Assembly: GCF_003925875.1 (NCBI RefSeq)
Contig: NZ_AP019309.1
Coordinates: 620,001 to 684,000, forward strand
DNA from: Intestinibaculum porci
GTDB taxonomy: Bacteria > Bacillota_I > Bacilli_A > Erysipelotrichales > Coprobacillaceae
DNA: 64,000 bases
Direction: 5' to 3'
The position numbers and the translations under genes were made by a program. Positions 1 to 64,000 of the stretch are shown here, one piece after another (position 1 is the stretch's first letter; each line of letters begins with the position of its first letter). The notes below the pieces were generated by a model that was given only the letters and a program-made list of their open reading frames with translations, was not told the DNA's origin and did not search any database.

Positions 1-1
1 T

Positions 2-265
2 GTGCGCTTAATGAAAGAGCTCTATGGGATCGATATGGAAAAGACGCAGTATTCAAAAACGATTGCCGAGCTGCCGACGATCGATGTAGCGATTGCGATG
101 GGATGCGGTGTGATCTGCCCGTTTATTGGTCGTGATTTCGATGAGGACTGGGGCTTAGAAGATCCCAGCGGTCATGATGATGAGACCTTTAAACGTATTA
201 TTGCCTCTATTGACGCTCATGTCCAAACACTTATTCGAACTTACCAAAAGAAAAACGCCAAATAG
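2..265 (+). CDS. ArsC-type arsenate reductase / low-molecular-weight phosphotyrosine phosphatase, 3' part
   Basis: C-terminal part of a gene that begins before the window; the frame is open at base 2. The segments GCGVICPFIGRD and DWGLEDPSG match the C-terminal half of the LMW-phosphatase family that includes thioredoxin-coupled arsenate reductases (M-G-C-x-x-x-C-P, then E/D-D-W-G-L-x-D-P-x-G). The two visible cysteines fit the redox pair used by ArsC. The N-terminal phosphate loop is outside the window, so arsenate reductase versus general phosphatase cannot be decided. A terminator overlaps the stop codon. Confidence 0.8.
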   Translation: MRLMKELYGIDMEKTQYSKTIAELPTIDVAIAMGCGVICPFIGRDFDEDWGLEDPSGHDDETFKRIIASIDAHVQTLIRTYQKKNAK

Positions 266-274
266 GCGTTTTTT
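251..274 (+). terminator. Intrinsic terminator of the ArsC-like gene
   Basis: Stem AAAACGCC / GGCGTTTT with an AAATA loop and a run of T. It overlaps the stop codon and lies just before the end of the convergent lipoprotein gene. The A-rich left arm means it may also act on the opposite strand. Confidence 0.85.
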
Positions 275-1073
275 ATTTGGAATAATTGGTTTTTAATGGG
301 AAGAGGGTGCTATAGCCATATTTCTTGTCATAAGCCTTGATGACTGCCTGCCAGTCTGATTTTTTAGTAAAATCAATGACATAGACATGTTTATGCATGG
401 CGGCCATCTTTTTGAGGTAGTTTTTCTTTTTCAAACTTTCTTTTTCTGGCACATCTTCACGCTTGTTTGTCTGATGATTCCAGTAGGTAAAGACATCTTC
501 CTGACTGATCATGGCAATGCCCTTTAAAATCTTAGGATCTTTTTCAACAAGCGCTTGGGCATTATTGAGAATGAGGGGACTCTTGGTCTTTTTTAAAGAC
601 GATAAAATGGTCTTTAAGCCCGTATAAATGGTATTATTTTGACGCTTTTCATAGAGATCGCTATGATCGATGAAATACCCATCAATCCCTTTTTCTTCAT
701 AGCTTTTAACCGTTTTAGTAAGATAGTTTTGCCACTTCTTATCCGCGACATTCATATAATACTTTTTCCCGGATACGGTTGGCATCAGTTTTAAGCTTTT
801 CAGCTTTTTAAAAGCGGGACTTTTTGGATTTAAGGCTGCAATATCAAGGTAACTATAAATATATTTGGCTTTTTTATGAAGCTGCGTGAGATCCTGACGT
901 GAGACTTTCGCAGCGTTGATGACCATCACATCATAATGTTTTTTAATAGATAATAACTGTTTGGTTTTCATGCCATAGACAATGCGTAATGTTGGATTGT
1001 GCACTTTTTTGGCGGAGCAGCCAAAAAGCATAAAGACTAAGCACAGGATGAGGATGTACTTTTTTGTTTTCAT
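273..1073 (-). CDS. Lipoprotein with GH114-like (endo-alpha-1,4-polygalactosaminidase-type) TIM-barrel domain
   Basis: 266 residues. The N-terminus has a lipoprotein signal with lipobox LFGC (Cys19), so the protein should be anchored outside the membrane. The body has the landmarks of the GH114 fold: a YDVMVINAA strand, YIYSYLDIA, GIDGYFIDHSD (acidic residues at a strand end), LILNNAQ and MISQEDVFTYW. GH114 enzymes cut alpha-1,4-galactosaminoglycans; a role in processing a surface or biofilm polysaccharide is inference. A GGAAAGGAAG ribosome site lies 7 bases before the ATG. It is monocistronic and convergent with the upstream gene. Confidence 0.75.
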   Translation of the reverse strand: MKTKKYILILCLVFMLFGCSAKKVHNPTLRIVYGMKTKQLLSIKKHYDVMVINAAKVSRQDLTQLHKKAKYIYSYLDIAALNPKSPAFKKLKSLKLMPTVSGKKYYMNVADKKWQNYLTKTVKSYEEKGIDGYFIDHSDLYEKRQNNTIYTGLKTILSSLKKTKSPLILNNAQALVEKDPKILKGIAMISQEDVFTYWNHQTNKREDVPEKESLKKKNYLKKMAAMHKHVYVIDFTKKSDWQAVIKAYDKKYGYSTLFPLKTNYSK

Positions 1074-1174
1074 AAGATCTTCCTTTCCTTCCTAGGATAG
1101 CACAAATCATATGTTTTTTAAATATTAGGTGTTATTGTGGAAAATTTGTATTATAATGGCAATAGGTGAAAAAT

Positions 1175-1684
1175 ATGGAAAATAATGAAAAACAAGCGTC
1201 AATGAAAAATACAATTATCGAATATATTAAAGTCATTTTAGTGACCGTTGTACTAACCTATGCAGTGCTCTATTTCGTTCAGATCTCTAGAGTCGTGGGG
1301 GATTCGATGAATCCGACTTATAAAAATGGCAATATCGTCTTAGTTGATAAACGTTTCTATAACTACAAAGATGTCAAGTATGGTGATGTAGTCGTAGCCA
1401 AAGCAGACTTTGGTGATGGGGAAGAACAGATCATCAAACGTGTTATTGGCAAAGGCGGCGATGTCATTGCCTGTAAGAATGGTGCCCTCTATCGCAACAA
1501 CAAAAAACTCGATGAACCTTATATTAAAGAAGAGATGTATGATGATGACTGGAAAGTAACGGTCAAACAGGACTGCCTCTTCTGTATGGGTGATAATCGC
1601 AACAACTCCGCCGATTCCCGTGAGATTGGGGCGATCGATTTTAAAACCGGGATTGTCGGGAAAGTCTTTTTCAAGGTCTTCTAA
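1175..1684 (+). CDS. lepB: Signal peptidase I
   Basis: 169 residues with one N-terminal membrane helix (about 14-37) and an extracytoplasmic catalytic domain. The catalytic serine is in VVGDSMNP (Ser44) and the general-base lysine in QIIKRVIG (Lys88). The box GDNRNNSADSRE closes the family signature. It cleaves signal peptides from exported proteins and is the size of Gram-positive SipS types. I start at the ATG at 1175 because AGGTG lies six bases upstream; an in-frame GTG at 1166 overlaps that site. A TATAAT at 1152 would put the transcript start almost on the ribosome site, so the promoter is uncertain. Confidence 0.9.
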   Translation: MENNEKQASMKNTIIEYIKVILVTVVLTYAVLYFVQISRVVGDSMNPTYKNGNIVLVDKRFYNYKDVKYGDVVVAKADFGDGEEQIIKRVIGKGGDVIACKNGALYRNNKKLDEPYIKEEMYDDDWKVTVKQDCLFCMGDNRNNSADSREIGAIDFKTGIVGKVFFKVF

Positions 1685-1774
1685 AAAAAGAAGATCTTTT
1701 CTTTTTGATAAAAATCGTGTCATTATCATAAATTGATCTTTCTTATTTTCAAAAATACTAAAAAGAATTATCAT

Positions 1775-1788
1775 TACAAGCGCTATCA
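1775..1788 (+). promoter_or_regulatory. cre-like CcpA operator upstream of the PEPCK/HprK-like gene
   Basis: TACAAGCGCTATCA fits the catabolite-responsive element consensus TGWNANCGNTNWCA with two mismatches. It lies 14 bases before the -35 box of the next gene, so carbon catabolite control is plausible. This is a motif match only. Confidence 0.4.
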
Positions 1789-1801
1789 CGAAAAAATGTT
1801 T

Positions 1802-1830
1802 TTGCATTACATGAAAACACGTGCTACTAT
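1802..1830 (+). promoter_or_regulatory. Sigma-A promoter of the PEPCK/HprK-like gene
   Basis: TTGCAT, 17-bp spacer, TACTAT. It is followed after about 20 bases by a strong purine-rich ribosome site (GTAGGAGAGGAGAGG) directly before the ATG at 1861. Confidence 0.7.
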
Positions 1831-1860
1831 AGTGTCACAGGTAGGAGAGGAGAGGAAAAA

Positions 1861-3624
1861 ATGGCCTATAAATTTAAAATTACACGCGGTAATGCGATTA
1901 TGAATTTCTCTGAAGAATACTGTCAGAGCAGATGCGAACTGATTGAAAGTGATTCTTTCGGTAAAGTGTTAGCGAAGTTTGTGAAAGACAATGCCCGTCG
2001 CGACACGACTCTTTATCAGTATTTTCATGAAAGAAATGATGATGACGTTTCATTAACCCATGATTTACAGTATACTTTACGTTTACTTTTAGTGATGACG
2101 GACAATATGATTATCAAAAGCGGCAGTCCTTATGCCAAATACTTTGATCAGCCAAAGATGTTTAAGAGATTTGTCGAGAATCTTTATACGTTCTGGCGTA
2201 AACTGCAGCGTTATGCCGTTGTCTTAAACCGTGAACAGAGCGGCGGCTTCCAGAATGTGCACTTCACCAGTGCCCAGGCAGCTTTTGAAGAATTAGTCTT
2301 AAAGACGTATCGTTCTATTGAAGAAACAGCCTTAGGCAATAAGAATAACGTCTATCGTCAGATTACCGCTGGGGTAAATGCGGGTTTAGTTTTAACCAAC
2401 TTCCGCACAAATCTTCCTTACGAATACAGATGTTTAGATGATATTCCATTCATCGAAGAAGTCATTATCCATCCACCATTCATTGCTTACTCTAAACGTA
2501 ATAAACGTGACGGGGTTTTCCCAGAAATCAACTACAACCCAATCGAAGATCATAAATTTGATCCTGAACAGTGGTTCTGTTATCCCGCTAAAATCGGCTC
2601 ATTATTAGCTTTCGTTTACTTCAATGTGAAATTCATGGCGCAGGGGGTTGCGTTATGTAACTTATTTGAATTAGCGAATGAAAATGAATACCGCGGCCGT
2701 AAACCAGACTTAGTTTATGTCTATGGTTATGAAGATGGTGAAATGAACCAGGCTTTCTACCAGGATGATAAGAATAATATGTTAGTGGCTTTATTATCCG
2801 CTAATGATTACTTCGATTACTTCGGTTATATGAAGAAAATGTGCTTGACGCTGCACAATGTTTATCAGTTAAATCATGGCAATCTGCCAATCCATGGCGC
2901 GATGGTGCGCATGAAACTCCATGATGATACCGTAAAGAATATCGTCGTTATGGGCGATAGCGGCGCTGGTAAATCCGAAACAATCGAACAGATCAAAGGC
3001 TTAGGGGCTGCTTATATTGAAGATGTTATGACCGTCTATGATGATATGGGTCTCTTACATATTGATGATAACGGTAAAGTTGTCTCTTCAGGGACAGAAG
3101 TCGGCGCCTTTGTGCGACTCGATGACTTAGATGCTGGTTATTCCTTCAAGGAATTAGACCGTTCTGTTTTCTTGAACCCAGATCAGAAGAATGCCCGCGT
3201 GGTTATTCCTATTACTGACTGGGAAGATGTGGTCGCTTCCCATCATGTGGATCTCTTCCTGTATGCGAATAACTATGATGCCGAAGGGGAACCACTAGAA
3301 TTCTTCGATAATGAAGAAGAAGCGTTAAAAGTCTTCCGTGCTGGTCAGCGTATGGCGAAAGGGACAACGACGGAATATGGTTTAGTAGGTTCTTACTTTG
3401 CCAACCCATTTGGTCCTGTTCAGCGTCAGGAACAGACCGAACCAATCTTACGCAGCTACTTCGATAAGATGTTTGCGCAGGGTGTGAAAGTCGGTCAGTT
3501 ACATACGCGTTTAGGTATTAAGGGGAATGAACATACCGGTCCGAAAGATGCCGCCATTGCGATCCTGAAATACTTAACTGGCGAAAATGAATTAAAAAAA
3601 TTATCTGGTGATGATTCAGAATAA
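1861..3624 (+). CDS. PEPCK/HprK-superfamily P-loop protein (PEP carboxykinase-like)
   Basis: 587 residues. The only firm motif is a P-loop at about residue 361-372, VVMGDSGAGKSETIEQI. It is closer to HPr kinase/phosphorylase (GDSGxGKSE) than to the GLSGTGKTT loop of ATP-dependent PEP carboxykinase. An acidic segment YIEDVMTVYDDMG follows, as the second metal site does in HprK and PEPCK, which share a fold. The ~330-residue N-terminal region, rich in Tyr and Asp, matches nothing I know well. Annotation as PEP carboxykinase is plausible but the usual EGG motif is absent. Own promoter with a cre-like site; terminator directly after the stop. Confidence 0.6.
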   Translation: MAYKFKITRGNAIMNFSEEYCQSRCELIESDSFGKVLAKFVKDNARRDTTLYQYFHERNDDDVSLTHDLQYTLRLLLVMTDNMIIKSGSPYAKYFDQPKMFKRFVENLYTFWRKLQRYAVVLNREQSGGFQNVHFTSAQAAFEELVLKTYRSIEETALGNKNNVYRQITAGVNAGLVLTNFRTNLPYEYRCLDDIPFIEEVIIHPPFIAYSKRNKRDGVFPEINYNPIEDHKFDPEQWFCYPAKIGSLLAFVYFNVKFMAQGVALCNLFELANENEYRGRKPDLVYVYGYEDGEMNQAFYQDDKNNMLVALLSANDYFDYFGYMKKMCLTLHNVYQLNHGNLPIHGAMVRMKLHDDTVKNIVVMGDSGAGKSETIEQIKGLGAAYIEDVMTVYDDMGLLHIDDNGKVVSSGTEVGAFVRLDDLDAGYSFKELDRSVFLNPDQKNARVVIPITDWEDVVASHHVDLFLYANNYDAEGEPLEFFDNEEEALKVFRAGQRMAKGTTTEYGLVGSYFANPFGPVQRQEQTEPILRSYFDKMFAQGVKVGQLHTRLGIKGNEHTGPKDAAIAILKYLTGENELKKLSGDDSE

Positions 3625-3628
3625 GAGG

Positions 3629-3653
3629 GAAGGGGCAACCCTTCTTTTCTTTT
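3629..3653 (+). terminator. Intrinsic terminator of the PEPCK/HprK-like gene
   Basis: Stem GAAGGG / CCCTTC closed by a GCAA (GNRA) tetraloop, then TTTTCTTTT. It lies 14 bases before the left end of the IS1182-like element. Confidence 0.85.
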
Positions 3654-3666
3654 ACACGCAAAAAAA

Positions 3667-3682
3667 GGGGCTGTAACATTAA
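3667..3682 (+). repeat. Left terminal inverted repeat of the IS1182-like element
   Basis: GGGGCTGTAACATTAA, the exact reverse complement of 5598-5613. Confidence 0.9.
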
Positions 3683-3757
3683 GAAATAACTATCACAATG
3701 ATAAAAAGTGAAATTCGATGATCAAAACGTTATAACAGTCCTGATTATATCAAAATA

Positions 3758-3790
3758 GGGAACTGAATTATGAATTCAGCTCCCTTTTTT
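3758..3790 (+). terminator. Rightward terminator inside the IS, upstream of the transposase
   Basis: Eleven base pairs in a 12-position stem (3758-3769 with 3773-3784, one mismatch), a three-base loop, then TTTTTT. It ends five bases before the transposase -10 box, so it would stop transcription entering from the left flank without blocking the transposase's own promoter. Confidence 0.85.
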
Positions 3791-3806
3791 GGTGTATAAT
3801 ATTTAT

Positions 3807-5414
3807 ATGATCAGTTATTCAAAAAATACACAAACTTATGGTATCACAAATCAGCTTTCTTTTCTATCTGATGTTTGTATTTCTTTCGATAACGACATTG
3901 ATGAATTTGATGTTTGCCGTACAGTTAAGAGCATAACAGAAAGGATGAATATTTACGATTATATTGAAGCTCCTGACAAAAATAGCAGAACTTCTAAATA
4001 TTCTGATCTACAGTTATTTAGAATTGTGTTACTTTCTAACTCAGACGGTGATTATAAATCCACCAGAAAAACTGCCGAATTGTGTAAGTATAATATCAGA
4101 TATATGTATGTATCATGTGGTGCTAAGCCTACGCATATGACTATATCCAGATTCATAAAACGGCTAAAGCCTTCCGTTCATAAATTGTTTATTGATATTT
4201 CAAAAACTATAGCAAAAAATTTGGACATATATTTCCCAATTTTGACTCTTGATGGAACTAAATTTGAAGCGAATGCTAATAAAAATACCCACATTTGGGC
4301 GAAAGCAACTAAACGCTATCGTCTTCAAGCGTGGAAAAAGGCATGCAAGCTGATAATACGTACAAATAAGTATTTTGAAAAGCATGGAATTGATGTTCGG
4401 TATTCTATTCTTAAACTACCTGATTTTCTCTATCTTTTAGCAATTTCAACAAAACTTCAGCAATTTATGCTTTCATTAGGTATTAAACCTGTTGACGGAC
4501 GAGGACACAAAAAGAGTGAGATCCAGAAATTATACGAGGAATACGATGAATTAGCCCTTAAACTTTTTAAATATACAATTATGTTTGATATGCTGGATGG
4601 TCGCAACAGCTGCTCTAAAACAGATGTTGATGCCTCGATGCTTCATATGAAATATGATTATTATTGTCATAATAATACTTTTAAGCCTGGATATAATGTC
4701 CAATTTGGTATTTCATATGGGTTTATTAGTGAAATTTTCATTAATTCTGACGCTAATGATCTAAGAACTTATATTCCTGTTATGGATCGCTTTAAAGAAG
4801 ATTATGGTCATTATCCTCAAATTGCAGTTGCAGATGCAGGATACTGCAGTTTTGATAACAATAAATTCAGTTTAATTCACAGTATTGACTTTTATACCAA
4901 ATATGTCGGTATGACTGAAGAAAACAAGCGTATAACTGAAAAAAATAAGTATAAAACGATACATATGAAGCAGGATGACGATTCATATAAATGTCCTGAA
5001 GGTTATAGTTTTGAAGAAGTCGGTGAACGTAAAGAAACACGAGGGGTATACGATCGAATTATAAAACAGCTTGAAAACAAGCATTGCGGTCAGTGCCCAA
5101 ATAAGTCTAAATGTACTAAAGCAAAAGGAAATAGAAAAATCTCTATCAGTCCTGAACTGGAATCTTATAAAGATAATATTAGAGCAAAACTTGATACCCC
5201 TGTCGGAAAAGAGTTAATGAATGCCAGAAGAATCTATAGTGAAGGCACATTTGGCATCCTCAAGCAAGATTATGGATATGATCGAGTTTACCGCAGAGGG
5301 CTATCAGGTGTTGAAGAAGAGATTACTTTAATGGCCATAGGATTTAATTTGCGAAAATATACAAAAGAATTAAAAGATAGAGCTATGAAAAAGAGGGAAA
5401 AACTGCTCAATTAA
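3807..5414 (+). CDS. IS1182-family DDE transposase
   Basis: 535 residues. Landmarks of the IS1182/DDE transposase group are an N-terminal HTH-like segment (PTHMTISRFIKRL), LTLDGTKFEANANK, FKPGYNVQFG, IAVADAGYCS (catalytic Asp region), a cysteine group HCGQCPNKSKCTKA, and the C-terminal Glu region EGTFGILKQDYGYDRVYRRG. I start at ATG 3807; an in-frame TTG at 3789 lies upstream of the -10 box TATAAT (3795-3800). With that box the transcript would begin at or next to the ATG, so translation may be leaderless; no ribosome site is visible. The gene appears intact. Confidence 0.9.
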   Translation: MISYSKNTQTYGITNQLSFLSDVCISFDNDIDEFDVCRTVKSITERMNIYDYIEAPDKNSRTSKYSDLQLFRIVLLSNSDGDYKSTRKTAELCKYNIRYMYVSCGAKPTHMTISRFIKRLKPSVHKLFIDISKTIAKNLDIYFPILTLDGTKFEANANKNTHIWAKATKRYRLQAWKKACKLIIRTNKYFEKHGIDVRYSILKLPDFLYLLAISTKLQQFMLSLGIKPVDGRGHKKSEIQKLYEEYDELALKLFKYTIMFDMLDGRNSCSKTDVDASMLHMKYDYYCHNNTFKPGYNVQFGISYGFISEIFINSDANDLRTYIPVMDRFKEDYGHYPQIAVADAGYCSFDNNKFSLIHSIDFYTKYVGMTEENKRITEKNKYKTIHMKQDDDSYKCPEGYSFEEVGERKETRGVYDRIIKQLENKHCGQCPNKSKCTKAKGNRKISISPELESYKDNIRAKLDTPVGKELMNARRIYSEGTFGILKQDYGYDRVYRRGLSGVEEEITLMAIGFNLRKYTKELKDRAMKKREKLLN

Positions 5415-5470
5415 ATTCTAAAAAGTTATTCACAGTTTTAACCAGTCAAAAAATTTTACTCACAATGGAT

Positions 5471-5492
5471 AGGGCTATTACGCCCTTTTTTT
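5471..5492 (+). terminator. Terminator after the IS1182 transposase
   Basis: Stem AGGGC / GCCCT with a TATTAC loop and a run of seven T, 57 bases after the transposase stop. Confidence 0.8.
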
Positions 5493-5558
5493 GTGGTTAC
5501 TTGAACAGTTATTCGCAGAAATGGAATTAATTGGATTTAATCTAGATATTTTGAAATT

Positions 5559-5579
5559 AAAAAGGTGCTGTAGCACCTT
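5559..5579 (-). terminator. Leftward terminator at the right end of the IS1182-like element
   Basis: Perfect hairpin AAGGTGC-TGTA-GCACCTT preceded on the + strand by AAAAA, so on the - strand it is a hairpin followed by T. It faces transcription arriving from gdhA and may now serve as the gdhA terminator, since only 10 bases separate gdhA from the IS. Confidence 0.65.
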
Positions 5580-5597
5580 AGGAATCATTTTTTTCCT

Positions 5598-5613
5598 TTA
5601 ATGTTACAGCCCC
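5598..5613 (-). repeat. Right terminal inverted repeat of the IS1182-like element
   Basis: Reverse complement of the left end at 3667-3682, 16 of 16 bases. Confidence 0.9.
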
Positions 5614-5623
5614 TTTCTGTTGA

Positions 5624-6970
5624 TTAATAATCACCCTGAGCTAACATCGCTTCAATAACTTTTTCAGCACCCGCTAAGTTAGCACCAGCAACTAAGTCAT
5701 AGCCTAAGCCATATTTTTCAGCGGCAGCGACAGAGTTGTTTACGATGGAAATCATAATGTTATGAAGTTTTTCATCTACTTCTTCAGCGCTCCAGCTATA
5801 ACGCTGTGAGTTCTGGCTCATTTCTAATGCAGAAACGGCAACCCCGCCAGCGTTAGCAGCTTTAGCTGGGCCTAAGATGACATTGTGGGCTTTGAAGTAG
5901 GCAATGCCTTCTGGAGTCGTTGGCATATTGGCGCCTTCAAAGACATATTTAACACCTGATTCTACTAATGCTTTGGCATCATTTTCATCAATTTCGTTCT
6001 GCGTTGCAGCTGGGAATGCTAAATCAGCTTTTACTTTCCCCCATGGTTTTTCATGGGCATGGAATTCAGCTCCGAATTTTTCTGCGTAGTCTTTTAATTT
6101 GACATCATTTTTTGTACGGATGTCTAATAAGAAGTTAAATTTTTCTTCGGTATTGATACCGTCTTTGTCATAGACATAGCCATCACGACCAGAGATCGTC
6201 ACTACTTTAGCGCCGTATTCCGTTGCTTTCTTCGCAATCCCCCAAGCAACGTTACCATAACCAGACATGACGATTGTTTTGCCTTCTAAGGTTTCATTAA
6301 AATGTTTTAAAACTTCTTTAGCGTAGTAAACAGCGCCATAACCCGTTGCTTCAGGACGGATCAGCGAACCGCCGAAAGCTAAACCTTTACCCGTTAAAAC
6401 ACCATTTTCATAAGCGTCTTTAATACGTTTATACTGACCAAATAAATAGCCGATTTCGCGTCCGCCAACACCGATATCACCGGCTGGTACATCGACATTT
6501 GGTCCGATGTGACGATATAATTCCGTCATAAAGGACTGACAGAATCTCATGACTTCGGCATCTGATTTACCCTGTGGGTCGAAATCTGATCCCCCTTTAC
6601 CGCCACCAATTGGTAAAGTGGTCAGGGAGTTTTTAAAGATCTGTTCAAATCCTAAGAATTTAATCGTCCCTAATTTTACCGAAGGATGGAATCTTAAACC
6701 ACCTTTGTATGGGCCAATAGCACTATTGAACTGAACACGGTAACCAATATTGACATGCACTTTGCCGTTATCATCAGTCCATGGGACTTTGAACTGTAAG
6801 GTTCTTTCAGGTTCTGTTAATCTTTCTAAGACCGCCTTGTCTTCCCATTCTGGGTGGGCCTTAATCATCGGTTCCAGAGATGTCAGAACGTTGGTAATTG
6901 TTTCCAGGAATTCTGGCTGATCTGGATATTTCTTTCTTAAATCTTCAATGACTCTTTGTGTGTAATCCAT
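5624..6970 (-). CDS. gdhA: Glutamate dehydrogenase (NADP-type, hexameric)
   Basis: 448 residues, the usual length of the small hexameric enzymes that convert 2-oxoglutarate, ammonium and NAD(P)H to glutamate. Visible motifs: FKVPWTDDNGKVHVNIGYRVQFNSA, the substrate site PYKGGLRFHPSV, catalytic-lysine segment LPIGGGKGGSDFDP, and DVPAGDIGVGGREIGYLFG. The nucleotide-binding turn is SGYGNVAWG. Start supported by AGGAGG eight bases upstream. Its own promoter region contains palindromes and a cre-like site. Downstream the IS1182-like element lies 10 bases away. Confidence 0.95.
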   Translation of the reverse strand: MDYTQRVIEDLRKKYPDQPEFLETITNVLTSLEPMIKAHPEWEDKAVLERLTEPERTLQFKVPWTDDNGKVHVNIGYRVQFNSAIGPYKGGLRFHPSVKLGTIKFLGFEQIFKNSLTTLPIGGGKGGSDFDPQGKSDAEVMRFCQSFMTELYRHIGPNVDVPAGDIGVGGREIGYLFGQYKRIKDAYENGVLTGKGLAFGGSLIRPEATGYGAVYYAKEVLKHFNETLEGKTIVMSGYGNVAWGIAKKATEYGAKVVTISGRDGYVYDKDGINTEEKFNFLLDIRTKNDVKLKDYAEKFGAEFHAHEKPWGKVKADLAFPAATQNEIDENDAKALVESGVKYVFEGANMPTTPEGIAYFKAHNVILGPAKAANAGGVAVSALEMSQNSQRYSWSAEEVDEKLHNIMISIVNNSVAAAEKYGLGYDLVAGANLAGAEKVIEAMLAQGDY

Positions 6971-6993
6971 TTTCTTTCCTCCTAGTACATCCT

Positions 6994-7104
6994 ATTATAG
7001 GGCTTACATTTCGAGAAATAAAGAAAATGATAATAAATTATCAAAGTTATAAATAATATCTAAAATGTTGGGTAAAACCAAATATCGAAAAGCATATTTC
7101 GATA
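6994..7104 (-). promoter_or_regulatory. gdhA promoter region with three palindromic candidate operators
   Basis: On the - strand a TATAAT -10 box (6994-6999) lies about 24 bases before gdhA. Palindromes upstream: TTTCGAGAAA (7009-7018), the perfect GATAATAAATTATC (7029-7042), and TATCGAAA-N6-TTTCGATA (7083-7104). A cre-like sequence with two mismatches (6995-7008) overlaps the -10 box. No good -35 is visible. The binding proteins are unknown. Confidence 0.45.
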
Positions 7105-7107
7105 AAT

Positions 7108-7138
7108 AAAAAAAGACAATTGCGTTTTCGCAATTGTC
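7108..7138 (-). terminator. Terminator of the aquaporin gene
   Basis: Perfect 10-bp stem GACAATTGCG / CGCAATTGTC with a four-base loop, followed on the - strand by seven T. Confidence 0.9.
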
Positions 7139-7145
7139 ATGTATT

Positions 7146-7856
7146 CTATTTATCTAAGTTGAAAGCTTTCCAGATAATCGTCGCTAATAGCGCACCAATT
7201 AATGGCGCGACGATGAAAACCCAAACCTGAGATAACGCAACTGTCTTACCAGTGGAGATCGCTAAAACTAAAGCTGGGGCTAAAGAACGGGCTGGGTTAA
7301 CTGATGTACCCGTTAATGGGATGCCAATTAAGTGTACAACTGTTAAGGCTAATCCAATGACGAAGCCGCCAATGCCGTTGTATTCGCTTTTTGAAGTCAC
7401 ACCTAAGACAACTAAGACAAACATTGCAGTTAAAATGATTTCAGTAAAGAGTGCACCAGTTAAGGTGAAGTTTGTGCTTGACTGCGAACCAAAACCATTC
7501 GCGCCTAAGCCATAGACGCTGATCTGGACATTTGGAATATTCTTTAAAATAACAAATAAAGCCAGTGAACCAAGAATCGCGCCAACGATCTGGGCGATGA
7601 TATAACCGATCAGTTCAGGTAAATCTAACTGATTATCAAAGAATTTGGCGAGTGATACGGCAGGATTGACATGCCCTCCTGAGAATCGCCCAAAAGTGTA
7701 GTAAACCATCATTAACGCTAAACCGAAGGCTAATGCGATGCCGACGATTGATGGAATACCCGCTTTCGGGTTGAAAATAACTGCTGTGGTTGTTCCGACA
7801 AAGACGAGAAAGAACGTCCCGATACATTCAGCCAGGTACTTACGTAAATTTTCCAT
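7146..7856 (-). CDS. MIP-family aquaporin (AqpZ-like water channel)
   Basis: 236 residues with six membrane helices and two half-helices. Both pore motifs are present: GGHVNPAVSLAKF (about residue 62) and TGTSVNPARSLAPAL (about 185). The sequence around the second NPA and the short loops resemble AqpZ more than glycerol facilitators (which have NxARD), so water or small neutral solutes are the likely cargo. AGGAGG precedes the ATG. Monocistronic, with a strong promoter and its own terminator. Confidence 0.9.
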   Translation of the reverse strand: MENLRKYLAECIGTFFLVFVGTTTAVIFNPKAGIPSIVGIALAFGLALMMVYYTFGRFSGGHVNPAVSLAKFFDNQLDLPELIGYIIAQIVGAILGSLALFVILKNIPNVQISVYGLGANGFGSQSSTNFTLTGALFTEIILTAMFVLVVLGVTSKSEYNGIGGFVIGLALTVVHLIGIPLTGTSVNPARSLAPALVLAISTGKTVALSQVWVFIVAPLIGALLATIIWKAFNLDK

Positions 7857-7879
7857 GATTTTTCCTCCTATAGCACTGC

Positions 7880-7908
7880 ATTTTAACCAAAGCAGGGGTC
7901 CTTGTCAA
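7880..7908 (-). promoter_or_regulatory. Consensus promoter of the aquaporin gene
   Basis: On the - strand TTGACA, 17-bp spacer, TAAAAT, with AGGAGG just before the start codon. Confidence 0.85.
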
Positions 7909-8009
7909 ATGGGTGAAAACCGTTACATTTTTTGAAAGTTGCCTTTCTCATCTATGTTTTTCCCTTAATTATGATATAATTTGCACTATGTGAAAGGAAC
8001 GTTGGAATA

Positions 8010-8426
8010 ATGAAAAAATATAAAGAATTTCGCTGCGTGGTAGAAATGTCCATCTTTACTGTTATTATGGTGGCTCTTTCCTTCTTTTTAGGAATCCAGC
8101 ATTCTTATGGTTATATGGTGATGGGCTTTATTATCGCGGCTGCCTGTATGTTTGCGATCTCCATGAGTTATAATAATATCTTAAGTGAAGACACCTTAAC
8201 GTATTATAAATGGTATGGCATTATGATGTGGACTAAAGAGATCGCTTATCATGAAATCTCACGCGTGGAAGTGAAGGGCAAGCATAAAGTCACGATCACA
8301 CCAAAAAGCGCTAAAGAAAAAAAGATTAATGTCTATGTCTTTGATCCGGAAGGGTTCACCACGGACTTAAAACGTTTCAAAAGCATGAAACGCAGTGAGA
8401 AACGCCATGGCAAACATAAGAAATAA
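8010..8426 (+). CDS. Small membrane protein with a PH-like C-terminal domain
   Basis: 138 residues. Two hydrophobic helices near the N-terminus (about 14-30 and 37-54) are followed by a soluble segment (LTYYKWYGIMMWTKEIAYHEISRVEVKGKHKVTITPK) that looks like a bacterial PH domain. The tail is strongly basic (KRSEKRHGKHKK). Specific function unknown. It has an extended -10 promoter (TGATATAAT, 7972-7980) and an AAAGGAA ribosome site. Its terminator palindrome was split by the following IS. Confidence 0.65.
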   Translation: MKKYKEFRCVVEMSIFTVIMVALSFFLGIQHSYGYMVMGFIIAAACMFAISMSYNNILSEDTLTYYKWYGIMMWTKEIAYHEISRVEVKGKHKVTITPKSAKEKKINVYVFDPEGFTTDLKRFKSMKRSEKRHGKHKK

Positions 8427-8429
8427 AAT

Positions 8430-8438
8430 GGGTTAACC
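8430..8438 (+). repeat. Left copy of 9-bp target duplication of the IS4-family element
   Basis: GGGTTAACC, repeated directly at 10208-10216. It is part of the palindrome TGGGTTAACCCA that forms the hairpin of the upstream gene's terminator. Confidence 0.85.
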
Positions 8439-8465
8439 CAATGTCATTCAGTTAAGCATTTTTTG

Positions 8466-8506
8466 AGCCAGTTCACTCAATTCTACTTGAGTGGCCTGGC
8501 TTTTTT
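8466..8506 (+). terminator. Rightward terminator at the left end of the IS4-family element
   Basis: Stem of 15 paired positions with one mismatch (8466-8480 with 8487-8501), a six-base loop TTCTAC, then six T. It lies before the transposase promoter and would block read-through from the left flank. Confidence 0.85.
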
Positions 8507-8594
8507 ATTTTTAAAATAATGCAAAAAAGACTTGACAAGCAAAATTCCGGAATAAATTCATAATCCGAAGGAAATTGTAGGAGGATTTTTACTT

Positions 8595-9980
8595 ATGATT
8601 TCTAAACAAGATAAAGAACGAAATTTTGATTATGAAACGGAGGCTTGTGCTTTTAATACTACCCCCGAAGGGGTGAATTTGGCATTGGAAAAATCGATTA
8701 AGATGGTTACAGACAATATTGCATGTTATGTTATTGATCCTGTATCTGATATGACAAGAAGCCGTAAAGTTCCAGCTGATATGATTATTAGATTTCTCAT
8801 TCACAAGGAAGGAAAATCCATCAGATCTGAGATTTGTGAGCAGATGCCTGAAGGTATGGAGTTTCAAGCTTCAGCTTTCTGCATGCAGAGATATAAAATA
8901 AAGCCTAATGCATTTAACAGAGTAATGACGCTTTTCAATCAGACTATCAAACCTAAGAACACATTTAATGGCTACTATATCATTGCCTGCGATGGCTCCG
9001 ACTTGAACATTCCTTTTATGAAGGATCATCCTGAGTTAATCGTTAAAAGCAAAAAAGGAAGGGATTTTTGTCAGATCCACCTCAATGCTCTTTATGACTG
9101 CCTTAATGGAGTCTATTGGGACGCAGAAATGACAACACCTAACAAAAAAAGAGAACCTGGTGCTTTGATTACTATGACTGAAAGAAAGTATTACCCAGAA
9201 AAATCAATTATTGTATGTGATAGAGGATATGTTTCATACAAACTGATGGCTGATTTTATTGAGAAAGGACAAAAATTTGTGATTAGGTCTAAGGATATTA
9301 ATATCCGTAGTTCAATCCTAAAAAGATTTGATTTGCCAGATGAGGAATTAGACCAGGAAGTCAGCGTTACACTGACAAGAAGCAATAAACGTTATAATAG
9401 CGATCGAAAAAAATATGCATTGGTCAATTCAAATATCGATTTCCCACAAATTGATACATGGAGTAATGATGATTACGTAATAAGCTACAGAGTTGTCCGC
9501 ATAAAGCTTGATGATGAAAACTTTGTAACTCTTGTCACTAATTTAAGCAAGGAAGAAATACCGTTTGAGTATATGAAAGAGCTCTACCATTTAAGATGGT
9601 CTCAAGAACAATCATTTTTTAATTTGAAATATAGAATAGGTTTAAAATATTTCAATTCAAAGAAAGTTGATGGCATACTGCAAGAAGTATATTCGAAACT
9701 TATCATGTTTAACGTAACAAGTGTTATTACGAATAGTGTTGATATTCCTGATATGAAAGCTGAAGAGTATGAGAAAAACAAAAAAAGAGTTGCACACAAA
9801 ACGAAGGCAAACTTTGCCGTCGCAATCACCAATGTACATCTCTTTCTTAAGGGAACTATTTCTGAAAAAGGACTCATAAATAGAATCAAGAAATTTGTAA
9901 TCCCAATCAGACCTGGAAGATCATTCACTCGAAAAATAAGACCCCAGTCACTAGCTCCTCTGAACACTAGGGTATCATAA
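8595..9980 (+). CDS. IS4-family DDE transposase
   Basis: 461 residues. First Asp region IIACDGSDLNIPF (about 132), second Asp region SIIVCDRGYVSYKLM (about 205), and the IS4 signature Y-(2)-R-(3)-E-(6)-K in YHLRWSQEQSFFNLK (about 330). The ATG follows TAGGAGG by nine bases. TTGACA at 8532 is a probable -35 but no well-spaced -10 stands out. The reading frame is intact and the ends match well, so the element is probably recent and functional. Confidence 0.93.
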   Translation: MISKQDKERNFDYETEACAFNTTPEGVNLALEKSIKMVTDNIACYVIDPVSDMTRSRKVPADMIIRFLIHKEGKSIRSEICEQMPEGMEFQASAFCMQRYKIKPNAFNRVMTLFNQTIKPKNTFNGYYIIACDGSDLNIPFMKDHPELIVKSKKGRDFCQIHLNALYDCLNGVYWDAEMTTPNKKREPGALITMTERKYYPEKSIIVCDRGYVSYKLMADFIEKGQKFVIRSKDINIRSSILKRFDLPDEELDQEVSVTLTRSNKRYNSDRKKYALVNSNIDFPQIDTWSNDDYVISYRVVRIKLDDENFVTLVTNLSKEEIPFEYMKELYHLRWSQEQSFFNLKYRIGLKYFNSKKVDGILQEVYSKLIMFNVTSVITNSVDIPDMKAEEYEKNKKRVAHKTKANFAVAITNVHLFLKGTISEKGLINRIKKFVIPIRPGRSFTRKIRPQSLAPLNTRVS

Positions 9981-10079
9981 TTTTTCAAAATCTCAAGAAT
10001 AATTAGGAAATTAATAAATATAGGGATATTATGCCAAATTACATCAATTTACTTAGGATAAAGCTAAATGAGCAAAATC

Positions 10080-10129
10080 AAAAAAACAGACCATGAGAAT
10101 TGGATCATGTTTCGCATTCTCACAGTCTG
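10080..10129 (-). terminator. Leftward terminator at the right end of the IS4-family element
   Basis: Inner stem 10094-10100 with 10116-10122 and outer stem 10087-10091 with 10125-10129, separated by two mismatches. On the - strand the hairpin is followed by seven T (A run at 10080-10086). It faces transcription arriving from the right flank. Confidence 0.65.
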
Positions 10130-10188
10130 AAACTTTGGTTAACTGAATAGCCGGTCTCAGCTTTTTCAGATCATTCGTCGCAATTTCA

Positions 10189-10207
10189 GCTTAATTGAAT
10201 GACATTG
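10189..10207 (-). repeat. Right inverted repeat of the IS4-family element
   Basis: Complement of the left repeat at 8439-8457 with 18 of 19 matches. Confidence 0.9.
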
Positions 10208-10216
10208 GGGTTAACC
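10208..10216 (+). repeat. Right copy of the 9-bp target duplication
   Basis: GGGTTAACC, followed by CATTTTTTTC, which is the displaced T-tract of the original terminator. Confidence 0.85.
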
Positions 10217-10240
10217 CATTTTTTTCTTTTTCGTAAAATA

Positions 10241-10270
10241 GACAGTCTCAAAACTGTCACGTTTTATAAT
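10241..10270 (+). promoter_or_regulatory. Promoter and inverted-repeat operator of the AEC transporter gene
   Basis: TATAAT at 10265-10270. Immediately upstream is the inverted repeat GACAGT-N6-ACTGTC (10241-10258), which would cover the -35 region; no good -35 hexamer is visible. This suggests control by a DNA-binding protein; which one is unknown. Confidence 0.5.
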
Positions 10271-10290
10271 AGAGGGGTGAGGTGATCATT

Positions 10291-11220
10291 GTGGCATTAT
10301 CTTTATCTTTAGCGACGCAGATTGGTGCGATGTTTGTGATGATCTTCGTTGGCTTTCTTTTAGTGCGCAAAAGTGTTTTAAGTCTGCGCGACTGTAATGC
10401 GTTATCGCGCATTGTATTATACGTTTCTGGTCCTTGTGCAATCATTAATGCCTTCCAGTTAACCATCAGTGAAAATAAAGTCAAAGGCTTTTTACTAGCG
10501 ATCTTCGTCGCAATTGGCATTCATATATTATTTATGGCGATGACGGCGCTATTAGGCAGGATCTTTCATTTCTCACCGATTGAGAAGGCGTCACTGATCT
10601 ATTCCAATTGTGGGAATCTGATTATTCCTTTAGTGATTCTCATTATGAATCAAAAGATGGTCTTCTATTGCTCCGCTTATATGATCGTTCAGATTGTGTT
10701 GATCTGGACCCACTGTAAGTCGCTTATTAGTCAAAAGCAGGACTTTGATCTCAAAGCTATTCTTTCGAATATTAATATGATCGCCATCGGTGTGGGGGTA
10801 CTGCTTTTTATCTTACAAATTCATTTGCCGGTGTTAATCACCAGTGCGTTCACCTCAATGACCAATCTGATGGGCCCATTATGCATGTTTGTGGCAGGAA
10901 TGCTTTTAGCCGGCATTGATCTTAAAAAGGCTCATAATAAACGGGCTTATTTAGTCGTTTTTTTACGGCTGATTGTCTTACCGTTTATGGTCGCCCTGAT
11001 CTTTATTTTCAGCGGTCTTTATAAGGTTTTGCCTAATGCCCGGTCCATTTTAATGATTTCACTACTTGCGGCGAGTGCGCCTGCGGCTTCGACCGTGACC
11101 CAGTTTGCCCAGATTTATGATCATCAGCCGTTTGAAGCGAGCGTCATCAATGTTTTATCGCTGCTTTTGTGTATTATTACGATGCCGCTATTGAATATGT
11201 TTTATATGAGCTTAACTTAA
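10291..11220 (+). CDS. AEC-family (auxin efflux carrier / malate permease-like) transporter
   Basis: About 309 residues, nearly all hydrophobic, with about ten membrane helices and the AEC landmarks YSNCGNLIIPL in the middle and SAPAASTVTQFAQIY near the end. Members move organic anions such as malate or other carboxylates; the substrate here is unknown. I prefer GTG 10291, which has GAGGTG six bases upstream; an upstream GTG at 10282 is part of that site. It was separated from its left neighbour by the IS and lies just before the histidine operon. Confidence 0.8.
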   Translation: MALSLSLATQIGAMFVMIFVGFLLVRKSVLSLRDCNALSRIVLYVSGPCAIINAFQLTISENKVKGFLLAIFVAIGIHILFMAMTALLGRIFHFSPIEKASLIYSNCGNLIIPLVILIMNQKMVFYCSAYMIVQIVLIWTHCKSLISQKQDFDLKAILSNINMIAIGVGVLLFILQIHLPVLITSAFTSMTNLMGPLCMFVAGMLLAGIDLKKAHNKRAYLVVFLRLIVLPFMVALIFIFSGLYKVLPNARSILMISLLAASAPAASTVTQFAQIYDHQPFEASVINVLSLLLCIITMPLLNMFYMSLT

Positions 11221-11237
11221 AAATATCAAGAAAATAT

Positions 11238-11265
11238 TTGTTTTTTATACTTTTTATGGTATTAT
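11238..11265 (+). promoter_or_regulatory. Promoter of the histidine operon
   Basis: TTGTTT (11238-11243), 16-bp spacer, TATTAT (11260-11265) with an extended TGG before the -10. Predicted start near 11272, giving a leader of about 190 bases before hisZ. Confidence 0.7.
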
Positions 11266-11286
11266 AGAAAAAACGAGGTGGTAGTT

Positions 11287-11358
11287 ATGAAAAAGACAAA
11301 TACAACTGCATTATTTTTAGGGTATTCATTACGCCACCATCATCATAGACACACTTAG
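11287..11358 (+). CDS. hisL: Histidine-operon leader peptide with five His codons
   Basis: A 23-codon ORF, MKKTNTTALFLGYSLRHHHH followed by RHT and TAG. It has a good ribosome site (GAGGTGG) six bases before its ATG. Codons 17-20 and 22 are His (CAC CAT CAT CAT, AGA, CAC), immediately before the stop. It sits between the operon promoter and an intrinsic terminator upstream of hisZ. This is the classic layout of ribosome-mediated attenuation: a shortage of charged tRNA-His stalls the ribosome on the run and changes folding of the RNA downstream. The name hisL follows the enterobacterial usage; no sequence homology to that peptide is claimed. Confidence 0.88.
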   Translation: MKKTNTTALFLGYSLRHHHHRHT

Positions 11359-11450
11359 GGTTATATCTTCATGATACAGCCCATTTTATGCATATTCGGG
11401 TGTATCTAATGATTTGTTTGAAGCGCGGGTCATTAGGACTCGCTTTTTTT
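11358..11450 (+). promoter_or_regulatory. Transcription attenuator of the histidine operon
   Basis: Mutually exclusive pairings are visible. Segment 1 (11358-11367) pairs with 2 (11373-11382). Segment 2 also pairs with 3 (11398-11406, GGGTGTATC). CTAATGA (11406-11412) pairs with TCATTAG (11430-11436). The terminator is GCGGGTC-ATTAG-GACTCGC (11425-11443) followed by seven T, ending 12 bases before hisZ. CTAATGA can also pair with TCATTA inside the leader ORF (11326-11331). The TCATTAG pairing would dissolve the terminator stem, as expected for an antiterminator. The exact switching order needs folding. Confidence 0.75.
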
Positions 11451-11462
11451 GTAGGAGGAGCT

Positions 11463-12428
11463 ATGGAAGAATTTAAATATCTGATTCCTGAAGAAAGCGG
11501 TGATGCCATTTCTTTAGATGCCAGAAAATTACGATTAATCGAAGGATCCTTACGGAAGATCTTCGATGCACATAACTATGAAGAACTGATGCTGCCGACA
11601 TTTGAATATGTCGATTTCTATGCCAGCATCCGTGATCAGGCGGAAGATTCAATGTTTCAGTTTGTCAACAGTGATGGCAAGCGCATTGCCTTGCGAACAG
11701 ACTTTACCTTGCCGATTGCCCGCATTTACAACAATGAACGAACCAATGAAGTCAAACGCTACAGTTACTTTGGGAAAGTCTATCGTTTAGCTAAACGTCA
11801 TAAAGGCCGTTCCAGTGAGCTTTATCAGATCGGCACCGAGTTAATCGGTTTAGGTGGTAAAGCCGGTGATCAGGAATGTTTATCGCTGATTGAAGAAACG
11901 ATGGCTTCCTTAGACTTAAAGGATTTGAAGATAGAATTAGGCTCTGCCAAATTCTATTTACGGTTAATGGAACTTGTGAAAGATGATCGCTTAAGCGGCA
12001 TCTTAGAAAAGAAACAGTTATCCGAAATGAAACGTTTCATTAAGGAAAAAGGCATTACCGGCTCACTAGGTCGCTTATTAGAAAATCTGCCAACCGCTTT
12101 TGGCTCTTATGAAGAACTGATGGCTTTTAAGGATTATGTCAAAGACTTTGAATTATTAGATGCGATTGATCGCATGGCTGCTTTATATGAAGGCTCAAAG
12201 CATAAAGAGGATATCATCTTTGATTTATGTATGGTCCCATCACAGCCTTACTATACGGGCGTGATGATTAAAGGCTATTCTTATTATAGCGCTTATCCAA
12301 TTTTATCAGGCGGCCGTTATGATAAGTTATTAAGCTATTTTGATAATGAGGTCCCAGCGATCGGTTTCTCATATCATATCAATACTTTACTCAATGCCTA
12401 TGTGAAGGAGGGCGAAGCGGATGATTAA
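11463..12428 (+). CDS. hisZ: ATP phosphoribosyltransferase regulatory subunit HisZ
   Basis: 321 residues, a histidyl-tRNA-synthetase paralogue that lacks the anticodon domain and activates short HisG for the first step of histidine synthesis. Motifs: [12 protein letters not shown], the class II motif-2 region [48 protein letters not shown], and C-terminal [15 protein letters not shown]. Start at ATG 11463 after GGAGGAG; a longer frame from 11388 would run through the attenuator hairpin and is rejected. Overlaps hisG by eight bases. Confidence 0.93.
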
Positions 12429-13053
12429 GATTGCCATTACCAAAGGCCGTATTGAAAAACAAGTGGTCAAAATGTTGAAGGAAAAAGGATTCGATATGGA
12501 TCCCATTATTAATAAAGATCGTGAATTACTCATTGAAACCAAAGATGGCATTTCGATGATCTTCGCGAAAGCCAATGATGTCTTAACGTTTTTAGAACAT
12601 GGCATTGTCGATGTCGGTTTTGTCGGCAAAGATACCTTAATGGAAGCGGACTTTGATGACTATTACGAATTATTAGATTTAGAGATTGGAAAATGTTACT
12701 TCGCGGTGGCAGCGTATCCTGAATACCGCACCAAAACCTTTAACCGTCGTAAACGTATCGCTTCGAAATATACCACTGTGGCGAAAGAATATTTCGCTTC
12801 TAAGCGGGAAGATGTGGAAATTATCAAACTGGAAGGTTCGGTAGAATTAGGACCCGTTGTAGGTTTGAGCGATGCGATTGTCGATATCGTCGAAACGGGC
12901 TCTACATTAAAAGCCAATGGCCTGGAAGTGATTGAAAAGGTAGCGGATATTTCTACCCGTATGGTAGTCAATAAAGTCTCTCTGAAATATAAGAAAGAGG
13001 AAATCTTTAAATTAGTCGATGCACTCAAAAAGGAGGATCAGGAAAAATGTTAA
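12421..13053 (+). CDS. hisG: ATP phosphoribosyltransferase, short form
   Basis: 210 residues: the short HisG type, which lacks the C-terminal regulatory domain and needs HisZ. It joins PRPP and ATP as the committed step of histidine synthesis. Signature segments: [13 protein letters not shown] at the start, [19 protein letters not shown], and the PRPP loop [31 protein letters not shown]. Translationally coupled on both sides (overlap with hisZ and hisD). Confidence 0.95.
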
Positions 13054-14345
13054 AAATTGTAGATTATACCGGTGACTTAACCGAACTGGAAAATAAATTA
13101 CATACCCGTAAACAGGAAGTGACCGATGAAGTCAATAAAGCAGTCAGCGCCATTGTCGATCGTATCAAAAAGGAAGGCGATCAGGCGGTCATTGATTACT
13201 GTCAGAAATTTGACGGTTATACCATTACGAAGCCAGAAGATTTCTTAGTTACAAAGCAGGAAGTGGACGAAGCCTGCGCGCGTGTCGGCGAGGACTTCTT
13301 ACGGATCTTAGAGCGTACCAAAGAGCAGTTAACCGTTTATCATAAAAATCAGGTTGAAAAGACCTGGACAATGGTGAAAGATGACGGTGTCATCTTAGGC
13401 TCATTAGTGCGTGGCATTGAAAATGTGGCACTGTATGTGCCAGGGGGAACCGCCGCTTATCCATCAACGGTCATGATGAATGCCATTCCCGCCCAGTTAG
13501 CTGGCGTTAAAAATATGTTCATTATTACCCCTGTGAAAGCTGATGGTAAGGTCTCTGATGTCATCTTAGCAGCCGCGAAAGTAGCGGGCATCACGACTAT
13601 TTATAAAGTTGGCGGCGCCCAGGGCGTAGCGGCGGCGGCTTATGGCACAAAGACGATTCAAAAAGCCGATAAGATTGTTGGGCCAGGGAATATTTTCGTC
13701 GCGACCGCGAAGAAGTTATGTTACGGGGTTGTGGATATCGATATGGTCGCCGGACCATCAGAAATCCTCATCGTCGCTGATGCTCATGCTAATCCTAAAT
13801 ATGTGGCGGCGGATTTAATGTCACAGGCGGAACATGATAAGTTAGCGAGTGCCACTTTGATTACGCCAAGTCGCGCTTTAGCGGAAAAAGTCGAAGAAGA
13901 ATTAAAACGTCAGATCGTCACTTTACCACGTCAGGAGATTATTCAGTCTTCCTTAGAAAACTATGGCGGCGCTGTCATTGTCAAAGATATTATGGAAGCC
14001 ATTGATGTTTCTAATGCCTTAGCGCCAGAACACTTAGAAGTGTTAGTAGAACAGCCGTTAGAAATGCTGCCATATATTAAAAATGCCGGTTCGATCTTCT
14101 TAGGAGAATACTCCCCAGAACCATTAGGTGATTATATGTCTGGAACGAACCATGTCTTACCAACTGGCGGGACTGCGAAATTCTATAGTGCTTTAGGCGT
14201 TTACGACTTCGTTAAGCATTCAGCTTACAGCTACTATCCAAAAGCAGCTTTAGCAGCCTTCAAAGATGATGTGCAGAAGTTTGCCCACTTAGAAGGTTTA
14301 GATGCGCACGCTAACAGTATCAAAGTTCGTTTTGAGGAGGATTAA
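13047..14345 (+). CDS. hisD: Histidinol dehydrogenase
   Basis: 432 residues, the usual length. It oxidises L-histidinol to histidine in two NAD-dependent steps and binds zinc. Motifs: [67 protein letters not shown] (zinc and catalytic residues), and APEHLE near the C-terminus. Begins inside the end of hisG and ends two bases before hisB. Confidence 0.96.
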
Positions 14346-14346
14346 T

Positions 14347-14934
14347 ATGCGTCAGGCTACGATTTCTCGTCATACTAAGGAGACAAAAATTACCTGTGAA
14401 TTAAACTTAGACGGCATAGGGAAAGCGGATGTTCAAACCGGCGTCGGCTTTCTCGACCATATGTTAACGCTGCTATCTTTTCATTCCCGCTTTGATCTAA
14501 AGGTGCACTGTGATGGCGATTTAGAAGTCGATTCTCATCACTCCGTTGAAGATATCGGGATTGCCTTAGGCGACTGCCTGACTCAGGCGTTAGGAGAAAA
14601 ACGCGGGATTGTCCGTTATGGCTCGTTCACGATTCCGATGGATGAAGCTTTAGTGACTGTTGACTTAGACTTATCCGGTCGTCCTTATCTGGTTTACCAT
14701 GCGACGCTCAATACGCCAGTGTTAGGCAACTATGAAACAGAGATGACGGAAGAGTTCTTTAGAGCGTTATCTGATCATGCCAAAATGACATTACATATTA
14801 ATGAACATTATGGCAAGAACACACATCATATTATTGAAGCGATGTTTAAAGCGACGGGCCGCGCGTTAAAGCAGGCCGTGGCGATCGATGAAAAATATAA
14901 AGATGAAATCTCATCAAGTAAGGGGGTCCTGTAA
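14347..14934 (+). CDS. hisB: Imidazoleglycerol-phosphate dehydratase
   Basis: 195 residues: the monofunctional dehydratase, without the HisB phosphatase domain of enteric bacteria, consistent with a separate HisK downstream. Both manganese-binding His-rich motifs are visible, GVGFLDHMLTLLSFHSRFDL with DSHHSVEDIGIALG, and LSDHAKMTLHINEHYGKNTHHIIEAMFK. I start at ATG 14347 behind GAGGAGG, not further upstream inside hisD. The stop overlaps the hisH start (TAATG). Confidence 0.95.
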   Translation: MRQATISRHTKETKITCELNLDGIGKADVQTGVGFLDHMLTLLSFHSRFDLKVHCDGDLEVDSHHSVEDIGIALGDCLTQALGEKRGIVRYGSFTIPMDEALVTVDLDLSGRPYLVYHATLNTPVLGNYETEMTEEFFRALSDHAKMTLHINEHYGKNTHHIIEAMFKATGRALKQAVAIDEKYKDEISSSKGVL

Positions 14935-15542
14935 TGATTGCAATTGTAGATTATAATGTCGGTAACTTAGCGAGTGTTACTAATGCTTTTAAAAGACAAG
15001 GCATGGATGTTAAAGTGACCAGAGATCCCCAGGATCTCTTAAGTGCTGATGGCATTATTTTACCAGGTGTCGGCGCTTTTCCAGTTGCGATGGACAATTT
15101 ACAGAAAGTGGGTCTTATTGAGCCCTTAACGAAAGCGAAAGAAAAAGGCACCCCAATGATGGGGATCTGTTTAGGCATGCAGATCCTCTTTGAACAGGGT
15201 TATGAAGTGACTCCGACGAAAGGTTTAGGCTTTTTAAAAGGGGAAGTCAAACTGATGGAAGTAGATGCCAAGCTCCCGCATATGGGCTGGAATCAGCTTG
15301 TCTTCAATCATGAACATCCCTTGTTGAAATATGTCGATGAAGGGGAATATGTCTACTTTGTCCACTCTTATGGGGCCGTTTGTCCAGATGATGAATTAAT
15401 GGCATATGCGCAGTATGGACATGCGAAAGTACCTGCTCTTGTCGCAAAAGATAATGTCATTGGCTGTCAGTTCCACCCCGAAAAAAGCGGGGAAGTGGGA
15501 ACCCGTATTTTAAAAGCCTTTAAGGAGATGATTGAACGATGA
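14934..15542 (+). CDS. hisH: Imidazole glycerol phosphate synthase, glutaminase subunit
   Basis: 202 residues, class I glutamine amidotransferase. It releases ammonia from glutamine and passes it to HisF. Catalytic Cys in GICLGMQILFEQG (about residue 80) and the His-Glu pair in GCQFHPEKSG (about 180); oxyanion segment LPGVGAFP. Starts and stops overlap neighbours by one to four bases. Confidence 0.95.
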   Translation: MIAIVDYNVGNLASVTNAFKRQGMDVKVTRDPQDLLSADGIILPGVGAFPVAMDNLQKVGLIEPLTKAKEKGTPMMGICLGMQILFEQGYEVTPTKGLGFLKGEVKLMEVDAKLPHMGWNQLVFNHEHPLLKYVDEGEYVYFVHSYGAVCPDDELMAYAQYGHAKVPALVAKDNVIGCQFHPEKSGEVGTRILKAFKEMIER

Positions 15543-16258
15543 TTGTCATTCCAGCGATTGATTTACAAGGTGGCGAAGCGGTCCGCCTCTATAAAGGAGA
15601 TTATGCCAAGAAAACGGTTTATTCCAAGCATCCTGAAGAGTTAGCCAAAGGTTTTGAAGACATGGGGGCTAAGTATCTCCACGTCGTTGATTTAGATGGG
15701 GCCAAAGACGCTCAGGCCACCAATGCGGAAACGATTCGCAAAATTCGTGAAAATATCTCCATTCCAATGGAACTTGGCGGCGGTATCCGCGATGATAAAA
15801 CGGTCAATTTCTACCTTAATGAAGTGGGTGTGAACCGGGTTATTTTAGGAACGGTGGCGCTCCATCATTCCGAATTTGTCAAAGCCTGCATCGATCGATA
15901 CGGCGCTGACCGCATTGTCGTAGGGGTTGATATTAAAGATGGTTATGTTTCCACTTCCGGCTGGTTAGAAGACAGTCAGGTGTATTATCTCGACTTTATT
16001 AAAGAATTAGAAAAGATAGGTGTGACAACGATTGTCTGCACCGATATTTCCAAAGATGGGACTTTAACTGGTCCATCTTATGAAGTGTATGAAAATATTC
16101 ATAAACATTCCGACATGAACTTCGTCGTATCCGGCGGCGTCAAAGATGCGCAGGATATCTATCAAGTCAATGACTTAGGTTATTACGGCTGCATTGTTGG
16201 AAAAGCTTATTATGAAGGAAAAGTGGATCTGAAAGAGGTGATTGCGCATGTTGGCTAA
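15539..16258 (+). CDS. hisA: Phosphoribosyl-formimino-AICAR-phosphate isomerase
   Basis: 239 residues, beta/alpha barrel that performs the Amadori rearrangement of ProFAR. Catalytic Asp in [20 protein letters not shown], the phosphate loops [10 protein letters not shown] and [12 protein letters not shown], and second catalytic Asp in [16 protein letters not shown]. Overlaps hisH by four bases and hisF by eleven. Confidence 0.95.
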
Positions 16259-17018
16259 AAGAATTATTCCTTGTTTAGATATCAAAGATGGGAAAGTCGT
16301 GAAAGGGGTCAACTTTGTTGGGCTCAAAGATGTCGGAGATCCTGTTGAACTCGCCAAAGAATACGATCGTCAGTCCGCTGATGAAGTCGTCTTCCTCGAT
16401 ATTACGGCGACGTATGAACATCGTGATATTATTAAAGATCTGATTGCGCGCGCTGCTTCGGAATTATCGATTCCGCTTTGCGTGGGTGGCGGCATCCGCA
16501 CCTTAGATGATTTTCGCACCATCTTAGCGGCGGGGGCTGATAAAGTATCCGTCAATAGCGCCGCTATTAAAAATCCTGATCTCATCAAACAGGCGGCTGA
16601 TGAATTTGGCGTCCAGTGCGTGGTCTTAGCTGTTGATGCGAAAGCACGTGAAGATCATTCCGGTTATGATGTCTATATTGCCGGCGGCCGGGAAAATACG
16701 GGTATTGACCTGATTGAATGGGTTAAGAAAGCCGAAGCTTTAGGAGCTGGAGAAATTCTCTTGACGAGCATGGATGCGGATGGGACCCGCGATGGTTTTG
16801 ATATCGATATGCTCAATGCCGTGATGGATGTTGTCGATGTGCCGGTGATTGCCAGCGGCGGCTGCGGCGGTAAAGAAGATATGGCGGAAGTCTTTGAAAA
16901 GACCAACTGTGACGCTGCTTTAGCGGCTTCGCTCTTCCATTTTGGTGAAGCGACGGTTGATGAAGTCAAAGATGTCTGCGCAGCGCGGGGCATCCCAGTA
17001 AGGAGAAATCGAAAATGA
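16248..17018 (+). CDS. hisF: Imidazole glycerol phosphate synthase, cyclase subunit
   Basis: 256 residues. Motifs: [73 protein letters not shown] and [14 protein letters not shown]. It closes the imidazole ring and releases AICAR. I start at ATG 16248, seven bases after GAGGTG; an in-frame TTG at 16242 is less likely. Confidence 0.95.
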
Positions 17019-17575
17019 TCAAACCAGATTTTGCGAAAGGCAACGGTCTTATCCCAGCCATTGTCCAGGATGTTGAAAGCAAGCAGGTCTTAATGTTAGC
17101 GTATGTCAACGAAGAAGCTTATCAAAAAATGTTAGAAACCAAGCAGACGTGTTTCTATAGCCGTTCCCGTCAGCAGTTATGGCATAAAGGGGAAACGTCC
17201 GGCCATTTCCAGCATATTGTCGGGATGTATTTAGACTGTGATAATGATACTTTCTTAATTATTGTCAGACAGGATGGTGCCGCCTGCCATACCGGCAGTT
17301 ATTCCTGCTTCTTTAAAACCATTATGCCTTATGATCTCGCTGATCTTAATGATCGTCTCTATGATGTCTTAGAAGATCAGGAAATCCATTTATCTAAAGT
17401 GGAAGAGGACTTAAAAAAGAAAGCGGATGCGCATGATGAAGCAGCCTTAGAAGATCTTTATTTTGACTTAATCGCCAAATTAAAGGCTGAAGGTGTGGAC
17501 TTACGAGACTTTGAAGCGAAGATGAAAGCAAAATATCCACTAAAAGGACAGGTCAAAAAGATCTTTTACGAGTGA
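17015..17575 (+). CDS. hisI: Phosphoribosyl-AMP cyclohydrolase with degenerate HisE-like tail
   Basis: 186 residues. Residues 1-108 are a good His[48 protein letters not shown] with the zinc cysteines. The remaining ~78 residues occupy the place of the phosphoribosyl-ATP pyrophosphatase (HisE) domain and align loosely ([20 protein letters not shown] and [19 protein letters not shown]). The region between is too short and the usual acidic GEEATE and E-x-A-D-L-L-Y-H metal-binding motifs are not conserved. The tail may be inactive, so the pyrophosphatase step may be done elsewhere. Confidence 0.85.
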
Positions 17576-17580
17576 ATATA

Positions 17581-17838
17581 ATGGATATTTATATTGATAT
17601 GCAGTACGTATCCTCGCGTGAGGACCTATTGCAGGCATTATCAGGGATGCTTTGTATGAATCTGACAAGTGAAGAAGAGGTTAAAGAAGCGCTGACATCT
17701 TTAAAACATGTCACGTTGATCTTTCTCAATCTTAAACAGCATCCTTTAAGTGATGAAATGCGGCATCTTTTGAAGAAGTGTCATCGTAAGAATCATCATC
17801 TCTCTCTTCTTTTTGAAGAGACTATAAGACATTATTAG
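17581..17838 (+). CDS. Small barstar-like protein in the histidine operon
   Basis: 85 residues from ATG 17581 (an in-frame GTG at 17572 overlaps the hisI stop). No family is certain. The layout resembles barstar: a first strand IYIDMQYV, helix SSREDLLQALSGML, then N-L-T-S-E-E-E-V-K-E-A-L in the place of the barstar NLDALWDCL helix, strand VTLIFLNL, helix LSDEMRHLLKKCH, and a last strand HLSLLFEE. Barstar is a ribonuclease inhibitor; no barnase-like gene is nearby. Weak ribosome site, so probably translated by coupling. A role in histidine synthesis is unproven. Confidence 0.6.
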   Translation: MDIYIDMQYVSSREDLLQALSGMLCMNLTSEEEVKEALTSLKHVTLIFLNLKQHPLSDEMRHLLKKCHRKNHHLSLLFEETIRHY

Positions 17839-17847
17839 GAGGTCATT

Positions 17848-18636
17848 ATGCGCGCTATTGATTATCATATGCATACTAAATTTTCCGGGGACAGCGAAGC
17901 GGATCCCCGGGCTCATATTGAACAGGCGATTGCTTTAGGCTTAGATGAAATCTGCTTTACCGATCATCGGGATTTTGATTATCCGATTGATACATTTGCG
18001 CTCGATACGCCAGCTTACTTTCAGGAATTAACGGCTTTACAAAAAGAATACGCTGATCGCATCAAGATCAAAATTGGCGTTGAAATCGGTTTGGATCTTG
18101 ATCATAAAGAAGAGATTGAAGCTTTTATTAACGCTTCTCCTTATGATTTTGTCATTGGTTCGATTCATGTTATTCATCATACGGAGTTCTACTATGGCGA
18201 TTTCTTTCATGGGAAAAGTAAAGATCAGGCGCATGAAGCTTTCTTTAAAGAAACTTTGAAATGCGTTCAGGCCTTTGACTGTTTCAATGTTTTAGGTCAT
18301 ATGGACTACATTATGCGTTATGGCCCTTACGTTGATAAACGGGTTGATCATGGCAAATGGCAATCTCTTATTGATGAGATTCTCAAAACCTTAATTAAAA
18401 AAGGGAAAGGTATCGAAGTCAATACCAGCGGCTATAAAGTCAATGGCTGCTGTGGTTTTCCAAACTTTGATGTCATTAAACGTTATCTCCAATTAGGCGG
18501 GACTATTTTAACGATTGGCACCGATGCTCATACCAGTGATCGCGTGGGAGAACATGTTTATGATGTTATGGGGCATTATGCTCATTTAGGCGTCAGTGAT
18601 GTTTCAACTTTCACAAAAAGGGTGAAAGATAGCTGA
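17848..18636 (+). CDS. hisK: Histidinol-phosphatase, PHP family
   Basis: 262 residues. PHP-domain metal motifs are clear: DYHMHTKFSGD at the N-terminus, CFTDHRDFDY, GVEIGLDLDHKEE, IGSIHVIHH, LGHMDYIMRYG and the terminal IGTDAHTSDRVGEH. It removes phosphate from histidinol phosphate and replaces the N-terminal phosphatase domain missing from HisB. AGGAGG ribosome site 6 bases before the ATG. It is the last operon gene; the aminotransferase gene hisC is not in this cluster. Confidence 0.9.
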   Translation: MRAIDYHMHTKFSGDSEADPRAHIEQAIALGLDEICFTDHRDFDYPIDTFALDTPAYFQELTALQKEYADRIKIKIGVEIGLDLDHKEEIEAFINASPYDFVIGSIHVIHHTEFYYGDFFHGKSKDQAHEAFFKETLKCVQAFDCFNVLGHMDYIMRYGPYVDKRVDHGKWQSLIDEILKTLIKKGKGIEVNTSGYKVNGCCGFPNFDVIKRYLQLGGTILTIGTDAHTSDRVGEHVYDVMGHYAHLGVSDVSTFTKRVKDS

Positions 18637-18677
18637 TGAGATGTTATAATGGAATCCGAAAGGATTGGTAGACGATC

Positions 18678-19031
18678 ATGGAATTATTTACAAAAACAGA
18701 TATCGCAGAAATGAATAAATCAAAAACAAATCAGTATTTTGTACCAGCTGAACTATTTGATGGCATGCAGTACAAACTGGTGCGTTTAGAAGTGAAATGG
18801 GCCTATGTTGCATGTTTAAATGTGATGTTAAAAAATGCGCAGTACAATCATGAAAACCAGGCTTTCATCAAAGATGATTCACCGGCTATTATTGAAAGCT
18901 TAAAAGCTTTAGCGAATAAGAAAGTGGATCGCGAAAAGATTGCTGGTTATTTCAATGAACTGGAAGAAAACGAACTGATTGAACATCAGGGCCGTGATAT
19001 CTATTTAAGAAGAATCGTTGATATTTTTTAA
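18678..19031 (+). CDS. RepA_N-like winged-helix protein
   Basis: 117 residues. The pattern YFVPAELFDGMQYKLVRLEVKWAYVACLNVML, then a charged stretch, a short helix KKVDREKIAGYFNELEENELI and a strand DIYLRRI, resembles the N-terminal winged helix of RepA_N-type initiators (F-Y-x-x-P-x-x-L-F ... A-K-x-x-Y-x-x-L). There is no C-terminal part and no iterons or other plasmid genes nearby, so it may be a chromosomal DNA-binding relative. TATAAT at 18645-18650; the predicted 5' leader contains a small hairpin AATCC-GAAA-GGATT (18653-18666). The ribosome site is weak. Confidence 0.6.
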   Translation: MELFTKTDIAEMNKSKTNQYFVPAELFDGMQYKLVRLEVKWAYVACLNVMLKNAQYNHENQAFIKDDSPAIIESLKALANKKVDREKIAGYFNELEENELIEHQGRDIYLRRIVDIF

Positions 19032-19054
19032 AGTACACGTTACGTGTGCTTTTT
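19031..19054 (+). terminator. Terminator of the RepA_N-like gene
   Basis: Stem AAGTACACG / CGTGTGCTT with loop TTA, then a T run; it begins at the stop codon. Confidence 0.8.
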
Positions 19055-19074
19055 AATATATAGGGGGGATTTTT

Positions 19075-20229
19075 ATGTTTTCGTTTATTGCATCGAAAGT
19101 GATTCATTCCCATGATGTGAATGATCCCAAAGTTCGTGAACAGTATGGGATGTTATGCTCCATTGTGGGGATTTTCGCTAACCTGGTCTGTGTGGCTTTT
19201 AAAGTCTCCATGGGCTTAGTTGTCCATTCCACAGCGATCATCGCTGATGGTTTTAATAACGCTACGGATGCGATCAGTAATATTGCCTCGCTGTTAGGCT
19301 TTAAATTAGCTTCCCGTCATCCTGATGCGGAGCATCCTTACGGTCATGGCCGTTTTGAATATTTATCCGGCTTATTTATTACCATGGTTATTTTAATTGT
19401 TGGTTTGAGTGCGCTGTATGAATCGCTCTTAAAGATTATCAAACCTAATAAAGTGACATTCTCCTTTTTAGGTTTAGTGATCTTGCTCTTTACCATGGGC
19501 ATTAAGTTCTGGATGTACAGCTTTAATCACAGTACCGGTAAAAAGATTAACTCTCAGCCGTTACTCGCAGCTGCTCAGGATTCCTTAAATGATGTCATTA
19601 CGACCTGTGGCTCGGTAGCCACGCTGGTGTTAGCGCCGCTGACATCGCTTCCCGTCGATGGGATTATTGGTTTAGTAGTCTCATTAGTCGTCTTAAAATC
19701 CGGCTGGGATATTCTTTCTGACACTGTTGATAACTTACTTGGGAAAAAGCCAGATCCCGAAATTGTTCGCAAGATTCGCGAAGCGATGTTAAGCTATCCG
19801 GGCATCTATGGCGTTCATGATATGATGATTCATGACTATGGACCAGGCCGTCGTTATCTCATTGCTCACTTAGAAGTATCGGCAGAAGATAACATCCTGG
19901 AAGCTCATAACCTGATTGATGGCATTGAAGAAGATATTACGAAGAAGTTTAATATTTTTACAACCATTCATATGGATCCGATTGAGCTCAATGATCCGTT
20001 TACGAATAAACTGCATGTTGAGGTTGAAGGCATCTTACATGGTATTGATGAACATTTATCGATGCATGATTTCCGCGTTGTCAAAGGGGATCACACCAAA
20101 CTTATTTTTGATGTCCTCATGTGTGAAGGTTTACATAAACATGAAGTCAATGAACAGTTAGTCAAAGGCATTCATGACCTAGATCCATCTTATGAATGCG
20201 TTATTCAATATGATTATCCGCTTGTTTAA
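19075..20229 (+). CDS. Cation diffusion facilitator (CDF) family metal transporter
   Basis: 384 residues. Membrane domain with the CDF signature HSTAIIADGFNNATDAISN (paired metal-binding Asp residues in helix II), HPYGHGRFEYLSG after it, and a second metal site in helix V (AAAQDSLNDVITT). The cytoplasmic C-terminal domain (HDMMIHDYGPGRRYLIAHLEV) carries extra sequence to residue 384, longer than most members. Exports divalent cations such as zinc, manganese or iron in exchange for protons; the metal is not evident. Start follows a G-rich ribosome site. Confidence 0.88.
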   Translation: MFSFIASKVIHSHDVNDPKVREQYGMLCSIVGIFANLVCVAFKVSMGLVVHSTAIIADGFNNATDAISNIASLLGFKLASRHPDAEHPYGHGRFEYLSGLFITMVILIVGLSALYESLLKIIKPNKVTFSFLGLVILLFTMGIKFWMYSFNHSTGKKINSQPLLAAAQDSLNDVITTCGSVATLVLAPLTSLPVDGIIGLVVSLVVLKSGWDILSDTVDNLLGKKPDPEIVRKIREAMLSYPGIYGVHDMMIHDYGPGRRYLIAHLEVSAEDNILEAHNLIDGIEEDITKKFNIFTTIHMDPIELNDPFTNKLHVEVEGILHGIDEHLSMHDFRVVKGDHTKLIFDVLMCEGLHKHEVNEQLVKGIHDLDPSYECVIQYDYPLV

Positions 20230-20257
20230 AAAGATCAGCTATTTTCGCTGATCTTTT
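20229..20257. terminator. Shared bidirectional terminator between convergent genes
   Basis: Perfect stem AAAAGATCAGC / GCTGATCTTTT with loop TATTTTC. It serves the CDF gene on + and the secreted-protein gene ending at 20262 on -. Confidence 0.8.
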
Positions 20258-20261
20258 GGCT

Positions 20262-20720
20262 TTAAGAGAAAATCGTGACAACTTTCGTCAGTTTACCGTT
20301 TTTTGTATAAAGTAGAATGCTGAAGGCATCTTCGGCCTCATCCCGGTTATTTTTGAATGTATTGTAATAATTATTGATATTCTTTTTCACAGTTTTCGCT
20401 GACGTTTTATGGAATGTCCCAGGCTCATAGAGATGTTTTTCATTACTTGGGACACTCGCGTCACCCCATTTGCAGCCTTTCCCAATCTTAAAAGTCTTTT
20501 TAAAACCGCACAGTCTTGTACCATCCCATCTGGTTTTCCCTAACTTTTTAATCGGCTCATAAACGGTCGTGACATAAAGCCGCGATCCCTTAATGGTAAA
20601 ACGACTAGTATATAGCGATTCGAGTTCATATACTGAAGTCGTCGTTTTCGCACTTACCGTGCCGATACTTAAAAGCAGCGCAAGCACCAGCATGCTAAGT
20701 ACTTTCATCATTTTCTTCAT
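20262..20720 (-). CDS. Secreted protein of unknown function
   Basis: 152 residues with a cleavable Sec signal (KK then LSMLVLALLLSIGTVSA, cut after Ala about residue 24). The mature part is small and basic with two cysteines (LCGFKKTFKIGKGCKWGD), which could form a disulfide outside the cell. I do not recognise the family. Strong promoter and AGGAGG ribosome site; divergent from mgtE. Confidence 0.65.
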   Translation of the reverse strand: MKKMMKVLSMLVLALLLSIGTVSAKTTTSVYELESLYTSRFTIKGSRLYVTTVYEPIKKLGKTRWDGTRLCGFKKTFKIGKGCKWGDASVPSNEKHLYEPGTFHKTSAKTVKKNINNYYNTFKNNRDEAEDAFSILLYTKNGKLTKVVTIFS

Positions 20721-20740
20721 AACTATGCCTCCTTTTCTTC

Positions 20741-20768
20741 ATTATATCAAAGTGGTAACCGCTTGCAA
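20741..20768 (-). promoter_or_regulatory. Promoter of the secreted-protein gene with cre-like spacer
   Basis: On the - strand TTGCAA, 16-bp spacer, TATAAT with an extended TGA. The spacer region includes a cre-like sequence (20754-20767, two mismatches from consensus), which would be a blocking position for CcpA. Confidence 0.65.
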
Positions 20769-20832
20769 GAAAAGTATGCGTTCATCAAATAAAATTCTTC
20801 TTCATTTAACCAAAAATTAACACTCGTAATGC

Positions 20833-20861
20833 TTTCATGACTATTTTCAAAGTGTTACAAT
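20833..20861 (+). promoter_or_regulatory. Promoter of mgtE
   Basis: TTTCAT, 17-bp spacer, TACAAT, about 23 bases before the ATG. There is no room for an M-box or other magnesium riboswitch. Confidence 0.65.
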
Positions 20862-20884
20862 GAAAAGGCAAGGAGGGTGATACT

Positions 20885-22231
20885 ATGGAGAAAAGAAAGT
20901 ATAATGCCTTAAGAGAATTACTCTTAAGAGGTTCTAAAGATCAGATTCAGGAAGCGATTGATAGTATACACCCCGCGGATATCCTCGAAGTCATTCATGA
21001 GGATCCTGATAATACCAAACTTATTTTGGAAAAGCTTCCTGATGATACGATTGCGGATATCATTGAAGAAGAAGACGATGAAGATGATCAGTACGACTTA
21101 TTAAAACAGGTCCTTAAAGATCGTCAAAGAGGCGTCCTCGATGAAATGAGCGATGATGAAATCGCCGATATCGCTGGGGAACTGGATGAGAAAGAGAAAA
21201 ATGAATTATTAGCGCAGCTCGATATTGATGATAAACAGAATGTCGAACAGTTATTAAATTACGATCCGGAAACAGCCGGTGGTCTGATGACAACCGATTT
21301 TATTTCCATTCATGCGAAAAATACAGTTTTAGATACTCTAAACTATTTACATACAGCGGTCGATGAAGATACGCCAAAGTATTATTTATATGTCGTTGAT
21401 AAGCAAGGTGTGTTAAAAGGCGTGGTAGATTTACGCGCAATCGTTGCTTCACCTTTTGATACACCGATCTTAGATATCACTAATGAAAATGTCATTACTA
21501 TTAACTATAAAGAAGACCAGGAAGTCGTGGCCAATACCTTCAAAAAGTACAGCTTTATTATGATGCCCGTTGTCGATGATGAAATGCGTATGCTCGGGGT
21601 TATCGAAATCGATGATATCATGGATGTTATCGAAGATGAAACAACCGAAGATATGAACTTGATGGCCGGGGTTTCTTCTGAAGAACGTGTTGATTCCACG
21701 GTAGGGGAATCCTTTAAATCACGTATTCCTTGGCTGATTGTTAACTTATTAACTGCGGTTATGGCGGCGGCTGTCGTTGCTAACTTTGAAGGGACGATCT
21801 CAAAAGTCGTGTCTTTATCAGCGATCATGTCGATCGTTACCGGGATGGGCGGCAATGCCGGGACTCAGTCTTTAACCGTCTTAGTACGAGGTCTCTCTTT
21901 AAAAGAAATCGATAAAGATAATGCTTTACGTATTTTCTTTAAGGAATTATTAGTCGGTGTCTTATCCGGCGTTGTCATTGGGATCTTAGTCGCTCTTGGT
22001 TCCGTTTTCTATGCTGGTGGAAATCCATGGTTTGGTGTCGTTGCTTTCTTTGCGATGCTGCTGAATATGATTTGTGCCAACATTGCCGGCTTTATTGTCC
22101 CAGTTATTTTAGAGAAGTGTCATGTTGATCCAGCTTTAGCCAGTGGGGTCTTCGTTACCACTGTCACGGACTGTATGGGGTTCTTCTTCTTCCTGGGCTT
22201 AGCCACATTATTCTTATCACACTTAATGTAA
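20885..22231 (+). CDS. mgtE: Magnesium transporter MgtE
   Basis: 448 residues in the usual order: cytoplasmic N domain of acidic helical repeats (1-130), two CBS domains (about 130-255; YDPETAGGLMTTDFISI marks the start), a plug helix, then five membrane helices (275-448) with the conserved TGMGGNAGTQSLTVLVRG and the pore/C-terminal segment. It gates Mg2+ entry by sensing cytosolic Mg2+ through the acidic domains. Very strong ribosome site AGGAGGGTGA. Followed by a bidirectional terminator. Confidence 0.95.
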   Translation: MEKRKYNALRELLLRGSKDQIQEAIDSIHPADILEVIHEDPDNTKLILEKLPDDTIADIIEEEDDEDDQYDLLKQVLKDRQRGVLDEMSDDEIADIAGELDEKEKNELLAQLDIDDKQNVEQLLNYDPETAGGLMTTDFISIHAKNTVLDTLNYLHTAVDEDTPKYYLYVVDKQGVLKGVVDLRAIVASPFDTPILDITNENVITINYKEDQEVVANTFKKYSFIMMPVVDDEMRMLGVIEIDDIMDVIEDETTEDMNLMAGVSSEERVDSTVGESFKSRIPWLIVNLLTAVMAAAVVANFEGTISKVVSLSAIMSIVTGMGGNAGTQSLTVLVRGLSLKEIDKDNALRIFFKELLVGVLSGVVIGILVALGSVFYAGGNPWFGVVAFFAMLLNMICANIAGFIVPVILEKCHVDPALASGVFVTTVTDCMGFFFFLGLATLFLSHLM

Positions 22232-22256
22232 AACGTCATCCTAAGATGACGTTTTT
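22230..22256. terminator. Terminator after mgtE
   Basis: Perfect stem AAAACGTCATC / GATGACGTTTT with a CTAA loop and T run; symmetric enough to work on both strands. Confidence 0.85.
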
Positions 22257-22807
22257 GTGTGGTCGAGAAAACTCTGCAGGATTTGTCGTTCATAAAATTT
22301 GATCGCCTGATCGATCGCTTGTATATCCTGATCATTGAGTTCAAAGGTGATGGGAATCAGTGTCGAGGAATGGGAAATAGCACATGATTGGCTAAGCGGT
22401 GTGATTAAACGCGTGGATAAAATGATGACTGCATTTTTATACGTCTGCAAGATACTGAGATCCATAGTTGTTAACAGATGATGCGTATACGTGATACGTA
22501 AATCAGAAAAGGAACGTTTGATATAAAGTTCATTTTTCATCAGATCAGAGATTTGATCAGAGATCAGCACCACGGGCACTTTGGGCATATTGTTTTTTAT
22601 AATCCCGGAGATTTCCACGGTTAGCTTTAAAAGGGTCCGTTCATAAAAAGATGTCGAAAAATGGTGGGCGAGATTCCAGGCGTCAAAGATATCCTTGATC
22701 TGTTGATAGATGGTCAGCGACAGCTGATCATTTTTTGTTGTCGGATAATAATGACTTTCCGGAATGATCCCCTGAAGACTATAGTTGATCAGGCTTGCAA
22801 AGTGCTG
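22241..22807 (-). pseudogene. C-terminal remnant of a BglG/Mga-type regulator (PRD/EIIB-like)
   Basis: The open frame extends from the stop at 22241 to an in-frame TGA at 22808, but upstream of a GTG at 22618 no start codon exists. The readable text continues through that region without interruption, for example SHYYPTTKNDQLSLTIYQQI and DAWNLAHHFSTSFYERTLLK. The C-terminal half (VPVVLISDQISDLM ... LIPITFELNDQDIQAIDQAI) resembles the EIIB-like tail of PTS-type multidomain regulators. The HTH and PRD parts are missing. It is therefore read as a 5'-truncated gene, not a 125-residue protein. Confidence 0.65.
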
Positions 22808-23265
22808 TCATTTACTTTCCCTCATGCCGGCTGTTACACATACACGCTGAGCTCATCGAAAGGGCAAACGTATAAAATTGTTCTATTGTGTAATCAGGAG
22901 GGACAAACGTAGCGTTTCGCCTATAATGCCCAAGGAGAAAAAAACTCAGCGCTGACTTTTGGTCAAGCATCAAAGACAGATAGCACCCCTTCTTATCAGG
23001 CCCCTGAACAGGCAACGCAAAAGCAGGGAACACAAAAGGCAAAGACATCAAAAAGTCTCAAACACAAGAAGAGGAAGAAAACGCTCCAGCGATGCGTATA
23101 TCGCAAACCCAAACGCGTGTGACGACGCATGATGAGACAGATGACCATCATCATGTGATAAAGACCAAAGGTGTTGCCACCTGAGATCAGACATATATTT
23201 TGGTTTATGTGCTGTTATGTGGTCTTTCATTCATTCTAATTAGAAAATGCAGAGGATCTTTATAA
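22798..23265 (+). pseudogene. Decayed C-terminal end of a sortase-anchored, pilin-like surface protein
   Basis: Reading + in one frame gives SFTFPHAGCYTYTLSSSKGQ, typical of the last strands of Spy0128-type isopeptide-linkage pilin domains. It runs to a stop at 22910-22912, then FAYNAQGEKNSALTF and a Q/K/T-rich linker. After a frameshift near 23047 the text continues (TQEEEENAPAMRI, TDDHHHVIKTKGVAT), a TGA at 23182-23184, then DQTYILVYVLLCGLSFILI and RKCRGSL. That end looks like a sorting signal (TG-D-Q-T, hydrophobic helix, basic tail) with TGA in place of the Gly codon. At least two stops, one frameshift and no N-terminus. Confidence 0.65.
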
Positions 23266-23279
23266 GAATCCTCTTTTTA
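23251..23279 (+). terminator. Terminator retained after the surface-protein pseudogene
   Basis: Stem AGAGGAT / ATCCTCT followed by TTTTTAA, overlapping the pseudogene's final stop. Confidence 0.75.
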
Positions 23280-23300
23280 ATTTTTAAAAATAACGTAAAT

Positions 23301-23330
23301 TTGAAAAATTATAAAAAAGAATGCTATAAT
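23301..23330 (+). promoter_or_regulatory. Promoter of the GGDEF gene cluster
   Basis: TTGAAA, 18-bp spacer, TATAAT. It leaves a ~160-base, A/T-rich leader before the gene at 23499. The leader holds a small palindrome ATGATT-AAA-AATCAT (23452-23466). I do not see the c-di-GMP riboswitch consensus in it. Confidence 0.55.
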
Positions 23331-23498
23331 AGAGAGGTAATATGTAAAAGTTGTCAGGGTAAAAATTTTATTATTATAAGGTGTTTTTAAAAATTGAAAG
23401 TCGTTTAGAGTGAAAAAAGAACCGGTAATGATTATAATAGGTCATAATATAATGATTAAAAATCATAAGATATATTTATATATGACGGGGTACAAAGG

Positions 23499-24566
23499 AT
23501 GGCAGAGAAAATCAAAAACATGTTGCTTTATGCAGGAATGAGCAAAGAAGAGTTTCAGAATATTCTTCAAGAGGGTATTGAAGACAATTATCAGCATTTA
23601 CGAAAGTATACGCGCCTTGTTGTTTTATTTTTCCTTTTTATGAGCATCCTAGATTTCTTTGTGTCTCATGAAATGGACAGCAATCAGCCTTACTACTGGA
23701 TTGCGATCGTGATCACTTTGGTCATCAATCTCATAACGCATCTGATCGAACCTTCTGATCATAAAAAGGTGGATGGTCTGGTTTATCTTTTTCTCATCAA
23801 TATGTATGGGATGGGTATTGGCATCATGCTCCAGCATAGCAATTATCCAACGGTTGTATTAATGTCGTTAGTCATCCTGATGCCGTTGCTGTTTATTTTA
23901 CAGCCCTTTAAAATGATGATCCTGTCGCTGCTCGTGGGGACGATTAGCTTTTGTAATGCGATGTGGGTCGAAACAGGGAGTACATCAAAAATTGATATGT
24001 ATTATACGATCTGTTTTATCATTATCGCTCTGATTGAAGATTATACCAGCAATCATATACGGTTACAGTCTTTGATGGCGCATGTTAATGTGAAGTACTT
24101 AAGTGAACGTGACATTCTAACTAAGCTTTATAACCGCACCAAATATGAAGAGCAGCGTGACAGCTATCCGCTACAAGCATCACGTGTCATCAGTCTTGTT
24201 TATATTGATGCCAATTCGCTGCATGAAATCAATAATACATATGGTCATAGTGAGGGTGATATGATGCTGATTACGATCGCTCGCATCTTACAGACCTGCT
24301 TTCGCGGAGATATCTATCGCATTGGCGGTGATGAATTTGTTATTGTGGCGCTAGATCAGGATGATGAAATGATTAAAAGTGAGATTCAACAGGCGCAAAA
24401 GGCTTTATCCAAGACCGCCTATAGTGCCTCTTTCGGTTTTGTGACGATGAAGAGATATGAGAAAAGTATGAAAGAATTAGAACAAGAAGCAGAAGCGCTT
24501 ATGTATCGGAAAAAGCAAATCTATTATGAACAAAGTGATCATGATCGTCGTCAGCCACGTATTTAA
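23499..24566 (+). CDS. Membrane-bound diguanylate cyclase (GGDEF)
   Basis: 355 residues. Residues 35-185 hold five or six hydrophobic helices, followed by a GGDEF domain (about 195-340). SERDILTKLYNRTKYEE opens it, YIDANSLHEINNTYGHSEGDMML is the metal/nucleotide region, and the active-site motif RIGGDEFVIV is intact. The inhibitory RxxD site before GGDEF is not present in the usual register (RGD, one residue short). Predicted to make c-di-GMP from two GTP at the membrane. First of a cluster with the next, frameshifted gene. Confidence 0.88.
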   Translation: MAEKIKNMLLYAGMSKEEFQNILQEGIEDNYQHLRKYTRLVVLFFLFMSILDFFVSHEMDSNQPYYWIAIVITLVINLITHLIEPSDHKKVDGLVYLFLINMYGMGIGIMLQHSNYPTVVLMSLVILMPLLFILQPFKMMILSLLVGTISFCNAMWVETGSTSKIDMYYTICFIIIALIEDYTSNHIRLQSLMAHVNVKYLSERDILTKLYNRTKYEEQRDSYPLQASRVISLVYIDANSLHEINNTYGHSEGDMMLITIARILQTCFRGDIYRIGGDEFVIVALDQDDEMIKSEIQQAQKALSKTAYSASFGFVTMKRYEKSMKELEQEAEALMYRKKQIYYEQSDHDRRQPRI

Positions 24567-24589
24567 TAAGTATATAAGAGGGTTAAAAT

Positions 24590-24958
24590 ATGGAAAAAGA
24601 ATATAAACGCGTGAATAGTCATCTTTTGGTTGAATTGATTCGTGTGACATTTTATATTGCTGTCTGTAACTGGCTGATCCAGTTCTTTCGTGGTCATCAG
24701 TTTACAAATATGCTTGTTGGGACTCTGTTTATCTTTTTGACAGTGTTCATGACGCTTTTTATTAAAAAACAAGATAAACCCGTTAAAAATGCGAAAGCTC
24801 TGATTTATCTGTATCAGACGCTTTGTGTAGCTATGATGATGATTCAGGCGATTTATCTTAATCATCCCCGTAATCTGGTTCTTTTCTTACTGATGATGGT
24901 TTATTTTCCAATGCTGATTATCGATGAGATCAGTCATGTCTGGGGTATAGTGTGCTAG
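24590..24958 (+). pseudogene. N-terminal membrane half of a frameshifted GGDEF-EAL protein
   Basis: 122 codons encoding four or five hydrophobic helices, ending in HVWGIVC and TAG. The next frame begins with GIIFLFCD and continues with further membrane helices and a signalling domain, so the two look like one gene broken at about 24950. The break falls on TAGTGTGCTAG: removing one TG gives a continuous frame (GIV-LVGIIFLF). The upstream product alone would be a membrane stub. The split could be a real mutation, a reversible dinucleotide slip, or a sequencing error. Confidence 0.65.
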
Positions 24959-27300
24959 TGGGGATCATTTTCTTATTTTGTGATTATCCGCAGCGCGATT
25001 TTGCACACTTTCTCAGTGATGCCGTTTATGTCGTGATTTTACTGATTTTAGCGTTAGGTGTTTCGATTATTGGTCTTTCTAGTCGTCGTAAGAATATTTC
25101 CAATATTTCACAAATGAAGGACCGCAGCCGTCTCGATGTTTTAACTGGTATGCACAATATCACGGCGTTAGATGAGGATCGTGCCTCCTATTATCATGAC
25201 CATCAGGGCGTCATCGGTATGGATATTGATCATTTTAAAATGATCAATGAAATGTATGGACATTTCTTTGGTGATCAGGTGATGAAATCTTTCAGTGATA
25301 CGTTTATCTCGCTGTTAGGGCACGAACATACGTATCGCTATCATGATGATCTGCTGATTGGTTTTGTCGATGAGCAGGCGTGTGATGCGACACAGATTTA
25401 TCAGGCTATGCAGTCTTCTTTAAAGACGCTGAAAATTGATGACAAGCCTGTTGCGATTCCTTTCTCTGCCTGTTATTTACATGGAGATATTCATGACCAT
25501 GAAGATTTTCGTGAGATGTTAAGAAACCTGGATTTTGCACTCAAGGAAGCAAAAGGAGATCGAAAACTTGTCAGCTATACGCTGGCAGAAGCGAAACAGC
25601 GCTTTAACGAAGAGTATCTGAAGCAGCGTCTTGCGCTTTATCAGGGAGACAAGCTGACCCATATGTTAGAGATGAATCATTTCTATGAACTCGGTGCCCA
25701 ATATCTGCCAGATATGATCCAGCCGGTTTTGATTTATCTCAATTTCCGTAATTTTAAAGGTTACAATGAACGCTATGGCCGTGAATTGGGCGATCAGCTC
25801 CTGATGACCTTAAGCAGTCGTATTCACGAAATCTTTGATGAAAATCTCTCTAGCCGTTTTTATGGCGATCACTTTTATATTTTGTGTGAGAAAGAGCATC
25901 TAGAGAATCAGTTAGAGCGACTGATCGATCGTATGCATTCAATTGCTTTTGCCCCACCTTCTCTCGCCATTGGCGTTTATGTCTTTACGTCAGAACGAAA
26001 TTTATATACAGGCTGTGATAATGCGAAATTTGCCGGTGATTCGATCAAAGAAAATATGACACTTACCGTGCGGTATTTTGATGAAGAGCTCGCCGAAAAG
26101 AAACAAACTTATAATTATATCAATGCCCATTTTGAAGAGGCACTTGCCCAGCATCAGATCAAAGTTTACTATCAGCCCATCGTGCGTGCCGTCAGCAAGG
26201 CGATGTGTAATGCCGAAGCGCTCTCGCGCTGGCAGGTGAACGATCAGATCTTTGCGCCCGCCCACTTCATTCCCGTGCTGGAATCACTGCATCTGATCTA
26301 TAAACTTGATTTATATATCGTTGATCAGGTGATTGCTGATCTGAATGACAAACGACAAAAAGGCCAGGATGTGGTGCCGGTTTCCATCAATTTATCAGGA
26401 TATGACTTTCAGGACTGCGATATCGTATCGGAAATCATCAAACGTGTCGATGCAGCGCATCTGCCCCATGAACTTCTGGTTATTGAAATCACCGAATCGA
26501 TCTTCGTCGCGAGCGAGCGCATGAACGATTATGTGAAGGCGTTCCATGAAGCCGGCTTTAAGGTGTGGATGGACGATTTTGGTTCCGGTTATTCCTCACT
26601 GAACATGCTGAAGTCCATTGATGTGGATTTAGTCAAACTTGATATGAAGTTTATGAAAGATTTCGATCAGGATGAGAGCAACCGCCTGATGGTGGCTGAT
26701 CTGATTCAGATTGCCAGCCGGATGGGGTGTGAAACCTTAGCGGAAGGGGTTGAAAGTGAGGAGACATTTGAAGCTTTGCGCATGATGGGCTGTGCGAAAA
26801 TACAGGGCTATTATATTTCTAAGCCTGTTGATTTAGCACACCTGATGGAAAAACAAAAAACCATTGCTTTAGAAAGTGCGCAAGAATCCAAGTACTGCGA
26901 TGCCGTCAGTCAGGTCAATCTCAATGATCCCTTTACCTTTTATCCGCTTAACGAACAGCTCGCAGTTAAGGTGCCTCCAAGAGCGGTGGTGGAATTGGTC
27001 GATGATACCACGTTCTATGTTTTAAGAGGCAATAAGGAATACTATAAATTAATTCAGGATGTGGATTTCAGTGCGGATGGCCATAAGCTGATCAGACCAT
27101 TGTCGAAGCCATTTATGGAAGGGCTGCATCGCTGCTTTGAAACCCATGAATGGGAGAGCATCATCCGTTCCCCAGAACAGGGTTTTTATATGAACTCGCT
27201 TGTTCATGTCATCAGTACAGTAGACAATCGGGTGGCGTTTATTATTTACATTACCTATATTCAAAAAATTGAAGACCAAAAAACAGAGAATTTTAAATAA
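24952..27300 (+). CDS. GGDEF-GGDEF-EAL phosphodiesterase-type protein (downstream part of split gene)
   Basis: 782 codons if started at GTG 24952, which overlaps the stop of the upstream ORF; more likely it is the continuation of that ORF. Order: two membrane helices, a degenerate GGDEF (active site reads RYHDDLLIGF), a second degenerate GGDEF (RFYGDHFYIL), an EAL domain (about 395-640) and a ~130-residue PAS-like tail. The EAL domain keeps AEALSRW, VIEITES, DDFGSGYSS, KLDMKFM and LAEGVES, so it should hydrolyse c-di-GMP. Thus this cluster pairs a cyclase with a hydrolase. Confidence 0.82.
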   Translation: MLVGIIFLFCDYPQRDFAHFLSDAVYVVILLILALGVSIIGLSSRRKNISNISQMKDRSRLDVLTGMHNITALDEDRASYYHDHQGVIGMDIDHFKMINEMYGHFFGDQVMKSFSDTFISLLGHEHTYRYHDDLLIGFVDEQACDATQIYQAMQSSLKTLKIDDKPVAIPFSACYLHGDIHDHEDFREMLRNLDFALKEAKGDRKLVSYTLAEAKQRFNEEYLKQRLALYQGDKLTHMLEMNHFYELGAQYLPDMIQPVLIYLNFRNFKGYNERYGRELGDQLLMTLSSRIHEIFDENLSSRFYGDHFYILCEKEHLENQLERLIDRMHSIAFAPPSLAIGVYVFTSERNLYTGCDNAKFAGDSIKENMTLTVRYFDEELAEKKQTYNYINAHFEEALAQHQIKVYYQPIVRAVSKAMCNAEALSRWQVNDQIFAPAHFIPVLESLHLIYKLDLYIVDQVIADLNDKRQKGQDVVPVSINLSGYDFQDCDIVSEIIKRVDAAHLPHELLVIEITESIFVASERMNDYVKAFHEAGFKVWMDDFGSGYSSLNMLKSIDVDLVKLDMKFMKDFDQDESNRLMVADLIQIASRMGCETLAEGVESEETFEALRMMGCAKIQGYYISKPVDLAHLMEKQKTIALESAQESKYCDAVSQVNLNDPFTFYPLNEQLAVKVPPRAVVELVDDTTFYVLRGNKEYYKLIQDVDFSADGHKLIRPLSKPFMEGLHRCFETHEWESIIRSPEQGFYMNSLVHVISTVDNRVAFIIYITYIQKIEDQKTENFK

Positions 27301-27318
27301 TTCTCTGCTTTTTTTAGC
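27284..27318. terminator. Bidirectional terminator between the EAL gene and pilT
   Basis: Perfect 9-bp stem CAGAGAATT / AATTCTCTG with loop TTAAAT; T runs follow on both strands. It includes the EAL stop codon and abuts the pilT stop. Confidence 0.88.
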
Positions 27319-28372
27319 GTAATTTTCTTTTAAGTAAATCGGGATTAGTGGCATACATCAGCGCCGTTTCTTTGGTAATCAAGCCTTGTTTATAGGCGTC
27401 TAAGATACTGTTATCCATTGACCGCATATGGGCATCCGCCGAAGAGACAATCATTCCATCAATCTGATGCACTTTATTGTCACGAATCATGTTGCGAATC
27501 GCTGGGGTGCAGGTCATGACTTCAAAAACGGGCATCAGTTTGCCATCGATTGTGGGCAGTAACTGCTGAGAAATGACCGTTTCTAAGACTAAGGATAACT
27601 GAACTGCGACCTGATGCTGCGCTTCGGCCGGGAAAACATCGATAATACGATCAATGGTCGTGGCAGCCCCTAACGTATGCAGTGTCGAAATGAGGGTATG
27701 GCCTGTTTCGGCGGCGGTGAGGGCGGTATTGATTGTTTCATAATCACGCATTTCCCCTAATAAAATAACATCCGGCGCCTGTCTTAAAGCGGCTCGTAAA
27801 GCAGAAATATACGATTCGCTATCGATCGTGATTTCGCGCTGGGAGACGATGGACTTATTGTGCGAATGCAGATGTTCAATCGGGTCTTCCAACGTAATAA
27901 TATGTTTGGCTTCAGTTTTATTGATATAGTCAATCATGCAGGCTTGCGTCGTTGATTTTCCGCTGCCCGCCGGGCCGGTGACTAAGACCATTCCTTTATT
28001 GATATTAGCTAATTCAATAATATCCTGGGGAATATGTAAATCCTTAGGATCGGGCAAAGTGAAACTGATCATGCGGATCACCGCTGCTAAAGAACCACGC
28101 TGTTTGTAGGTGCTGACGCGGAAACGCGATAAATGCGGCACGGCGAAGGAGAAGTCATCATCGCCATGTTTCTGGAGATGATCTTCTTCGCGACTGGCAA
28201 AGTCATAAATTTCCTGAATCAGGGCATGGGTCTGATGCGGCACCATCCGTTCTTCATCTAAGGTGATCAGCTGATTGTAGACTTTGATTGTAATCGGCTG
28301 TCCGGCGACGATAAAGATATCGGAAGCATGCTGCTGCTTCGCGGTTTCGAGAATTTCAATAAGTGTTTTCAT
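27314..28372 (-). CDS. pilT: PilT-type pilus retraction ATPase
   Basis: 352 residues, a secretion-ATPase monomer. Walker A GPAGSGKSTT (about residue 132), Asp box ITLEDPIEHLH, Walker B region VILLGEMRDYETI, and His box GHTLISTLHT. The C-terminal AIRNMIRDNKVHQI and the order of motifs match PilT (pilus depolymerisation), not the longer PilB/GspE extension ATPases. It is the last gene of the - strand pilus operon, overlapping the preceding gene by four bases. Confidence 0.88.
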   Translation of the reverse strand: MKTLIEILETAKQQHASDIFIVAGQPITIKVYNQLITLDEERMVPHQTHALIQEIYDFASREEDHLQKHGDDDFSFAVPHLSRFRVSTYKQRGSLAAVIRMISFTLPDPKDLHIPQDIIELANINKGMVLVTGPAGSGKSTTQACMIDYINKTEAKHIITLEDPIEHLHSHNKSIVSQREITIDSESYISALRAALRQAPDVILLGEMRDYETINTALTAAETGHTLISTLHTLGAATTIDRIIDVFPAEAQHQVAVQLSLVLETVISQQLLPTIDGKLMPVFEVMTCTPAIRNMIRDNKVHQIDGMIVSSADAHMRSMDNSILDAYKQGLITKETALMYATNPDLLKRKLR

Positions 28373-28875
28373 TCATTTGACCCCCAAACTTCAATGGTGC
28401 CTGATTTTTCGGTATCTGGATAGATATTGACCTGACCAGAATTGCCCAGCGCTGATGAAGTGGTTTTCCAGACATCAATTTTGTAATATGTTTTGGCGTT
28501 GTATAACGCGGTTAAAGTCACATCCATCTTGGCTTCACGGTAAGTGAGCGTGTAAGAAATCTGATGATCTTTGATCGTGATATTGTCATTGATGGCTTTG
28601 ACATGGGATAACTGTGCAAAGTAGTCTTTGGCTGAGGTGCTGTTTTTCGCATTAGCCGCTAACTGGGTATCAATTTTCTCAAGTTCCTCATTCGCCATGG
28701 TATCCAAGGTATAGTAATAACTGGCGTGCGTTGCGTAGCTTTCCGCATCTCGCATATTGCTTTTGGCTGAGACGATGGAAAGAATTGCAAACGTCACTAA
28801 GGACAAGATAATAAAGATGACCATGAAGGAGATGATGCCGATATTCATTGTGATTCTAATACGACGTTTTTTCAT
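28369..28875 (-). CDS. Pilus-assembly minor component (PilX-like position), unknown family
   Basis: 168 residues: basic N-terminus, one long hydrophobic helix (about 12-36) and an extracytoplasmic domain ending in an acidic stretch. The layout resembles PilX-type minor pilins but there is no clear prepilin cleavage motif. The residues AESYATHASYYYTLDTMANEELEKID after the helix look like a coiled helix. Assignment to the pilus rests mostly on operon position; both ends overlap neighbours by four bases. Confidence 0.65.
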   Translation of the reverse strand: MKKRRIRITMNIGIISFMVIFIILSLVTFAILSIVSAKSNMRDAESYATHASYYYTLDTMANEELEKIDTQLAANAKNSTSAKDYFAQLSHVKAINDNITIKDHQISYTLTYREAKMDVTLTALYNAKTYYKIDVWKTTSSALGNSGQVNIYPDTEKSGTIEVWGSNE

Positions 28876-29258
28876 GCCTTCACCTTCTTTGGCTGATAAT
28901 GACTGACGGTTAATGTGTAAAGGGTTGTTTTCGAATCCTTGACCGTGATCGTCAGGCTGTTTGTTTGAAAATGTAAATGGATTGTATAATGGGCTGGCTT
29001 ACTGACTTTCTGCCAGCTGGCATCATAGTAAAGATTGCCTTTGCCATCATAAGGATAATGATCTTTGAGTGAATCATTTTTATAGGTTTCCGCAATATTG
29101 CGGGAAAGATTGGTCGCCGCAATGAGATTTGTGGAATCTTCATTGAGCTGCTGACTGCGCACAAAGAGCTGGACGCAGATCGCTGCGGATAAGGCGAAAA
29201 AGAGAATCGCCACAATCATTTCCATTAAAAAGAGACTTGATTTATCATGGGTTCTCAT
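28872..29258 (-). CDS. Minor pilin (type IV prepilin-like)
   Basis: 128 residues. N-terminus KSSLFLMEMIVAILFFALSA has the character of a type IV prepilin: short leader, hydrophobic helix and Glu at position 5 after the likely cut between Ser and Leu. The rest is a small extracellular domain (TNLSRNIAETYKND, then beta-rich). A prepilin peptidase is not in the window. Confidence 0.7.
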   Translation of the reverse strand: MRTHDKSSLFLMEMIVAILFFALSAAICVQLFVRSQQLNEDSTNLIAATNLSRNIAETYKNDSLKDHYPYDGKGNLYYDASWQKVSKPAHYTIHLHFQTNSLTITVKDSKTTLYTLTVSHYQPKKVKA

Positions 29259-29704
29259 GCCTGATCCCTCCCCACTAAAGCGACATAAGCGCTTTGCGTT
29301 TTGTGTTTGATTGTGAGCGTAATGCTTAAAAGCTGATGCTTTTTCTGCAGTGCTAAGCGATCGCAGGCAATCAGTTTCTGGCCTTTTTGAGCGGCGAATG
29401 ATGAGCCGGTATATTCATAAAGATAATGGTGCTGGACATAGAGATAATTCGTCTGTGTCCCTTCTTTCAGACATAAGACATCCGTGTCCGCCTGGCGCAT
29501 AATCGTGACATGACCGTCGTTATGGAGACGGACTTTTTCAACGAGATAATTTAAGGCCGTCTCGTTGTTATGCATTGTCTCCATCGTATTCACACTTTGC
29601 GAATAGACGTGTGATCCGATCATGACGACACTGATCGCCGATGCGGTAAAAACTAAAAAGAGGCAAAGGACGAAAAGAATATCCATCGTATGTGATTCTT
29701 TCAT
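29255..29704 (-). CDS. DUF4860-like pilus operon protein
   Basis: 149 residues: one N-terminal helix (DILFVLCLFLVFTASAISVVMIG) followed by a beta-rich domain with TALNYLVEKVRLHNDG. The pattern fits the DUF4860 family that recurs in Firmicutes pilus-like operons; that family name is from memory. Likely a membrane-anchored minor component. Four-base overlap with the next gene implies coupling. Confidence 0.65.
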   Translation of the reverse strand: MKESHTMDILFVLCLFLVFTASAISVVMIGSHVYSQSVNTMETMHNNETALNYLVEKVRLHNDGHVTIMRQADTDVLCLKEGTQTNYLYVQHHYLYEYTGSSFAAQKGQKLIACDRLALQKKHQLLSITLTIKHKTQSAYVALVGRDQA

Positions 29705-29715
29705 AAGGTCCTCCT

Positions 29716-30009
29716 TTATTTTTCCACTACCGTAAAGTGAGGCAGGGTTGATTTGTTTTGATAATGCATCGTAATTTTGTATTCTTTTTTGTCATAAGTG
29801 AGCGGATAGACCGTTTTGAGCTCCTTTAGGGAAGAGGGATAATAACCGTTGAGAATATAATATTCCATCACGCCTCTTTGCAGAGCCTGCTCTAAAGAAG
29901 TTTTGGTATGGGCTTTGGTAGAAGCGTTCATAGAGATCAGACCGCCCGTTAACAAGGCAAAGATCAGGATAAAGAAGACTAACCCGAAGGCATTATGTTT
30001 TAAGCGCAT
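29716..30009 (-). CDS. Small pilin-like membrane protein
   Basis: 97 residues: short basic leader, one hydrophobic helix (AFGLVFFILIFALLTGGLI), then a short domain with GVMEYYILNGYYPSSLKELKTVY, a phrase common in type IV pilins (a YYxxxGxYP turn). It lacks Glu at position 5. It follows pilC with a one-base overlap and has AGGAGG-type signals between genes. Confidence 0.65.
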   Translation of the reverse strand: MRLKHNAFGLVFFILIFALLTGGLISMNASTKAHTKTSLEQALQRGVMEYYILNGYYPSSLKELKTVYPLTYDKKEYKITMHYQNKSTLPHFTVVEK

Positions 30010-31040
30010 TATAAGCTCCCCATAATGCCTAATAATGGCAGCATCACGGATAAAAGAATAATCCCGGTAATGATCGATAAGATGATCACTAAGGTTGGTT
30101 CAATGATACTGATGGCATGAGATAAAGCTTCACTTGTCTCCTGATCATAGGCATTGGCAATATCTCTGAAAATCGTATCCATGCCGCCAGTCTGGTATCC
30201 TAATTTAATCAGGCGGCCATACATGCCGGTTAAGACATGAGCTTGGGTTAAACCGGTTGAAATATCTTTTTCTTTCATGATTTTTTCGGCTTCTTCTAAG
30301 CGAGCTCTTAGCACTTTATGATCAATCAGCTGCTTAGATAAGTCTAAGGCTTCTTCCATATCGAGACCACTTGATAAAGCGATAGACATCCCGCTGCTGA
30401 ACTTCGATAAAGCCATCTTTAGCGAAAGATTGCGGGAAAAATGACTGGTCGCTAAGAAATCGATAAAGCTCTGACGGCCTTTTTTAGAAAAGCGCACATA
30501 GAAAAAGAGCACTAAAATGATAACGAGCAAGCCGACGAAAATCCAGGAATAGGTAGTCAAACCTTTGCCTAAATTTAATAAATACAAGGCAAAACCAGAA
30601 ACGTTTGAACCGAGACTTTCAAAGACACGGTTAAAGATTGGTAACACCTGGGTGATTAAAACGATAATGACCGCAAACATCATAATGATCATAATAAGCG
30701 GGTAGCTAACCGCCGTATTGATGTTTTGTTCCATATCATATAAACGTTCATAATAGTCACTTAAACCATTCATGACTTCTTCTAAACGGCCAGCTGTTTC
30801 CCCAATGTTGACCATCGAAATGACATAATCGGGAAAGGCGCTGGTCTGTTTCAGGGCCGCTGTTAAGCTTTCCCCAGCATCTAAAGATGCGTCGATAGAT
30901 GCATAAAGTGTGGACAGATCGGTTGTTTCTTCATCTTTCATGATTGCCATACCTTCATAAGGTGAAATACCAGCATGAAGGATCAGGGCCATCTGATGGG
31001 TGAAGGACGCAATCTGATCATTATTGAGCTGTTTGTCCAT
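30009..31040 (-). CDS. pilC: PilC/GspF-type inner-membrane platform protein
   Basis: 343 residues with two GspF domains: cytoplasmic helical segment FTHQMALILHAGISPYEGM, membrane helices about 110-130 and 160-185, second repeat LSKFSSGMSIALSSGLDMEEAL, and a final helix. Conserved VNIGETAGRLEEVM is present. It forms the membrane base that couples the ATPase to pilin assembly. First gene of the operon, with TATAAT on the - strand at about 31074-31079. Confidence 0.88.
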   Translation of the reverse strand: MDKQLNNDQIASFTHQMALILHAGISPYEGMAIMKDEETTDLSTLYASIDASLDAGESLTAALKQTSAFPDYVISMVNIGETAGRLEEVMNGLSDYYERLYDMEQNINTAVSYPLIMIIMMFAVIIVLITQVLPIFNRVFESLGSNVSGFALYLLNLGKGLTTYSWIFVGLLVIILVLFFYVRFSKKGRQSFIDFLATSHFSRNLSLKMALSKFSSGMSIALSSGLDMEEALDLSKQLIDHKVLRARLEEAEKIMKEKDISTGLTQAHVLTGMYGRLIKLGYQTGGMDTIFRDIANAYDQETSEALSHAISIIEPTLVIILSIITGIILLSVMLPLLGIMGSL

Positions 31041-31184
31041 AATAAATTACCCCCTTGTTGTTCAATACATTTTTATTATACAGTAAAATGGAATAAAAGG
31101 GAGGAACAAACCTGAAGTGGACTGCAAAAAATTGAAGTTTCGCGGCTGCTCTTATATTTACAATGTAATAGATTTCATTTATAC

Positions 31185-31252
31185 TTGATAATGATCAATT
31201 GTCTAAAGTTAAGATATTAGCTATTTAGGGAAGAGTTTGATATAATATCAAA
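31185..31252 (+). promoter_or_regulatory. Two related palindromes in the pil/BTAD intergenic region; one contains the BTAD -10 box
   Basis: TTTGATAT-A-ATATCAAA (31236-31252) is a perfect 17-base palindrome containing the extended -10 TGATATAAT of the regulator gene. TTGAT-AATG-ATCAA (31185-31198) is a second copy of the same half-site. Their centres are 52.5 bp apart, five helical turns. This suggests a dimeric protein binding both on one face, perhaps the regulator itself controlling its own gene and the divergent pil operon. Confidence 0.55.
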
Positions 31253-31271
31253 TGAGGAGAGGTGCAAAACT

Positions 31272-32462
31272 ATGGCGGAAAAAAAGATTGATGTGAAAAT
31301 GTTCCATACATTTTCTTTAACATATGATGGACAAACGATTACGGCCGATGATATCAAATCAGATAAACTGTTAAAACTGATGGCTTATTGTTTATATCAC
31401 CATGATCGGGCGGTTCCTTCAAATGAACTGATCGACTTTTTATGGTCTATGGAAGATGTCGATAATCCTATTGGGGCACTCAAGAACTTAGTGTATCGCT
31501 TACGTACATTATTAAAGAAAAAATTAAACCTGACTGACTTAGTGGTCACGGGGAAGGCCGCTTATGCCATCAACCAGGATTATGAGGTGAGTCTGGATGC
31601 CGAAAAGTTTGAAGCACTCTATGAGCAGCTTAAAGAGGATCCGACTGAAGAGACTTATGATGCGTTATTAAGGGTCTATAAAGGTAAGTATTTATCAGAA
31701 ATTGAATATGATCAGTTTGTCATGACCCGTAACGTTTACTATCATTCAACGATTATGAATGTCATTAAACAGTACTGCGCCTTATTAGAAAAAGAAGAAA
31801 ATTATGAAAAGATGGAGAAAGTGGCCAGCTATGCGGTCAGCTTAGATGAACTTGAAGAAGATTCTTATGAACTGCTCGTGCGCGCGCTCTATTTAGAAAA
31901 ACATTATAAACAGGCCACGGATGTGTATAAACGTGCCGTCGATTTGCTGTATCGTTATTTAGGGACCAATCCATCTTTAGAAATGCGGGAACTCTATGAT
32001 CAGATTCAAAAGGAAACCCACGAAGATTCCACCAGCATCTATGAAATCCAAAAGAATTTAGATGCCGATGCACCAACCGGAGCGCTGCTTTGTGAATATG
32101 GTACTTTTAGAGAATTATATTCGATGCAGGCGCGAATGATGGATCGCTTAGGCGTCAGCACCCATTTATGTCTGTTAACGGTTAATGACAGTGAATCATA
32201 TGATGAGGATAATCCGGAAAAGAAACGTAAGTATCTCGAAAAGACGATGCAGAGAATGCGTGGCTCATTAGTCGATGGCTTACGTATCGGTGATATTGTC
32301 ACCCGTTTTAGTACGAATCAGTATCTTGTTTTACTGCCATCATGTACCTATGAAGATGCCCATGCTGTTATGAAACGTGTTTTAAAGAAAATTATGCACA
32401 CGTTAAACAATAAGAATATTACGATTGATTTGGCGGTGCAGGAAGTAACGTCGCCAAAATAA
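31272..32462 (+). CDS. SARP/BTAD-type transcriptional regulator with degenerate GGDEF domain
   Basis: 396 residues. Residues 1-95: OmpR-type winged helix (NELIDFLWSMEDVDNPIGALKNLVYRLRTLLKK). Residues 100-245: bacterial transcriptional activator (BTAD) TPR domain (YKGKYLSEI, EEDSYELLVRALYLEKHYKQATDVYKR). Residues 265-390: a GGDEF-like fold whose active site reads RFSTNQYLVLLP, so no catalysis is expected, though it might bind a nucleotide. Divergent from the pilus operon and followed by two small WQG proteins; probable local regulator. Start follows GAGGAGAGGTG. Confidence 0.82.
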   Translation: MAEKKIDVKMFHTFSLTYDGQTITADDIKSDKLLKLMAYCLYHHDRAVPSNELIDFLWSMEDVDNPIGALKNLVYRLRTLLKKKLNLTDLVVTGKAAYAINQDYEVSLDAEKFEALYEQLKEDPTEETYDALLRVYKGKYLSEIEYDQFVMTRNVYYHSTIMNVIKQYCALLEKEENYEKMEKVASYAVSLDELEEDSYELLVRALYLEKHYKQATDVYKRAVDLLYRYLGTNPSLEMRELYDQIQKETHEDSTSIYEIQKNLDADAPTGALLCEYGTFRELYSMQARMMDRLGVSTHLCLLTVNDSESYDEDNPEKKRKYLEKTMQRMRGSLVDGLRIGDIVTRFSTNQYLVLLPSCTYEDAHAVMKRVLKKIMHTLNNKNITIDLAVQEVTSPK

Positions 32463-32475
32463 AGGAGGGGGTAGA

Positions 32476-32910
32476 ATGGATCGATATATGAGAAGCGCCC
32501 CTTATAATATGTTACATATTTGTGTCGATGTAGCGAGTGAAGGGCATATTGCCGGACGGGTTTATAATCCGACAATAAAAGAAAACATCGTCTTTCGCGA
32601 TGTGAATGAACTGTTTTTGAAAGCCGATCAGCTGTTTGATCGTAACGGAAATCCGATGCCATCAAGTCTAAAACGCAGTTTCACCCCACGCGATGAAACG
32701 CGTCCGCATTACTATCAGCGTCATCCAGCACAGGTCTGTGAATATCGTGACCTGTTGGTGCAGCAAGGAAAGGTTATTACTTTAGATCTCGTTGTTTTAA
32801 CCCGTCATCTGTCGAGCTGGCAAGGCTATCTCTTCTATGAAGATCAGACCTATGAATTCAAAGAGGTCTTAGAAATTGTAAAAACCATCAACAAATTATT
32901 AAATTTGTGA
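32476..32910 (+). CDS. WQG-motif protein of unknown function
   Basis: 144 residues, soluble. The C-terminal 40 residues (SSWQGYLFYEDQTYEFKEVLEIVKTINKLL) share a pattern with the next gene: W-Q-G, 8-11 variable residues, F-(K/R)-x-x-L-E-(I/L). The N-terminal part (LHICVDVASEGHIAGRVYNP, FRDVNELFLKADQLFD) has no recognisable domain. Lies 13 bases after the BTAD gene with AGGAGGGG before the ATG, so co-transcribed. Function unknown. Confidence 0.7.
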   Translation: MDRYMRSAPYNMLHICVDVASEGHIAGRVYNPTIKENIVFRDVNELFLKADQLFDRNGNPMPSSLKRSFTPRDETRPHYYQRHPAQVCEYRDLLVQQGKVITLDLVVLTRHLSSWQGYLFYEDQTYEFKEVLEIVKTINKLLNL

Positions 32911-32975
32911 CCGCAATATGACAAAATAGTGTTATACTATATTTGAAGTCGATAGAATATAGGAGAAGTGATGCT

Positions 32976-33173
32976 ATGAAAGTGAAAAGAAAAGATCAGA
33001 GTTTTCTGATTACCATCAAGAATACACAAAATGCCACATGGCAGGGCGTGATTAGCTGGGTGGACGAAGATAAAAAAGAAACTTTCAGATCAACACTGGA
33101 ATTACTAAAACTTCTAGATTCAGCAATCGTGTATAACGATGAAGATGAGCAGGGTTTTCAGAAAGATGAATAA
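32976..33173 (+). CDS. Small WQG-motif protein
   Basis: 65 residues from ATG 32976 (AGGAGAAG upstream; a frame from TTG at 32943 is longer but less likely). Almost the whole protein is the motif: SFLITIKNTQNATWQGVISWVDEDKKETFRSTLELLKLLDSAI. I know similar sequences only as unnamed Firmicutes proteins. Third gene after the BTAD regulator and probably part of its operon. A terminator overlaps its last codons. Confidence 0.75.
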   Translation: MKVKRKDQSFLITIKNTQNATWQGVISWVDEDKKETFRSTLELLKLLDSAIVYNDEDEQGFQKDE

Positions 33174-33190
33174 CCTGCTCATCTTTTTTT
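33144..33190 (+). terminator. Terminator of the BTAD/WQG operon
   Basis: Perfect 10-bp stem GATGAGCAGG / CCTGCTCATC with a 20-base loop, then seven T. The left arm lies inside the final coding region. Confidence 0.85.
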
Positions 33191-33210
33191 GTGTGTTAGG
33201 GGGAATTTTT

Positions 33211-34002
33211 ATGAAAAAATCAATATCTTTATATCTTATTTTTGCGTTTTTAATAACTGGGATGTTAGAGGAATTCTCTAATGATGAGGTCTTTACCCTC
33301 TCATCCAAGCAAGCTTCTTTGCAGGTATCCTTGGTCTTTTTATGTCTGGGCTTGTTACTCTGTTATACGATTCCTTTTGCCTTAGGCATCAAATACATAA
33401 GTAAACGCTGGCAGGTCACTGCAAAATTATTACCATTGAGCTTTGTCTGCGGCTATTTTATCCCCGGCTGGATCGCTGGTGAATGCAATGATGCCACTGA
33501 TCAGCTGCTTAAACATAGCGGCGTTCTGGTGACGAATATCGCCTCATCACTTGAAACCGGCGTCGTCGAAGAGATGCTGAAAGTCTTAGTGGTGATTTGG
33601 CTCTTATCTTTATTAGGCTTACGTCTCAAAAAACATTTTATGATTGCCGGCATGGGCGTCGGTTTAGGTTTTCAGTTTTGTGAAGACATCGATTATCTGG
33701 CAGGCTTTATTGATCATCATCCTTTACATGCCTTGAAATATACCTTAGCCGACCGCCTTTCTGGCTGCTTAGTGAGCCATATGATCTATAGTGGTGTCAT
33801 GGCGATCGGGGTCTATGAAATCTTTTATGCGCATCACTATAAACGCGGTATTTTTTATGTTCTCACCGCCATCCTCTCACATGCGCTCTATGATGCCATC
33901 GCTGATTACGGAGCTTTGTTTATTGTTTTAAGCGGCGCGTTCCTGCTTTTGATCTGGTATCAATCGTATCAGGAAATCGATCAGGCGGTTACCACCCATT
34001 AA
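33211..34002 (+). CDS. PrsW-like intramembrane metalloprotease
   Basis: 263 residues with about seven membrane helices. Family motifs in order: VVEEMLKVLVV (Glu-Glu zinc/catalytic motif), GLGFQFCEDIDY and LSHALYDAIADYG (metal-binding His). PrsW cuts anti-sigma factors and related membrane proteins; no anti-sigma gene is adjacent, so the substrate is unknown. Start at ATG 33211 after TAGGGGG; the longer upstream frame would read through the previous terminator. Confidence 0.8.
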   Translation: MKKSISLYLIFAFLITGMLEEFSNDEVFTLSSKQASLQVSLVFLCLGLLLCYTIPFALGIKYISKRWQVTAKLLPLSFVCGYFIPGWIAGECNDATDQLLKHSGVLVTNIASSLETGVVEEMLKVLVVIWLLSLLGLRLKKHFMIAGMGVGLGFQFCEDIDYLAGFIDHHPLHALKYTLADRLSGCLVSHMIYSGVMAIGVYEIFYAHHYKRGIFYVLTAILSHALYDAIADYGALFIVLSGAFLLLIWYQSYQEIDQAVTTH

Positions 34003-34036
34003 TTTTGAGAGCTTTTCGTTTTTACTTGCTATTTGG

Positions 34037-34057
34037 GGAGAATTCTCCTATTATAAT
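34037..34057 (+). promoter_or_regulatory. Promoter with palindrome before the ZTP riboswitch
   Basis: TATAAT (34052-34057) preceded by the perfect 12-base palindrome GGAGAATTCTCC (34037-34048) lying in the spacer. No clear -35 box, which suggests activator use or a repressor site in the spacer. Confidence 0.5.
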
Positions 34058-34067
34058 AGTAGTTATA

Positions 34068-34160
34068 CGACTGACGGAAGTGGAATAGACCACATGAAGT
34101 ATAATTGTATGAAGCCGACCGTCTGGGCAAAAGAAGGCCTGGAATCATTGGCTTCTTTTT
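34068..34160 (+). promoter_or_regulatory. ZTP (pfl) riboswitch with terminator
   Basis: The aptamer is recognisable from its conserved blocks: CGACTGACGGAA, GTGGA-ATAG-ACCAC, GAAG and the 3' element GCCGACCGTCTGGGC (34114-34128). It is followed at once by a terminator: AGAAG-G-CC paired with GGCTTCT (34132-34156, one bulged G) and a T run. ZTP/ZMP accumulates when 10-formyl-tetrahydrofolate is short and turns on purine and one-carbon genes; the downstream gene uses 10-formyl-THF on ZMP (AICAR), a fitting target. Termination in the absence of ligand is the usual logic. Confidence 0.88.
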
Positions 34161-34180
34161 CATTATTTTAGGAGGATAAG

Positions 34181-35362
34181 ATGAACGAATTAGAATTAAA
34201 GTATGGCTGTAACCCTAACCAGAAACCTGCGCGCGTGTATATGGAAAACGGACAGGAATTACCAATCACCGTCGTGAATGGTCGTCCTGGTTATATCAAC
34301 TTACTTGATGCCCTCAATAGCTGGCAGTTAGTCAAAGAGCTCAAAGAAGCGATTGGCGTGCCTTGTGCGGCAAGCTTTAAACATGTGTCTCCTGCTGGTG
34401 TTGCCATTGGCACGCCACTTACCGATGTTGAACGTCAGATGTATTTTGTGAAAAAATCACCCGAAGAATTAACCCCTTTAGCGAATGCTTATATCAAGGC
34501 CCGCGGCAGTGACCGTATGAGTTCTTATGGTGATTTCTGTGCGATGAGTGAAGTTGTCGATGCGGTAACCGCTGATTTAATCCGTATCGAAGTCTCTGAT
34601 GGGATCATCGCACCAGGTTATACCGATGAAGCGATTGCCATCTTAAAGAAGAAGAAAAAAGGCAATTACTGCGTTTTACAGATTGATCCAGATTATGTTC
34701 CTGATCCGATCGAAAAGAAACAGGTATACGGCATTACCTTTGAACAGGGCCGCAATAATGCAAAAATTACCGCTGATTTATTTAAGGATATCGTTTCCGT
34801 TAATAAAGAGATCCCAGATCATATTATGAATGACTTAATCCTTTCGATGATCACTTTAAAATATACTCAGTCTAACTCTGTATGTTACGTGAAAAATGGG
34901 CAGGCGATCGGCATTGGTGCAGGTCAGCAGTCACGTATCCACTGTACCCGCCTCGCTGGTGATAAAGCTGATAAATGGTACTTACGTCAGGCACCGCAGG
35001 TTTTAAATCTTAAATTCCGCAAAGGATTGCACCGCGCTGATCGTGATAATGCGATTGATGTTTACTTATCGAAAGACTGGGCCGATGTCAACGGTGATGA
35101 TAACTGGATGAATACCTTTGAAGAACGTCCAGAAGTCTTCACTGAAGAAGCGCAGCGCGCATGGTTAAACGGTAATACCGATGTTGTCTTAGGCTCTGAT
35201 GCTTTCTTCCCATTTGGTGATAATGTCGAAAGAGCGCATCGTTCAGGGGTGAAATATATTGGCGAAGCCGGCGGTTCGATCCGTGATGACAATGTCATTG
35301 AAACGGCTGATAAATATAATATGGTCTTAGCGTTTACGAATTTAAGATTATTCCATCACTAA
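34181..35362 (+). CDS. Stand-alone AICAR (ZMP) transformylase
   Basis: 393 residues: the transformylase half of PurH without the IMP cyclohydrolase domain. Segments: LKYGCNPNQKPA at the start, AASFKHVSPAGVAIG (catalytic Lys-His), SSYGDFCAMSE, EVSDGIIAPGYTDEA, YTQSNSVCYVKNGQAIGIGAGQQSR, and DAFFPFGDNVERAHRSGV. It formylates AICAR with 10-formyl-THF in purine synthesis and would also recycle the AICAR made by HisF/HisH. Under a ZTP riboswitch; AGGAGG ribosome site. Confidence 0.92.
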   Translation: MNELELKYGCNPNQKPARVYMENGQELPITVVNGRPGYINLLDALNSWQLVKELKEAIGVPCAASFKHVSPAGVAIGTPLTDVERQMYFVKKSPEELTPLANAYIKARGSDRMSSYGDFCAMSEVVDAVTADLIRIEVSDGIIAPGYTDEAIAILKKKKKGNYCVLQIDPDYVPDPIEKKQVYGITFEQGRNNAKITADLFKDIVSVNKEIPDHIMNDLILSMITLKYTQSNSVCYVKNGQAIGIGAGQQSRIHCTRLAGDKADKWYLRQAPQVLNLKFRKGLHRADRDNAIDVYLSKDWADVNGDDNWMNTFEERPEVFTEEAQRAWLNGNTDVVLGSDAFFPFGDNVERAHRSGVKYIGEAGGSIRDDNVIETADKYNMVLAFTNLRLFHH

Positions 35363-35460
35363 GAAACTGGCTGCGGCCAGTTTTTCTTTTGCTTTTCCGT
35401 AAATATATTTCAATTACGAAATGATGTGTTATAATGTCGGAATAGGGAGAGAGATTAACA

Positions 35461-38400
35461 ATGTTATTTATTACAGATGCAGAATTTGAAAGAGTTATTT
35501 CTCGGGCACGCAACCGGGCGCTGGCTCGTAAGTTTTATGATCAAGGCTCAGTCTTAAGAGTCCATGTCGAAGAGACAAAAAACGGCTATGAAATCATTGG
35601 TCAGGTCAGTGTCGATGGGACGATCTATACGCCAAGGATTGAAGTCAACCACAATTCCAAAATTATTTCCACTGAGTGTGACTGTATTTATTCTGATGAA
35701 TATACCTCATGTGCGCATACTGGCGCGCTCTTATTGGCAGTCCAGGAATTATCGCCAACGCGTTTTCCTTTTGATTTTAAAGCCGATTATCGCCAGGTCA
35801 GAGAAAAGCGCGTGAAAGAACAGAAAAAACGAGAAGAAGAAGCGCAGAGACAGCGGGAGATGCGTCGCCGCAATGCTTTAGAAAGCGCCTCTGTTGGTTT
35901 AACCAATGCCATTCGTGATGAAATGGTCAGAGCTTTTGAAATGACTGATCCCACTCCTGTGAAAATGCAGGTTATCCTGGAAATAGGTTATCGTTATAAT
36001 CTGCGCTTTAAAGTAGGGCGTGAGCGTTTCTATTTTATTAAAAATATTGATCATTTTATTGAAAATATCAATGATCGCAGCTATGAAAGCTATGGCAAAT
36101 CCTTTGCCTGGAACCATCATATGGAAGACTTCGATGAACCTTCACAGCTGATTTATGATTATCTGGTTTTAGCCTCTAAGCAGGGCGCGACGGATTACTA
36201 TTATACCCAGCAGAATCTGATCAATTTAAATGGCACCTTATGGGACGCCTTTGTCAAGCTCATGCAGCAGCTGCCAGAGGGCTATTCCAATATTCGTTAT
36301 CAGACGGGCCATGAGCGTCCTTCGATCAAGGTGGAAGCTGATGAATATGACTTCATCTTAAAAGATGAGACACATTATGCTTTTAGTTATGGCTTTGGCA
36401 AGAATAATATCTATGAAATCGATAAAGAAGCCAATATTTTATATGATACAGTTTTAGATCAGGGCGGTGTTGCGATTAAACTGCTCGAAGAACTCCAGCA
36501 GAATGATGGCCGCTTGTATATTGCCCATGAACATATGCCGGATTTCTATCAGTATGTCATTGCCCCGATTAAAGACTATATCAATTTCCATGACTTTGAC
36601 TTCAGCGCTTTTGCGAAAGCTGAAGATAAAATTGTCATGTATGGCGATATTGATGAAGATGAAGTGGCTTATTTCAATATATTAGGGGTCTATGGTGAGG
36701 AGAAAATCAATCTCATTACCAAACCGGAGACGCCGCATTCTCCGCATGTCGATATGATTAAAGGCTTTTTAGATTCCTTTAATCCGGATGTTGATGACAA
36801 GTATTATTACTTTGATACAAATCATGAAGAAACGATGGACTTCCTCAATAAAGGTATTCCTTTCTTAGCTTCTTACGCTGATATTTATGTTTCTGATGCC
36901 TTAAAGAAAGTCGGTACTAAAAATAAATTTAATGTCTCAGTCGGCATCAGTGTACAAAATGATTTATTATCTATCGATGTTGATTCCATCGATATTCCTA
37001 AAGAGGAATTAGCCGCGGTCTTAGCGTCTTATAAGAAAAAGAAGAAATATCATAAGTTAAAAAGCGGGGAAATGCTTTATATTGAATCTGATGAATTAGG
37101 TGAATTATCAGAGATGATGGATCGTTATCATTTAGCGACCAAAGATCTCAAAGATGGTCATATTGATATGAACTTAAACCGCGCTTTTGCCTTAGAGCAG
37201 GATGCTGAAAAGATGTCTCATGTAACGGTCAAACGCTCGGAGGCTTTTGAAGACGTCTTAAACCGTTTAAAAGACTATAAATCCCATCAGTATCCTTTAT
37301 CTGCGCATTATCAGAAGATTTTACGTGATTATCAGAAAGATGGCTACCAGTGGTTAGCGACGATGAGCGATCTCCACTTTGGCGGCATCTTAGCCGATGA
37401 TATGGGGCTCGGGAAAACTCTGCAGATGGTGACTTTATTAGAGAATACCAAAAATAATTTTTCTATTATTGTGACCCCATCCTCTTTGGTTTTAAACTGG
37501 TTAGATGAATTCCAGAAGTTCTCGGAATCCATTTCTGCTGTCGCTGTCATGGGGAGCGCTAGTGAACGTAAAGCCATTATTAAAAATGCCCATCACTACA
37601 ATTCCCTGATTACATCTTATGATTATATGCGTCGTGATGTGGATCTTTATAAAGATTATAACTTCGACTTCATCATCTTAGATGAAGCGCAGTATATTAA
37701 AAATCAGAAGACCAAGAATGCCATTTCGGTGAAGAAACTCAAAGGGATTCATCGCTTTGCCTTAACCGGAACGCCGATTGAAAACTCTTTAGCGGAATTA
37801 TGGTCAATCTTTGATTTCTTAAACAAAGATTACTTATTCAACTATACTTACTTCAAAAAGACGTATGAATCACCAATCGTGCGTGAACATGATGAAAAGA
37901 AACAGGCGGAATTAAAGAATCTGATTTCCCCATTTGTCTTACGTCGTACCAAGAGTCAGGTCTTAAAAGAATTACCAGAAAAAGTGGAAAAGACGATTAG
38001 CATCGAATTTAGCAGTGATGAACATAAACTCTATTTAGCGCATTTAGCCGCTGCCAATAAACAGCTAAGGAGCTTAGATGGCAAGAAAGACCGCATTCAG
38101 ATTCTCGCCATGTTAACGAAGCTGCGCCAGATTTGCTGCGAACCAAGAATGGCTTTTGATAATGTGAAACACATCTCTTCAAAGATGCAGGCATGTTTAG
38201 ATATTATTGAAAACTATAAAGAAAATGGCAAAAAGATTATCGTTTTCTCTTCTTTCAAGAGTGCTTTGGAGCTGATTGCTCAGGAATTAGATGCGAGTCA
38301 AACGAAATATCACATGTTAACGGGGGCAACGAATAAACTCAAACGTAAAGAGTACGTCGATGCCTTCCAGAGTGATGATTCAACAGTCTTCCTTATTTCC

Positions 38401-38685
38401 TTAAAAGCCGGCGGAACAGGTCTAAACTTAACCGCTGCCGAAGGGGTTATTCACTTTGACCCATGGTGGAATATGTCCGCGCAGTCGCAGGCGACTGACC
38501 GTGCGCATCGTATTGGGCAGAAGAATACCGTCTTTGTCTATAAACTGATTATGGCGGATTCAATTGAAGAAAAAATTCAGAAACTGCAGGAAGCGAAGAA
38601 AGATCTTGCCGATACCTTTGTGGAAGGCAATGATGGCCGCATTACCAGCATGACAACAGAAGAAATTATGGATTTATTCAAGTAA
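35461..38685 (+). CDS. SWIM-domain SNF2-family helicase
   Basis: 1074 residues. N-terminal SWIM zinc finger (CDC ... CAH, about 77-95), a long middle region, and a SNF2 ATPase/helicase (about 620-1060). Motifs: ADDMGLGKTLQM (Walker A, about 643), ILDEAQYIKN (box II, about 739), ALTGTPIENSLAELWSIF, FLISLKAGGTGLNLTAAEGVIHFDPWWN and TDRAHRIGQ. ATP-driven DNA or nucleoprotein remodelling, like RapA relatives; the exact role is unknown. No neighbouring restriction or defence gene, so it looks like a housekeeping SNF2. GGGAGAGAGA ribosome site. Confidence 0.9.
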   Translation: MLFITDAEFERVISRARNRALARKFYDQGSVLRVHVEETKNGYEIIGQVSVDGTIYTPRIEVNHNSKIISTECDCIYSDEYTSCAHTGALLLAVQELSPTRFPFDFKADYRQVREKRVKEQKKREEEAQRQREMRRRNALESASVGLTNAIRDEMVRAFEMTDPTPVKMQVILEIGYRYNLRFKVGRERFYFIKNIDHFIENINDRSYESYGKSFAWNHHMEDFDEPSQLIYDYLVLASKQGATDYYYTQQNLINLNGTLWDAFVKLMQQLPEGYSNIRYQTGHERPSIKVEADEYDFILKDETHYAFSYGFGKNNIYEIDKEANILYDTVLDQGGVAIKLLEELQQNDGRLYIAHEHMPDFYQYVIAPIKDYINFHDFDFSAFAKAEDKIVMYGDIDEDEVAYFNILGVYGEEKINLITKPETPHSPHVDMIKGFLDSFNPDVDDKYYYFDTNHEETMDFLNKGIPFLASYADIYVSDALKKVGTKNKFNVSVGISVQNDLLSIDVDSIDIPKEELAAVLASYKKKKKYHKLKSGEMLYIESDELGELSEMMDRYHLATKDLKDGHIDMNLNRAFALEQDAEKMSHVTVKRSEAFEDVLNRLKDYKSHQYPLSAHYQKILRDYQKDGYQWLATMSDLHFGGILADDMGLGKTLQMVTLLENTKNNFSIIVTPSSLVLNWLDEFQKFSESISAVAVMGSASERKAIIKNAHHYNSLITSYDYMRRDVDLYKDYNFDFIILDEAQYIKNQKTKNAISVKKLKGIHRFALTGTPIENSLAELWSIFDFLNKDYLFNYTYFKKTYESPIVREHDEKKQAELKNLISPFVLRRTKSQVLKELPEKVEKTISIEFSSDEHKLYLAHLAAANKQLRSLDGKKDRIQILAMLTKLRQICCEPRMAFDNVKHISSKMQACLDIIENYKENGKKIIVFSSFKSALELIAQELDASQTKYHMLTGATNKLKRKEYVDAFQSDDSTVFLISLKAGGTGLNLTAAEGVIHFDPWWNMSAQSQATDRAHRIGQKNTVFVYKLIMADSIEEKIQKLQEAKKDLADTFVEGNDGRITSMTTEEIMDLFK

Positions 38686-38690
38686 AATAA

Positions 38691-38718
38691 AAGGTCGATG
38701 ACAGCTGTCATTGACCTT
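38691..38718 (-). terminator. Terminator between SNF2 and ABC-F genes
   Basis: Near-perfect long hairpin AAGGTC-G-ATGACAGCTGTCAT-T-GACCTT. On the - strand it is followed by TTTTATTTT. It covers the last codons of the ABC-F gene; on + the T-tract is weak. Confidence 0.75.
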
Positions 38719-40441
38719 CTTCAATTTCCATTAATTCTAAATATCGTTCATTTTTCTCATCGAGTTCCTGCTCTAACGCGGCGCGCTTCTGGGCGAGTTC
38801 ATCCATCTTTTTAAAATCATCGAGGCTGCCCATCTCTTCATCAATCGCTTTAATGCGTGCTTCTAAAGAAAGCAATAAATCATCCATGCCTTCTAATTCT
38901 TTCTTTTCATTCCAGGTTAACTTACGCGTTTTATGAGCCTGTTTCTGCTTTTTATAAGCTTCATAGTTAGAAGCTTTTTCTTTTTGCGTATCACTAATAT
39001 CAATCGCCGCGCTATAACCGCCGTTGACATAAGTGATCTGTTTGTCTTTAAACACAAACAACCCATCGACAATCTTATCTAAGAAATAGCGGTCATGGGA
39101 CACTGTCACCACAATGCCGGCAAAGCAGTCGAGGTAATCTTCCAAGATCGTTAACGTTTCAATGTCTAAGTCATTGGTTGGTTCATCTAATAATAAGACA
39201 TTAGGACCTTCCATTAAGACTTTCAGCAAGTAGAGACGCCGCCGCTCGCCGCCTGAGAGGCGGCCAATGGCAGTATACTGCATGCCTTTATCAAATAAGA
39301 AGCGTTCACACATGTTGGTGGCCGTTAATACGCCATCGCTGGTTATTAAGGCATCACTGGTTTCTTTGATATAATCAATCACCCGCATCGACATATCCAT
39401 CGCTTCCACGCCCTGTTTGAAATAACCGATTTTAATCGTGTCACCATAGGTGACGGTGCCGGTATAGTTGGGATTTTCTTTAGCGATGATATTCATCAGC
39501 GTTGATTTCCCGCAGCCGTTTTTGCCTAAGATGCCAATTCGATCAAAACGTTTGAAGGTATAGGAGAAGGGGGCAAAAAGCACATTGTCACCATAATAGG
39601 CGGAGACCTGATCAAGGATCATGGTCTTCTTGCCAATGCGGCTCGCCACATCAATCATCGTCAGATTTTCATTTTCTTTAATATCACTTATCGCCGATAG
39701 TTTTTCAAAGCGCTGGAGACGATCTTTCGACTTGGTCGAACGCGCCTGCACGCCAGCGCGAACCCATTCTAATTCCTTTTTGAGGAACTGTTTGCGCTTG
39801 TGCTGAGCAGCTAACGCCTGCGCTTCTCTTTCGGCCTTCATTTCTAAAAACTGGCTATAGTTAGCGACGTATTCATAGAGGCTGCCACGATCAATTTCAT
39901 CAATCTTATTGGTAATACGCTCTAAGAAGTAACGATCATGTGTGACCATCAGTAAGCCCTTATTACGTTTGATAAGATACTTTTCTAAATATTCGATCAT
40001 CGGCGTATCTAAGTGGTTAGTCGGTTCATCTAAGATCAGTAAGTCACATTCTTTTAATAAAGCAATTGATAAGGCTAAGCGTTTCTTCTGTCCGCCTGAT
40101 AAGACGCTGATTTTCTGATCCGGATCATCTAAGCCAAAGCGCGTTAAGGTTGCTTTGATTTCATAATCCTGAGCTTTCGGCGCCATTTTTGTAGCCTGGG
40201 CATAAACCGTCAAAGCTTCATCAAAATCACTATACTGCGGTAAGTAGGAGATCTGTAAATCTTTGCGGTAGCTGATCGCCGGGTTGTCCCCTTTGGCAAT
40301 CAGTTTTAATAAGGTCGATTTGCCCGCTCCGTTAAGGCCGACTAAAGCGATCTTATCTTTATCTTCCATTGTCATATTAATGCCATCTAAGATGACTTTA
40401 TCACCAATGGCATAATGTAAATCTGTAATTGTAAAAAGCAT
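38708..40441 (-). CDS. ABC-F family ATPase (ribosome-associated)
   Basis: 577 residues, two ABC domains and no membrane segment. First domain: GLNGAGKST and LSGGQKKRLALSIALL with LILDEPTNHLD. Linker helices carry charged residues (AEREAQALAAQHKRKQFLKKELEWVRAG). Second domain: GKNGCGKST, LSGGERRRLYLLKVL and LLLDEPTNDLD. C-terminal coiled coil (ELDEKNERYLELMEIEEGQ) as in Uup types. Such proteins act on the ribosomal E site; antibiotic resistance cannot be inferred. Start at the ATG at 40441 (- strand) with AGGTG six bases upstream; a GTG nine bases earlier overlaps that site. Confidence 0.9.
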   Translation of the reverse strand: MLFTITDLHYAIGDKVILDGINMTMEDKDKIALVGLNGAGKSTLLKLIAKGDNPAISYRKDLQISYLPQYSDFDEALTVYAQATKMAPKAQDYEIKATLTRFGLDDPDQKISVLSGGQKKRLALSIALLKECDLLILDEPTNHLDTPMIEYLEKYLIKRNKGLLMVTHDRYFLERITNKIDEIDRGSLYEYVANYSQFLEMKAEREAQALAAQHKRKQFLKKELEWVRAGVQARSTKSKDRLQRFEKLSAISDIKENENLTMIDVASRIGKKTMILDQVSAYYGDNVLFAPFSYTFKRFDRIGILGKNGCGKSTLMNIIAKENPNYTGTVTYGDTIKIGYFKQGVEAMDMSMRVIDYIKETSDALITSDGVLTATNMCERFLFDKGMQYTAIGRLSGGERRRLYLLKVLMEGPNVLLLDEPTNDLDIETLTILEDYLDCFAGIVVTVSHDRYFLDKIVDGLFVFKDKQITYVNGGYSAAIDISDTQKEKASNYEAYKKQKQAHKTRKLTWNEKKELEGMDDLLLSLEARIKAIDEEMGSLDDFKKMDELAQKRAALEQELDEKNERYLELMEIEEGQ

Positions 40442-40527
40442 TTTTATCACCTTTTACTATTTTAGAGGAAATCCCTGTCATTGCCAAACTTTTTTGTATA
40501 AAATATAAGGGAGAAGAGGTGAGAAAG

Positions 40528-41373
40528 ATGCGGGATCCTTTACAAGGCTTACTGGAAGCCTATCGACAAATGTCCCAAATAGGTATTGAGAGTGATTTAG
40601 GCTTTTATGAAAAGGGGCATAAGTATTATGTGCATATTTTAGCGGATGGCTTACTGTTTTTTAAAGCGGAGGAAGATTTCCTGCTTTATCGTGATGCCCT
40701 CAAACATCAGTTAAGGGATACGATGGCTTTGATGACGGGCATTATGGTCTTACGTGATCAGCAGCCATTTTTTAAGGACTTATTGCCCCAGGAAACATCT
40801 GTTTTTGTCTTTCAGGAAGGACGTCGGGTACGCGGCATGCAGGATGATGAAGAAGATCTTTTAGCGACCCTGATGACGGATACGATCGCTGCTTTAAATT
40901 TGCTTTCACGTAAAGACTTTCGCAAGTTAGATGCGCATCAGTATTATCGTTATCATGTCAAAGATCATTTTTTAGAAATCAAAGATGTCCCGTGCTTCTC
41001 GCCTAAAACGCGCCCGCACATGCCCTGCGATGTGTCTTTTTTAGATGAGAAAGTCAAACGTGGCCGTTTAGCTATTTTATGTGTGTATTTGTATCGTAAG
41101 CAGGCAGCGGAGTATCCGTTATTAGTGGTCATCGCTGATGATAAACAAAAGCGCGTGATCTATCGCCACTGCTTTGATTTAGAGGAGCAGAAAATGATTT
41201 TTCCAGCTTTTGTCGATCTTCTCAGGCAGCGGCCTTTGCCGGTGGAGATCCGCTTTCTTGATGCGAAAAGCTATGCCTACTTTAAAGATTTTGTGAAGAC
41301 TTTTCATATGAACTATAAAATTATGAGCAGCGATGCCGATCATCGCTATCTGAAAGGTTCGGTTTATGGATAA
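40528..41373 (+). CDS. Uncharacterised protein (DUF6930/7309-like)
   Basis: 281 residues, soluble. Two parts: residues 1-150 (GLLEAYRQMSQIGIESDLGF ... VFVFQEGRRVRGMQ) and a C-terminal alpha/beta part (LAILCVYLYRKQ, LLVVIADDKQKRVIYRHCFDL, RQRPLPVEIRFLDAKSYAYF). This pattern recalls DUF7309/DUF6930 proteins, from memory and not certain. Start at ATG 40528 after GAGGTG. The next gene overlaps by eight bases, so they are probably coupled. Function unknown. Confidence 0.65.
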   Translation: MRDPLQGLLEAYRQMSQIGIESDLGFYEKGHKYYVHILADGLLFFKAEEDFLLYRDALKHQLRDTMALMTGIMVLRDQQPFFKDLLPQETSVFVFQEGRRVRGMQDDEEDLLATLMTDTIAALNLLSRKDFRKLDAHQYYRYHVKDHFLEIKDVPCFSPKTRPHMPCDVSFLDEKVKRGRLAILCVYLYRKQAAEYPLLVVIADDKQKRVIYRHCFDLEEQKMIFPAFVDLLRQRPLPVEIRFLDAKSYAYFKDFVKTFHMNYKIMSSDADHRYLKGSVYG

Positions 41374-41677
41374 AGAGCGACTATATTTACGTTTTGAAGG
41401 GATCGTTGTCAGTATTGAATCCATCAATAAAAGAAAAGGTGAAGATTTAAGCGCCTATGCCCGTCATGTCGGCATGGTGGAACTATTATGGAGCCGTTCT
41501 TCCCGCTATACCCGAATGTTCGCGGTCTTTAAAGAAACCGCCTGGCCTTCGCATAACTTTAAAACGACCCCTGGGGTTTTAGAAGCCGCGAATGAGATGC
41601 TTATCCTGACCACGAAAAATCATATCTATACCTTTAAAATTCTGCAGGTGTATGCCGATGGCCGGACCCCAAAATAA
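41366..41677 (+). CDS. Hypothetical protein coupled to the preceding gene
   Basis: 103 residues, small mixed alpha/beta, no signal or membrane helix. Readable parts: LRFEGIVVSIESINKRKGEDL, RYTRMFAVFKETAWPSHNFKTTPG and MLILTTKNHIYTFKILQV. No family recognised. The eight-base overlap with the upstream gene suggests a two-gene operon. The sequence after it, to 41741, contains no obvious own terminator. Confidence 0.6.
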   Translation: MDKERLYLRFEGIVVSIESINKRKGEDLSAYARHVGMVELLWSRSSRYTRMFAVFKETAWPSHNFKTTPGVLEAANEMLILTTKNHIYTFKILQVYADGRTPK

Positions 41678-41741
41678 TTTTTTGAAAAGCGTTTGATTTT
41701 CTTTTACTTGTCAGGAAATGTGTTAGAATAATTATAGAAGC

Positions 41742-41834
41742 CAGATCGATCTGTAGCTTTGCGGAGTCGCTCCGTAAAACATCATTAGCTAGCTCTGGAC
41801 GCCACCCTCCAGTATGATTGGGTGGCCTTTTTTT
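41742..41834 (+). ncRNA. Candidate small RNA, ~93 nt, with own promoter and terminator
   Basis: Promoter TTGTCA (41708-41713) and AATTAT (41730-41735). The RNA folds as nested elements: CCAGA / TCTGG outside, TAGCT / AGCTA inside, and a 9-bp hairpin TTTGCGGAG-TCG-CTCCGTAAA. It ends with terminator GCCACCC (41801-41807) / GGGTGGC (41820-41826) and seven T. No ORF. The superoxide reductase gene downstream has its own promoter, so this is either an independent sRNA or an unrecognised riboswitch-like leader. I could not match it to a known class. Confidence 0.6.
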
Positions 41835-41885
41835 GCATGAAAATGTTTATATTTTAAGAAAATTTTTAATTTTAAGTTAAATAAA

Positions 41886-41914
41886 TTGTGAACGGTTCCA
41901 TAATATGATAAAAT
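41886..41914 (+). promoter_or_regulatory. Promoter of the superoxide reductase gene
   Basis: TTGTGA, 17-bp spacer, TAAAAT; AGGAGG eight bases before the ATG at 41952. Confidence 0.7.
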
Positions 41915-41951
41915 TTCAAGTAATGAAAAAGAAAAAAAGGAGGATTTCATT

Positions 41952-42296
41952 ATGGATTTTTATCGTTTAAATGATGGCAGTATCGTCGCGAGTTTAACGG
42001 GTGCTTTAGAAGATGGTGAAAAGCTCGTTGCCAATACCGTTGATGCTGCTAAGGAAAAACATGTGCCTTTTGTGACTGTCGCTGGTCAGAAGGTCAATGT
42101 TAAAGTCGGAGAAGTGGAACATCCAATGACTGAAGAACATTATATTGTTTTCGTTGCGGTCGTTACCAATAATCAGACACTGTTCAAAGAATTCAATCCA
42201 GGTGAAAAACCAGAAGCAGACTTTATCCTGCCAGATGGTGATCAGGTTGTCGAAGTGTACGAATATTGTTCACTTCATGGTTTGTGGAAAGCTTAG
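41952..42296 (+). CDS. Superoxide reductase (neelaredoxin / class II desulfoferrodoxin-like)
   Basis: 114 residues, one iron-binding domain without the N-terminal desulforedoxin module. All centre II ligands are visible: EKHVPF (His with the catalytic Lys before it), EHPMTEEHYI (two His), and C-terminal EYCSLHGLWKA (Cys and His). It reduces superoxide to peroxide without releasing oxygen, which suits an anaerobe. Followed after 31 bases by a sensor kinase gene without an obvious terminator, so co-transcription is possible. Confidence 0.93.
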   Translation: MDFYRLNDGSIVASLTGALEDGEKLVANTVDAAKEKHVPFVTVAGQKVNVKVGEVEHPMTEEHYIVFVAVVTNNQTLFKEFNPGEKPEADFILPDGDQVVEVYEYCSLHGLWKA

Positions 42297-42327
42297 TTTT
42301 TAAAAAATCGTAAGGGTGGTGAGAGAT

Positions 42328-43668
42328 ATGAATGATTCAAGAAATAACATCGATAGAAAAAGGGTTACGATGTCTGTGGGACTGACTGTGGTGATTCTCG
42401 CCGTAGCCATGATCTTTTATCTGGTGGCGATATTAACATCGCTCTCCTCACAGATTGTGATGACAATTGAAATCATTTTGCTTGCCTTTACAAGTGGAAT
42501 CAGTATTTATACTTTAATGGCGAACTGGAAAGTTCGGGAAAAGCTCGACGAAGATGCTTATACCCGCATGACCATTTTAGCGCGGGCATCACGTGATATG
42601 CGTACACCGATGAATGCGATTATCAACTACAGTGATGACTCGATGATGGATCATTATAATCCAAAACAAGTCAAAGAAGCTTTTAAAGAGATCAACGTCT
42701 CGGGAAAGTACATGGTGACTTTAATTGATGATTTATTAGCACTCTGCAATGTCAAAGAAAAACGGTTCACCTTAAATGAAAAGCCCCATACTATTATTGA
42801 AACGATTGAAACGGCAGCGAATATGTCGCGCAAGCGTTTTGAAGAAAAGCAGATCAGCTTTGATGTCTCTTATGAACATGTCGATAAGTTCCGCTATGTC
42901 TTAGTCGACGAAGTGCGCATCCAGCAGATTATCATGAATATCTTAGCGAATGCCAGTAAGTTCACCCCTAATAACGGGCATGTCTCACTAAAGGTTGTCG
43001 GCGAAGATCATGGTGATGCCATTACTGTTCATATTCATATTAAAGACGATGGCGTCGGCATGAGCGAAGCGAAAGTCGCTAAGATTCTTTCTGCCGACCC
43101 TAAAGATATCGGTTTAGAAGGCACCGGTATGGGGATGGCTATTGTCAATCAGCTGATGGGCTTATTACATGGTAAGATTACCTGTCATTCGAAAGTTAAT
43201 GAAGGAACGGAATTTATCGTGACGCTCAACTGGAAATACACGCATAAGAATAATGAACAGGATATGCTTGATTACTCGGTTTTACGCGGCAAGAATATTC
43301 TGCTTGTGGAAAACAATATGCTTAATGCGGAAATCACCAGAAATATTCTCTCTAATCAAGGCATGATGATGGACTTAGCCGCTGACGGCAAACAGGGCGT
43401 CGCAATGTTTACCCATGCGATGCCGCATACCTATGATGCGATCCTGATGGATATTCGGATGCCGGTGATGGATGGCCTGGAAGCGACCTCACGCATTCGC
43501 CATTCGACCCATCCAGAAGCGGAAATCATTCCGATTATCGCGATGACGGCGGATGCTTTCGATGAAGACCGCAAGAAAACGGCGGATGCCGGCATGAATG
43601 CCCATATCACCAAACCGATCGATCCAGAAGAACTTTATATAACCCTCACCAATTACTTACACCACTAA
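42328..43668 (+). CDS. Hybrid histidine kinase lacking the phospho-accepting His (pseudokinase-like)
   Basis: 446 residues: two membrane helices (about 18-40 and 45-62), a HisKA-like segment, HATPase domain, and a receiver domain (about 325-446). The H-box reads ASRDMRTPMNAI, with Arg89 (CGT) where His is expected. ATP-binding boxes remain (ILANASKFTPNNG, DDGVGMSE, GTGMGMAIVNQL). The receiver keeps the Asp in ILMDIRMPVMDG and KP(ID), but the acidic pair at its start reads EN (LLVENNM). Start at ATG 42328. Likely works with another kinase, perhaps the next gene. Confidence 0.82.
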   Translation: MNDSRNNIDRKRVTMSVGLTVVILAVAMIFYLVAILTSLSSQIVMTIEIILLAFTSGISIYTLMANWKVREKLDEDAYTRMTILARASRDMRTPMNAIINYSDDSMMDHYNPKQVKEAFKEINVSGKYMVTLIDDLLALCNVKEKRFTLNEKPHTIIETIETAANMSRKRFEEKQISFDVSYEHVDKFRYVLVDEVRIQQIIMNILANASKFTPNNGHVSLKVVGEDHGDAITVHIHIKDDGVGMSEAKVAKILSADPKDIGLEGTGMGMAIVNQLMGLLHGKITCHSKVNEGTEFIVTLNWKYTHKNNEQDMLDYSVLRGKNILLVENNMLNAEITRNILSNQGMMMDLAADGKQGVAMFTHAMPHTYDAILMDIRMPVMDGLEATSRIRHSTHPEAEIIPIIAMTADAFDEDRKKTADAGMNAHITKPIDPEELYITLTNYLHH

Positions 43669-43690
43669 AGGGATTTCGATCCCTTTTTTT
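43667..43690 (+). terminator. Terminator after the pseudokinase gene
   Basis: Stem AAAGGGAT / ATCCCTTT with a TTCG tetraloop, continuing into T. It overlaps the stop codon. Confidence 0.88.
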
Positions 43691-43759
43691 ACTTATCTAT
43701 ATGGAATTTTTGTTGTTTGATCAAGGTTAATGATATAATGAGAGAAGGAGGTGATTGCA

Positions 43760-45742
43760 ATGACAAATTATTACCATTTTGATGACCAGGAAAAGAAGGT
43801 CTTATGTGACATTCCTTCACCGTTACTTGTAATGCAGATCAGCCATGATGGCTTCCGCTTATTATTAATCTCTCGTGGCGTGGAAAAATTCTTCCATATT
43901 CCTCATGATCAGGCAGAGAATTTTATCATGCGTTTTAATGAAAATCCTAAGCGGGTGATTCATCAGGACGATCTCATTTATCTGTATAAAGCTTCCCAGC
44001 ATTTAGAAATGCATCCGGAAAAATTCTTTAAGGCGATTATTCGCTTAGCTCCAGAGCATTTTAAAGAAACCTATGTCAATGTCAGCGGTGACTTTCAAAT
44101 GCGCGGTCATACCAAATTACTCTTTTTACACTTGAGTGATATCACGAAGCAGCACCAGTCGCTCATCACAGCCTCACAGACGTCCGATCATTTGAGCATG
44201 CTGCTAAATCGTATTTTATTTACGACCCAGACCTGCATCTTCTGGAAAGATACCCAGCGCCGTTTCTTAGGTGCTAATAAAGCCTTCCTCGATTATTACG
44301 GCTTTGCGGGCCTAGAAGTTATCTTAGGGAAAACGGATGAAGAAATGGGCTGGCATATTAACCCTGATCCTTTTAAAAATGATGAGTTACGGGTGATTCA
44401 AAATGGTGAATCCACATATCGCGTGCATGGCACCTGCATTGTGAAAGGGAAGGTCCGTGATATTGTAGCTTCTAAATCACCGCTTTATTTAAATGGCGTG
44501 ATCGTTGGTTTAGTCGGATCCTTTGAAGATGTCACTGCTGACTATCAGCAGCGTGAAGAAATCAATCAGCTCAATCAGGCTTTAGTGCGTTCTCTTAAAA
44601 ATGAGGAACAGGCGAATAAAGCCAAAGCAGATTTTATGGCTCGGATGTCGCATGATATGCGCACGCCGCTCACGACTGTGATGGGATTAAGTGAACAGGG
44701 CATTGAAGGGGCAGATAGTGAGCATGATCGGCAGCTCTTCGATCAGATTCGAGCCGCTTCTGGTTATCTGTTATCATTACTGAATGATATTCTTGATGTT
44801 GAGAAATTTGATGCCGGGAAAATGCGCAAATACGATGAGGTCTTTGATCTCAATAAGCTTCATGAACAGGTCCTCAATATGGTGTCTCCTAACGCTTTAA
44901 AAAAACGTCAGCAGTTAACCTTTACGCCGTCGCCCATTCCGCATCAGCCTTATATGTTTAGCGACTGCCGCTGGTTAGCGCAGATCCTTATTAACCTGAT
45001 TGATAATGCAATTAAATATACGCCGCTAGATGGCCAGGTCAGCTGGCAGGTCCGCTATCAGGATCAGCATGATGGCCGCGTTATGGTCACCTACACGATA
45101 GCGGATACGGGGGTTGGCATGAGCGAGGAATTTATGCGTCATATGTATGAACCATTCTCTCAGGCGATGAATACTGAGTCCCGTTATGCGACGTCGACCG
45201 GCTTAGGCTTATCGATTGTGAAAAGCGCGATCGAACTTTTCGGCGGGGATATCGATTGTCAAAGCAAACTTGGCCAAGGCACGACCTTTACCGTTAATCT
45301 GCCATTAGATTATGCCAGCGTCAACCAGGTGGAAGCCTTCCGTCAAAAAGCGATCAGCGTTGATGATCACTTGGAGGATTTAAAAGGCAAACATCTGTTA
45401 CTTTGCGAAGATGTGGCGATCAATGCCGGAATCATTATCAATATCTTAGAAAAATATGGCATGAGCTGCGATCATGCCAGCAATGGTCAGGAAGGACTAG
45501 AGATGTTGGCCCATCATCATTATGATGCCATCCTGATGGATATCCGAATGCCAGTGATGGATGGCTTAACCGCCGCGCGCACCATTCGCGAAACCAACCA
45601 GGATATCCCGATTATCGCTTTATCCGCGAATACGTATAAAGAAGATATTGAAAAAAGCTTAGAGGCCGGGATGGATGCCCATATTGGCAAACCGATTGAC
45701 AAACGGGAATTACTCGAGACAATTTTAACGTGTACATCTTAG
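43760..45742 (+). CDS. PAS-containing hybrid histidine kinase
   Basis: 660 residues, apparently cytoplasmic. A PAS domain lies at about 155-270 (FWKDTQRRFLGANKAFLDYYG). The intact H-box MARMSHDMRTPLTTV has His298. HATPase boxes are LINLIDNAIKYTPLDG, IADTGVGMS and GLGLSIVKS. The C-terminal receiver (about 540-660) has LLLCEDVAIN and ILMDIRMPVMDG. Start at ATG 43760 with GGAGGTGAT upstream. Separated from the pseudokinase by a terminator, so transcribed from its own region. No separate response regulator nearby. Confidence 0.88.
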   Translation: MTNYYHFDDQEKKVLCDIPSPLLVMQISHDGFRLLLISRGVEKFFHIPHDQAENFIMRFNENPKRVIHQDDLIYLYKASQHLEMHPEKFFKAIIRLAPEHFKETYVNVSGDFQMRGHTKLLFLHLSDITKQHQSLITASQTSDHLSMLLNRILFTTQTCIFWKDTQRRFLGANKAFLDYYGFAGLEVILGKTDEEMGWHINPDPFKNDELRVIQNGESTYRVHGTCIVKGKVRDIVASKSPLYLNGVIVGLVGSFEDVTADYQQREEINQLNQALVRSLKNEEQANKAKADFMARMSHDMRTPLTTVMGLSEQGIEGADSEHDRQLFDQIRAASGYLLSLLNDILDVEKFDAGKMRKYDEVFDLNKLHEQVLNMVSPNALKKRQQLTFTPSPIPHQPYMFSDCRWLAQILINLIDNAIKYTPLDGQVSWQVRYQDQHDGRVMVTYTIADTGVGMSEEFMRHMYEPFSQAMNTESRYATSTGLGLSIVKSAIELFGGDIDCQSKLGQGTTFTVNLPLDYASVNQVEAFRQKAISVDDHLEDLKGKHLLLCEDVAINAGIIINILEKYGMSCDHASNGQEGLEMLAHHHYDAILMDIRMPVMDGLTAARTIRETNQDIPIIALSANTYKEDIEKSLEAGMDAHIGKPIDKRELLETILTCTS

Positions 45743-45763
45743 AGAACATCATTGATGTTCTCT
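45741..45763 (+). terminator. Probable terminator after the hybrid kinase
   Basis: Perfect 10-bp stem AGAGAACATC / GATGTTCTCT with loop ATT, but only a short T-rich tail (TATTTG). Confidence 0.6.
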
Positions 45764-45819
45764 TATTTGTAGTTGTTTTGCACCTGCCCCTGTATTAAGA
45801 TTAAGCAGGGAGGAATAAC

Positions 45820-47010
45820 ATGTTAGCAATTTATTTGTCGCCTGTTTATATTATTGTCCATATCTTTTGTATGTTATGGTTTATACGCTTTTTTAAAAGC
45901 GTTCATAAAGTTTTTCAAAAACGTTTTATGCAGGTTTTCATTGGGCTTATTTACTGGTTTTTTGCCCTCAGTATGCTCATCGGTTTCCTGTTGCCGCATG
46001 GCGCTTTAGAGCGATTCTTTAAACTGTTAGGTAACTATTTCTTAGGCTTTACGCTTTATGAAGTAATGGTCTTACTTGTTTACAGTGGCATTCGCTTTTA
46101 TAAGCGGCATCGCCGCTTTGCCAATTTAGCCCTCTTAGATAGCTCGCGCCATCTCGCCTTAAGCGGGTTAGCGGCGATCTTAGTGATGGCTAGCGTATGC
46201 ACATATGGCATTTATAATGCCCATCACATTCGTGATACATATTACAATGTCACCATCAAAAAGCCCGTCGCCAAGTTCAACAAACTCGATATCTGCCTCG
46301 TTTCGGATTTACACATGGGCTTTAATATCGGGGTAGATCAGATCGCCCAGATGGTTAAGAAAATCAATGCCTCACATCCGGATCTCGTCGTTATTGCCGG
46401 AGATATTTTTGATAACGAATACAGCGCCTTAGAAGATGATCAAAAACTGATCCAGCTGTTTCAGTCGATTTCCAGCAAGTACGGCGTCTATGGAGTCTAT
46501 GGCAATCATGATATCGAAGAGAAGATCTTAGCCGGTTTTACCTTTGATGATGGTAAGAAGGATGAAGCGAGCCCGCAAATGGATGCGTTCTTAAAGAAAG
46601 CGCACATTCATCTGCTTCGCGATCAGGGCGTCCTGATCGATCATTCTTTTTATCTTTTTGGCCGCGCTGATGCCGAGAAACCAGGCCGCGGGATCACGGT
46701 CAGAAAATCACCAAAGCAGCTTACCAAAGGGATGAATCAAAACAAACCAATTATTGTCTTAGATCATGAACCGCGGCAGTTAGCGGCGCTTTCAAAAGCC
46801 GGCGTGGATTTAGATTTAAGCGGGCATACCCATGATGGTCAGTGTTTCCCCGCAAATATTGTGGTAAGCATGCTGTGGCCTAACTCTTATGGCTATTTAC
46901 GAAAGGGCACGATGCATTCGATCGTCACCTCCGGGGTGGGCATCTTTGGCCCTTATATGCGTGTCGGCACGAAAGCCGAAATCTGTCATGTAGAAGTGCA
47001 ATTTCAGTAG
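45820..47010 (+). CDS. Membrane-anchored metallophosphoesterase (YkuE/YaeI-like)
   Basis: 396 residues. Four N-terminal hydrophobic helices to about residue 145, then a calcineurin-like domain: ICLVSDLHMGF (DxH), VVIAGDIFDNE (GDxxD), YGVYGNHDIEE (GNHD), VLDHEPRQL and LSGHTHDGQCFP (GHTHxGQ). Probable phosphohydrolase acting at the membrane face. Fourteen bases before the ABC genes, so possibly in one operon. Confidence 0.88.
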   Translation: MLAIYLSPVYIIVHIFCMLWFIRFFKSVHKVFQKRFMQVFIGLIYWFFALSMLIGFLLPHGALERFFKLLGNYFLGFTLYEVMVLLVYSGIRFYKRHRRFANLALLDSSRHLALSGLAAILVMASVCTYGIYNAHHIRDTYYNVTIKKPVAKFNKLDICLVSDLHMGFNIGVDQIAQMVKKINASHPDLVVIAGDIFDNEYSALEDDQKLIQLFQSISSKYGVYGVYGNHDIEEKILAGFTFDDGKKDEASPQMDAFLKKAHIHLLRDQGVLIDHSFYLFGRADAEKPGRGITVRKSPKQLTKGMNQNKPIIVLDHEPRQLAALSKAGVDLDLSGHTHDGQCFPANIVVSMLWPNSYGYLRKGTMHSIVTSGVGIFGPYMRVGTKAEICHVEVQFQ

Positions 47011-47024
47011 AAAGGAAGAGCTCG

Positions 47025-47903
47025 ATGACTTATATCTTAGAAACAAAGGATTTATGTATTCAAAAAGGGAAAAAGCTGTTATTAGATCATGTCAGTATCC
47101 ATGTCAAAGAAGGGACAATTTACGGCCTTGGCGGGGTGAATGCCTCAGGCAAGAGTCTGCTTGTCAAAGCCCTTTGCAATAGTGGCGTGCGTTTTCGCGG
47201 TGAAGTGATGATAAATGGCCGCCTTGATGCTTTTAAACATCATAATCTCATTGGGATCTATTTAGATGATTTCGGTCCCCTGATAGCCGGTAATCTCTAT
47301 CATAATTTAGTCGCGAAAGCGAAATTCATGAAAGTCAAAGATGCTCATGATCAGGCCGTGGCTTTATTACAGGCGTTAGATTTAGAACGTTATGCCCATG
47401 AAGGGCTGACACAGTCGGCGAGTGTTTTATCTTTAGAGAAGATTGCCTTAAGCATCATTGGAAAGCCGCCACTGATTGTTTTAGATGATCCTTTTGCCCA
47501 TTTATCACCAACTCAGAAAGGACTGGTGAAAAAGGTTTTAGAGCATTGTAAAAAAGCGGGATCCAGTATCCTGATGACATCTTCGCGCATCGAAGATTTT
47601 GATGGTTTAGCGGATACATATGGCTTATTGGTAAAAGGAAAATTAGCGGTGGAAATGGACAGCTGTGATTTAAAGCAGAAGCTCTCAAACAAGCTCCATG
47701 TCCGCGTCGATGATGTCAAACGTCTTTGCGATCTTTATCCCTTGGCGCAGGTCTTAGATGATGGCTTTGTCGTGATTGAAGATGATGGGAAAGTGAATAA
47801 AACGCTTTTAGATCAGGGTATAAAAGTTTATGAAATCAAACGCGTTAAAGAAAGCAAAGCCCATTATTTCCAAAATTTTTTAGGAGGTGAGAGCCATGAT
47901 TAG
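47025..47903 (+). CDS. ABC transporter ATP-binding protein (first of two)
   Basis: 292 residues. Walker A GGVNASGKSLLVKAL; the signature region is poorly conserved (SASVLSLEKIALSI instead of LSGGQ); Walker B IVLDDPFAHLS has Asp where the catalytic Glu normally stands. Its C-terminal 80 residues resemble drug/bacteriocin export ATPases. The permease starts inside its last codons. Pairs with 47896-48579; weak signature suggests a non-standard or asymmetric ATPase. Confidence 0.82.
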   Translation: MTYILETKDLCIQKGKKLLLDHVSIHVKEGTIYGLGGVNASGKSLLVKALCNSGVRFRGEVMINGRLDAFKHHNLIGIYLDDFGPLIAGNLYHNLVAKAKFMKVKDAHDQAVALLQALDLERYAHEGLTQSASVLSLEKIALSIIGKPPLIVLDDPFAHLSPTQKGLVKKVLEHCKKAGSSILMTSSRIEDFDGLADTYGLLVKGKLAVEMDSCDLKQKLSNKLHVRVDDVKRLCDLYPLAQVLDDGFVVIEDDGKVNKTLLDQGIKVYEIKRVKESKAHYFQNFLGGESHD

Positions 47904-48579
47904 ACTCTTCTTTCACCATCTGAAACGTGCGCTTGTTAGCTTGCGGATTCTATATATCTTAGTGGCGATGGCGTTAGCGATTCTTTTGATCGTGATCGCT
48001 CATCCTGCTTCAAACTTACATTTTGGCGAGGTCATGACATTAGGATCACGTAATGGCGTGATGATGGGCGGGATCCTCTTATTTGTCTTATCGTATCTCA
48101 CCCATGAAGAAGATCAGTGCGCCATTATTCCTATGACCAAACAAAGAAATCGTTACGCGCTCAGCCGCTTATTAGCCCTCGATGTTATTGTTTTGCTGGT
48201 AAATGTCATTTATACCGCTCTGCTGGCGGCGATCGTGCCTCTTGCTATGAATGTGGTGATTGCGAAAACGTCTTTCAAGGTGATGATGATCATCGGTTTG
48301 AGTTATGCCTTTTTAGAAATTATGGGCGTCACCCTATTTGTTTTACTTAGCAGTTTTATGAAAGCGACGATTTATCGCTTTGATGTGTTGATCGTGATGA
48401 GCCTGATGCCCGTCCTACTTTCTTATGGACGCCCTTATATCAATCAGCCGATTCTGACGAAACTGCTTTATAGTCAGAGTCTAGGGATTCGTTTAACCAA
48501 TCTTGTGATCGCGCTTATCATCAGTGTGATCGTTACGCTTATTTATGGCTTTCTAGCCAATCGGAGGGCAGCATGTTAA
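47896..48579 (+). CDS. ABC-2-like membrane permease (first of two)
   Basis: 227 residues with about six helices and a short N-terminal amphipathic start (MIRLFFHHLKRALVSLRILY). Start at ATG 47896 behind AGGAGGTGA. Overlaps both flanking ATPase genes by eight and seven bases. No sequence signature fixes the substrate. Confidence 0.75.
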   Translation: MIRLFFHHLKRALVSLRILYILVAMALAILLIVIAHPASNLHFGEVMTLGSRNGVMMGGILLFVLSYLTHEEDQCAIIPMTKQRNRYALSRLLALDVIVLLVNVIYTALLAAIVPLAMNVVIAKTSFKVMMIIGLSYAFLEIMGVTLFVLLSSFMKATIYRFDVLIVMSLMPVLLSYGRPYINQPILTKLLYSQSLGIRLTNLVIALIISVIVTLIYGFLANRRAAC

Positions 48580-49451
48580 AAATTGAAAAGGTATCTTTAA
48601 AAAAGAAGAAAAAAGTCATTTTAGAGGCGGTGGATCTGCAGGTTGCTCAAGGCGAAGTCTGCGTTATTATCGGCGAAGAAGGGGCCGGGAAAACGACTTT
48701 ATGTAAAGTCTTAGCCAATGTCATCACGCCTGATTCTGGAACCATTACGATCAATGATCTGGTGGAAAACACCTATAGCCACAGCCAGGTGGGCGCCTTG
48801 CTTGAACCGATGGTCTTTGATCCTACATTAAAGGTGAAAACCTTACTCAAAGAGAAATGTGCATATATGCAGGTGAAAAAAGCCAAGGGACATATTACGG
48901 AACTTGCTGCGCTATTAGGTATTGAAGACTTATTAAAACGGCGTGTGCAAAGCCTCTCGCAGGGGGAATATCAGCTTGTAAAATTAGCCTTAGCCTTTGT
49001 TGGCTATCCTTCTCTAGTCGTCTTAGATGATCCCTTTGCCCACTTAGATCAGCTCTCTATAAAAAAGGTCAAAGCGCTTATTGAAGAATGCACAAAGCAG
49101 GAGATGACATTCCTGCTGACGATGCGTGATGATGCGTTATTAAGCAAGATGAAGACATCAACCTATTATATGCGTGATGGTCATCTGACAAAGCATCAGG
49201 TCGACTTATCCCCGTCTGTTGTGTTAGCCCTCAATACCGCCCATCAGGATGAAGCGATGATTGCGTTAAAAGCTTATCATCCCCGTTTGCTTAAAGGACT
49301 GATTCTGATGGATGTTTTCACTGATGATGAGGCTTATACGATTAATCAGTTACTCGTGTGTCACGGCATTGCCTTTGATGAATTGACGTTTATTCATGCG
49401 CAGGCCATTCATGAAAGAGGAGGTGTGCATTATGAAAATGATCAGCACTGA
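48573..49451 (+). CDS. ABC transporter ATP-binding protein (second of two)
   Basis: 292 residues, the same length as the first ATPase. Walker A IGEEGAGKTTLCKVLA, signature LSQGEYQLVKLAL, Walker B VVLDDPFAHLDQLS, again with Asp in the catalytic Glu position. Better preserved signature than its partner, so the two could form an asymmetric pair. Ends inside the next permease gene. Confidence 0.85.
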   Translation: MLKIEKVSLKKKKKVILEAVDLQVAQGEVCVIIGEEGAGKTTLCKVLANVITPDSGTITINDLVENTYSHSQVGALLEPMVFDPTLKVKTLLKEKCAYMQVKKAKGHITELAALLGIEDLLKRRVQSLSQGEYQLVKLALAFVGYPSLVVLDDPFAHLDQLSIKKVKALIEECTKQEMTFLLTMRDDALLSKMKTSTYYMRDGHLTKHQVDLSPSVVLALNTAHQDEAMIALKAYHPRLLKGLILMDVFTDDEAYTINQLLVCHGIAFDELTFIHAQAIHERGGVHYENDQH

Positions 49452-50157
49452 GGCGGCGCGCTTACGCCGAGCTCCCGGCCATCTTTTAACAATCATCCTG
49501 TACTTTATTATAACGATGGGTGGTTTTTATCATTATATGATCTCCCATGATGCCCTCAAAACCCTCCCGCAGCTTTTAGCGGTGATGTATAACGGGCCGG
49601 CTTACTGCCTGTTAACAGTGGTGATTGGATTGCATATCAGCAGCTTTATGCATTTAGATCAAAAACAGGGTGAAACAGCGATGCTGGTTTCTACCCTAAA
49701 AGATAAAGGCAAACTGATTTTTACGCGTTTTTATGCCCTTGCTTTCCGTTTGCTTTTAGGCCAGCTCATCACGACTGGAATTGTTTTAGGAATGATTGTC
49801 TTTGGCATGCACATCGAATGTGATGAACCCTTTTATGCTTTGCTGGTCTTCATTGAAGTCTATCTGACGTATTTGTTTGTGGCTTCCTTCAGCATGTTAG
49901 TCAACTTATTATGTAAAGATGAAATCTTCGCTAATGTTGTTATTATTATCTTTGCCCTGATTCCGGTGGGCGCTTATACTTTGTTAAATATGACGAATAT
50001 CGATCTTACCGGCGTCTTAGTGAGTGCCACTTTCTATGAGCTGATGAAGGATGTCACGATCTATCAGGGCTTATTGGCTTCGCTTTTAGCGCTGCTTTAT
50101 ACCTGTGCCTGCCTGCTTATTGGCGGGATCGTGATACGTTCGCGAGAAATTTCATAA
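49432..50157 (+). CDS. ABC-2-like membrane permease (second of two)
   Basis: 241 residues with six hydrophobic helices; charged start MKMISTEAARLRRAPGHL. Start at ATG 49432 (AGAGGAGGTG upstream) rather than at 49396. With the preceding three genes it forms an ATPase-permease-ATPase-permease module, typical of lantibiotic immunity or peptide export systems, though no bacteriocin gene is visible here. Confidence 0.75.
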   Translation: MKMISTEAARLRRAPGHLLTIILYFIITMGGFYHYMISHDALKTLPQLLAVMYNGPAYCLLTVVIGLHISSFMHLDQKQGETAMLVSTLKDKGKLIFTRFYALAFRLLLGQLITTGIVLGMIVFGMHIECDEPFYALLVFIEVYLTYLFVASFSMLVNLLCKDEIFANVVIIIFALIPVGAYTLLNMTNIDLTGVLVSATFYELMKDVTIYQGLLASLLALLYTCACLLIGGIVIRSREIS

Positions 50158-50223
50158 ATGCTTTGAAAAGCCTAAAAAAACAATAACAAATATGATAAAA
50201 TGACAAAAAGCAAGTAAAGGAGA

Positions 50224-51510
50224 ATGAAAATGAAACCTTATGTGGAAATGAGTAAAGAAGAACTCACAGCAGAATATGAAGCCTTAAAAGCATCTTATCA
50301 ATCTTATGTCGATCGTCACCTTTCATTAAATATGGCCCGTGGCAAACCTGGCAGTGACCAGTTAGATTTATCAAGAGGGATGTTAGATGTCATTAACAGC
50401 GCTTCTGATTTAACTGCCTCTGACGGCACGGATGCCCGTAACTATGGCTGCCTGGATGGGCTGCCTGAAGCGAAGAAACTGCTTGGTGATATGATGGATA
50501 GTGATCCAGAAGATGTCATCGTTTATGGGAACTCTTCTTTAAATATTATGTATGATCAGATTGCTCGCAGTTATACTTTCGGGGTCATGGGCAATACCCC
50601 ATGGTGTCAGTTAGATGGCCCGGTTAAATGGTTATGTCCAGTACCTGGCTATGATCGTCATTTTGGTATTACTGAATTCTTCGGAATTGAAATGATCAAT
50701 ATCCCAATGCATGAGGATGGACCAGATATGGACGCCGTTGAAGCATTTGTGAAAGATCCTGCGGTGAAAGGAATCTGGTGTGTGCCTAAGTATTCGAATC
50801 CCGGCGGCGTTGTGTATAGTGATGAAGTCATTGATCGCTTCGCACATTTACAGCCAGCGGCGAAAGATTTCCGTATTTACTGGGATAATGCATACTGCAT
50901 TCATCATCTTTATGAAGAAATCGATATCCCGGATATCCTCAAAGCCTGCAAGGAAGCAGGTCATCCAGATTTAGTCTATAAATTTGGTTCAACTTCTAAG
51001 ATTACTTTCCCAGGAGCAGGGATTGCAGCCTTAGCCACTTCGCCAAACAATAAGAAAGATATCTTAAATCAGATGAAACATCAGACAATTGGTCATGATA
51101 AATTAAATCAGTTACGTCATGTTCGTTTCTTTGGCGATCTCAATGGCTTAAAGGAACATATGAAGAAACATGCGGATCTTATTCGTCCAAAGTTTGAAGC
51201 AGTGGAAAAGACTTTAAATGAACAGTTAGGCGGCTTAGAAGTCGGCACTTGGACCAATCCTAAAGGCGGCTATTTCATTTCCTTTACCGGGTTAGATGGC
51301 ACCGCGCAAGAGATCGTCGCAAAGATGAAAGAAGCCGGCGTTGTGATGACCGGAGCGGGGGCGACTTATCCTTATCATAAGGATCCACATGACAGCAATA
51401 TCCGTATTGCCCCAACCCTGCCGCCACTTGATGAAATTGCCTTGGCAGCGGAAATTTTTGCGACTGTCGTAAAGTTAGTCAGCGCTGAAAAACTGCTTGC
51501 CCAGAAGTAA
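50224..51510 (+). CDS. Type Ic aspartate aminotransferase-like PLP enzyme
   Basis: 428 residues, fold type I PLP aminotransferase of the PF12897 group (subgroup Ic aspartate aminotransferases). Landmarks: LNMARGKPGSDQLDLSRGML at the start, YGNSSLNIMYD, KYSNPGGVVYSDE, the cofactor Asp in YWDNAYCIHHLYEE, and the PLP lysine in YKFGSTSKITFPGAG. The C-terminal DSNIRIAPTLPPLDE binds the substrate carboxylate. Converts aspartate and 2-oxoglutarate to oxaloacetate and glutamate. No terminator of its own is visible; transcripts may end at the following sRNA terminator. Confidence 0.85.
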   Translation: MKMKPYVEMSKEELTAEYEALKASYQSYVDRHLSLNMARGKPGSDQLDLSRGMLDVINSASDLTASDGTDARNYGCLDGLPEAKKLLGDMMDSDPEDVIVYGNSSLNIMYDQIARSYTFGVMGNTPWCQLDGPVKWLCPVPGYDRHFGITEFFGIEMINIPMHEDGPDMDAVEAFVKDPAVKGIWCVPKYSNPGGVVYSDEVIDRFAHLQPAAKDFRIYWDNAYCIHHLYEEIDIPDILKACKEAGHPDLVYKFGSTSKITFPGAGIAALATSPNNKKDILNQMKHQTIGHDKLNQLRHVRFFGDLNGLKEHMKKHADLIRPKFEAVEKTLNEQLGGLEVGTWTNPKGGYFISFTGLDGTAQEIVAKMKEAGVVMTGAGATYPYHKDPHDSNIRIAPTLPPLDEIALAAEIFATVVKLVSAEKLLAQK

Positions 51511-51571
51511 ATATTTCAAGTGAAACAGCCTATTTTCTAGCTATTTTGGAAAATTATGTTATAATGAGTTT

Positions 51572-51673
51572 GTTGAGAGACCCTCAACATTACGCTCTTA
51601 GTTGTGTGAGGATTGGTTCCCTTCACATAACGCGAAATGAGGACAACGGAGTGGTTCCCGTTTGTCCTTTTTT
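51572..51673 (+). ncRNA. Candidate small RNA, ~102 nt, with twin loop motifs
   Basis: Extended -10 TGTTATAAT (51557-51565) and no ORF. Three hairpins: GTTGAG-AGACC-CTCAAC at the 5' end (51572-51588), a 9-bp stem at 51601-51609/51623-51631, and terminator stem GGACAACGG / CCGTTTGTCC (51641-51667) with six T. The loops of hairpins 2 and 3 both carry TGGTTCCC (51614-51621 and 51652-51659). I recognise no known class. Confidence 0.62.
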
Positions 51674-51679
51674 GTACTT

Positions 51680-51706
51680 AAAAACGCGGCGCTTTAGGCG
51701 TCACGT
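51680..51706 (-). terminator. Terminator of the MATE gene
   Basis: On the - strand ACGTGACGC-CTAAA-GCGCCGCGT followed by TTTT; it overlaps the last codons of the MATE gene. Confidence 0.7.
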
Positions 51707-53061
51707 TTAAGCTCTTTGAGTACTTTTCTAAATTGTAAGAAGAAGACAATACAAGTGGTTGTCATCGCTAAAATATCCGCTACCGGTTCTGCTGTATAGA
51801 CAGCGATCGCTTTGTTTGGTAAAAGATGGGGTAAAAGATAGATGAGCGGGATCAGTAAGATGAACTTACGTAAGACCGCTAAGAAGATGGAAGCTTTCGC
51901 ATTGCCGATCGACACAAAAGTCATCTGACAGGGAATCTGAATCCCCATGAGGATTAAGGCCCCGCAGTAAATACGTAAGATTGAAGCGGTATAATTCATT
52001 AACTGGGCATCGGAAGAGAAGAGACTGGCAAAGATTTTTGGGAAAGCCATAATCAGCAGCCAAAGAATACTGCTGTAAAACAGGCTGGCTTTTAATAGCT
52101 TAAAGAAACTTTCTTTCACGCGATCGCTATTACGCGCCCCAAAGTTATAACTGGTAATTGGCTGAGCGCCTTGGGCTAAACCTTGTAAAGGCAGGAGGGC
52201 AAACTGCATGATGGATGATAAAATCGTCATCGCGCCGACAGATAAATCGCCACCATATTTAAGCAGGGAAGAGTTAAAGCATAAGAGAATGATACTTTCA
52301 CTCGACTGCATCACGAAGGTGGAAGCGCCTAAGCCTAAACAGGGCAGAATGATTGAAGCCTCCGGCTTGAGGTACTTTGCTTTAATCTTGAAGATGGATT
52401 TCTTACTTCTTAAAAAGAGCACCACCCAAATACAGGAAAGACCCTGGGAAAGAATCGTCGCTAAAGCGGCGCCCTGGACACCCATATGAAAACCGAAGAT
52501 AAAAATCGGATCAAGAACAATGTTGGTAATGGCCCCAATTAAAACCGTGGCCATGCCTGTCGTCGCAAAGCCCTGCGCTGTGATAAAGGCATTTAAACCT
52601 AAAGTCAGTTCCACAAAGAGCGTCCCTAAGATATAAATCCGCATATAGCTCATGGCATAAGGCAAAGTGTTTTTGCTGGCACCAAAGAAGATCAGTAAAT
52701 CTTTGCCGGTAAATTTTAAAATGATCATCAGGGAAAGGGAAATGATGAACTGCAGGGTGATACAGTTACCGAGAATCTTTTCTGCTTCGTCGTAATCATT
52801 TTTGCCCATCGCAATCGAAGCTTTCGGCGCGCCGCCAGAGGCGACGAAGGCCGCAAAGGCGGTGACGATTAAAATAATGGGCATACAGACGCCTAAGCCG
52901 GTTAAAGCAAGGGCGCCGGTGTGCGGAATATGACCGATATATATACGATCGACAATGTTGTAAAGCATATTGACGACCTGGGCGATAACTGTCGGAATTG
53001 CCAGCTTAAGTAAGAGTTTGCCAATCGGCTCTGTACCTAAAAATGTTTTCTGATCATTCAT
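51694..53061 (-). CDS. MATE-family multidrug efflux protein
   Basis: 455 residues, twelve membrane helices in two MatE repeats. Typical phrases: AIPTVIAQVVNMLYNIVDRIYIG, ALALTGLGVCMPI, SGGAPKASIAMG, PLQGLAQGAQPITSYNFGARNSDRVKE. Exports organic cations or drugs with Na+ or H+ exchange. Start at ATG 53061 (- strand) with GGAGGGGTGA upstream, four bases after the marR stop, so it is the second gene of a marR-MATE operon. Confidence 0.9.
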   Translation of the reverse strand: MNDQKTFLGTEPIGKLLLKLAIPTVIAQVVNMLYNIVDRIYIGHIPHTGALALTGLGVCMPIILIVTAFAAFVASGGAPKASIAMGKNDYDEAEKILGNCITLQFIISLSLMIILKFTGKDLLIFFGASKNTLPYAMSYMRIYILGTLFVELTLGLNAFITAQGFATTGMATVLIGAITNIVLDPIFIFGFHMGVQGAALATILSQGLSCIWVVLFLRSKKSIFKIKAKYLKPEASIILPCLGLGASTFVMQSSESIILLCFNSSLLKYGGDLSVGAMTILSSIMQFALLPLQGLAQGAQPITSYNFGARNSDRVKESFFKLLKASLFYSSILWLLIMAFPKIFASLFSSDAQLMNYTASILRIYCGALILMGIQIPCQMTFVSIGNAKASIFLAVLRKFILLIPLIYLLPHLLPNKAIAVYTAEPVADILAMTTTCIVFFLQFRKVLKELKRDA

Positions 53062-53065
53062 ACGC

Positions 53066-53502
53066 TCACCCCTCCATGCCTTGTAAATTATCGACAATTT
53101 TTTCGATGCTTTGATGAAAGGCAGTTAATTCTTCCTCGCTCATCCCGGCAAAGGCATCGCTTAGAAACTGCTTTTGTAAGGCTTGTCCTTTTAATTTGAT
53201 GGGTGTGGCTTTGCTGGTTACACGCAAAGAAATCAGTCGCCGGTCAGCGTGGGATGTCTCTCTCGTCAAATAGCCGTCTTCGACCAGACGATCAATATGA
53301 ACTGAGACAATCCCTGATTTCATATGCAGAGAATCACAAATTTCTTTTGCCGACGCATGTTCTGGATTGTTGGCAAGAAACATCAGAATTTCTACGGCCT
53401 TTAAAGGAATGTGTAATTCTTTGCTTAAAGGCTTCATCGCTAAGGTATATTTTTCTAAGATCAGTTCAGTGAGTGCATGCACATCATAAGCTGTAAACAT
53501 AA
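53066..53502 (-). CDS. MarR-family transcriptional regulator
   Basis: 145 residues. The winged helix runs from IPLKAVEILMFLANNPEHASAKEICDSLHMKSGIVSVHIDRLVEDGYLTRETSHADRRLISLRVTSKATP, with the D-x-R-R wing motif. N- and C-terminal helices form the dimer. I start at ATG 53502 (GAGGAGG), not at the track's longer upstream possibility. A perfect palindrome over its own -10 region suggests autorepression together with the efflux gene. Confidence 0.9.
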
Positions 53503-53528
53503 GTATCCTCCTCGTTCTTATTCTAATT

Positions 53529-53568
53529 TTAGACAATCTAATTATAGAATGATGAGAAGAAAATGCAA
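53529..53568 (-). promoter_or_regulatory. marR promoter with palindromic operator
   Basis: On the - strand TTGCAT, 16-bp spacer, TATAAT (rc of 53541-53546). The perfect palindrome TTAGA-CAA-TCTAA (53529-53541) touches the -10 box and covers the start site, the usual place for a MarR autoregulatory site. Confidence 0.7.
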
Positions 53569-53570
53569 GC

Positions 53571-53597
53571 ACAAAAAAACGTCACCGAAGTGACGTT
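53571..53597 (-). terminator. Terminator of tRNA-Trp
   Basis: On the - strand AACGTCAC-TTCG-GTGACGTT followed by seven T (A run at 53573-53579). Confidence 0.88.
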
Positions 53598-53606
53598 ATC
53601 AACAAC

Positions 53607-53680
53607 TGGCAGGGGCTGCAGGAATCGAACCCGCATCAACGGTTTTGGAGACCGATGTTCTACCATTGGACCAAGCCCCT
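53607..53680 (-). tRNA. tRNA-Trp (CCA anticodon)
   Basis: 74 nt including an encoded CCA. Acceptor AGGGGCT / AGCCCCT, D arm with TGGTAGAACA, anticodon arm CGGTCTCCAAAACCG with CCA, and T loop GGTTCGATTCC. A terminator follows 9 bases downstream. Confidence 0.95.
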
Positions 53681-53784
53681 AGCTGACTGCTCGTTTATAA
53701 TATCATGACCTTATCAAAAATGCAATGACAAATTGAAAAAGTTTAACAGGCTTGTTAAACTTAATGAAGATGAGGAGGAAGAAT

Positions 53785-54153
53785 ATGCTGTTTGGAAAGA
53801 AAAAGGAGATTAAGAGTCTAGATATTAATGAAGGGTATCAACGCTTTTTAAAGGATGAACGGATTTTATTGCTGTGCGCTGATGAAGATTATATTTTCGA
53901 AAAGCGTCATCCCAAAGGGGCGCAGTGTTTGCCGCTGCGCATTATTGATCAGCAGGCCAAAGATCAGCTAGAGAGTCAGGATATTCTTTATCTGTATGCC
54001 AATAAGAAAGGAACTTCTTATGAAGCGGTTAAGAGATTAACCAAACAAGGCTTTGAGGCTTATGATTTAGGTTCCTTGGTTGCTTTTACGGGACCGGAAG
54101 AAGGCTTAGCAGTCAAAGGAAAACGCAGTAAACATAAGGATCACAACCACTAA
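53785..54153 (+). CDS. Rhodanese-like protein without catalytic cysteine
   Basis: 122 residues from ATG 53785 (GAGGAGG upstream). Rhodanese fold features: DINEGYQRFL, LLCADEDYIFEKRHPKGAQCLPLRII, then ILYLYANKKGTSYEAVKRLTKQGFEAYDLGSL. At the active-site loop, where C-x-x-G is usual, the text is YANKKGTS; the cysteine is missing. Probably a binding or regulatory rhodanese. The tail KGKRSKHKDHNH is basic/His-rich. Confidence 0.75.
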   Translation: MLFGKKKEIKSLDINEGYQRFLKDERILLLCADEDYIFEKRHPKGAQCLPLRIIDQQAKDQLESQDILYLYANKKGTSYEAVKRLTKQGFEAYDLGSLVAFTGPEEGLAVKGKRSKHKDHNH

Positions 54154-54251
54154 GAAATTTCTTAAAAATATTTCTATTTGCATATTTTGAAAAAATATGT
54201 GCTATAATGAAATTGTCGAAAAAATAAATTTTTTAAAAGGGAGGAATCATT

Positions 54252-54518
54252 ATGTCTCGATCTGCAAAAGTGATAATTACGAATCCTGTTGGCCTCTATG
54301 CAGCCCCAGCAGAAAAACTCGTTGATTTTGTCAAACAGTTTAATAGTGATATTTCATTAACTTATGCGGGAAGAACAGTTAACCTCAAATCCCTCATGGG
54401 TGTCGTTTCTTTAGGGATTCCTAAAAAAGCGGAAGTCGTGATCACGGCAGAAGGCTATGATGAAAACAAGGCTGTGCGTGAAATTCAGGATGAGATGCAT
54501 AAGTTAGAATTGATTTGA
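54252..54518 (+). CDS. Crh-like HPr paralogue (no PTS histidine, Ser46 kept)
   Basis: 88 residues, a full HPr fold. At the normal GLHARPA site the text is NPVGLYAAPAEKLV: Tyr replaces His15 and Ala replaces Arg17, so it cannot carry PTS phosphate. The regulatory site is intact (VNLKSLMGVVSLGIP, Ser46). Loss of His15 with Ser46 kept is how Bacillus Crh differs from HPr; Crh there has Gln. If HPr kinase phosphorylates Ser46, this protein would be a dedicated CcpA co-regulator. Own promoter with extended -10 (TGCTATAAT, 54200-54208) and a terminator. Confidence 0.85.
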   Translation: MSRSAKVIITNPVGLYAAPAEKLVDFVKQFNSDISLTYAGRTVNLKSLMGVVSLGIPKKAEVVITAEGYDENKAVREIQDEMHKLELI

Positions 54519-54524
54519 TGACTG

Positions 54525-54550
54525 ACAGCGCGAAGCGAAGCGCTGTTTTT
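54525..54550 (+). terminator. Terminator of the Crh-like gene
   Basis: Stem ACAGCGC / GCGCTGT with loop GAAGCGAA and a T run. Confidence 0.85.
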
Positions 54551-54586
54551 CTTTTTGTGTTACAATAAGGGGGGAGGAGAAGAGTT

Positions 54587-55366
54587 ATGGAAATATTTTG
54601 TTTTGATGTTGATGGCACGCTGCGCGATAATCGTGCCCACGAAGTCAGCGCCTCGACGCAGCGCACTCTCGCACAGCTGCACGGGGCGGGTCATAAATTA
54701 ATTGTCTCGACGGGACGAGGTCTCGATTCTCTGAAACGGACGCAGATTTTCGAGATTGCCCCATGGGACGGCTTTGTCATTAATAATGGCCAGCTGGTTT
54801 TAGATGGGAATTTAAATGTGCTAGAAGAACATGTCTTCGATCCCCAGAGCGTGATCGAGACAATCGCTATTGCTGATGCGTTAGGTTACGCGGTGACCCT
54901 TAAAAAGAAAGAACGGTTAATTACTAAAAAGCCAGATGAATATGTTTATACAACGCAAAAGTATTTTGGCAATGTGATTCCGCCAGTAGGCCGTTATAAC
55001 GGTCATGATGATGTCTATGCGATGTGCTTATTTGGCCCATTAGGCTATGATTATGAACCTTTTACCCACGTTAAAGGGGTGGATGTGGCACCAGGCATGT
55101 CAACGTATGCGGATGCGACGATTGCTGGGGTTTCCAAAGCGACTGGCAATAACGTCTTTGTGAAGAAATATGGCGCTGACGGCTATATCGCCTTTGGCGA
55201 TAGTCAGAATGATTTAAAAATGTTTGAAGGGGCGAAACTGAGTATCTGCATGGGGAATGGTGATCCCCTTACCAAAAAGGCCGCGAGCTATGTGACCGAT
55301 GATATTGATCATGATGGCATTGAAAAGGCTTGTTTACATTTTCACTTTATTAAGGAGGAAGAGTAA
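54587..55366 (+). CDS. HAD-superfamily phosphatase (Cof type)
   Basis: 259 residues. Motif I FCFDVDGTLRDN (nucleophile Asp), motif II IVSTGRGL, Lys in the middle cap region, and motif III/IV YIAFGDSQNDLKMFEGAKLSICMGNGD. The cap is the Cof/type IIB class. Acts on small phosphorylated metabolites such as sugar phosphates or flavins; substrate not evident. GGGAGGAG ribosome site. It overlaps the next gene by one base (TAATG), so it is translationally coupled with it and with the dipeptidase. Confidence 0.88.
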   Translation: MEIFCFDVDGTLRDNRAHEVSASTQRTLAQLHGAGHKLIVSTGRGLDSLKRTQIFEIAPWDGFVINNGQLVLDGNLNVLEEHVFDPQSVIETIAIADALGYAVTLKKKERLITKKPDEYVYTTQKYFGNVIPPVGRYNGHDDVYAMCLFGPLGYDYEPFTHVKGVDVAPGMSTYADATIAGVSKATGNNVFVKKYGADGYIAFGDSQNDLKMFEGAKLSICMGNGDPLTKKAASYVTDDIDHDGIEKACLHFHFIKEEE

Positions 55367-55620
55367 TGGATGTCAAGGAAGCGATCCGTTTAGGACATGA
55401 ATTAGATGTTTATTTAGATAGTGAAATGAGCGATGAAGAAAGCGGCTCATTAGATGATTTATGGCAGTCGATCTTCGATGTGCTGCAGCTAGGGGCTTAC
55501 GGCATTATTGAAGAAGATCCCAGCGAATTAAAAGCTGGCTTAGACTGGCTTTTAGCGAGTCAGCCATTAACGAAAGAGTATCAGGAAAAGAAGATACCTT
55601 TTATGGAGGAAATTCGATGA
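55366..55620 (+). CDS. Small acidic protein of unknown function
   Basis: 84 residues, very acidic N-terminal half (VYLDSEMSDEESGSLDDLWQ) with predicted helices; no signal or membrane segment. No family recognised. It is coupled upstream to the HAD gene and downstream to the dipeptidase gene (four-base overlap), so it is clearly a translated operon member. Confidence 0.65.
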   Translation: MDVKEAIRLGHELDVYLDSEMSDEESGSLDDLWQSIFDVLQLGAYGIIEEDPSELKAGLDWLLASQPLTKEYQEKKIPFMEEIR

Positions 55621-56582
55621 AAGTCTTTGATATGCACTGTGATACTTTAACTGAAATGACCAGACGTCTTGAGCAGGATCCGTCATTCTCTTTTGATGCT
55701 AATGATATGCATATTGATTTAGCGAAACTGAAACAAGGCGATTACGCTTTGCAGAATTTTGCCGTCTTTACGTATTTAAAGGATTCCGAAAATCCGATGT
55801 ATCACATGTTAAAAAATGTCGATACCTTTTATCGCTTGATGGACTCGTATGAGCTATTATCTCCGGTGACAACTTATAACGAGATCCTCAGCAACATGAA
55901 AGAAGGAAAAATCTCCTGTATGTTAACGATTGAAGAAGGCGCTGTTTTCAATCACGATTTAGCTTTATTAAGAGATTATTACCGTTTAGGCGTGCGGATG
56001 GCGGCCTTAAGCTGGAATTTCCCTAATGGTATTACCCATCCTAACTTTAGTGAGGGAGATGGCTATCATACCTATGATGATGTTCATGGCCTGACTGATT
56101 TTGGAAAAGCCTGCGTTAAGGAAATGGAGCGATTAGGGATGATCATCGATGTATCCCATATGAGTGATCGCTGCTTTTACGACGTGTATGAATTAACTGA
56201 AAAACCGTTTGTGGCTTCACATTCCAATGCCCGCGCCGTTACTGATCATGCCCGCAATATGAGTGATGATATGATTTTAAAATTAGCTAGCCGCGGCGGC
56301 GTAATGGGCATCAACTATTCCTCTCATTTCTTAAATGAGAGCGGCCAGGCGGATGTTTCTGATTTAGTGCGTCATATCACTTATATTCGCGATTTAGCCG
56401 GTATTGATGTGATTGGCTTAGGCAGTGACTTTGATGGGATCACCTCAGGCGGCCTGCCAGATGCGAGCGCTTTGCCAAGACTTGCGAAGGCGCTGCGTCA
56501 GGTGCATTTTAGCGACGAGGACATTGAAAAGATTTTCTATAAGAATGTTTTGCGTGTCTACAAAGATGTCCTTAAAAAGTAG
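55617..56582 (+). CDS. Membrane dipeptidase, peptidase family M19
   Basis: 321 residues. Zinc motifs of renal-dipeptidase type: FDMHCDTLTEM (HxD), LTIEEGAVF (Glu), IIDVSHMSDRCFYDVYELTEKPFVASHSNARAV (two His), IGLGSDFDG (Asp). Cleaves dipeptides, often with D-residues at the C-terminal side; peptidoglycan or peptide recycling is plausible. No signal peptide. Third gene of the HAD-acidic protein-dipeptidase operon. Confidence 0.9.
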   Translation: MKVFDMHCDTLTEMTRRLEQDPSFSFDANDMHIDLAKLKQGDYALQNFAVFTYLKDSENPMYHMLKNVDTFYRLMDSYELLSPVTTYNEILSNMKEGKISCMLTIEEGAVFNHDLALLRDYYRLGVRMAALSWNFPNGITHPNFSEGDGYHTYDDVHGLTDFGKACVKEMERLGMIIDVSHMSDRCFYDVYELTEKPFVASHSNARAVTDHARNMSDDMILKLASRGGVMGINYSSHFLNESGQADVSDLVRHITYIRDLAGIDVIGLGSDFDGITSGGLPDASALPRLAKALRQVHFSDEDIEKIFYKNVLRVYKDVLKK

Positions 56583-56656
56583 AGATTTCCAAAATTTGAA
56601 AGTATGAATCGCTTTTTTCCGTTGCATAATGTGTGGACGCGTTTTATAATCGCCTT

Positions 56657-56795
56657 GTAGTGATCGCTTGCACTCATAATAATATGTGCAAGCAACAGTG
56701 TGTCACTGCAGTATAGACTTAGTGAGGGTCTATATAATATGGGGCAGGATTTCCAGGAAAAGAATGGTGGACTTATTCTGGAAATCCATTTTTTT
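56657..56795 (+). ncRNA. Candidate small RNA, ~139 nt, with strong promoter and terminator
   Basis: Promoter TTGCAT (56622-56627), 17-bp spacer, TATAAT (56645-56650). Structured elements: GCTTGCAC / GTGCAAGC (56666-56693), CAGTG-TGT-CACTG (56696-56708), TATAGAC / GTCTATA (56712-56734), and terminator GGATTTCCAG / CTGGAAATCC (56747-56787) with seven T. The 5' end GTAGTGA can instead pair with TCACTGC (56703-56709), an alternative fold. No ORF with a ribosome site. It does not match the 6S, tmRNA or SRP consensus I know. Confidence 0.65.
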
Positions 56796-56867
56796 ATGCT
56801 CATGTGACCATGTTATGACCACATATGTTTATCATCACCATGTAAGTAAAAAGGAAACTTTGCACCG

Positions 56868-56897
56868 GAGCTGCTTAGGCAGCTCTTTTGTTTTTTG
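56868..56897 (+). terminator. Second terminator before the lysozyme gene
   Basis: Stem GAGCTGC-TTAG-GCAGCTC then TTTTGTTTTTT. The 70 bases between this and the sRNA terminator hold no gene I can support, so it may back up the first terminator or end a short RNA. Confidence 0.75.
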
Positions 56898-56944
56898 TAG
56901 TCAGAACGCTTTCTCTTTTGTATAATAAGAAGTAGGTGATGCAA

Positions 56945-57913
56945 ATGAAAAAGAAACTGATTTATAGCGGGGTGATTGCCCTTGTTGTCGCTGGTTTAAT
57001 TGTGGCGGGCATTCATATCTTTGGCCCCGTTAAAAAGAATAAACTCTTAGATCCCGTGACCTTAAAAGTGGGGACGATGTATTCCGGTAAGAAGCTGATG
57101 GCTGATCTCGCCTTTACCAATATGTCTTTTTCTACTCATGATGAAAAGATTGCACAGGTGTCCTATGGTACGATCAATGGGATGATTATGCCAATTGAAG
57201 AAGGCAGTACCAAAATTGTTTTAAAAGGGACTTATAAAAACGAAACCTATACGCGCGTTTTACCAGTGAAGGTGAAAAATGAGAGCGGCGTGAAAGTCGG
57301 CTGTGATATTTCTGCCTGGAATACGGCTTTTGATGCTGATAAAGTGAAAGATTATAATTTAGATTTTGTGATGTTAAGACTAGGGGTATCCAGTGATGTT
57401 GATCGCTTAAGCCGCTTAAAGGCCATCGCTTTAAAGAAAGCGGGGGTCGGAATGGGGGCTTACTGGTATTTAGCAAGTGAAGATCGGCAAAGCTTAGTCA
57501 GCGTGAAAGAAGCAGAAAAACAAGCTAAGATGTTTGTCCGTATGCTTAATAATATGGAAGGGCGAACGATGGAATATCCGGTTTTTCTCGACTTGGAATC
57601 AATGACCCTGATTCATCAGAAAGATGCCGTCGGCTATCTGGAAAAGATTGTCCAAAGTTTCGTTAGCATTTTACAAAAGGCCGGTTATAAGAATGTAGGC
57701 ATTTATGCCAATCGTAATTTCTTAGTCAACTATCTGACCTCTGATTACTACAAATCATTTGATAAAGTCTGGTATGCCCGCTATGGCTACGCCAAAAGCG
57801 GACCTTACAGCGATGGTTCACGCGCTTACTTATGGCAGACCGGTGATCATTATAAGAGCGCTGTGGTTGGTCATAAGCATTTGGATCTGGATTATATGTA
57901 TACTGCTCATTAA
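56945..57913 (+). CDS. GH25 lysozyme with N-terminal anchor and Big2-like domain
   Basis: 322 residues from ATG 56945 (AGGTGAT upstream). One uncleaved membrane helix (about 7-28), a Big2-like beta domain (LDPVTLKVGTM ... VLPVKVKN, about 38-118), then a GH25 muramidase domain: VGCDISAWNTAFDADKV, FVMLRLGVSS, GAYWYLAS, YPVFLDLESM (catalytic Asp/Glu), VGIYANRNFL, AYLWQTGD and LDLDYMY. It hydrolyses peptidoglycan at the cell surface, membrane-bound. Monocistronic, with promoter TATAAT at 56921 and its own terminator. Confidence 0.88.
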   Translation: MKKKLIYSGVIALVVAGLIVAGIHIFGPVKKNKLLDPVTLKVGTMYSGKKLMADLAFTNMSFSTHDEKIAQVSYGTINGMIMPIEEGSTKIVLKGTYKNETYTRVLPVKVKNESGVKVGCDISAWNTAFDADKVKDYNLDFVMLRLGVSSDVDRLSRLKAIALKKAGVGMGAYWYLASEDRQSLVSVKEAEKQAKMFVRMLNNMEGRTMEYPVFLDLESMTLIHQKDAVGYLEKIVQSFVSILQKAGYKNVGIYANRNFLVNYLTSDYYKSFDKVWYARYGYAKSGPYSDGSRAYLWQTGDHYKSAVVGHKHLDLDYMYTAH

Positions 57914-57935
57914 ACTGTCGTCTGACAGTTTTTTG
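57912..57935 (+). terminator. Terminator of the lysozyme gene
   Basis: Stem AAACTGTC-GTCT-GACAGTTT with T run; it overlaps the stop codon. Confidence 0.88.
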
Positions 57936-58015
57936 AATTGATGAAGAAAACTTTTGCATTGTCTGGGAATTCTTATTATCATGAAATTAACGGAATAATT
58001 TAAAAGAACGATGAT

Positions 58016-58089
58016 ATTTTATGTGTCACATAAAATAAATAAAAATAAAATTAATTGTTGTTGTGTGACAGTAAAATTGATGGTACAAT
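58016..58089 (+). promoter_or_regulatory. Promoter and 21-bp palindrome upstream of the transglutaminase gene
   Basis: Positions 58016-58036 form a perfect palindrome, 10-base arms ATTTTATGTG / CACATAAAAT around one T. A related half, TGTGTGACA (58062-58070), overlaps the -35 TTGTGT, with the extended -10 TGGTACAAT at 58081-58089. The symmetric TGTG-T-CACA core suggests a dimeric regulator of Crp/Fnr-like spacing or similar. This is pattern only. Confidence 0.5.
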
Positions 58090-58112
58090 GTGGTTGAAAG
58101 GAAGGGTGACTT

Positions 58113-59183
58113 ATGAAGGATTTGGGTCGCTACTTAAACAAATTCATAACCGCCGCGCTGATCTGTTTGGCAGTGATCGTGACTTCTGTCTATGATGGAC
58201 ATTTTAATACAGAAGCGAAAATCACTTACATTAAGACCCTGAAGATTGCGCGTGGCAATTCTTACAAACTGACAATTAAAGGGAAAAAGGGTAAGATCAA
58301 ATGGTCTACCAATAAGAAAAAGGTGGCTACGGTCAGCCGTGGCGGGAAGGTCACCGCTAAGGCGAAAGGTACTGCGAAAGTGACAGGTAAACTCGCCAAC
58401 AAAAAATACATTACGACGGTTACTGTCTATAATGGCGCTTCTTCTAGCGGTAACGTCCGTCTGACAGATGTCAGCAGCGGCAGCGGGGATAGTGTTACGA
58501 TTAACGGCGACAGCGCCTCAGCTTTAACGCAGTTAGGACAGGCGATTGCCAATCGTGATACAACGATTACCGTGGCCTTAAATGAAACCGCATCAGCGGG
58601 GCAGTTAACGTCTCAGTTATTTGGTGTTTCGAATAACTACGTCAATGATTATGATTATTTCTCATTGCGTTCTTATTCTTATTCTGCCACAACATCGGAT
58701 ACGACAACGATTACTTATAATATCAGCTACCGTATTACGAAGAGTTATAACGATGCTTTTAAATCACGTTTAAAGAGTACGATGGCCTCATTACATTTAT
58801 CAGGCTCTCATCGTGATAAGATCAAAAAGATTCATGATTACATCGTCAATCATACCGATTATGTTGATGGCGGCTATACTGCTTATAATGCTTTAATTGA
58901 TGGTGGTGCTGTCTGTGAAGGCTATGCCTTATTATTCTATGAAATGTGTCAGGAAGCCGGTATTGACTGCCGCGTTGTCAGCGGGACGGCTTATGGTTCA
59001 CGTGGGGAAGGGAACCATGCCTGGAATGTCGTTAAAGATGGTGATACCTGGTATAATATGGATGTGACTTGGGATGATACGACTGATTCGATGAATTATT
59101 TCATGAAATCGAATAGTGCTTTCCCTAAACATTATCCAGATAGTCGTTCTAATACTTTCCTGAATGGCTTAAATCGTGCTTAA
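58113..59183 (+). CDS. Exported Big2 / transglutaminase-like protein
   Basis: 356 residues. N-terminal hydrophobic segment (about 12-30), a Big2 Ig-like domain (about 38-110; ITYIKTLKIARGNSYKLTIKG ... WSTNKKKVATVSRGGKVTAKAKG), a variable linker, and a transglutaminase-like domain (about 240-350). The triad is visible: Cys in GGAVCEGYALLFYEM, His in EGNHAWNVVKDGD, Asp in YNMDVTWDD. Such proteins cleave or cross-link wall-associated peptides; activity here is inferred. AAGGAAGGGTG ribosome site. Confidence 0.85.
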   Translation: MKDLGRYLNKFITAALICLAVIVTSVYDGHFNTEAKITYIKTLKIARGNSYKLTIKGKKGKIKWSTNKKKVATVSRGGKVTAKAKGTAKVTGKLANKKYITTVTVYNGASSSGNVRLTDVSSGSGDSVTINGDSASALTQLGQAIANRDTTITVALNETASAGQLTSQLFGVSNNYVNDYDYFSLRSYSYSATTSDTTTITYNISYRITKSYNDAFKSRLKSTMASLHLSGSHRDKIKKIHDYIVNHTDYVDGGYTAYNALIDGGAVCEGYALLFYEMCQEAGIDCRVVSGTAYGSRGEGNHAWNVVKDGDTWYNMDVTWDDTTDSMNYFMKSNSAFPKHYPDSRSNTFLNGLNRA

Positions 59184-59209
59184 AAAAAGATGCTGAGGCA
59201 TCTTTTTTT
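59182..59209 (+). terminator. Terminator of the transglutaminase gene
   Basis: Stem AAAAAAAGATGC-TGAG-GCATCTTTTTTT; it starts in the stop codon. Confidence 0.85.
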
Positions 59210-59272
59210 GTTGGAACAATTTTAAAATACGGTAAAACCCTGTATAATGAAGGGTAAAAGGAGTGAGAAAAG

Positions 59273-59464
59273 ATGAATGTGAAAGATGCTTTGGAGGCGC
59301 TGCAGAATGCTCCTCCGGTGAAAATGGTTCGCTTTTGCGAAAAAGGTATTCGCTATGTTGTGTTACGAGAGGATGATTATCAAGCTCTTGTTAAGCAAGC
59401 GAAAGCTTATGAAGAATGTCTGGAAGAACTGCTCGTTTTAAAATCTGTTAGCCTGGAAAAATAA
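59273..59464 (+). CDS. Small Phd-antitoxin-like protein
   Basis: 63 residues. The pattern VKMVRFCEKGIRYVVLREDDYQALVKQAKAYEECLEELL resembles the strand-helix core of Phd/YefM antitoxins (xVRxxxxGKxVAVLxxxDYExL), shorter than most. No toxin gene is adjacent; the next gene is convergent and membrane-bound. Function therefore open. It has GGAG before the ATG and terminator at the stop. Confidence 0.6.
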   Translation: MNVKDALEALQNAPPVKMVRFCEKGIRYVVLREDDYQALVKQAKAYEECLEELLVLKSVSLEK

Positions 59465-59490
59465 AAAATGCCTAAAACAGGCATTTTTTT
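59463..59490. terminator. Bidirectional terminator between convergent genes
   Basis: Stem AAAAAATGCCT / AGGCATTTTTT with loop AAAAC; T runs on both strands. Confidence 0.85.
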
Positions 59491-59749
59491 AATGATCAAA
59501 GATATTGACATAATAGGCAATGATACACTGGGCAATAAAGATCGCAGGCATCCCATAAACAAAATACCAGTGTTTGGTTTTATGGCGGAAGCGATACATT
59601 CCGGCGATGCAGCCCAAACTGCCGCCTAGCAGCGCGGCGAGAAAGAGCGTCTTTTCAGGAATGCGCCACTGGTGGCGGATGGCTTTCTGCTTGTCGACGT
59701 AAAAGAGAACATAACCGATGATGTTAATAATAACAAGGTAGTAAATCAT
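59489..59749 (-). CDS. DUF1294 membrane protein
   Basis: 86 residues with two to three hydrophobic helices. Family phrases: YVDKQKAIRHQWRIPEKTLFLAALLGGSLGCIAGMYRFRHKTKHWYFVYG. Function unknown in the literature I know. Four-base overlap with the upstream gene. Confidence 0.82.
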   Translation of the reverse strand: MIYYLVIINIIGYVLFYVDKQKAIRHQWRIPEKTLFLAALLGGSLGCIAGMYRFRHKTKHWYFVYGMPAIFIAQCIIAYYVNIFDH

Positions 59750-60150
59750 TTACTCCACTCCTTTTCGGCAATCTTTTTCGTCGCTATAAGACCGATCAAT
59801 AACACGACTGCGGAAAAGTCAATGGTCTGATAGGCGATGATCACGCAAACAAGACCAATGGCGATAGAGGCGATGGTGATGAGCATCGGGGTGCGGGAAT
59901 TGTGATAGGTTTTGTAGAGACTGCGCTGATATTTAAACTGCATGAGAAAGATGACTAAGGCGACCACAGCCACGGCGCTATCGACATAGAGATGAATCAG
60001 ATAATGATGCGCGAGACTGGCTTTGATAAAGCTTAAGACAATATACGCCGCAATCATCGAAGTGGCTAAGGACAGTAAGAAACTGTCCTTTTCCTGTTTT
60101 GTGATCTGCTTGTTTTTCTTGCGCTCTCTTTTAGGAATCTTGGTAGCCAT
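59746..60150 (-). CDS. Four-helix membrane protein of unknown function
   Basis: 134 residues. Basic N-terminus (KIPKRERKKNKQITKQ), then four hydrophobic helices (about 27-45, 55-72, 88-105, 111-126). No family recognised. Lies between the aminopeptidase and DUF1294 genes with overlaps on both sides, so it belongs to one operon. Confidence 0.6.
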   Translation of the reverse strand: MATKIPKRERKKNKQITKQEKDSFLLSLATSMIAAYIVLSFIKASLAHHYLIHLYVDSAVAVVALVIFLMQFKYQRSLYKTYHNSRTPMLITIASIAIGLVCVIIAYQTIDFSAVVLLIGLIATKKIAEKEWSK

Positions 60151-61472
60151 TAATGGGTAACCTTTAAGCGGGAAGCGCTGATTTCTTCAATGTGGGCATT
60201 GAAAACTTCTTTCATCACTTCAATCATATAGTAGGTATCTTTGATGCCGGCTGTTTCATAGGCGGAATGCATGGCTAACTGAGGTAAGCCGATGTCGACG
60301 GAATTAAGTGAGACATGGGCCTGAGAGATATTGCCTAAGGTTGATCCGCCGGCTTTATCAGAGCGGTTGGCAAAGAACTGTAATGGGACATTAGCCTGTT
60401 TCGCAAATTCTTTGAATAAGGCAATAGATACGCCGTCTGAGCAGTATTTCTGACCAGCGTGCTGCTTAACGACAACCCCTTCATTCATGTAGACACAGTT
60501 GGTTTGATCGGTATGCTCAGGGTGATTGGGATGAACGGCATGAGCGTTATCCGCTGATAACATAAAGCTGCTGGCAATGGCCCGTAAGTAATCTTCCGGC
60601 GTTTTGCCTAAAGCGCTATTGATGCGCGTTAAGGTATCATATAAGAAGGTCGAATCTGCCCCTTGTTTGGTGCCGGAACCGACTTCTTCGTTATCAAAGA
60701 TGGCCATCACATCGATGGAACGATCGTTATAACCAGCTAATAATGCCTGCAGGGCACTGAAGGCACACTGCAAATCATCTAAGTGACCAGCTGAGATAAA
60801 TTCATTATGAGCGCCCCAGATACTTGGCTGCTGGCGGTTGTATAAGAATAAATCGGTGCCGATGATGTCTTTTTCGCTGATCTCTAAAGCCTTTGCAATG
60901 ATTGCCTGTAAGTCGCCTGGTTTGGTTTCACTGCCGCCTAGTAATGGCAATAAGTCCACCTGCTTGTTGTAGCTGAAACCATCATTGACCTTACGGTTCA
61001 TATGAATGGCCACATTTGGAATCATTAATAAGTCTCGATCGATATTGACAAGTCTGGTGACAATTTCATCCCCGCTGCGCACTAAGACGCGGCCGGCAAC
61101 GGAGAGGGGACGATCGAACCAGCTGCTGTCAATCATGCCGCCATAGCCTTCGGTATTTAACTGCATATAGTGGTGATCCACTACTTCTAATTCGTAGTTT
61201 TCTTTCAGCTTATAAGAAGGGGAATCGCTATGCGCAGTCGCAATGTTGAAGGAATACTGCGATAAGTCTCTCCCGAGCTTGAAAGCGATGATGCTGGAAT
61301 TATTACGGGTGACGAAATAGTTATGACCAGGGGTTAAAGACCATGCGGATCCTTCGGTTAATTCTTCAAAGTCATGATCTTTTAAGATGGTGCGCATATT
61401 GTCTACAGCCTGAAAAGCGGTTGGGGAATGCGCTAAAAAGTCTAATAATTGTTTTGAAACTTCTTGATACAT
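60150..61472 (-). CDS. Aspartyl-type aminopeptidase, family M18
   Basis: 440 residues. Zinc/catalytic landmarks: IATAHSDSPSYKLKENY, HNEFISAGHLDDLQCAFSALQALLAG, AIFDNEEVGSGTKQGADS and SADNAHAVHPNHPEHTDQTN, plus C-terminal LAMHSAYETAGIKDTYYMIEVMK. Removes N-terminal acidic residues from peptides in the cytoplasm. I start at the second Met (MYQEVSK, ATG at 61472) because its GGAGG ribosome site lies inside the first codons of the longer frame. Own promoter -10 TATAAT (rc of 61493-61498). Confidence 0.9.
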   Translation of the reverse strand: MYQEVSKQLLDFLAHSPTAFQAVDNMRTILKDHDFEELTEGSAWSLTPGHNYFVTRNNSSIIAFKLGRDLSQYSFNIATAHSDSPSYKLKENYELEVVDHHYMQLNTEGYGGMIDSSWFDRPLSVAGRVLVRSGDEIVTRLVNIDRDLLMIPNVAIHMNRKVNDGFSYNKQVDLLPLLGGSETKPGDLQAIIAKALEISEKDIIGTDLFLYNRQQPSIWGAHNEFISAGHLDDLQCAFSALQALLAGYNDRSIDVMAIFDNEEVGSGTKQGADSTFLYDTLTRINSALGKTPEDYLRAIASSFMLSADNAHAVHPNHPEHTDQTNCVYMNEGVVVKQHAGQKYCSDGVSIALFKEFAKQANVPLQFFANRSDKAGGSTLGNISQAHVSLNSVDIGLPQLAMHSAYETAGIKDTYYMIEVMKEVFNAHIEEISASRLKVTH

Positions 61473-61506
61473 ATTTATTACCTCCATGTTGTATTATAAA
61501 ACAAGA

Positions 61507-61534
61507 ATATCCTTTTGGAAAACCAAAAGGATAT
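61507..61534 (-). terminator. Long perfect hairpin between the permease and aminopeptidase genes
   Basis: 12-bp stem ATATCCTTTTGG / CCAAAAGGATAT with an AAAA loop. T-richness follows only loosely on the - strand (ATTCTTGTTTTA), so it may be a weak terminator or a processing site. Confidence 0.5.
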
Positions 61535-61545
61535 CGCAAATGTTA

Positions 61546-62964
61546 TTAAGCTTGTTCGTGTTTCGCGATGGCTGGCATGATTAAACCTAAAGCGAATAAG
61601 ATGAGCGGGGTGATGATCTTTAATACCATGGTGAAGGTATCCGTATCATACATCCCCATAATATCGCAGGCTGCTGTGACGACAAAACACCAGATGCCGA
61701 AGAATTTGGCAACGGCCTGTGATTTGAAAGCACGATATTCTGGTTTAAACTTCGCATAGTTGGTTGCGTTTCTTAAGGCAATGTAGGCTAAGAATACCCA
61801 TAAGTAACGCAGCGTCATAGCGACGGAGTTTAATTTTGTCAGCTGGGTTAAGATGACATCCGCATTTGGTACGAAGCCCTGGACTAAGATGATCGCTCCA
61901 GATAAGATAACGACTAACCAGATCCCGTTGACATAAGCGCCATATTTGTTTTGTTTTAATAATTTCTTTGGAATGAACTGACGCGCATCTTCGTTATCTA
62001 ATAACATTCTTAATGGCGCATCGATGGACAGGATCAGGGTTGAGAACTGACCGATGGCATTACAGATAGCGTAGATAATCATTAATAAGTCACCCATATG
62101 ATAATACTGACCTAATTTCTGGAAAGCCCAGTAAGAACCGTTCGCATTATAAGCATCAAAGTTTTTCATGATGTCTTTTGGATCGAACATCAGGCCCATG
62201 GCAATGGTTCCTAGGATCGCGCAGACGGCGACCATGATCGCTAAGGTGATCATTGATCTTGGGAATTCCTTTTCTGGTTTCTCGAGTTTATTGACGTAAG
62301 GGGAAATCTTTTCACAGCCCCCTACCGCAAAGACAAGAATTGATAAAGACGTAAAGTATTTGACGTTAAATTGTGGGACTAAGTTCTTTAACGAAAAGTC
62401 TAATGATGCAAAGTGCGCACCAGGGTTGATCGCTGGGGCCGCAAACATCATCACGATGTAAAGTAAGGACATGACAAACATTGATGTCCCGGCAATCGAT
62501 GTTAAAGCTTTTAAAGGCGTTAAACCACGTGATGCGATATAACAGAATAATAAGAAGACACCTAAGGTGGCTAACTGAATCGCCCATGGTTTAAAAGACG
62601 CAAATGTTTCCGCATTGCGGAAAATTACCCATGATAATGCTTTTAAACCGCCTGATCCCTTTGAGGCGATATAAGTGATATGGCATGCCCAGTAAGTAAA
62701 TCCGGCATAGTATGCCATTTTTGGACCCATGGTTTCGTGGATCCAGGAACTGACGCCGCCGCCAGCTTCCTTGAATGCTGAACCAAGTTCACCAACCATT
62801 AAGGCATAAGGCACGAAATAGAGGGCGAACATCAGGATCCAGCTGAAGATGACCTGAATACCGTTGAAATAGATAAAGCCGTTTAAGACGTTACCAAATC
62901 CCCAAACGGTAGAGAAGGCCATGAATGCAAGAGTCGACCATTTGATTCGTTTCGATTGATCCAT
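61546..62964 (-). CDS. APC-superfamily amino acid permease (YjeM/GadC-like)
   Basis: 472 residues with twelve hydrophobic helices. N-terminus STLAFMAFSTVWGFGNVLNGF and GELGSAFKEAGGGVSSWIHETMGPKMAYYAGFTYW match the glutamate/GABA-type antiporter group. Mid segment KISPYVNKLEKPEKEFPRSMI. Imports or exchanges amino acids; substrate unknown. AGGAGG ribosome site; may be linked to the peptidase genes downstream by function (peptide to amino acid use). Confidence 0.85.
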   Translation of the reverse strand: MDQSKRIKWSTLAFMAFSTVWGFGNVLNGFIYFNGIQVIFSWILMFALYFVPYALMVGELGSAFKEAGGGVSSWIHETMGPKMAYYAGFTYWACHITYIASKGSGGLKALSWVIFRNAETFASFKPWAIQLATLGVFLLFCYIASRGLTPLKALTSIAGTSMFVMSLLYIVMMFAAPAINPGAHFASLDFSLKNLVPQFNVKYFTSLSILVFAVGGCEKISPYVNKLEKPEKEFPRSMITLAIMVAVCAILGTIAMGLMFDPKDIMKNFDAYNANGSYWAFQKLGQYYHMGDLLMIIYAICNAIGQFSTLILSIDAPLRMLLDNEDARQFIPKKLLKQNKYGAYVNGIWLVVILSGAIILVQGFVPNADVILTQLTKLNSVAMTLRYLWVFLAYIALRNATNYAKFKPEYRAFKSQAVAKFFGIWCFVVTAACDIMGMYDTDTFTMVLKIITPLILFALGLIMPAIAKHEQA

Positions 62965-62990
62965 ATTGTTCCTCCTAAATGTAATTATGT

Positions 62991-63037
62991 GGTGTAAGCG
63001 TATACACCTTTTTTCTCCTACAAGGGATATTATATCA
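62991..63037 (-). promoter_or_regulatory. Promoter and leader hairpin of the permease gene
   Basis: On the - strand an extended -10 TGATATAAT (rc of 63029-63037), then a leader with hairpin GGTGTA-N6-TACACC (62991-63008), then AGGAGG. Farther upstream a loose inverted repeat TTCTTGT-N12-ACAAGAA (about 63129-63154) lies before the end of the next gene. Confidence 0.5.
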
Positions 63038-63153
63038 TAAAATACATCATTTGGAAATATAATTAATTTTGTTTAGAAAATATAGGAATATAATAAAAGA
63101 ATAATGGATATTTTCGTGAAATGAAAAATTCTTGTATTAAAAAATTCACAAGA

Positions 63154-63186
63154 AAAAAATAAAAGCATGAACATCAGTTCATGCTT
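63154..63186 (-). terminator. Terminator of the truncated GGDEF gene
   Basis: On the - strand AAGCATGAAC-TGAT-GTTCATGCTT followed by TTATTTTTTT; it overlaps the stop codon. Confidence 0.85.
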
Positions 63187-64000
63187 AGCGGATAATCAGC
63201 GCATCGCCACGCGCTTTCGCCTGTTCTAATGCATCTTCGGCGATTGGCAGCAGCGCTGAAGCGGTTGCAGCTTCTTCAAAGCAGGCGCCAATAGAGACGG
63301 AAATGCGTAAATTGGGGAAATCATCGTTCGCATAGGCGTGAACGATACTTTGGACATCCTTTAATCGTTCGACAAAATGAATCTCTTCAATATTGCGGAA
63401 AACAATCAGGAAATCATCACCGCCATAGCGGATCGCGACATCCTCATGGCGTAATCGCAGTTTAATGACCTGAGAAACGAAAATAATAGCTTCATCCCCA
63501 GCCGCGCGACCGAAATTCTTATTGATCTGGCGAAGATGATCGATATTGACAATGGCGACGCCGCTGCAAGGCAAGTCTTTGACTTGTTCGTGAAAGTAGC
63601 GACGATTAAAGAGGCCGGTTTCATAATTGGTATATTTTTCGTGGTTATTCTCGACCATATCACTGATAAAGTCAGTGCTTGTATTTCCAACCGTGAGCTG
63701 ACCATGGATTTTTAATGCACATTCAAGCACGTAAGGATATTGATCCACTTCGACATATTTGGTTAAAACGAAGTAGGGATCACGACCGATGAATTCGATT
63801 TTGGTCTCATCTTTATGTTTCGTAAACGTTTCGAGAGAAATACAATTCTCGCACCGCTGATCTTTCTGGAAAGAACGGAAACAGTAGTCGTGTCTTTTTT
63901 CATTACTGCCGCTGAGAGCATTTTCAATGCATGGCTCAAGCTGAGTTGGATTGATCAGTCTGACAACATCAAAGATCTCTTGGAGACTGATGATCAGCTG
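63185..64000 (-). CDS. GGDEF protein, N-terminal part outside the window
   Basis: The - strand frame is open to the window edge, so at least 271 residues; the GTG at 63748 is internal. Upstream part: a segment with HDYCFRSFQKDQRCENCISLETF (C-x-x-C) and IEFIGRDPYFVLTKYVEVD, like a PAS-type sensor with a metal or redox site. C-terminal GGDEF domain: YETGLFNRRYFHEQ, IVNIDHLRQINKNFGRAAGDEAI and the active site RYGGDDFLIVF, intact enough for diguanylate cyclase activity. The RxxD inhibitory site reads RHEDVAIRYGG, i.e. R-H-E-D is present, so product inhibition is possible. Confidence 0.85.
   Translation of the reverse strand, partial: QLIISLQEIFDVVRLINPTQLEPCIENALSGSNEKRHDYCFRSFQKDQRCENCISLETFTKHKDETKIEFIGRDPYFVLTKYVEVDQYPYVLECALKIHGQLTVGNTSTDFISDMVENNHEKYTNYETGLFNRRYFHEQVKDLPCSGVAIVNIDHLRQINKNFGRAAGDEAIIFVSQVIKLRLRHEDVAIRYGGDDFLIVFRNIEEIHFVERLKDVQSIVHAYANDDFPNLRISVSIGACFEEAATASALLPIAEDALEQAKARGDALIIR

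Follow-up and report, generated by a model that had tools for sequence, protein, structure and literature searches.

A predicted histidine leader-peptide attenuator upstream of hisZ, conserved across a family of Erysipelotrichales

Firmicutes his operons without HisR and T-boxes were searched by Ashniev et al. (2022; PMC9413887), and candidate His-leader attenuators were reported in six species of the B. cereus group, five Eubacteriales and six Erysipelotrichales, the last from the genera Eggerthia, Erysipelatoclostridium, Catenibacterium, Coprobacillus and [Clostridium]. According to the same work, other Erysipelotrichales his operons carry T-boxes and no match to the enterobacterial element RF00514 occurs in Firmicutes (PMC9413887). 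In the reported attenuators a run of three to five consecutive His codons immediately precedes the attenuator, antiterminator and terminator hairpins. The leader treated here, from the window (the whole 64-kb stretch of DNA that was analysed, part of a 3.2-Mb single-contig genome), is alike in this arrangement, and it shares with the Erysipelotrichales candidates the order, the operon and the absence of a HisR or T-box for that operon. Compared by description, it is probably the same, homologous element. The closest named relatives of the window, on which its assignment to the order is based, are Sharpea species (HisZ 64-66% identical), a genus missing from those listed in PMC9413887.

Two other systems are relevant to the comparison. 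The enterobacterial HisL leader (RF00514) and the leader of the window both combine a run of His codons with alternating hairpins and a terminator before the first his gene, and in both a stall is expected to favour the antiterminator. HisL has seven His codons, whereas the window leader has four or five and a different sequence; the likeness is one of mode of action and no homology is claimed. The His T-box (RF00230) of other Erysipelotrichales shares with the window leader its signal, the charging of tRNA-His, and its target operon. Unlike the window leader it reads uncharged tRNA directly, and it is absent before hisZ of the window.

The window leader is thus a well-supported further example of the candidate Firmicutes His-leader attenuators, and the mechanism is not new, because it fits the description given by Ashniev et al. 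(2022) in the same order. A preliminary description of this DNA had presented the leader as an independent Firmicutes case; this is not supported, since candidates had already been reported (PMC9413887). The additions made here are the occurrence throughout the family (in all 39 readable operons), the covariation, the split between T-boxes and attenuator, the folding by ribosome position and three small regularities of the leader.

The features of the leader ORF and of the operon that follows it are:

11257-11265, + strand: predicted extended -10 element TGG TATTAT, inferred by reading the sequence, with a transcription start at about 11271
11275-11281, + strand: leader ribosome-binding site GAGGTGG (GAGG at 11275-11278, eight nucleotides 5' of the ATG)
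11287-11358, + strand: leader peptide ORF of 23 codons, MKKTNTTALFLGYSLRHHHHRHT, with ATG at 11287 and stop TAG at 11356-11358
11335-11352, + strand: regulatory codons CAC CAT CAT CAT AGA CAC (four His, Arg, His), recognized from the sequence and the relatives
11463-12428, + strand: hisZ, the first gene of the operon, short (321 aa); best NCBIfam family TIGR00443, E 8e-68, below the curated cut-off
12421-18636, + strand: hisG, hisD, hisB, hisH, hisA, hisF, hisI(E), an 88-aa ORF and a hisJ-family phosphatase

The his genes are therefore preceded by a small reading frame that has its own ribosome site and a series of His codons. The four-His run occupies 11335-11346 (CAC CAT CAT CAT) and is followed by AGA and by the fifth His codon, CAC, at 11350-11352; a second Arg codon (CGC) stands 5' of the run. 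The 23-codon ORF with its ribosome site, lying before a terminator (11425-11450) and hisZ, had been noted in the preliminary description and is borne out. The order of four His, Arg and a fifth His was also read correctly, but the fifth His codon is not directly before the stop, as a Thr codon (ACT) intervenes. Among short ORFs of 8-45 codons on both strands of the 64-kb window, the leader ORF alone has four consecutive His codons. Second-order Markov windows yield 0.2 such ORFs each, counted anywhere and with no downstream his operon required; in the whole genome, four-His-codon patterns occur at 65 sites (both strands, any frame). The consensus scan gave no match for the extended -10 element at 11257-11265.

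The operon stretch 12421-18636 has no hisC. The 88-aa ORF (17572-17838), to which no function was assigned, lies between hisI(E) and hisJ, and two transposase-like ORFs (3789-5414 and 8595-9980) are near the operon. Elsewhere in the window, a ZMP/ZTP riboswitch (RF01750) is located at 34057-34135, just 5' of a 393-aa ORF (34181-35362) which by eye resembles the AICAR formyltransferase of the purine pathway. Histidine synthesis yields AICAR as a by-product.

Downstream of the His codons the RNA can be divided into the following segments:

11358-11367, + strand: segment 1, GGGTTATATC, from the alignment, overlapping the leader stop codon
11373-11382, + strand: segment 2, GATACAGCCC, predicted partner of segment 1 (stall state) or of segment 3 (stop-codon state)
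11398-11406, + strand: segment 3a, GGGTGTATC, pairing with segment 2 (segment 3 as a whole is 11398-11417)
11406-11417, + strand: segment 3b, CTAATGATTTGT, 5' arm of the antiterminator
11425-11436, + strand: segment 4, GCGGGTCATTAG, 3' arm of the antiterminator, its first seven nucleotides forming the 5' arm of the terminator
11437-11450, + strand: segment 5, GACTCGC and T7, supplying the 3' arm and the U tract to the intrinsic terminator

The intrinsic terminator, GCGGGTC-ATTAG-GACTCGC followed by T7, is placed at 11425-11450, 66 nucleotides past the leader ORF and before hisZ, and a terminator in this position is conserved in the family. Terminator-like sites number 2 in 371 bases, against 0.2 expected in shuffles. 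The pairing CTAATGA:TCATTAG is present and grows to 12 pairs (11406-11417 with 11425-11436). Pairings 3:4 and 4:5 use some of the same bases, and each is conserved, so that terminator and antiterminator are alternatives.

On this evidence, from sequence and folding models, the leader of the his operon can be read as a ribosome-mediated transcription attenuator with a probability of about 0.9, a switch that very probably passes transcription only when histidine is short. RNA polymerase would start just 5' of the leader ORF with a ribosome trailing behind. When charged tRNA-His is scarce, the ribosome should stall at the first His codons, leaving segment 1 free to pair with segment 2; segment 3 would then be available for segment 4, and with this antiterminator formed the operon would be transcribed. 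When histidine is ample, the ribosome would reach the stop codon and cover segment 1, pairing 2:3 would form, and the 4:5 terminator would follow.

Such a leader might instead act on translation, through coupling of the His ORF to hisZ or through a structure hiding the hisZ ribosome site, and translational attenuators do exist (PMC9413887). However, the hairpin conserved at the 3' end is a terminator of canonical type, with a T run that stops short of the ribosome site of hisZ (AGGAGGA, 11453-11459), which makes a translational mode very unlikely.

Conservation of the leader was examined in the family, where hisZ was found in 40 of 43 genomes; one contig begins inside hisZ, leaving 39 readable operons from 17 genera. 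The element is present 5' of hisZ in all 39, down to a HisZ identity of 45%. The preliminary description had made the attenuator depend on conservation of the His run in relatives, and a His-rich leader with its stop is indeed kept in 38 of the 39, at the same place before hisZ. Each of these 38 has at least four His codons, or else three to four mixed with a CGC Arg codon, and its stop overlaps or adjoins segment 1. Upstream of the leader ATG the relatives have GAGGTG or a sequence close to it. A decayed leader is seen in L021:2482-2641 (G008), where the run is CAT CGT CAT and the stop TAG has become GAG; its RNA pairings are largely kept. In L013:2482-2657 pairings 1:2, 3:4 and 4:5 are kept and 2:3 is lost.

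A covariance model of the leader tail gave strong matches (E<=1.1e-7) confined to this family and placed before his. In the order-wide search these were found in 39 of the 43 family genomes, and in a class sample of 395 genomes they occurred in 16, all of them family members. Weak matches at other loci or in other families (E 1.8e-4 to 0.07) were taken as chance terminators; twelve of them were fetched and had no His run like that of a his leader. The search with the 23-aa leader peptide alone returned only chance matches besides the window itself.

The codons around the His run show further regularities. Gln-Phe/Leu precedes the run in most relatives. A Trp codon stands right after it in 32 of the 39 leaders (e.g., L016:1309-1484), nearly always three codons before the stop, and the codons after the Trp vary. 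At the second position of the run, 33 of the 39 leaders use CAC (or CGC, Arg), and CAT is found almost without exception at the other positions; this preference is not explained by pairing with the ribosome site. Arrest of the ribosome by the nascent peptide sequence, as opposed to slow reading of the His codons, could be supposed from the residues conserved near the run (Q-F/L before, W after), but the clade of the window lacks both the W and the QF and the His run is the sole feature common to nearly all leaders, so that this explanation is most improbable.

The conserved Trp codon also raises the idea that in most members the attenuator senses tryptophan besides histidine. With a ribosome stalled at the Trp codon, most of segment 1 would remain accessible, and tryptophan shortage would then switch on his as well; the histidine and tryptophan pathways both use PRPP. 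The Trp codon does not track the presence of trpB, as W-bearing leaders come from genomes with and without it, and the comparison therefore lends no support to a second sensing function, which is judged unlikely.

The competing pairings pointed out in the preliminary description (1:2, 2:3 and CTAATGA:TCATTAG against the terminator) are seen and conserved. In alignment A1 the segments have the forms GGGTTATATC (segment 1), GATACAGCCC (segment 2), GGGTGTATC-TAATGAC (segment 3), GTCATTAG within ACGAGTCATTAG (segment 4) and GACTCGT (segment 5). All four pairings, 1:2, 2:3, 3:4 and 4:5, are conserved, and compensatory changes are found in the last three. In detail, paired cells in the 39-leader alignment amount to 90% for 1:2, 97% for 3:4 and 96% for 4:5; the combination of 1:2 and 3:4 is jointly paired in 93.0% of cells and that of 2:3 and 4:5 in 87.5%. 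When the partners were slid by 1-3 columns as a control, pairing of the two structures dropped to 24-44%.

Compensatory changes affect two pairs of 3:4, two of 2:3 and four of 4:5. For instance, a G-C pair of 3:4 becomes A-U in three genomes (L011, L012 and L014), with the matching change of C-G to U-A in 4:5, and a C-G pair of 2:3 becomes U-A in two of these (L011 and L012). Cells changed on both sides number 4 for 1:2 with 3:4 and 19 for 2:3 with 4:5, and none of 500 shuffles reached these values, the shuffled means being 0.4 and 6.0; the counts are not independent events, because related sequences are counted. Helix 1:2 hardly varies and therefore shows conservation with little covariation. 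Columns 30 and 62, which face each other in 2:3, are mismatched in 29 of 39 leaders in the register of the alignment; a one-base bulge restores pairing as CCC:GGG. Although the terminator leaves its loop ATTAG unpaired, the loop is conserved, as would be expected if it belongs to an antiterminator arm.

The RNA of the window was folded with the ribosome at defined positions, its edge set 13 nucleotides from the start of the codon in the A-site. When that codon is His 1, 2, 3 or 4, the minimum-energy fold holds 1:2 and the 12-pair antiterminator (-26.8 kcal/mol); on the fifth His codon it holds 2:3 and the terminator (-22.8 kcal/mol), as it does on the stop (-22.6 kcal/mol). Forced-structure energies of the 39 leaders agree in direction, 1:2 favouring 3:4 and 2:3 favouring 4:5 in 32 of them, with a median coupling of -3.4 kcal/mol. 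The switch anticipated in the preliminary description thus appears between ribosome-position states, but the ribosome-free RNA is ambiguous: 11272-11462 folds into the antiterminator, and the RNA ending at the U tract adopts the terminator through the involvement of leader sequence further upstream.

For most relatives, equilibrium stability favours the terminator over the antiterminator whichever state the ribosome is in, and the switch must therefore be kinetic there. Kinetic action of the antiterminator is common among attenuators. The overlap of 2:3 with 3:4 is just one or two bases, so their mutual exclusion is not obvious; this is the weakest and least explained step. Two further structures were considered and rejected. 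An extension of 2:3, in which the loop of 1:2 would pair with segment 3b, is clear in the window but does no better in the family than shuffled loops. A hairpin of the leader ribosome site with the His codons is visible, but no better than that formed with randomly chosen synonymous His codons.

Taken together, the conservation of the His run, of its position and of the four pairings, along with the folding by ribosome position, supports the His leader-peptide attenuator that the preliminary description had proposed. Control of the operon by a His-specific T-box or a HisR repressor, with the short ORF incidental, would be the ordinary arrangement: T-box or protein control had been named as usual in Firmicutes, which agrees with PMC9413887, and outside this family all 40 of the his operons tested in the order have a T-box 5' of them. 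The genome of the window itself has 21 T-box matches, one of them just 5' of a hisS-like gene. On the contrary, no match to the T-box (RF00230) or RF00514 was obtained in the window at the gathering threshold, nor at E<=1 in 20 upstream regions of the family, and no TrpR/HisR-type protein (Trp_repressor family) passed the cut-off in the genome. The conserved His run is also unlike what is expected of an incidental ORF, and this form of control can be given hardly any weight. A short ORF with a His run was found in none of the 49 hisZ upstream regions examined from the rest of the order.

The T-box at G000:C1:2060255-2060441 lies in the same genome directly 5' of the histidyl-tRNA synthetase-like gene (L004:724-2010, minus strand), which we take from its sequence to be hisS. 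With a T-box before this gene and an attenuator before his, two sensors therefore probably read the charging of tRNA-His in one cell.

With these results, a prediction for six species becomes a family-wide element supported by covariation. A clean boundary is drawn within one order, between a family with a his peptide attenuator and the tested remainder with T-boxes, though the same genome keeps T-boxes elsewhere. This is a natural case for studying why bacteria swap one sensor of tRNA charging for another, and the lineage is suited to asking if the coupling of translation to transcription is tight enough for attenuation to work.
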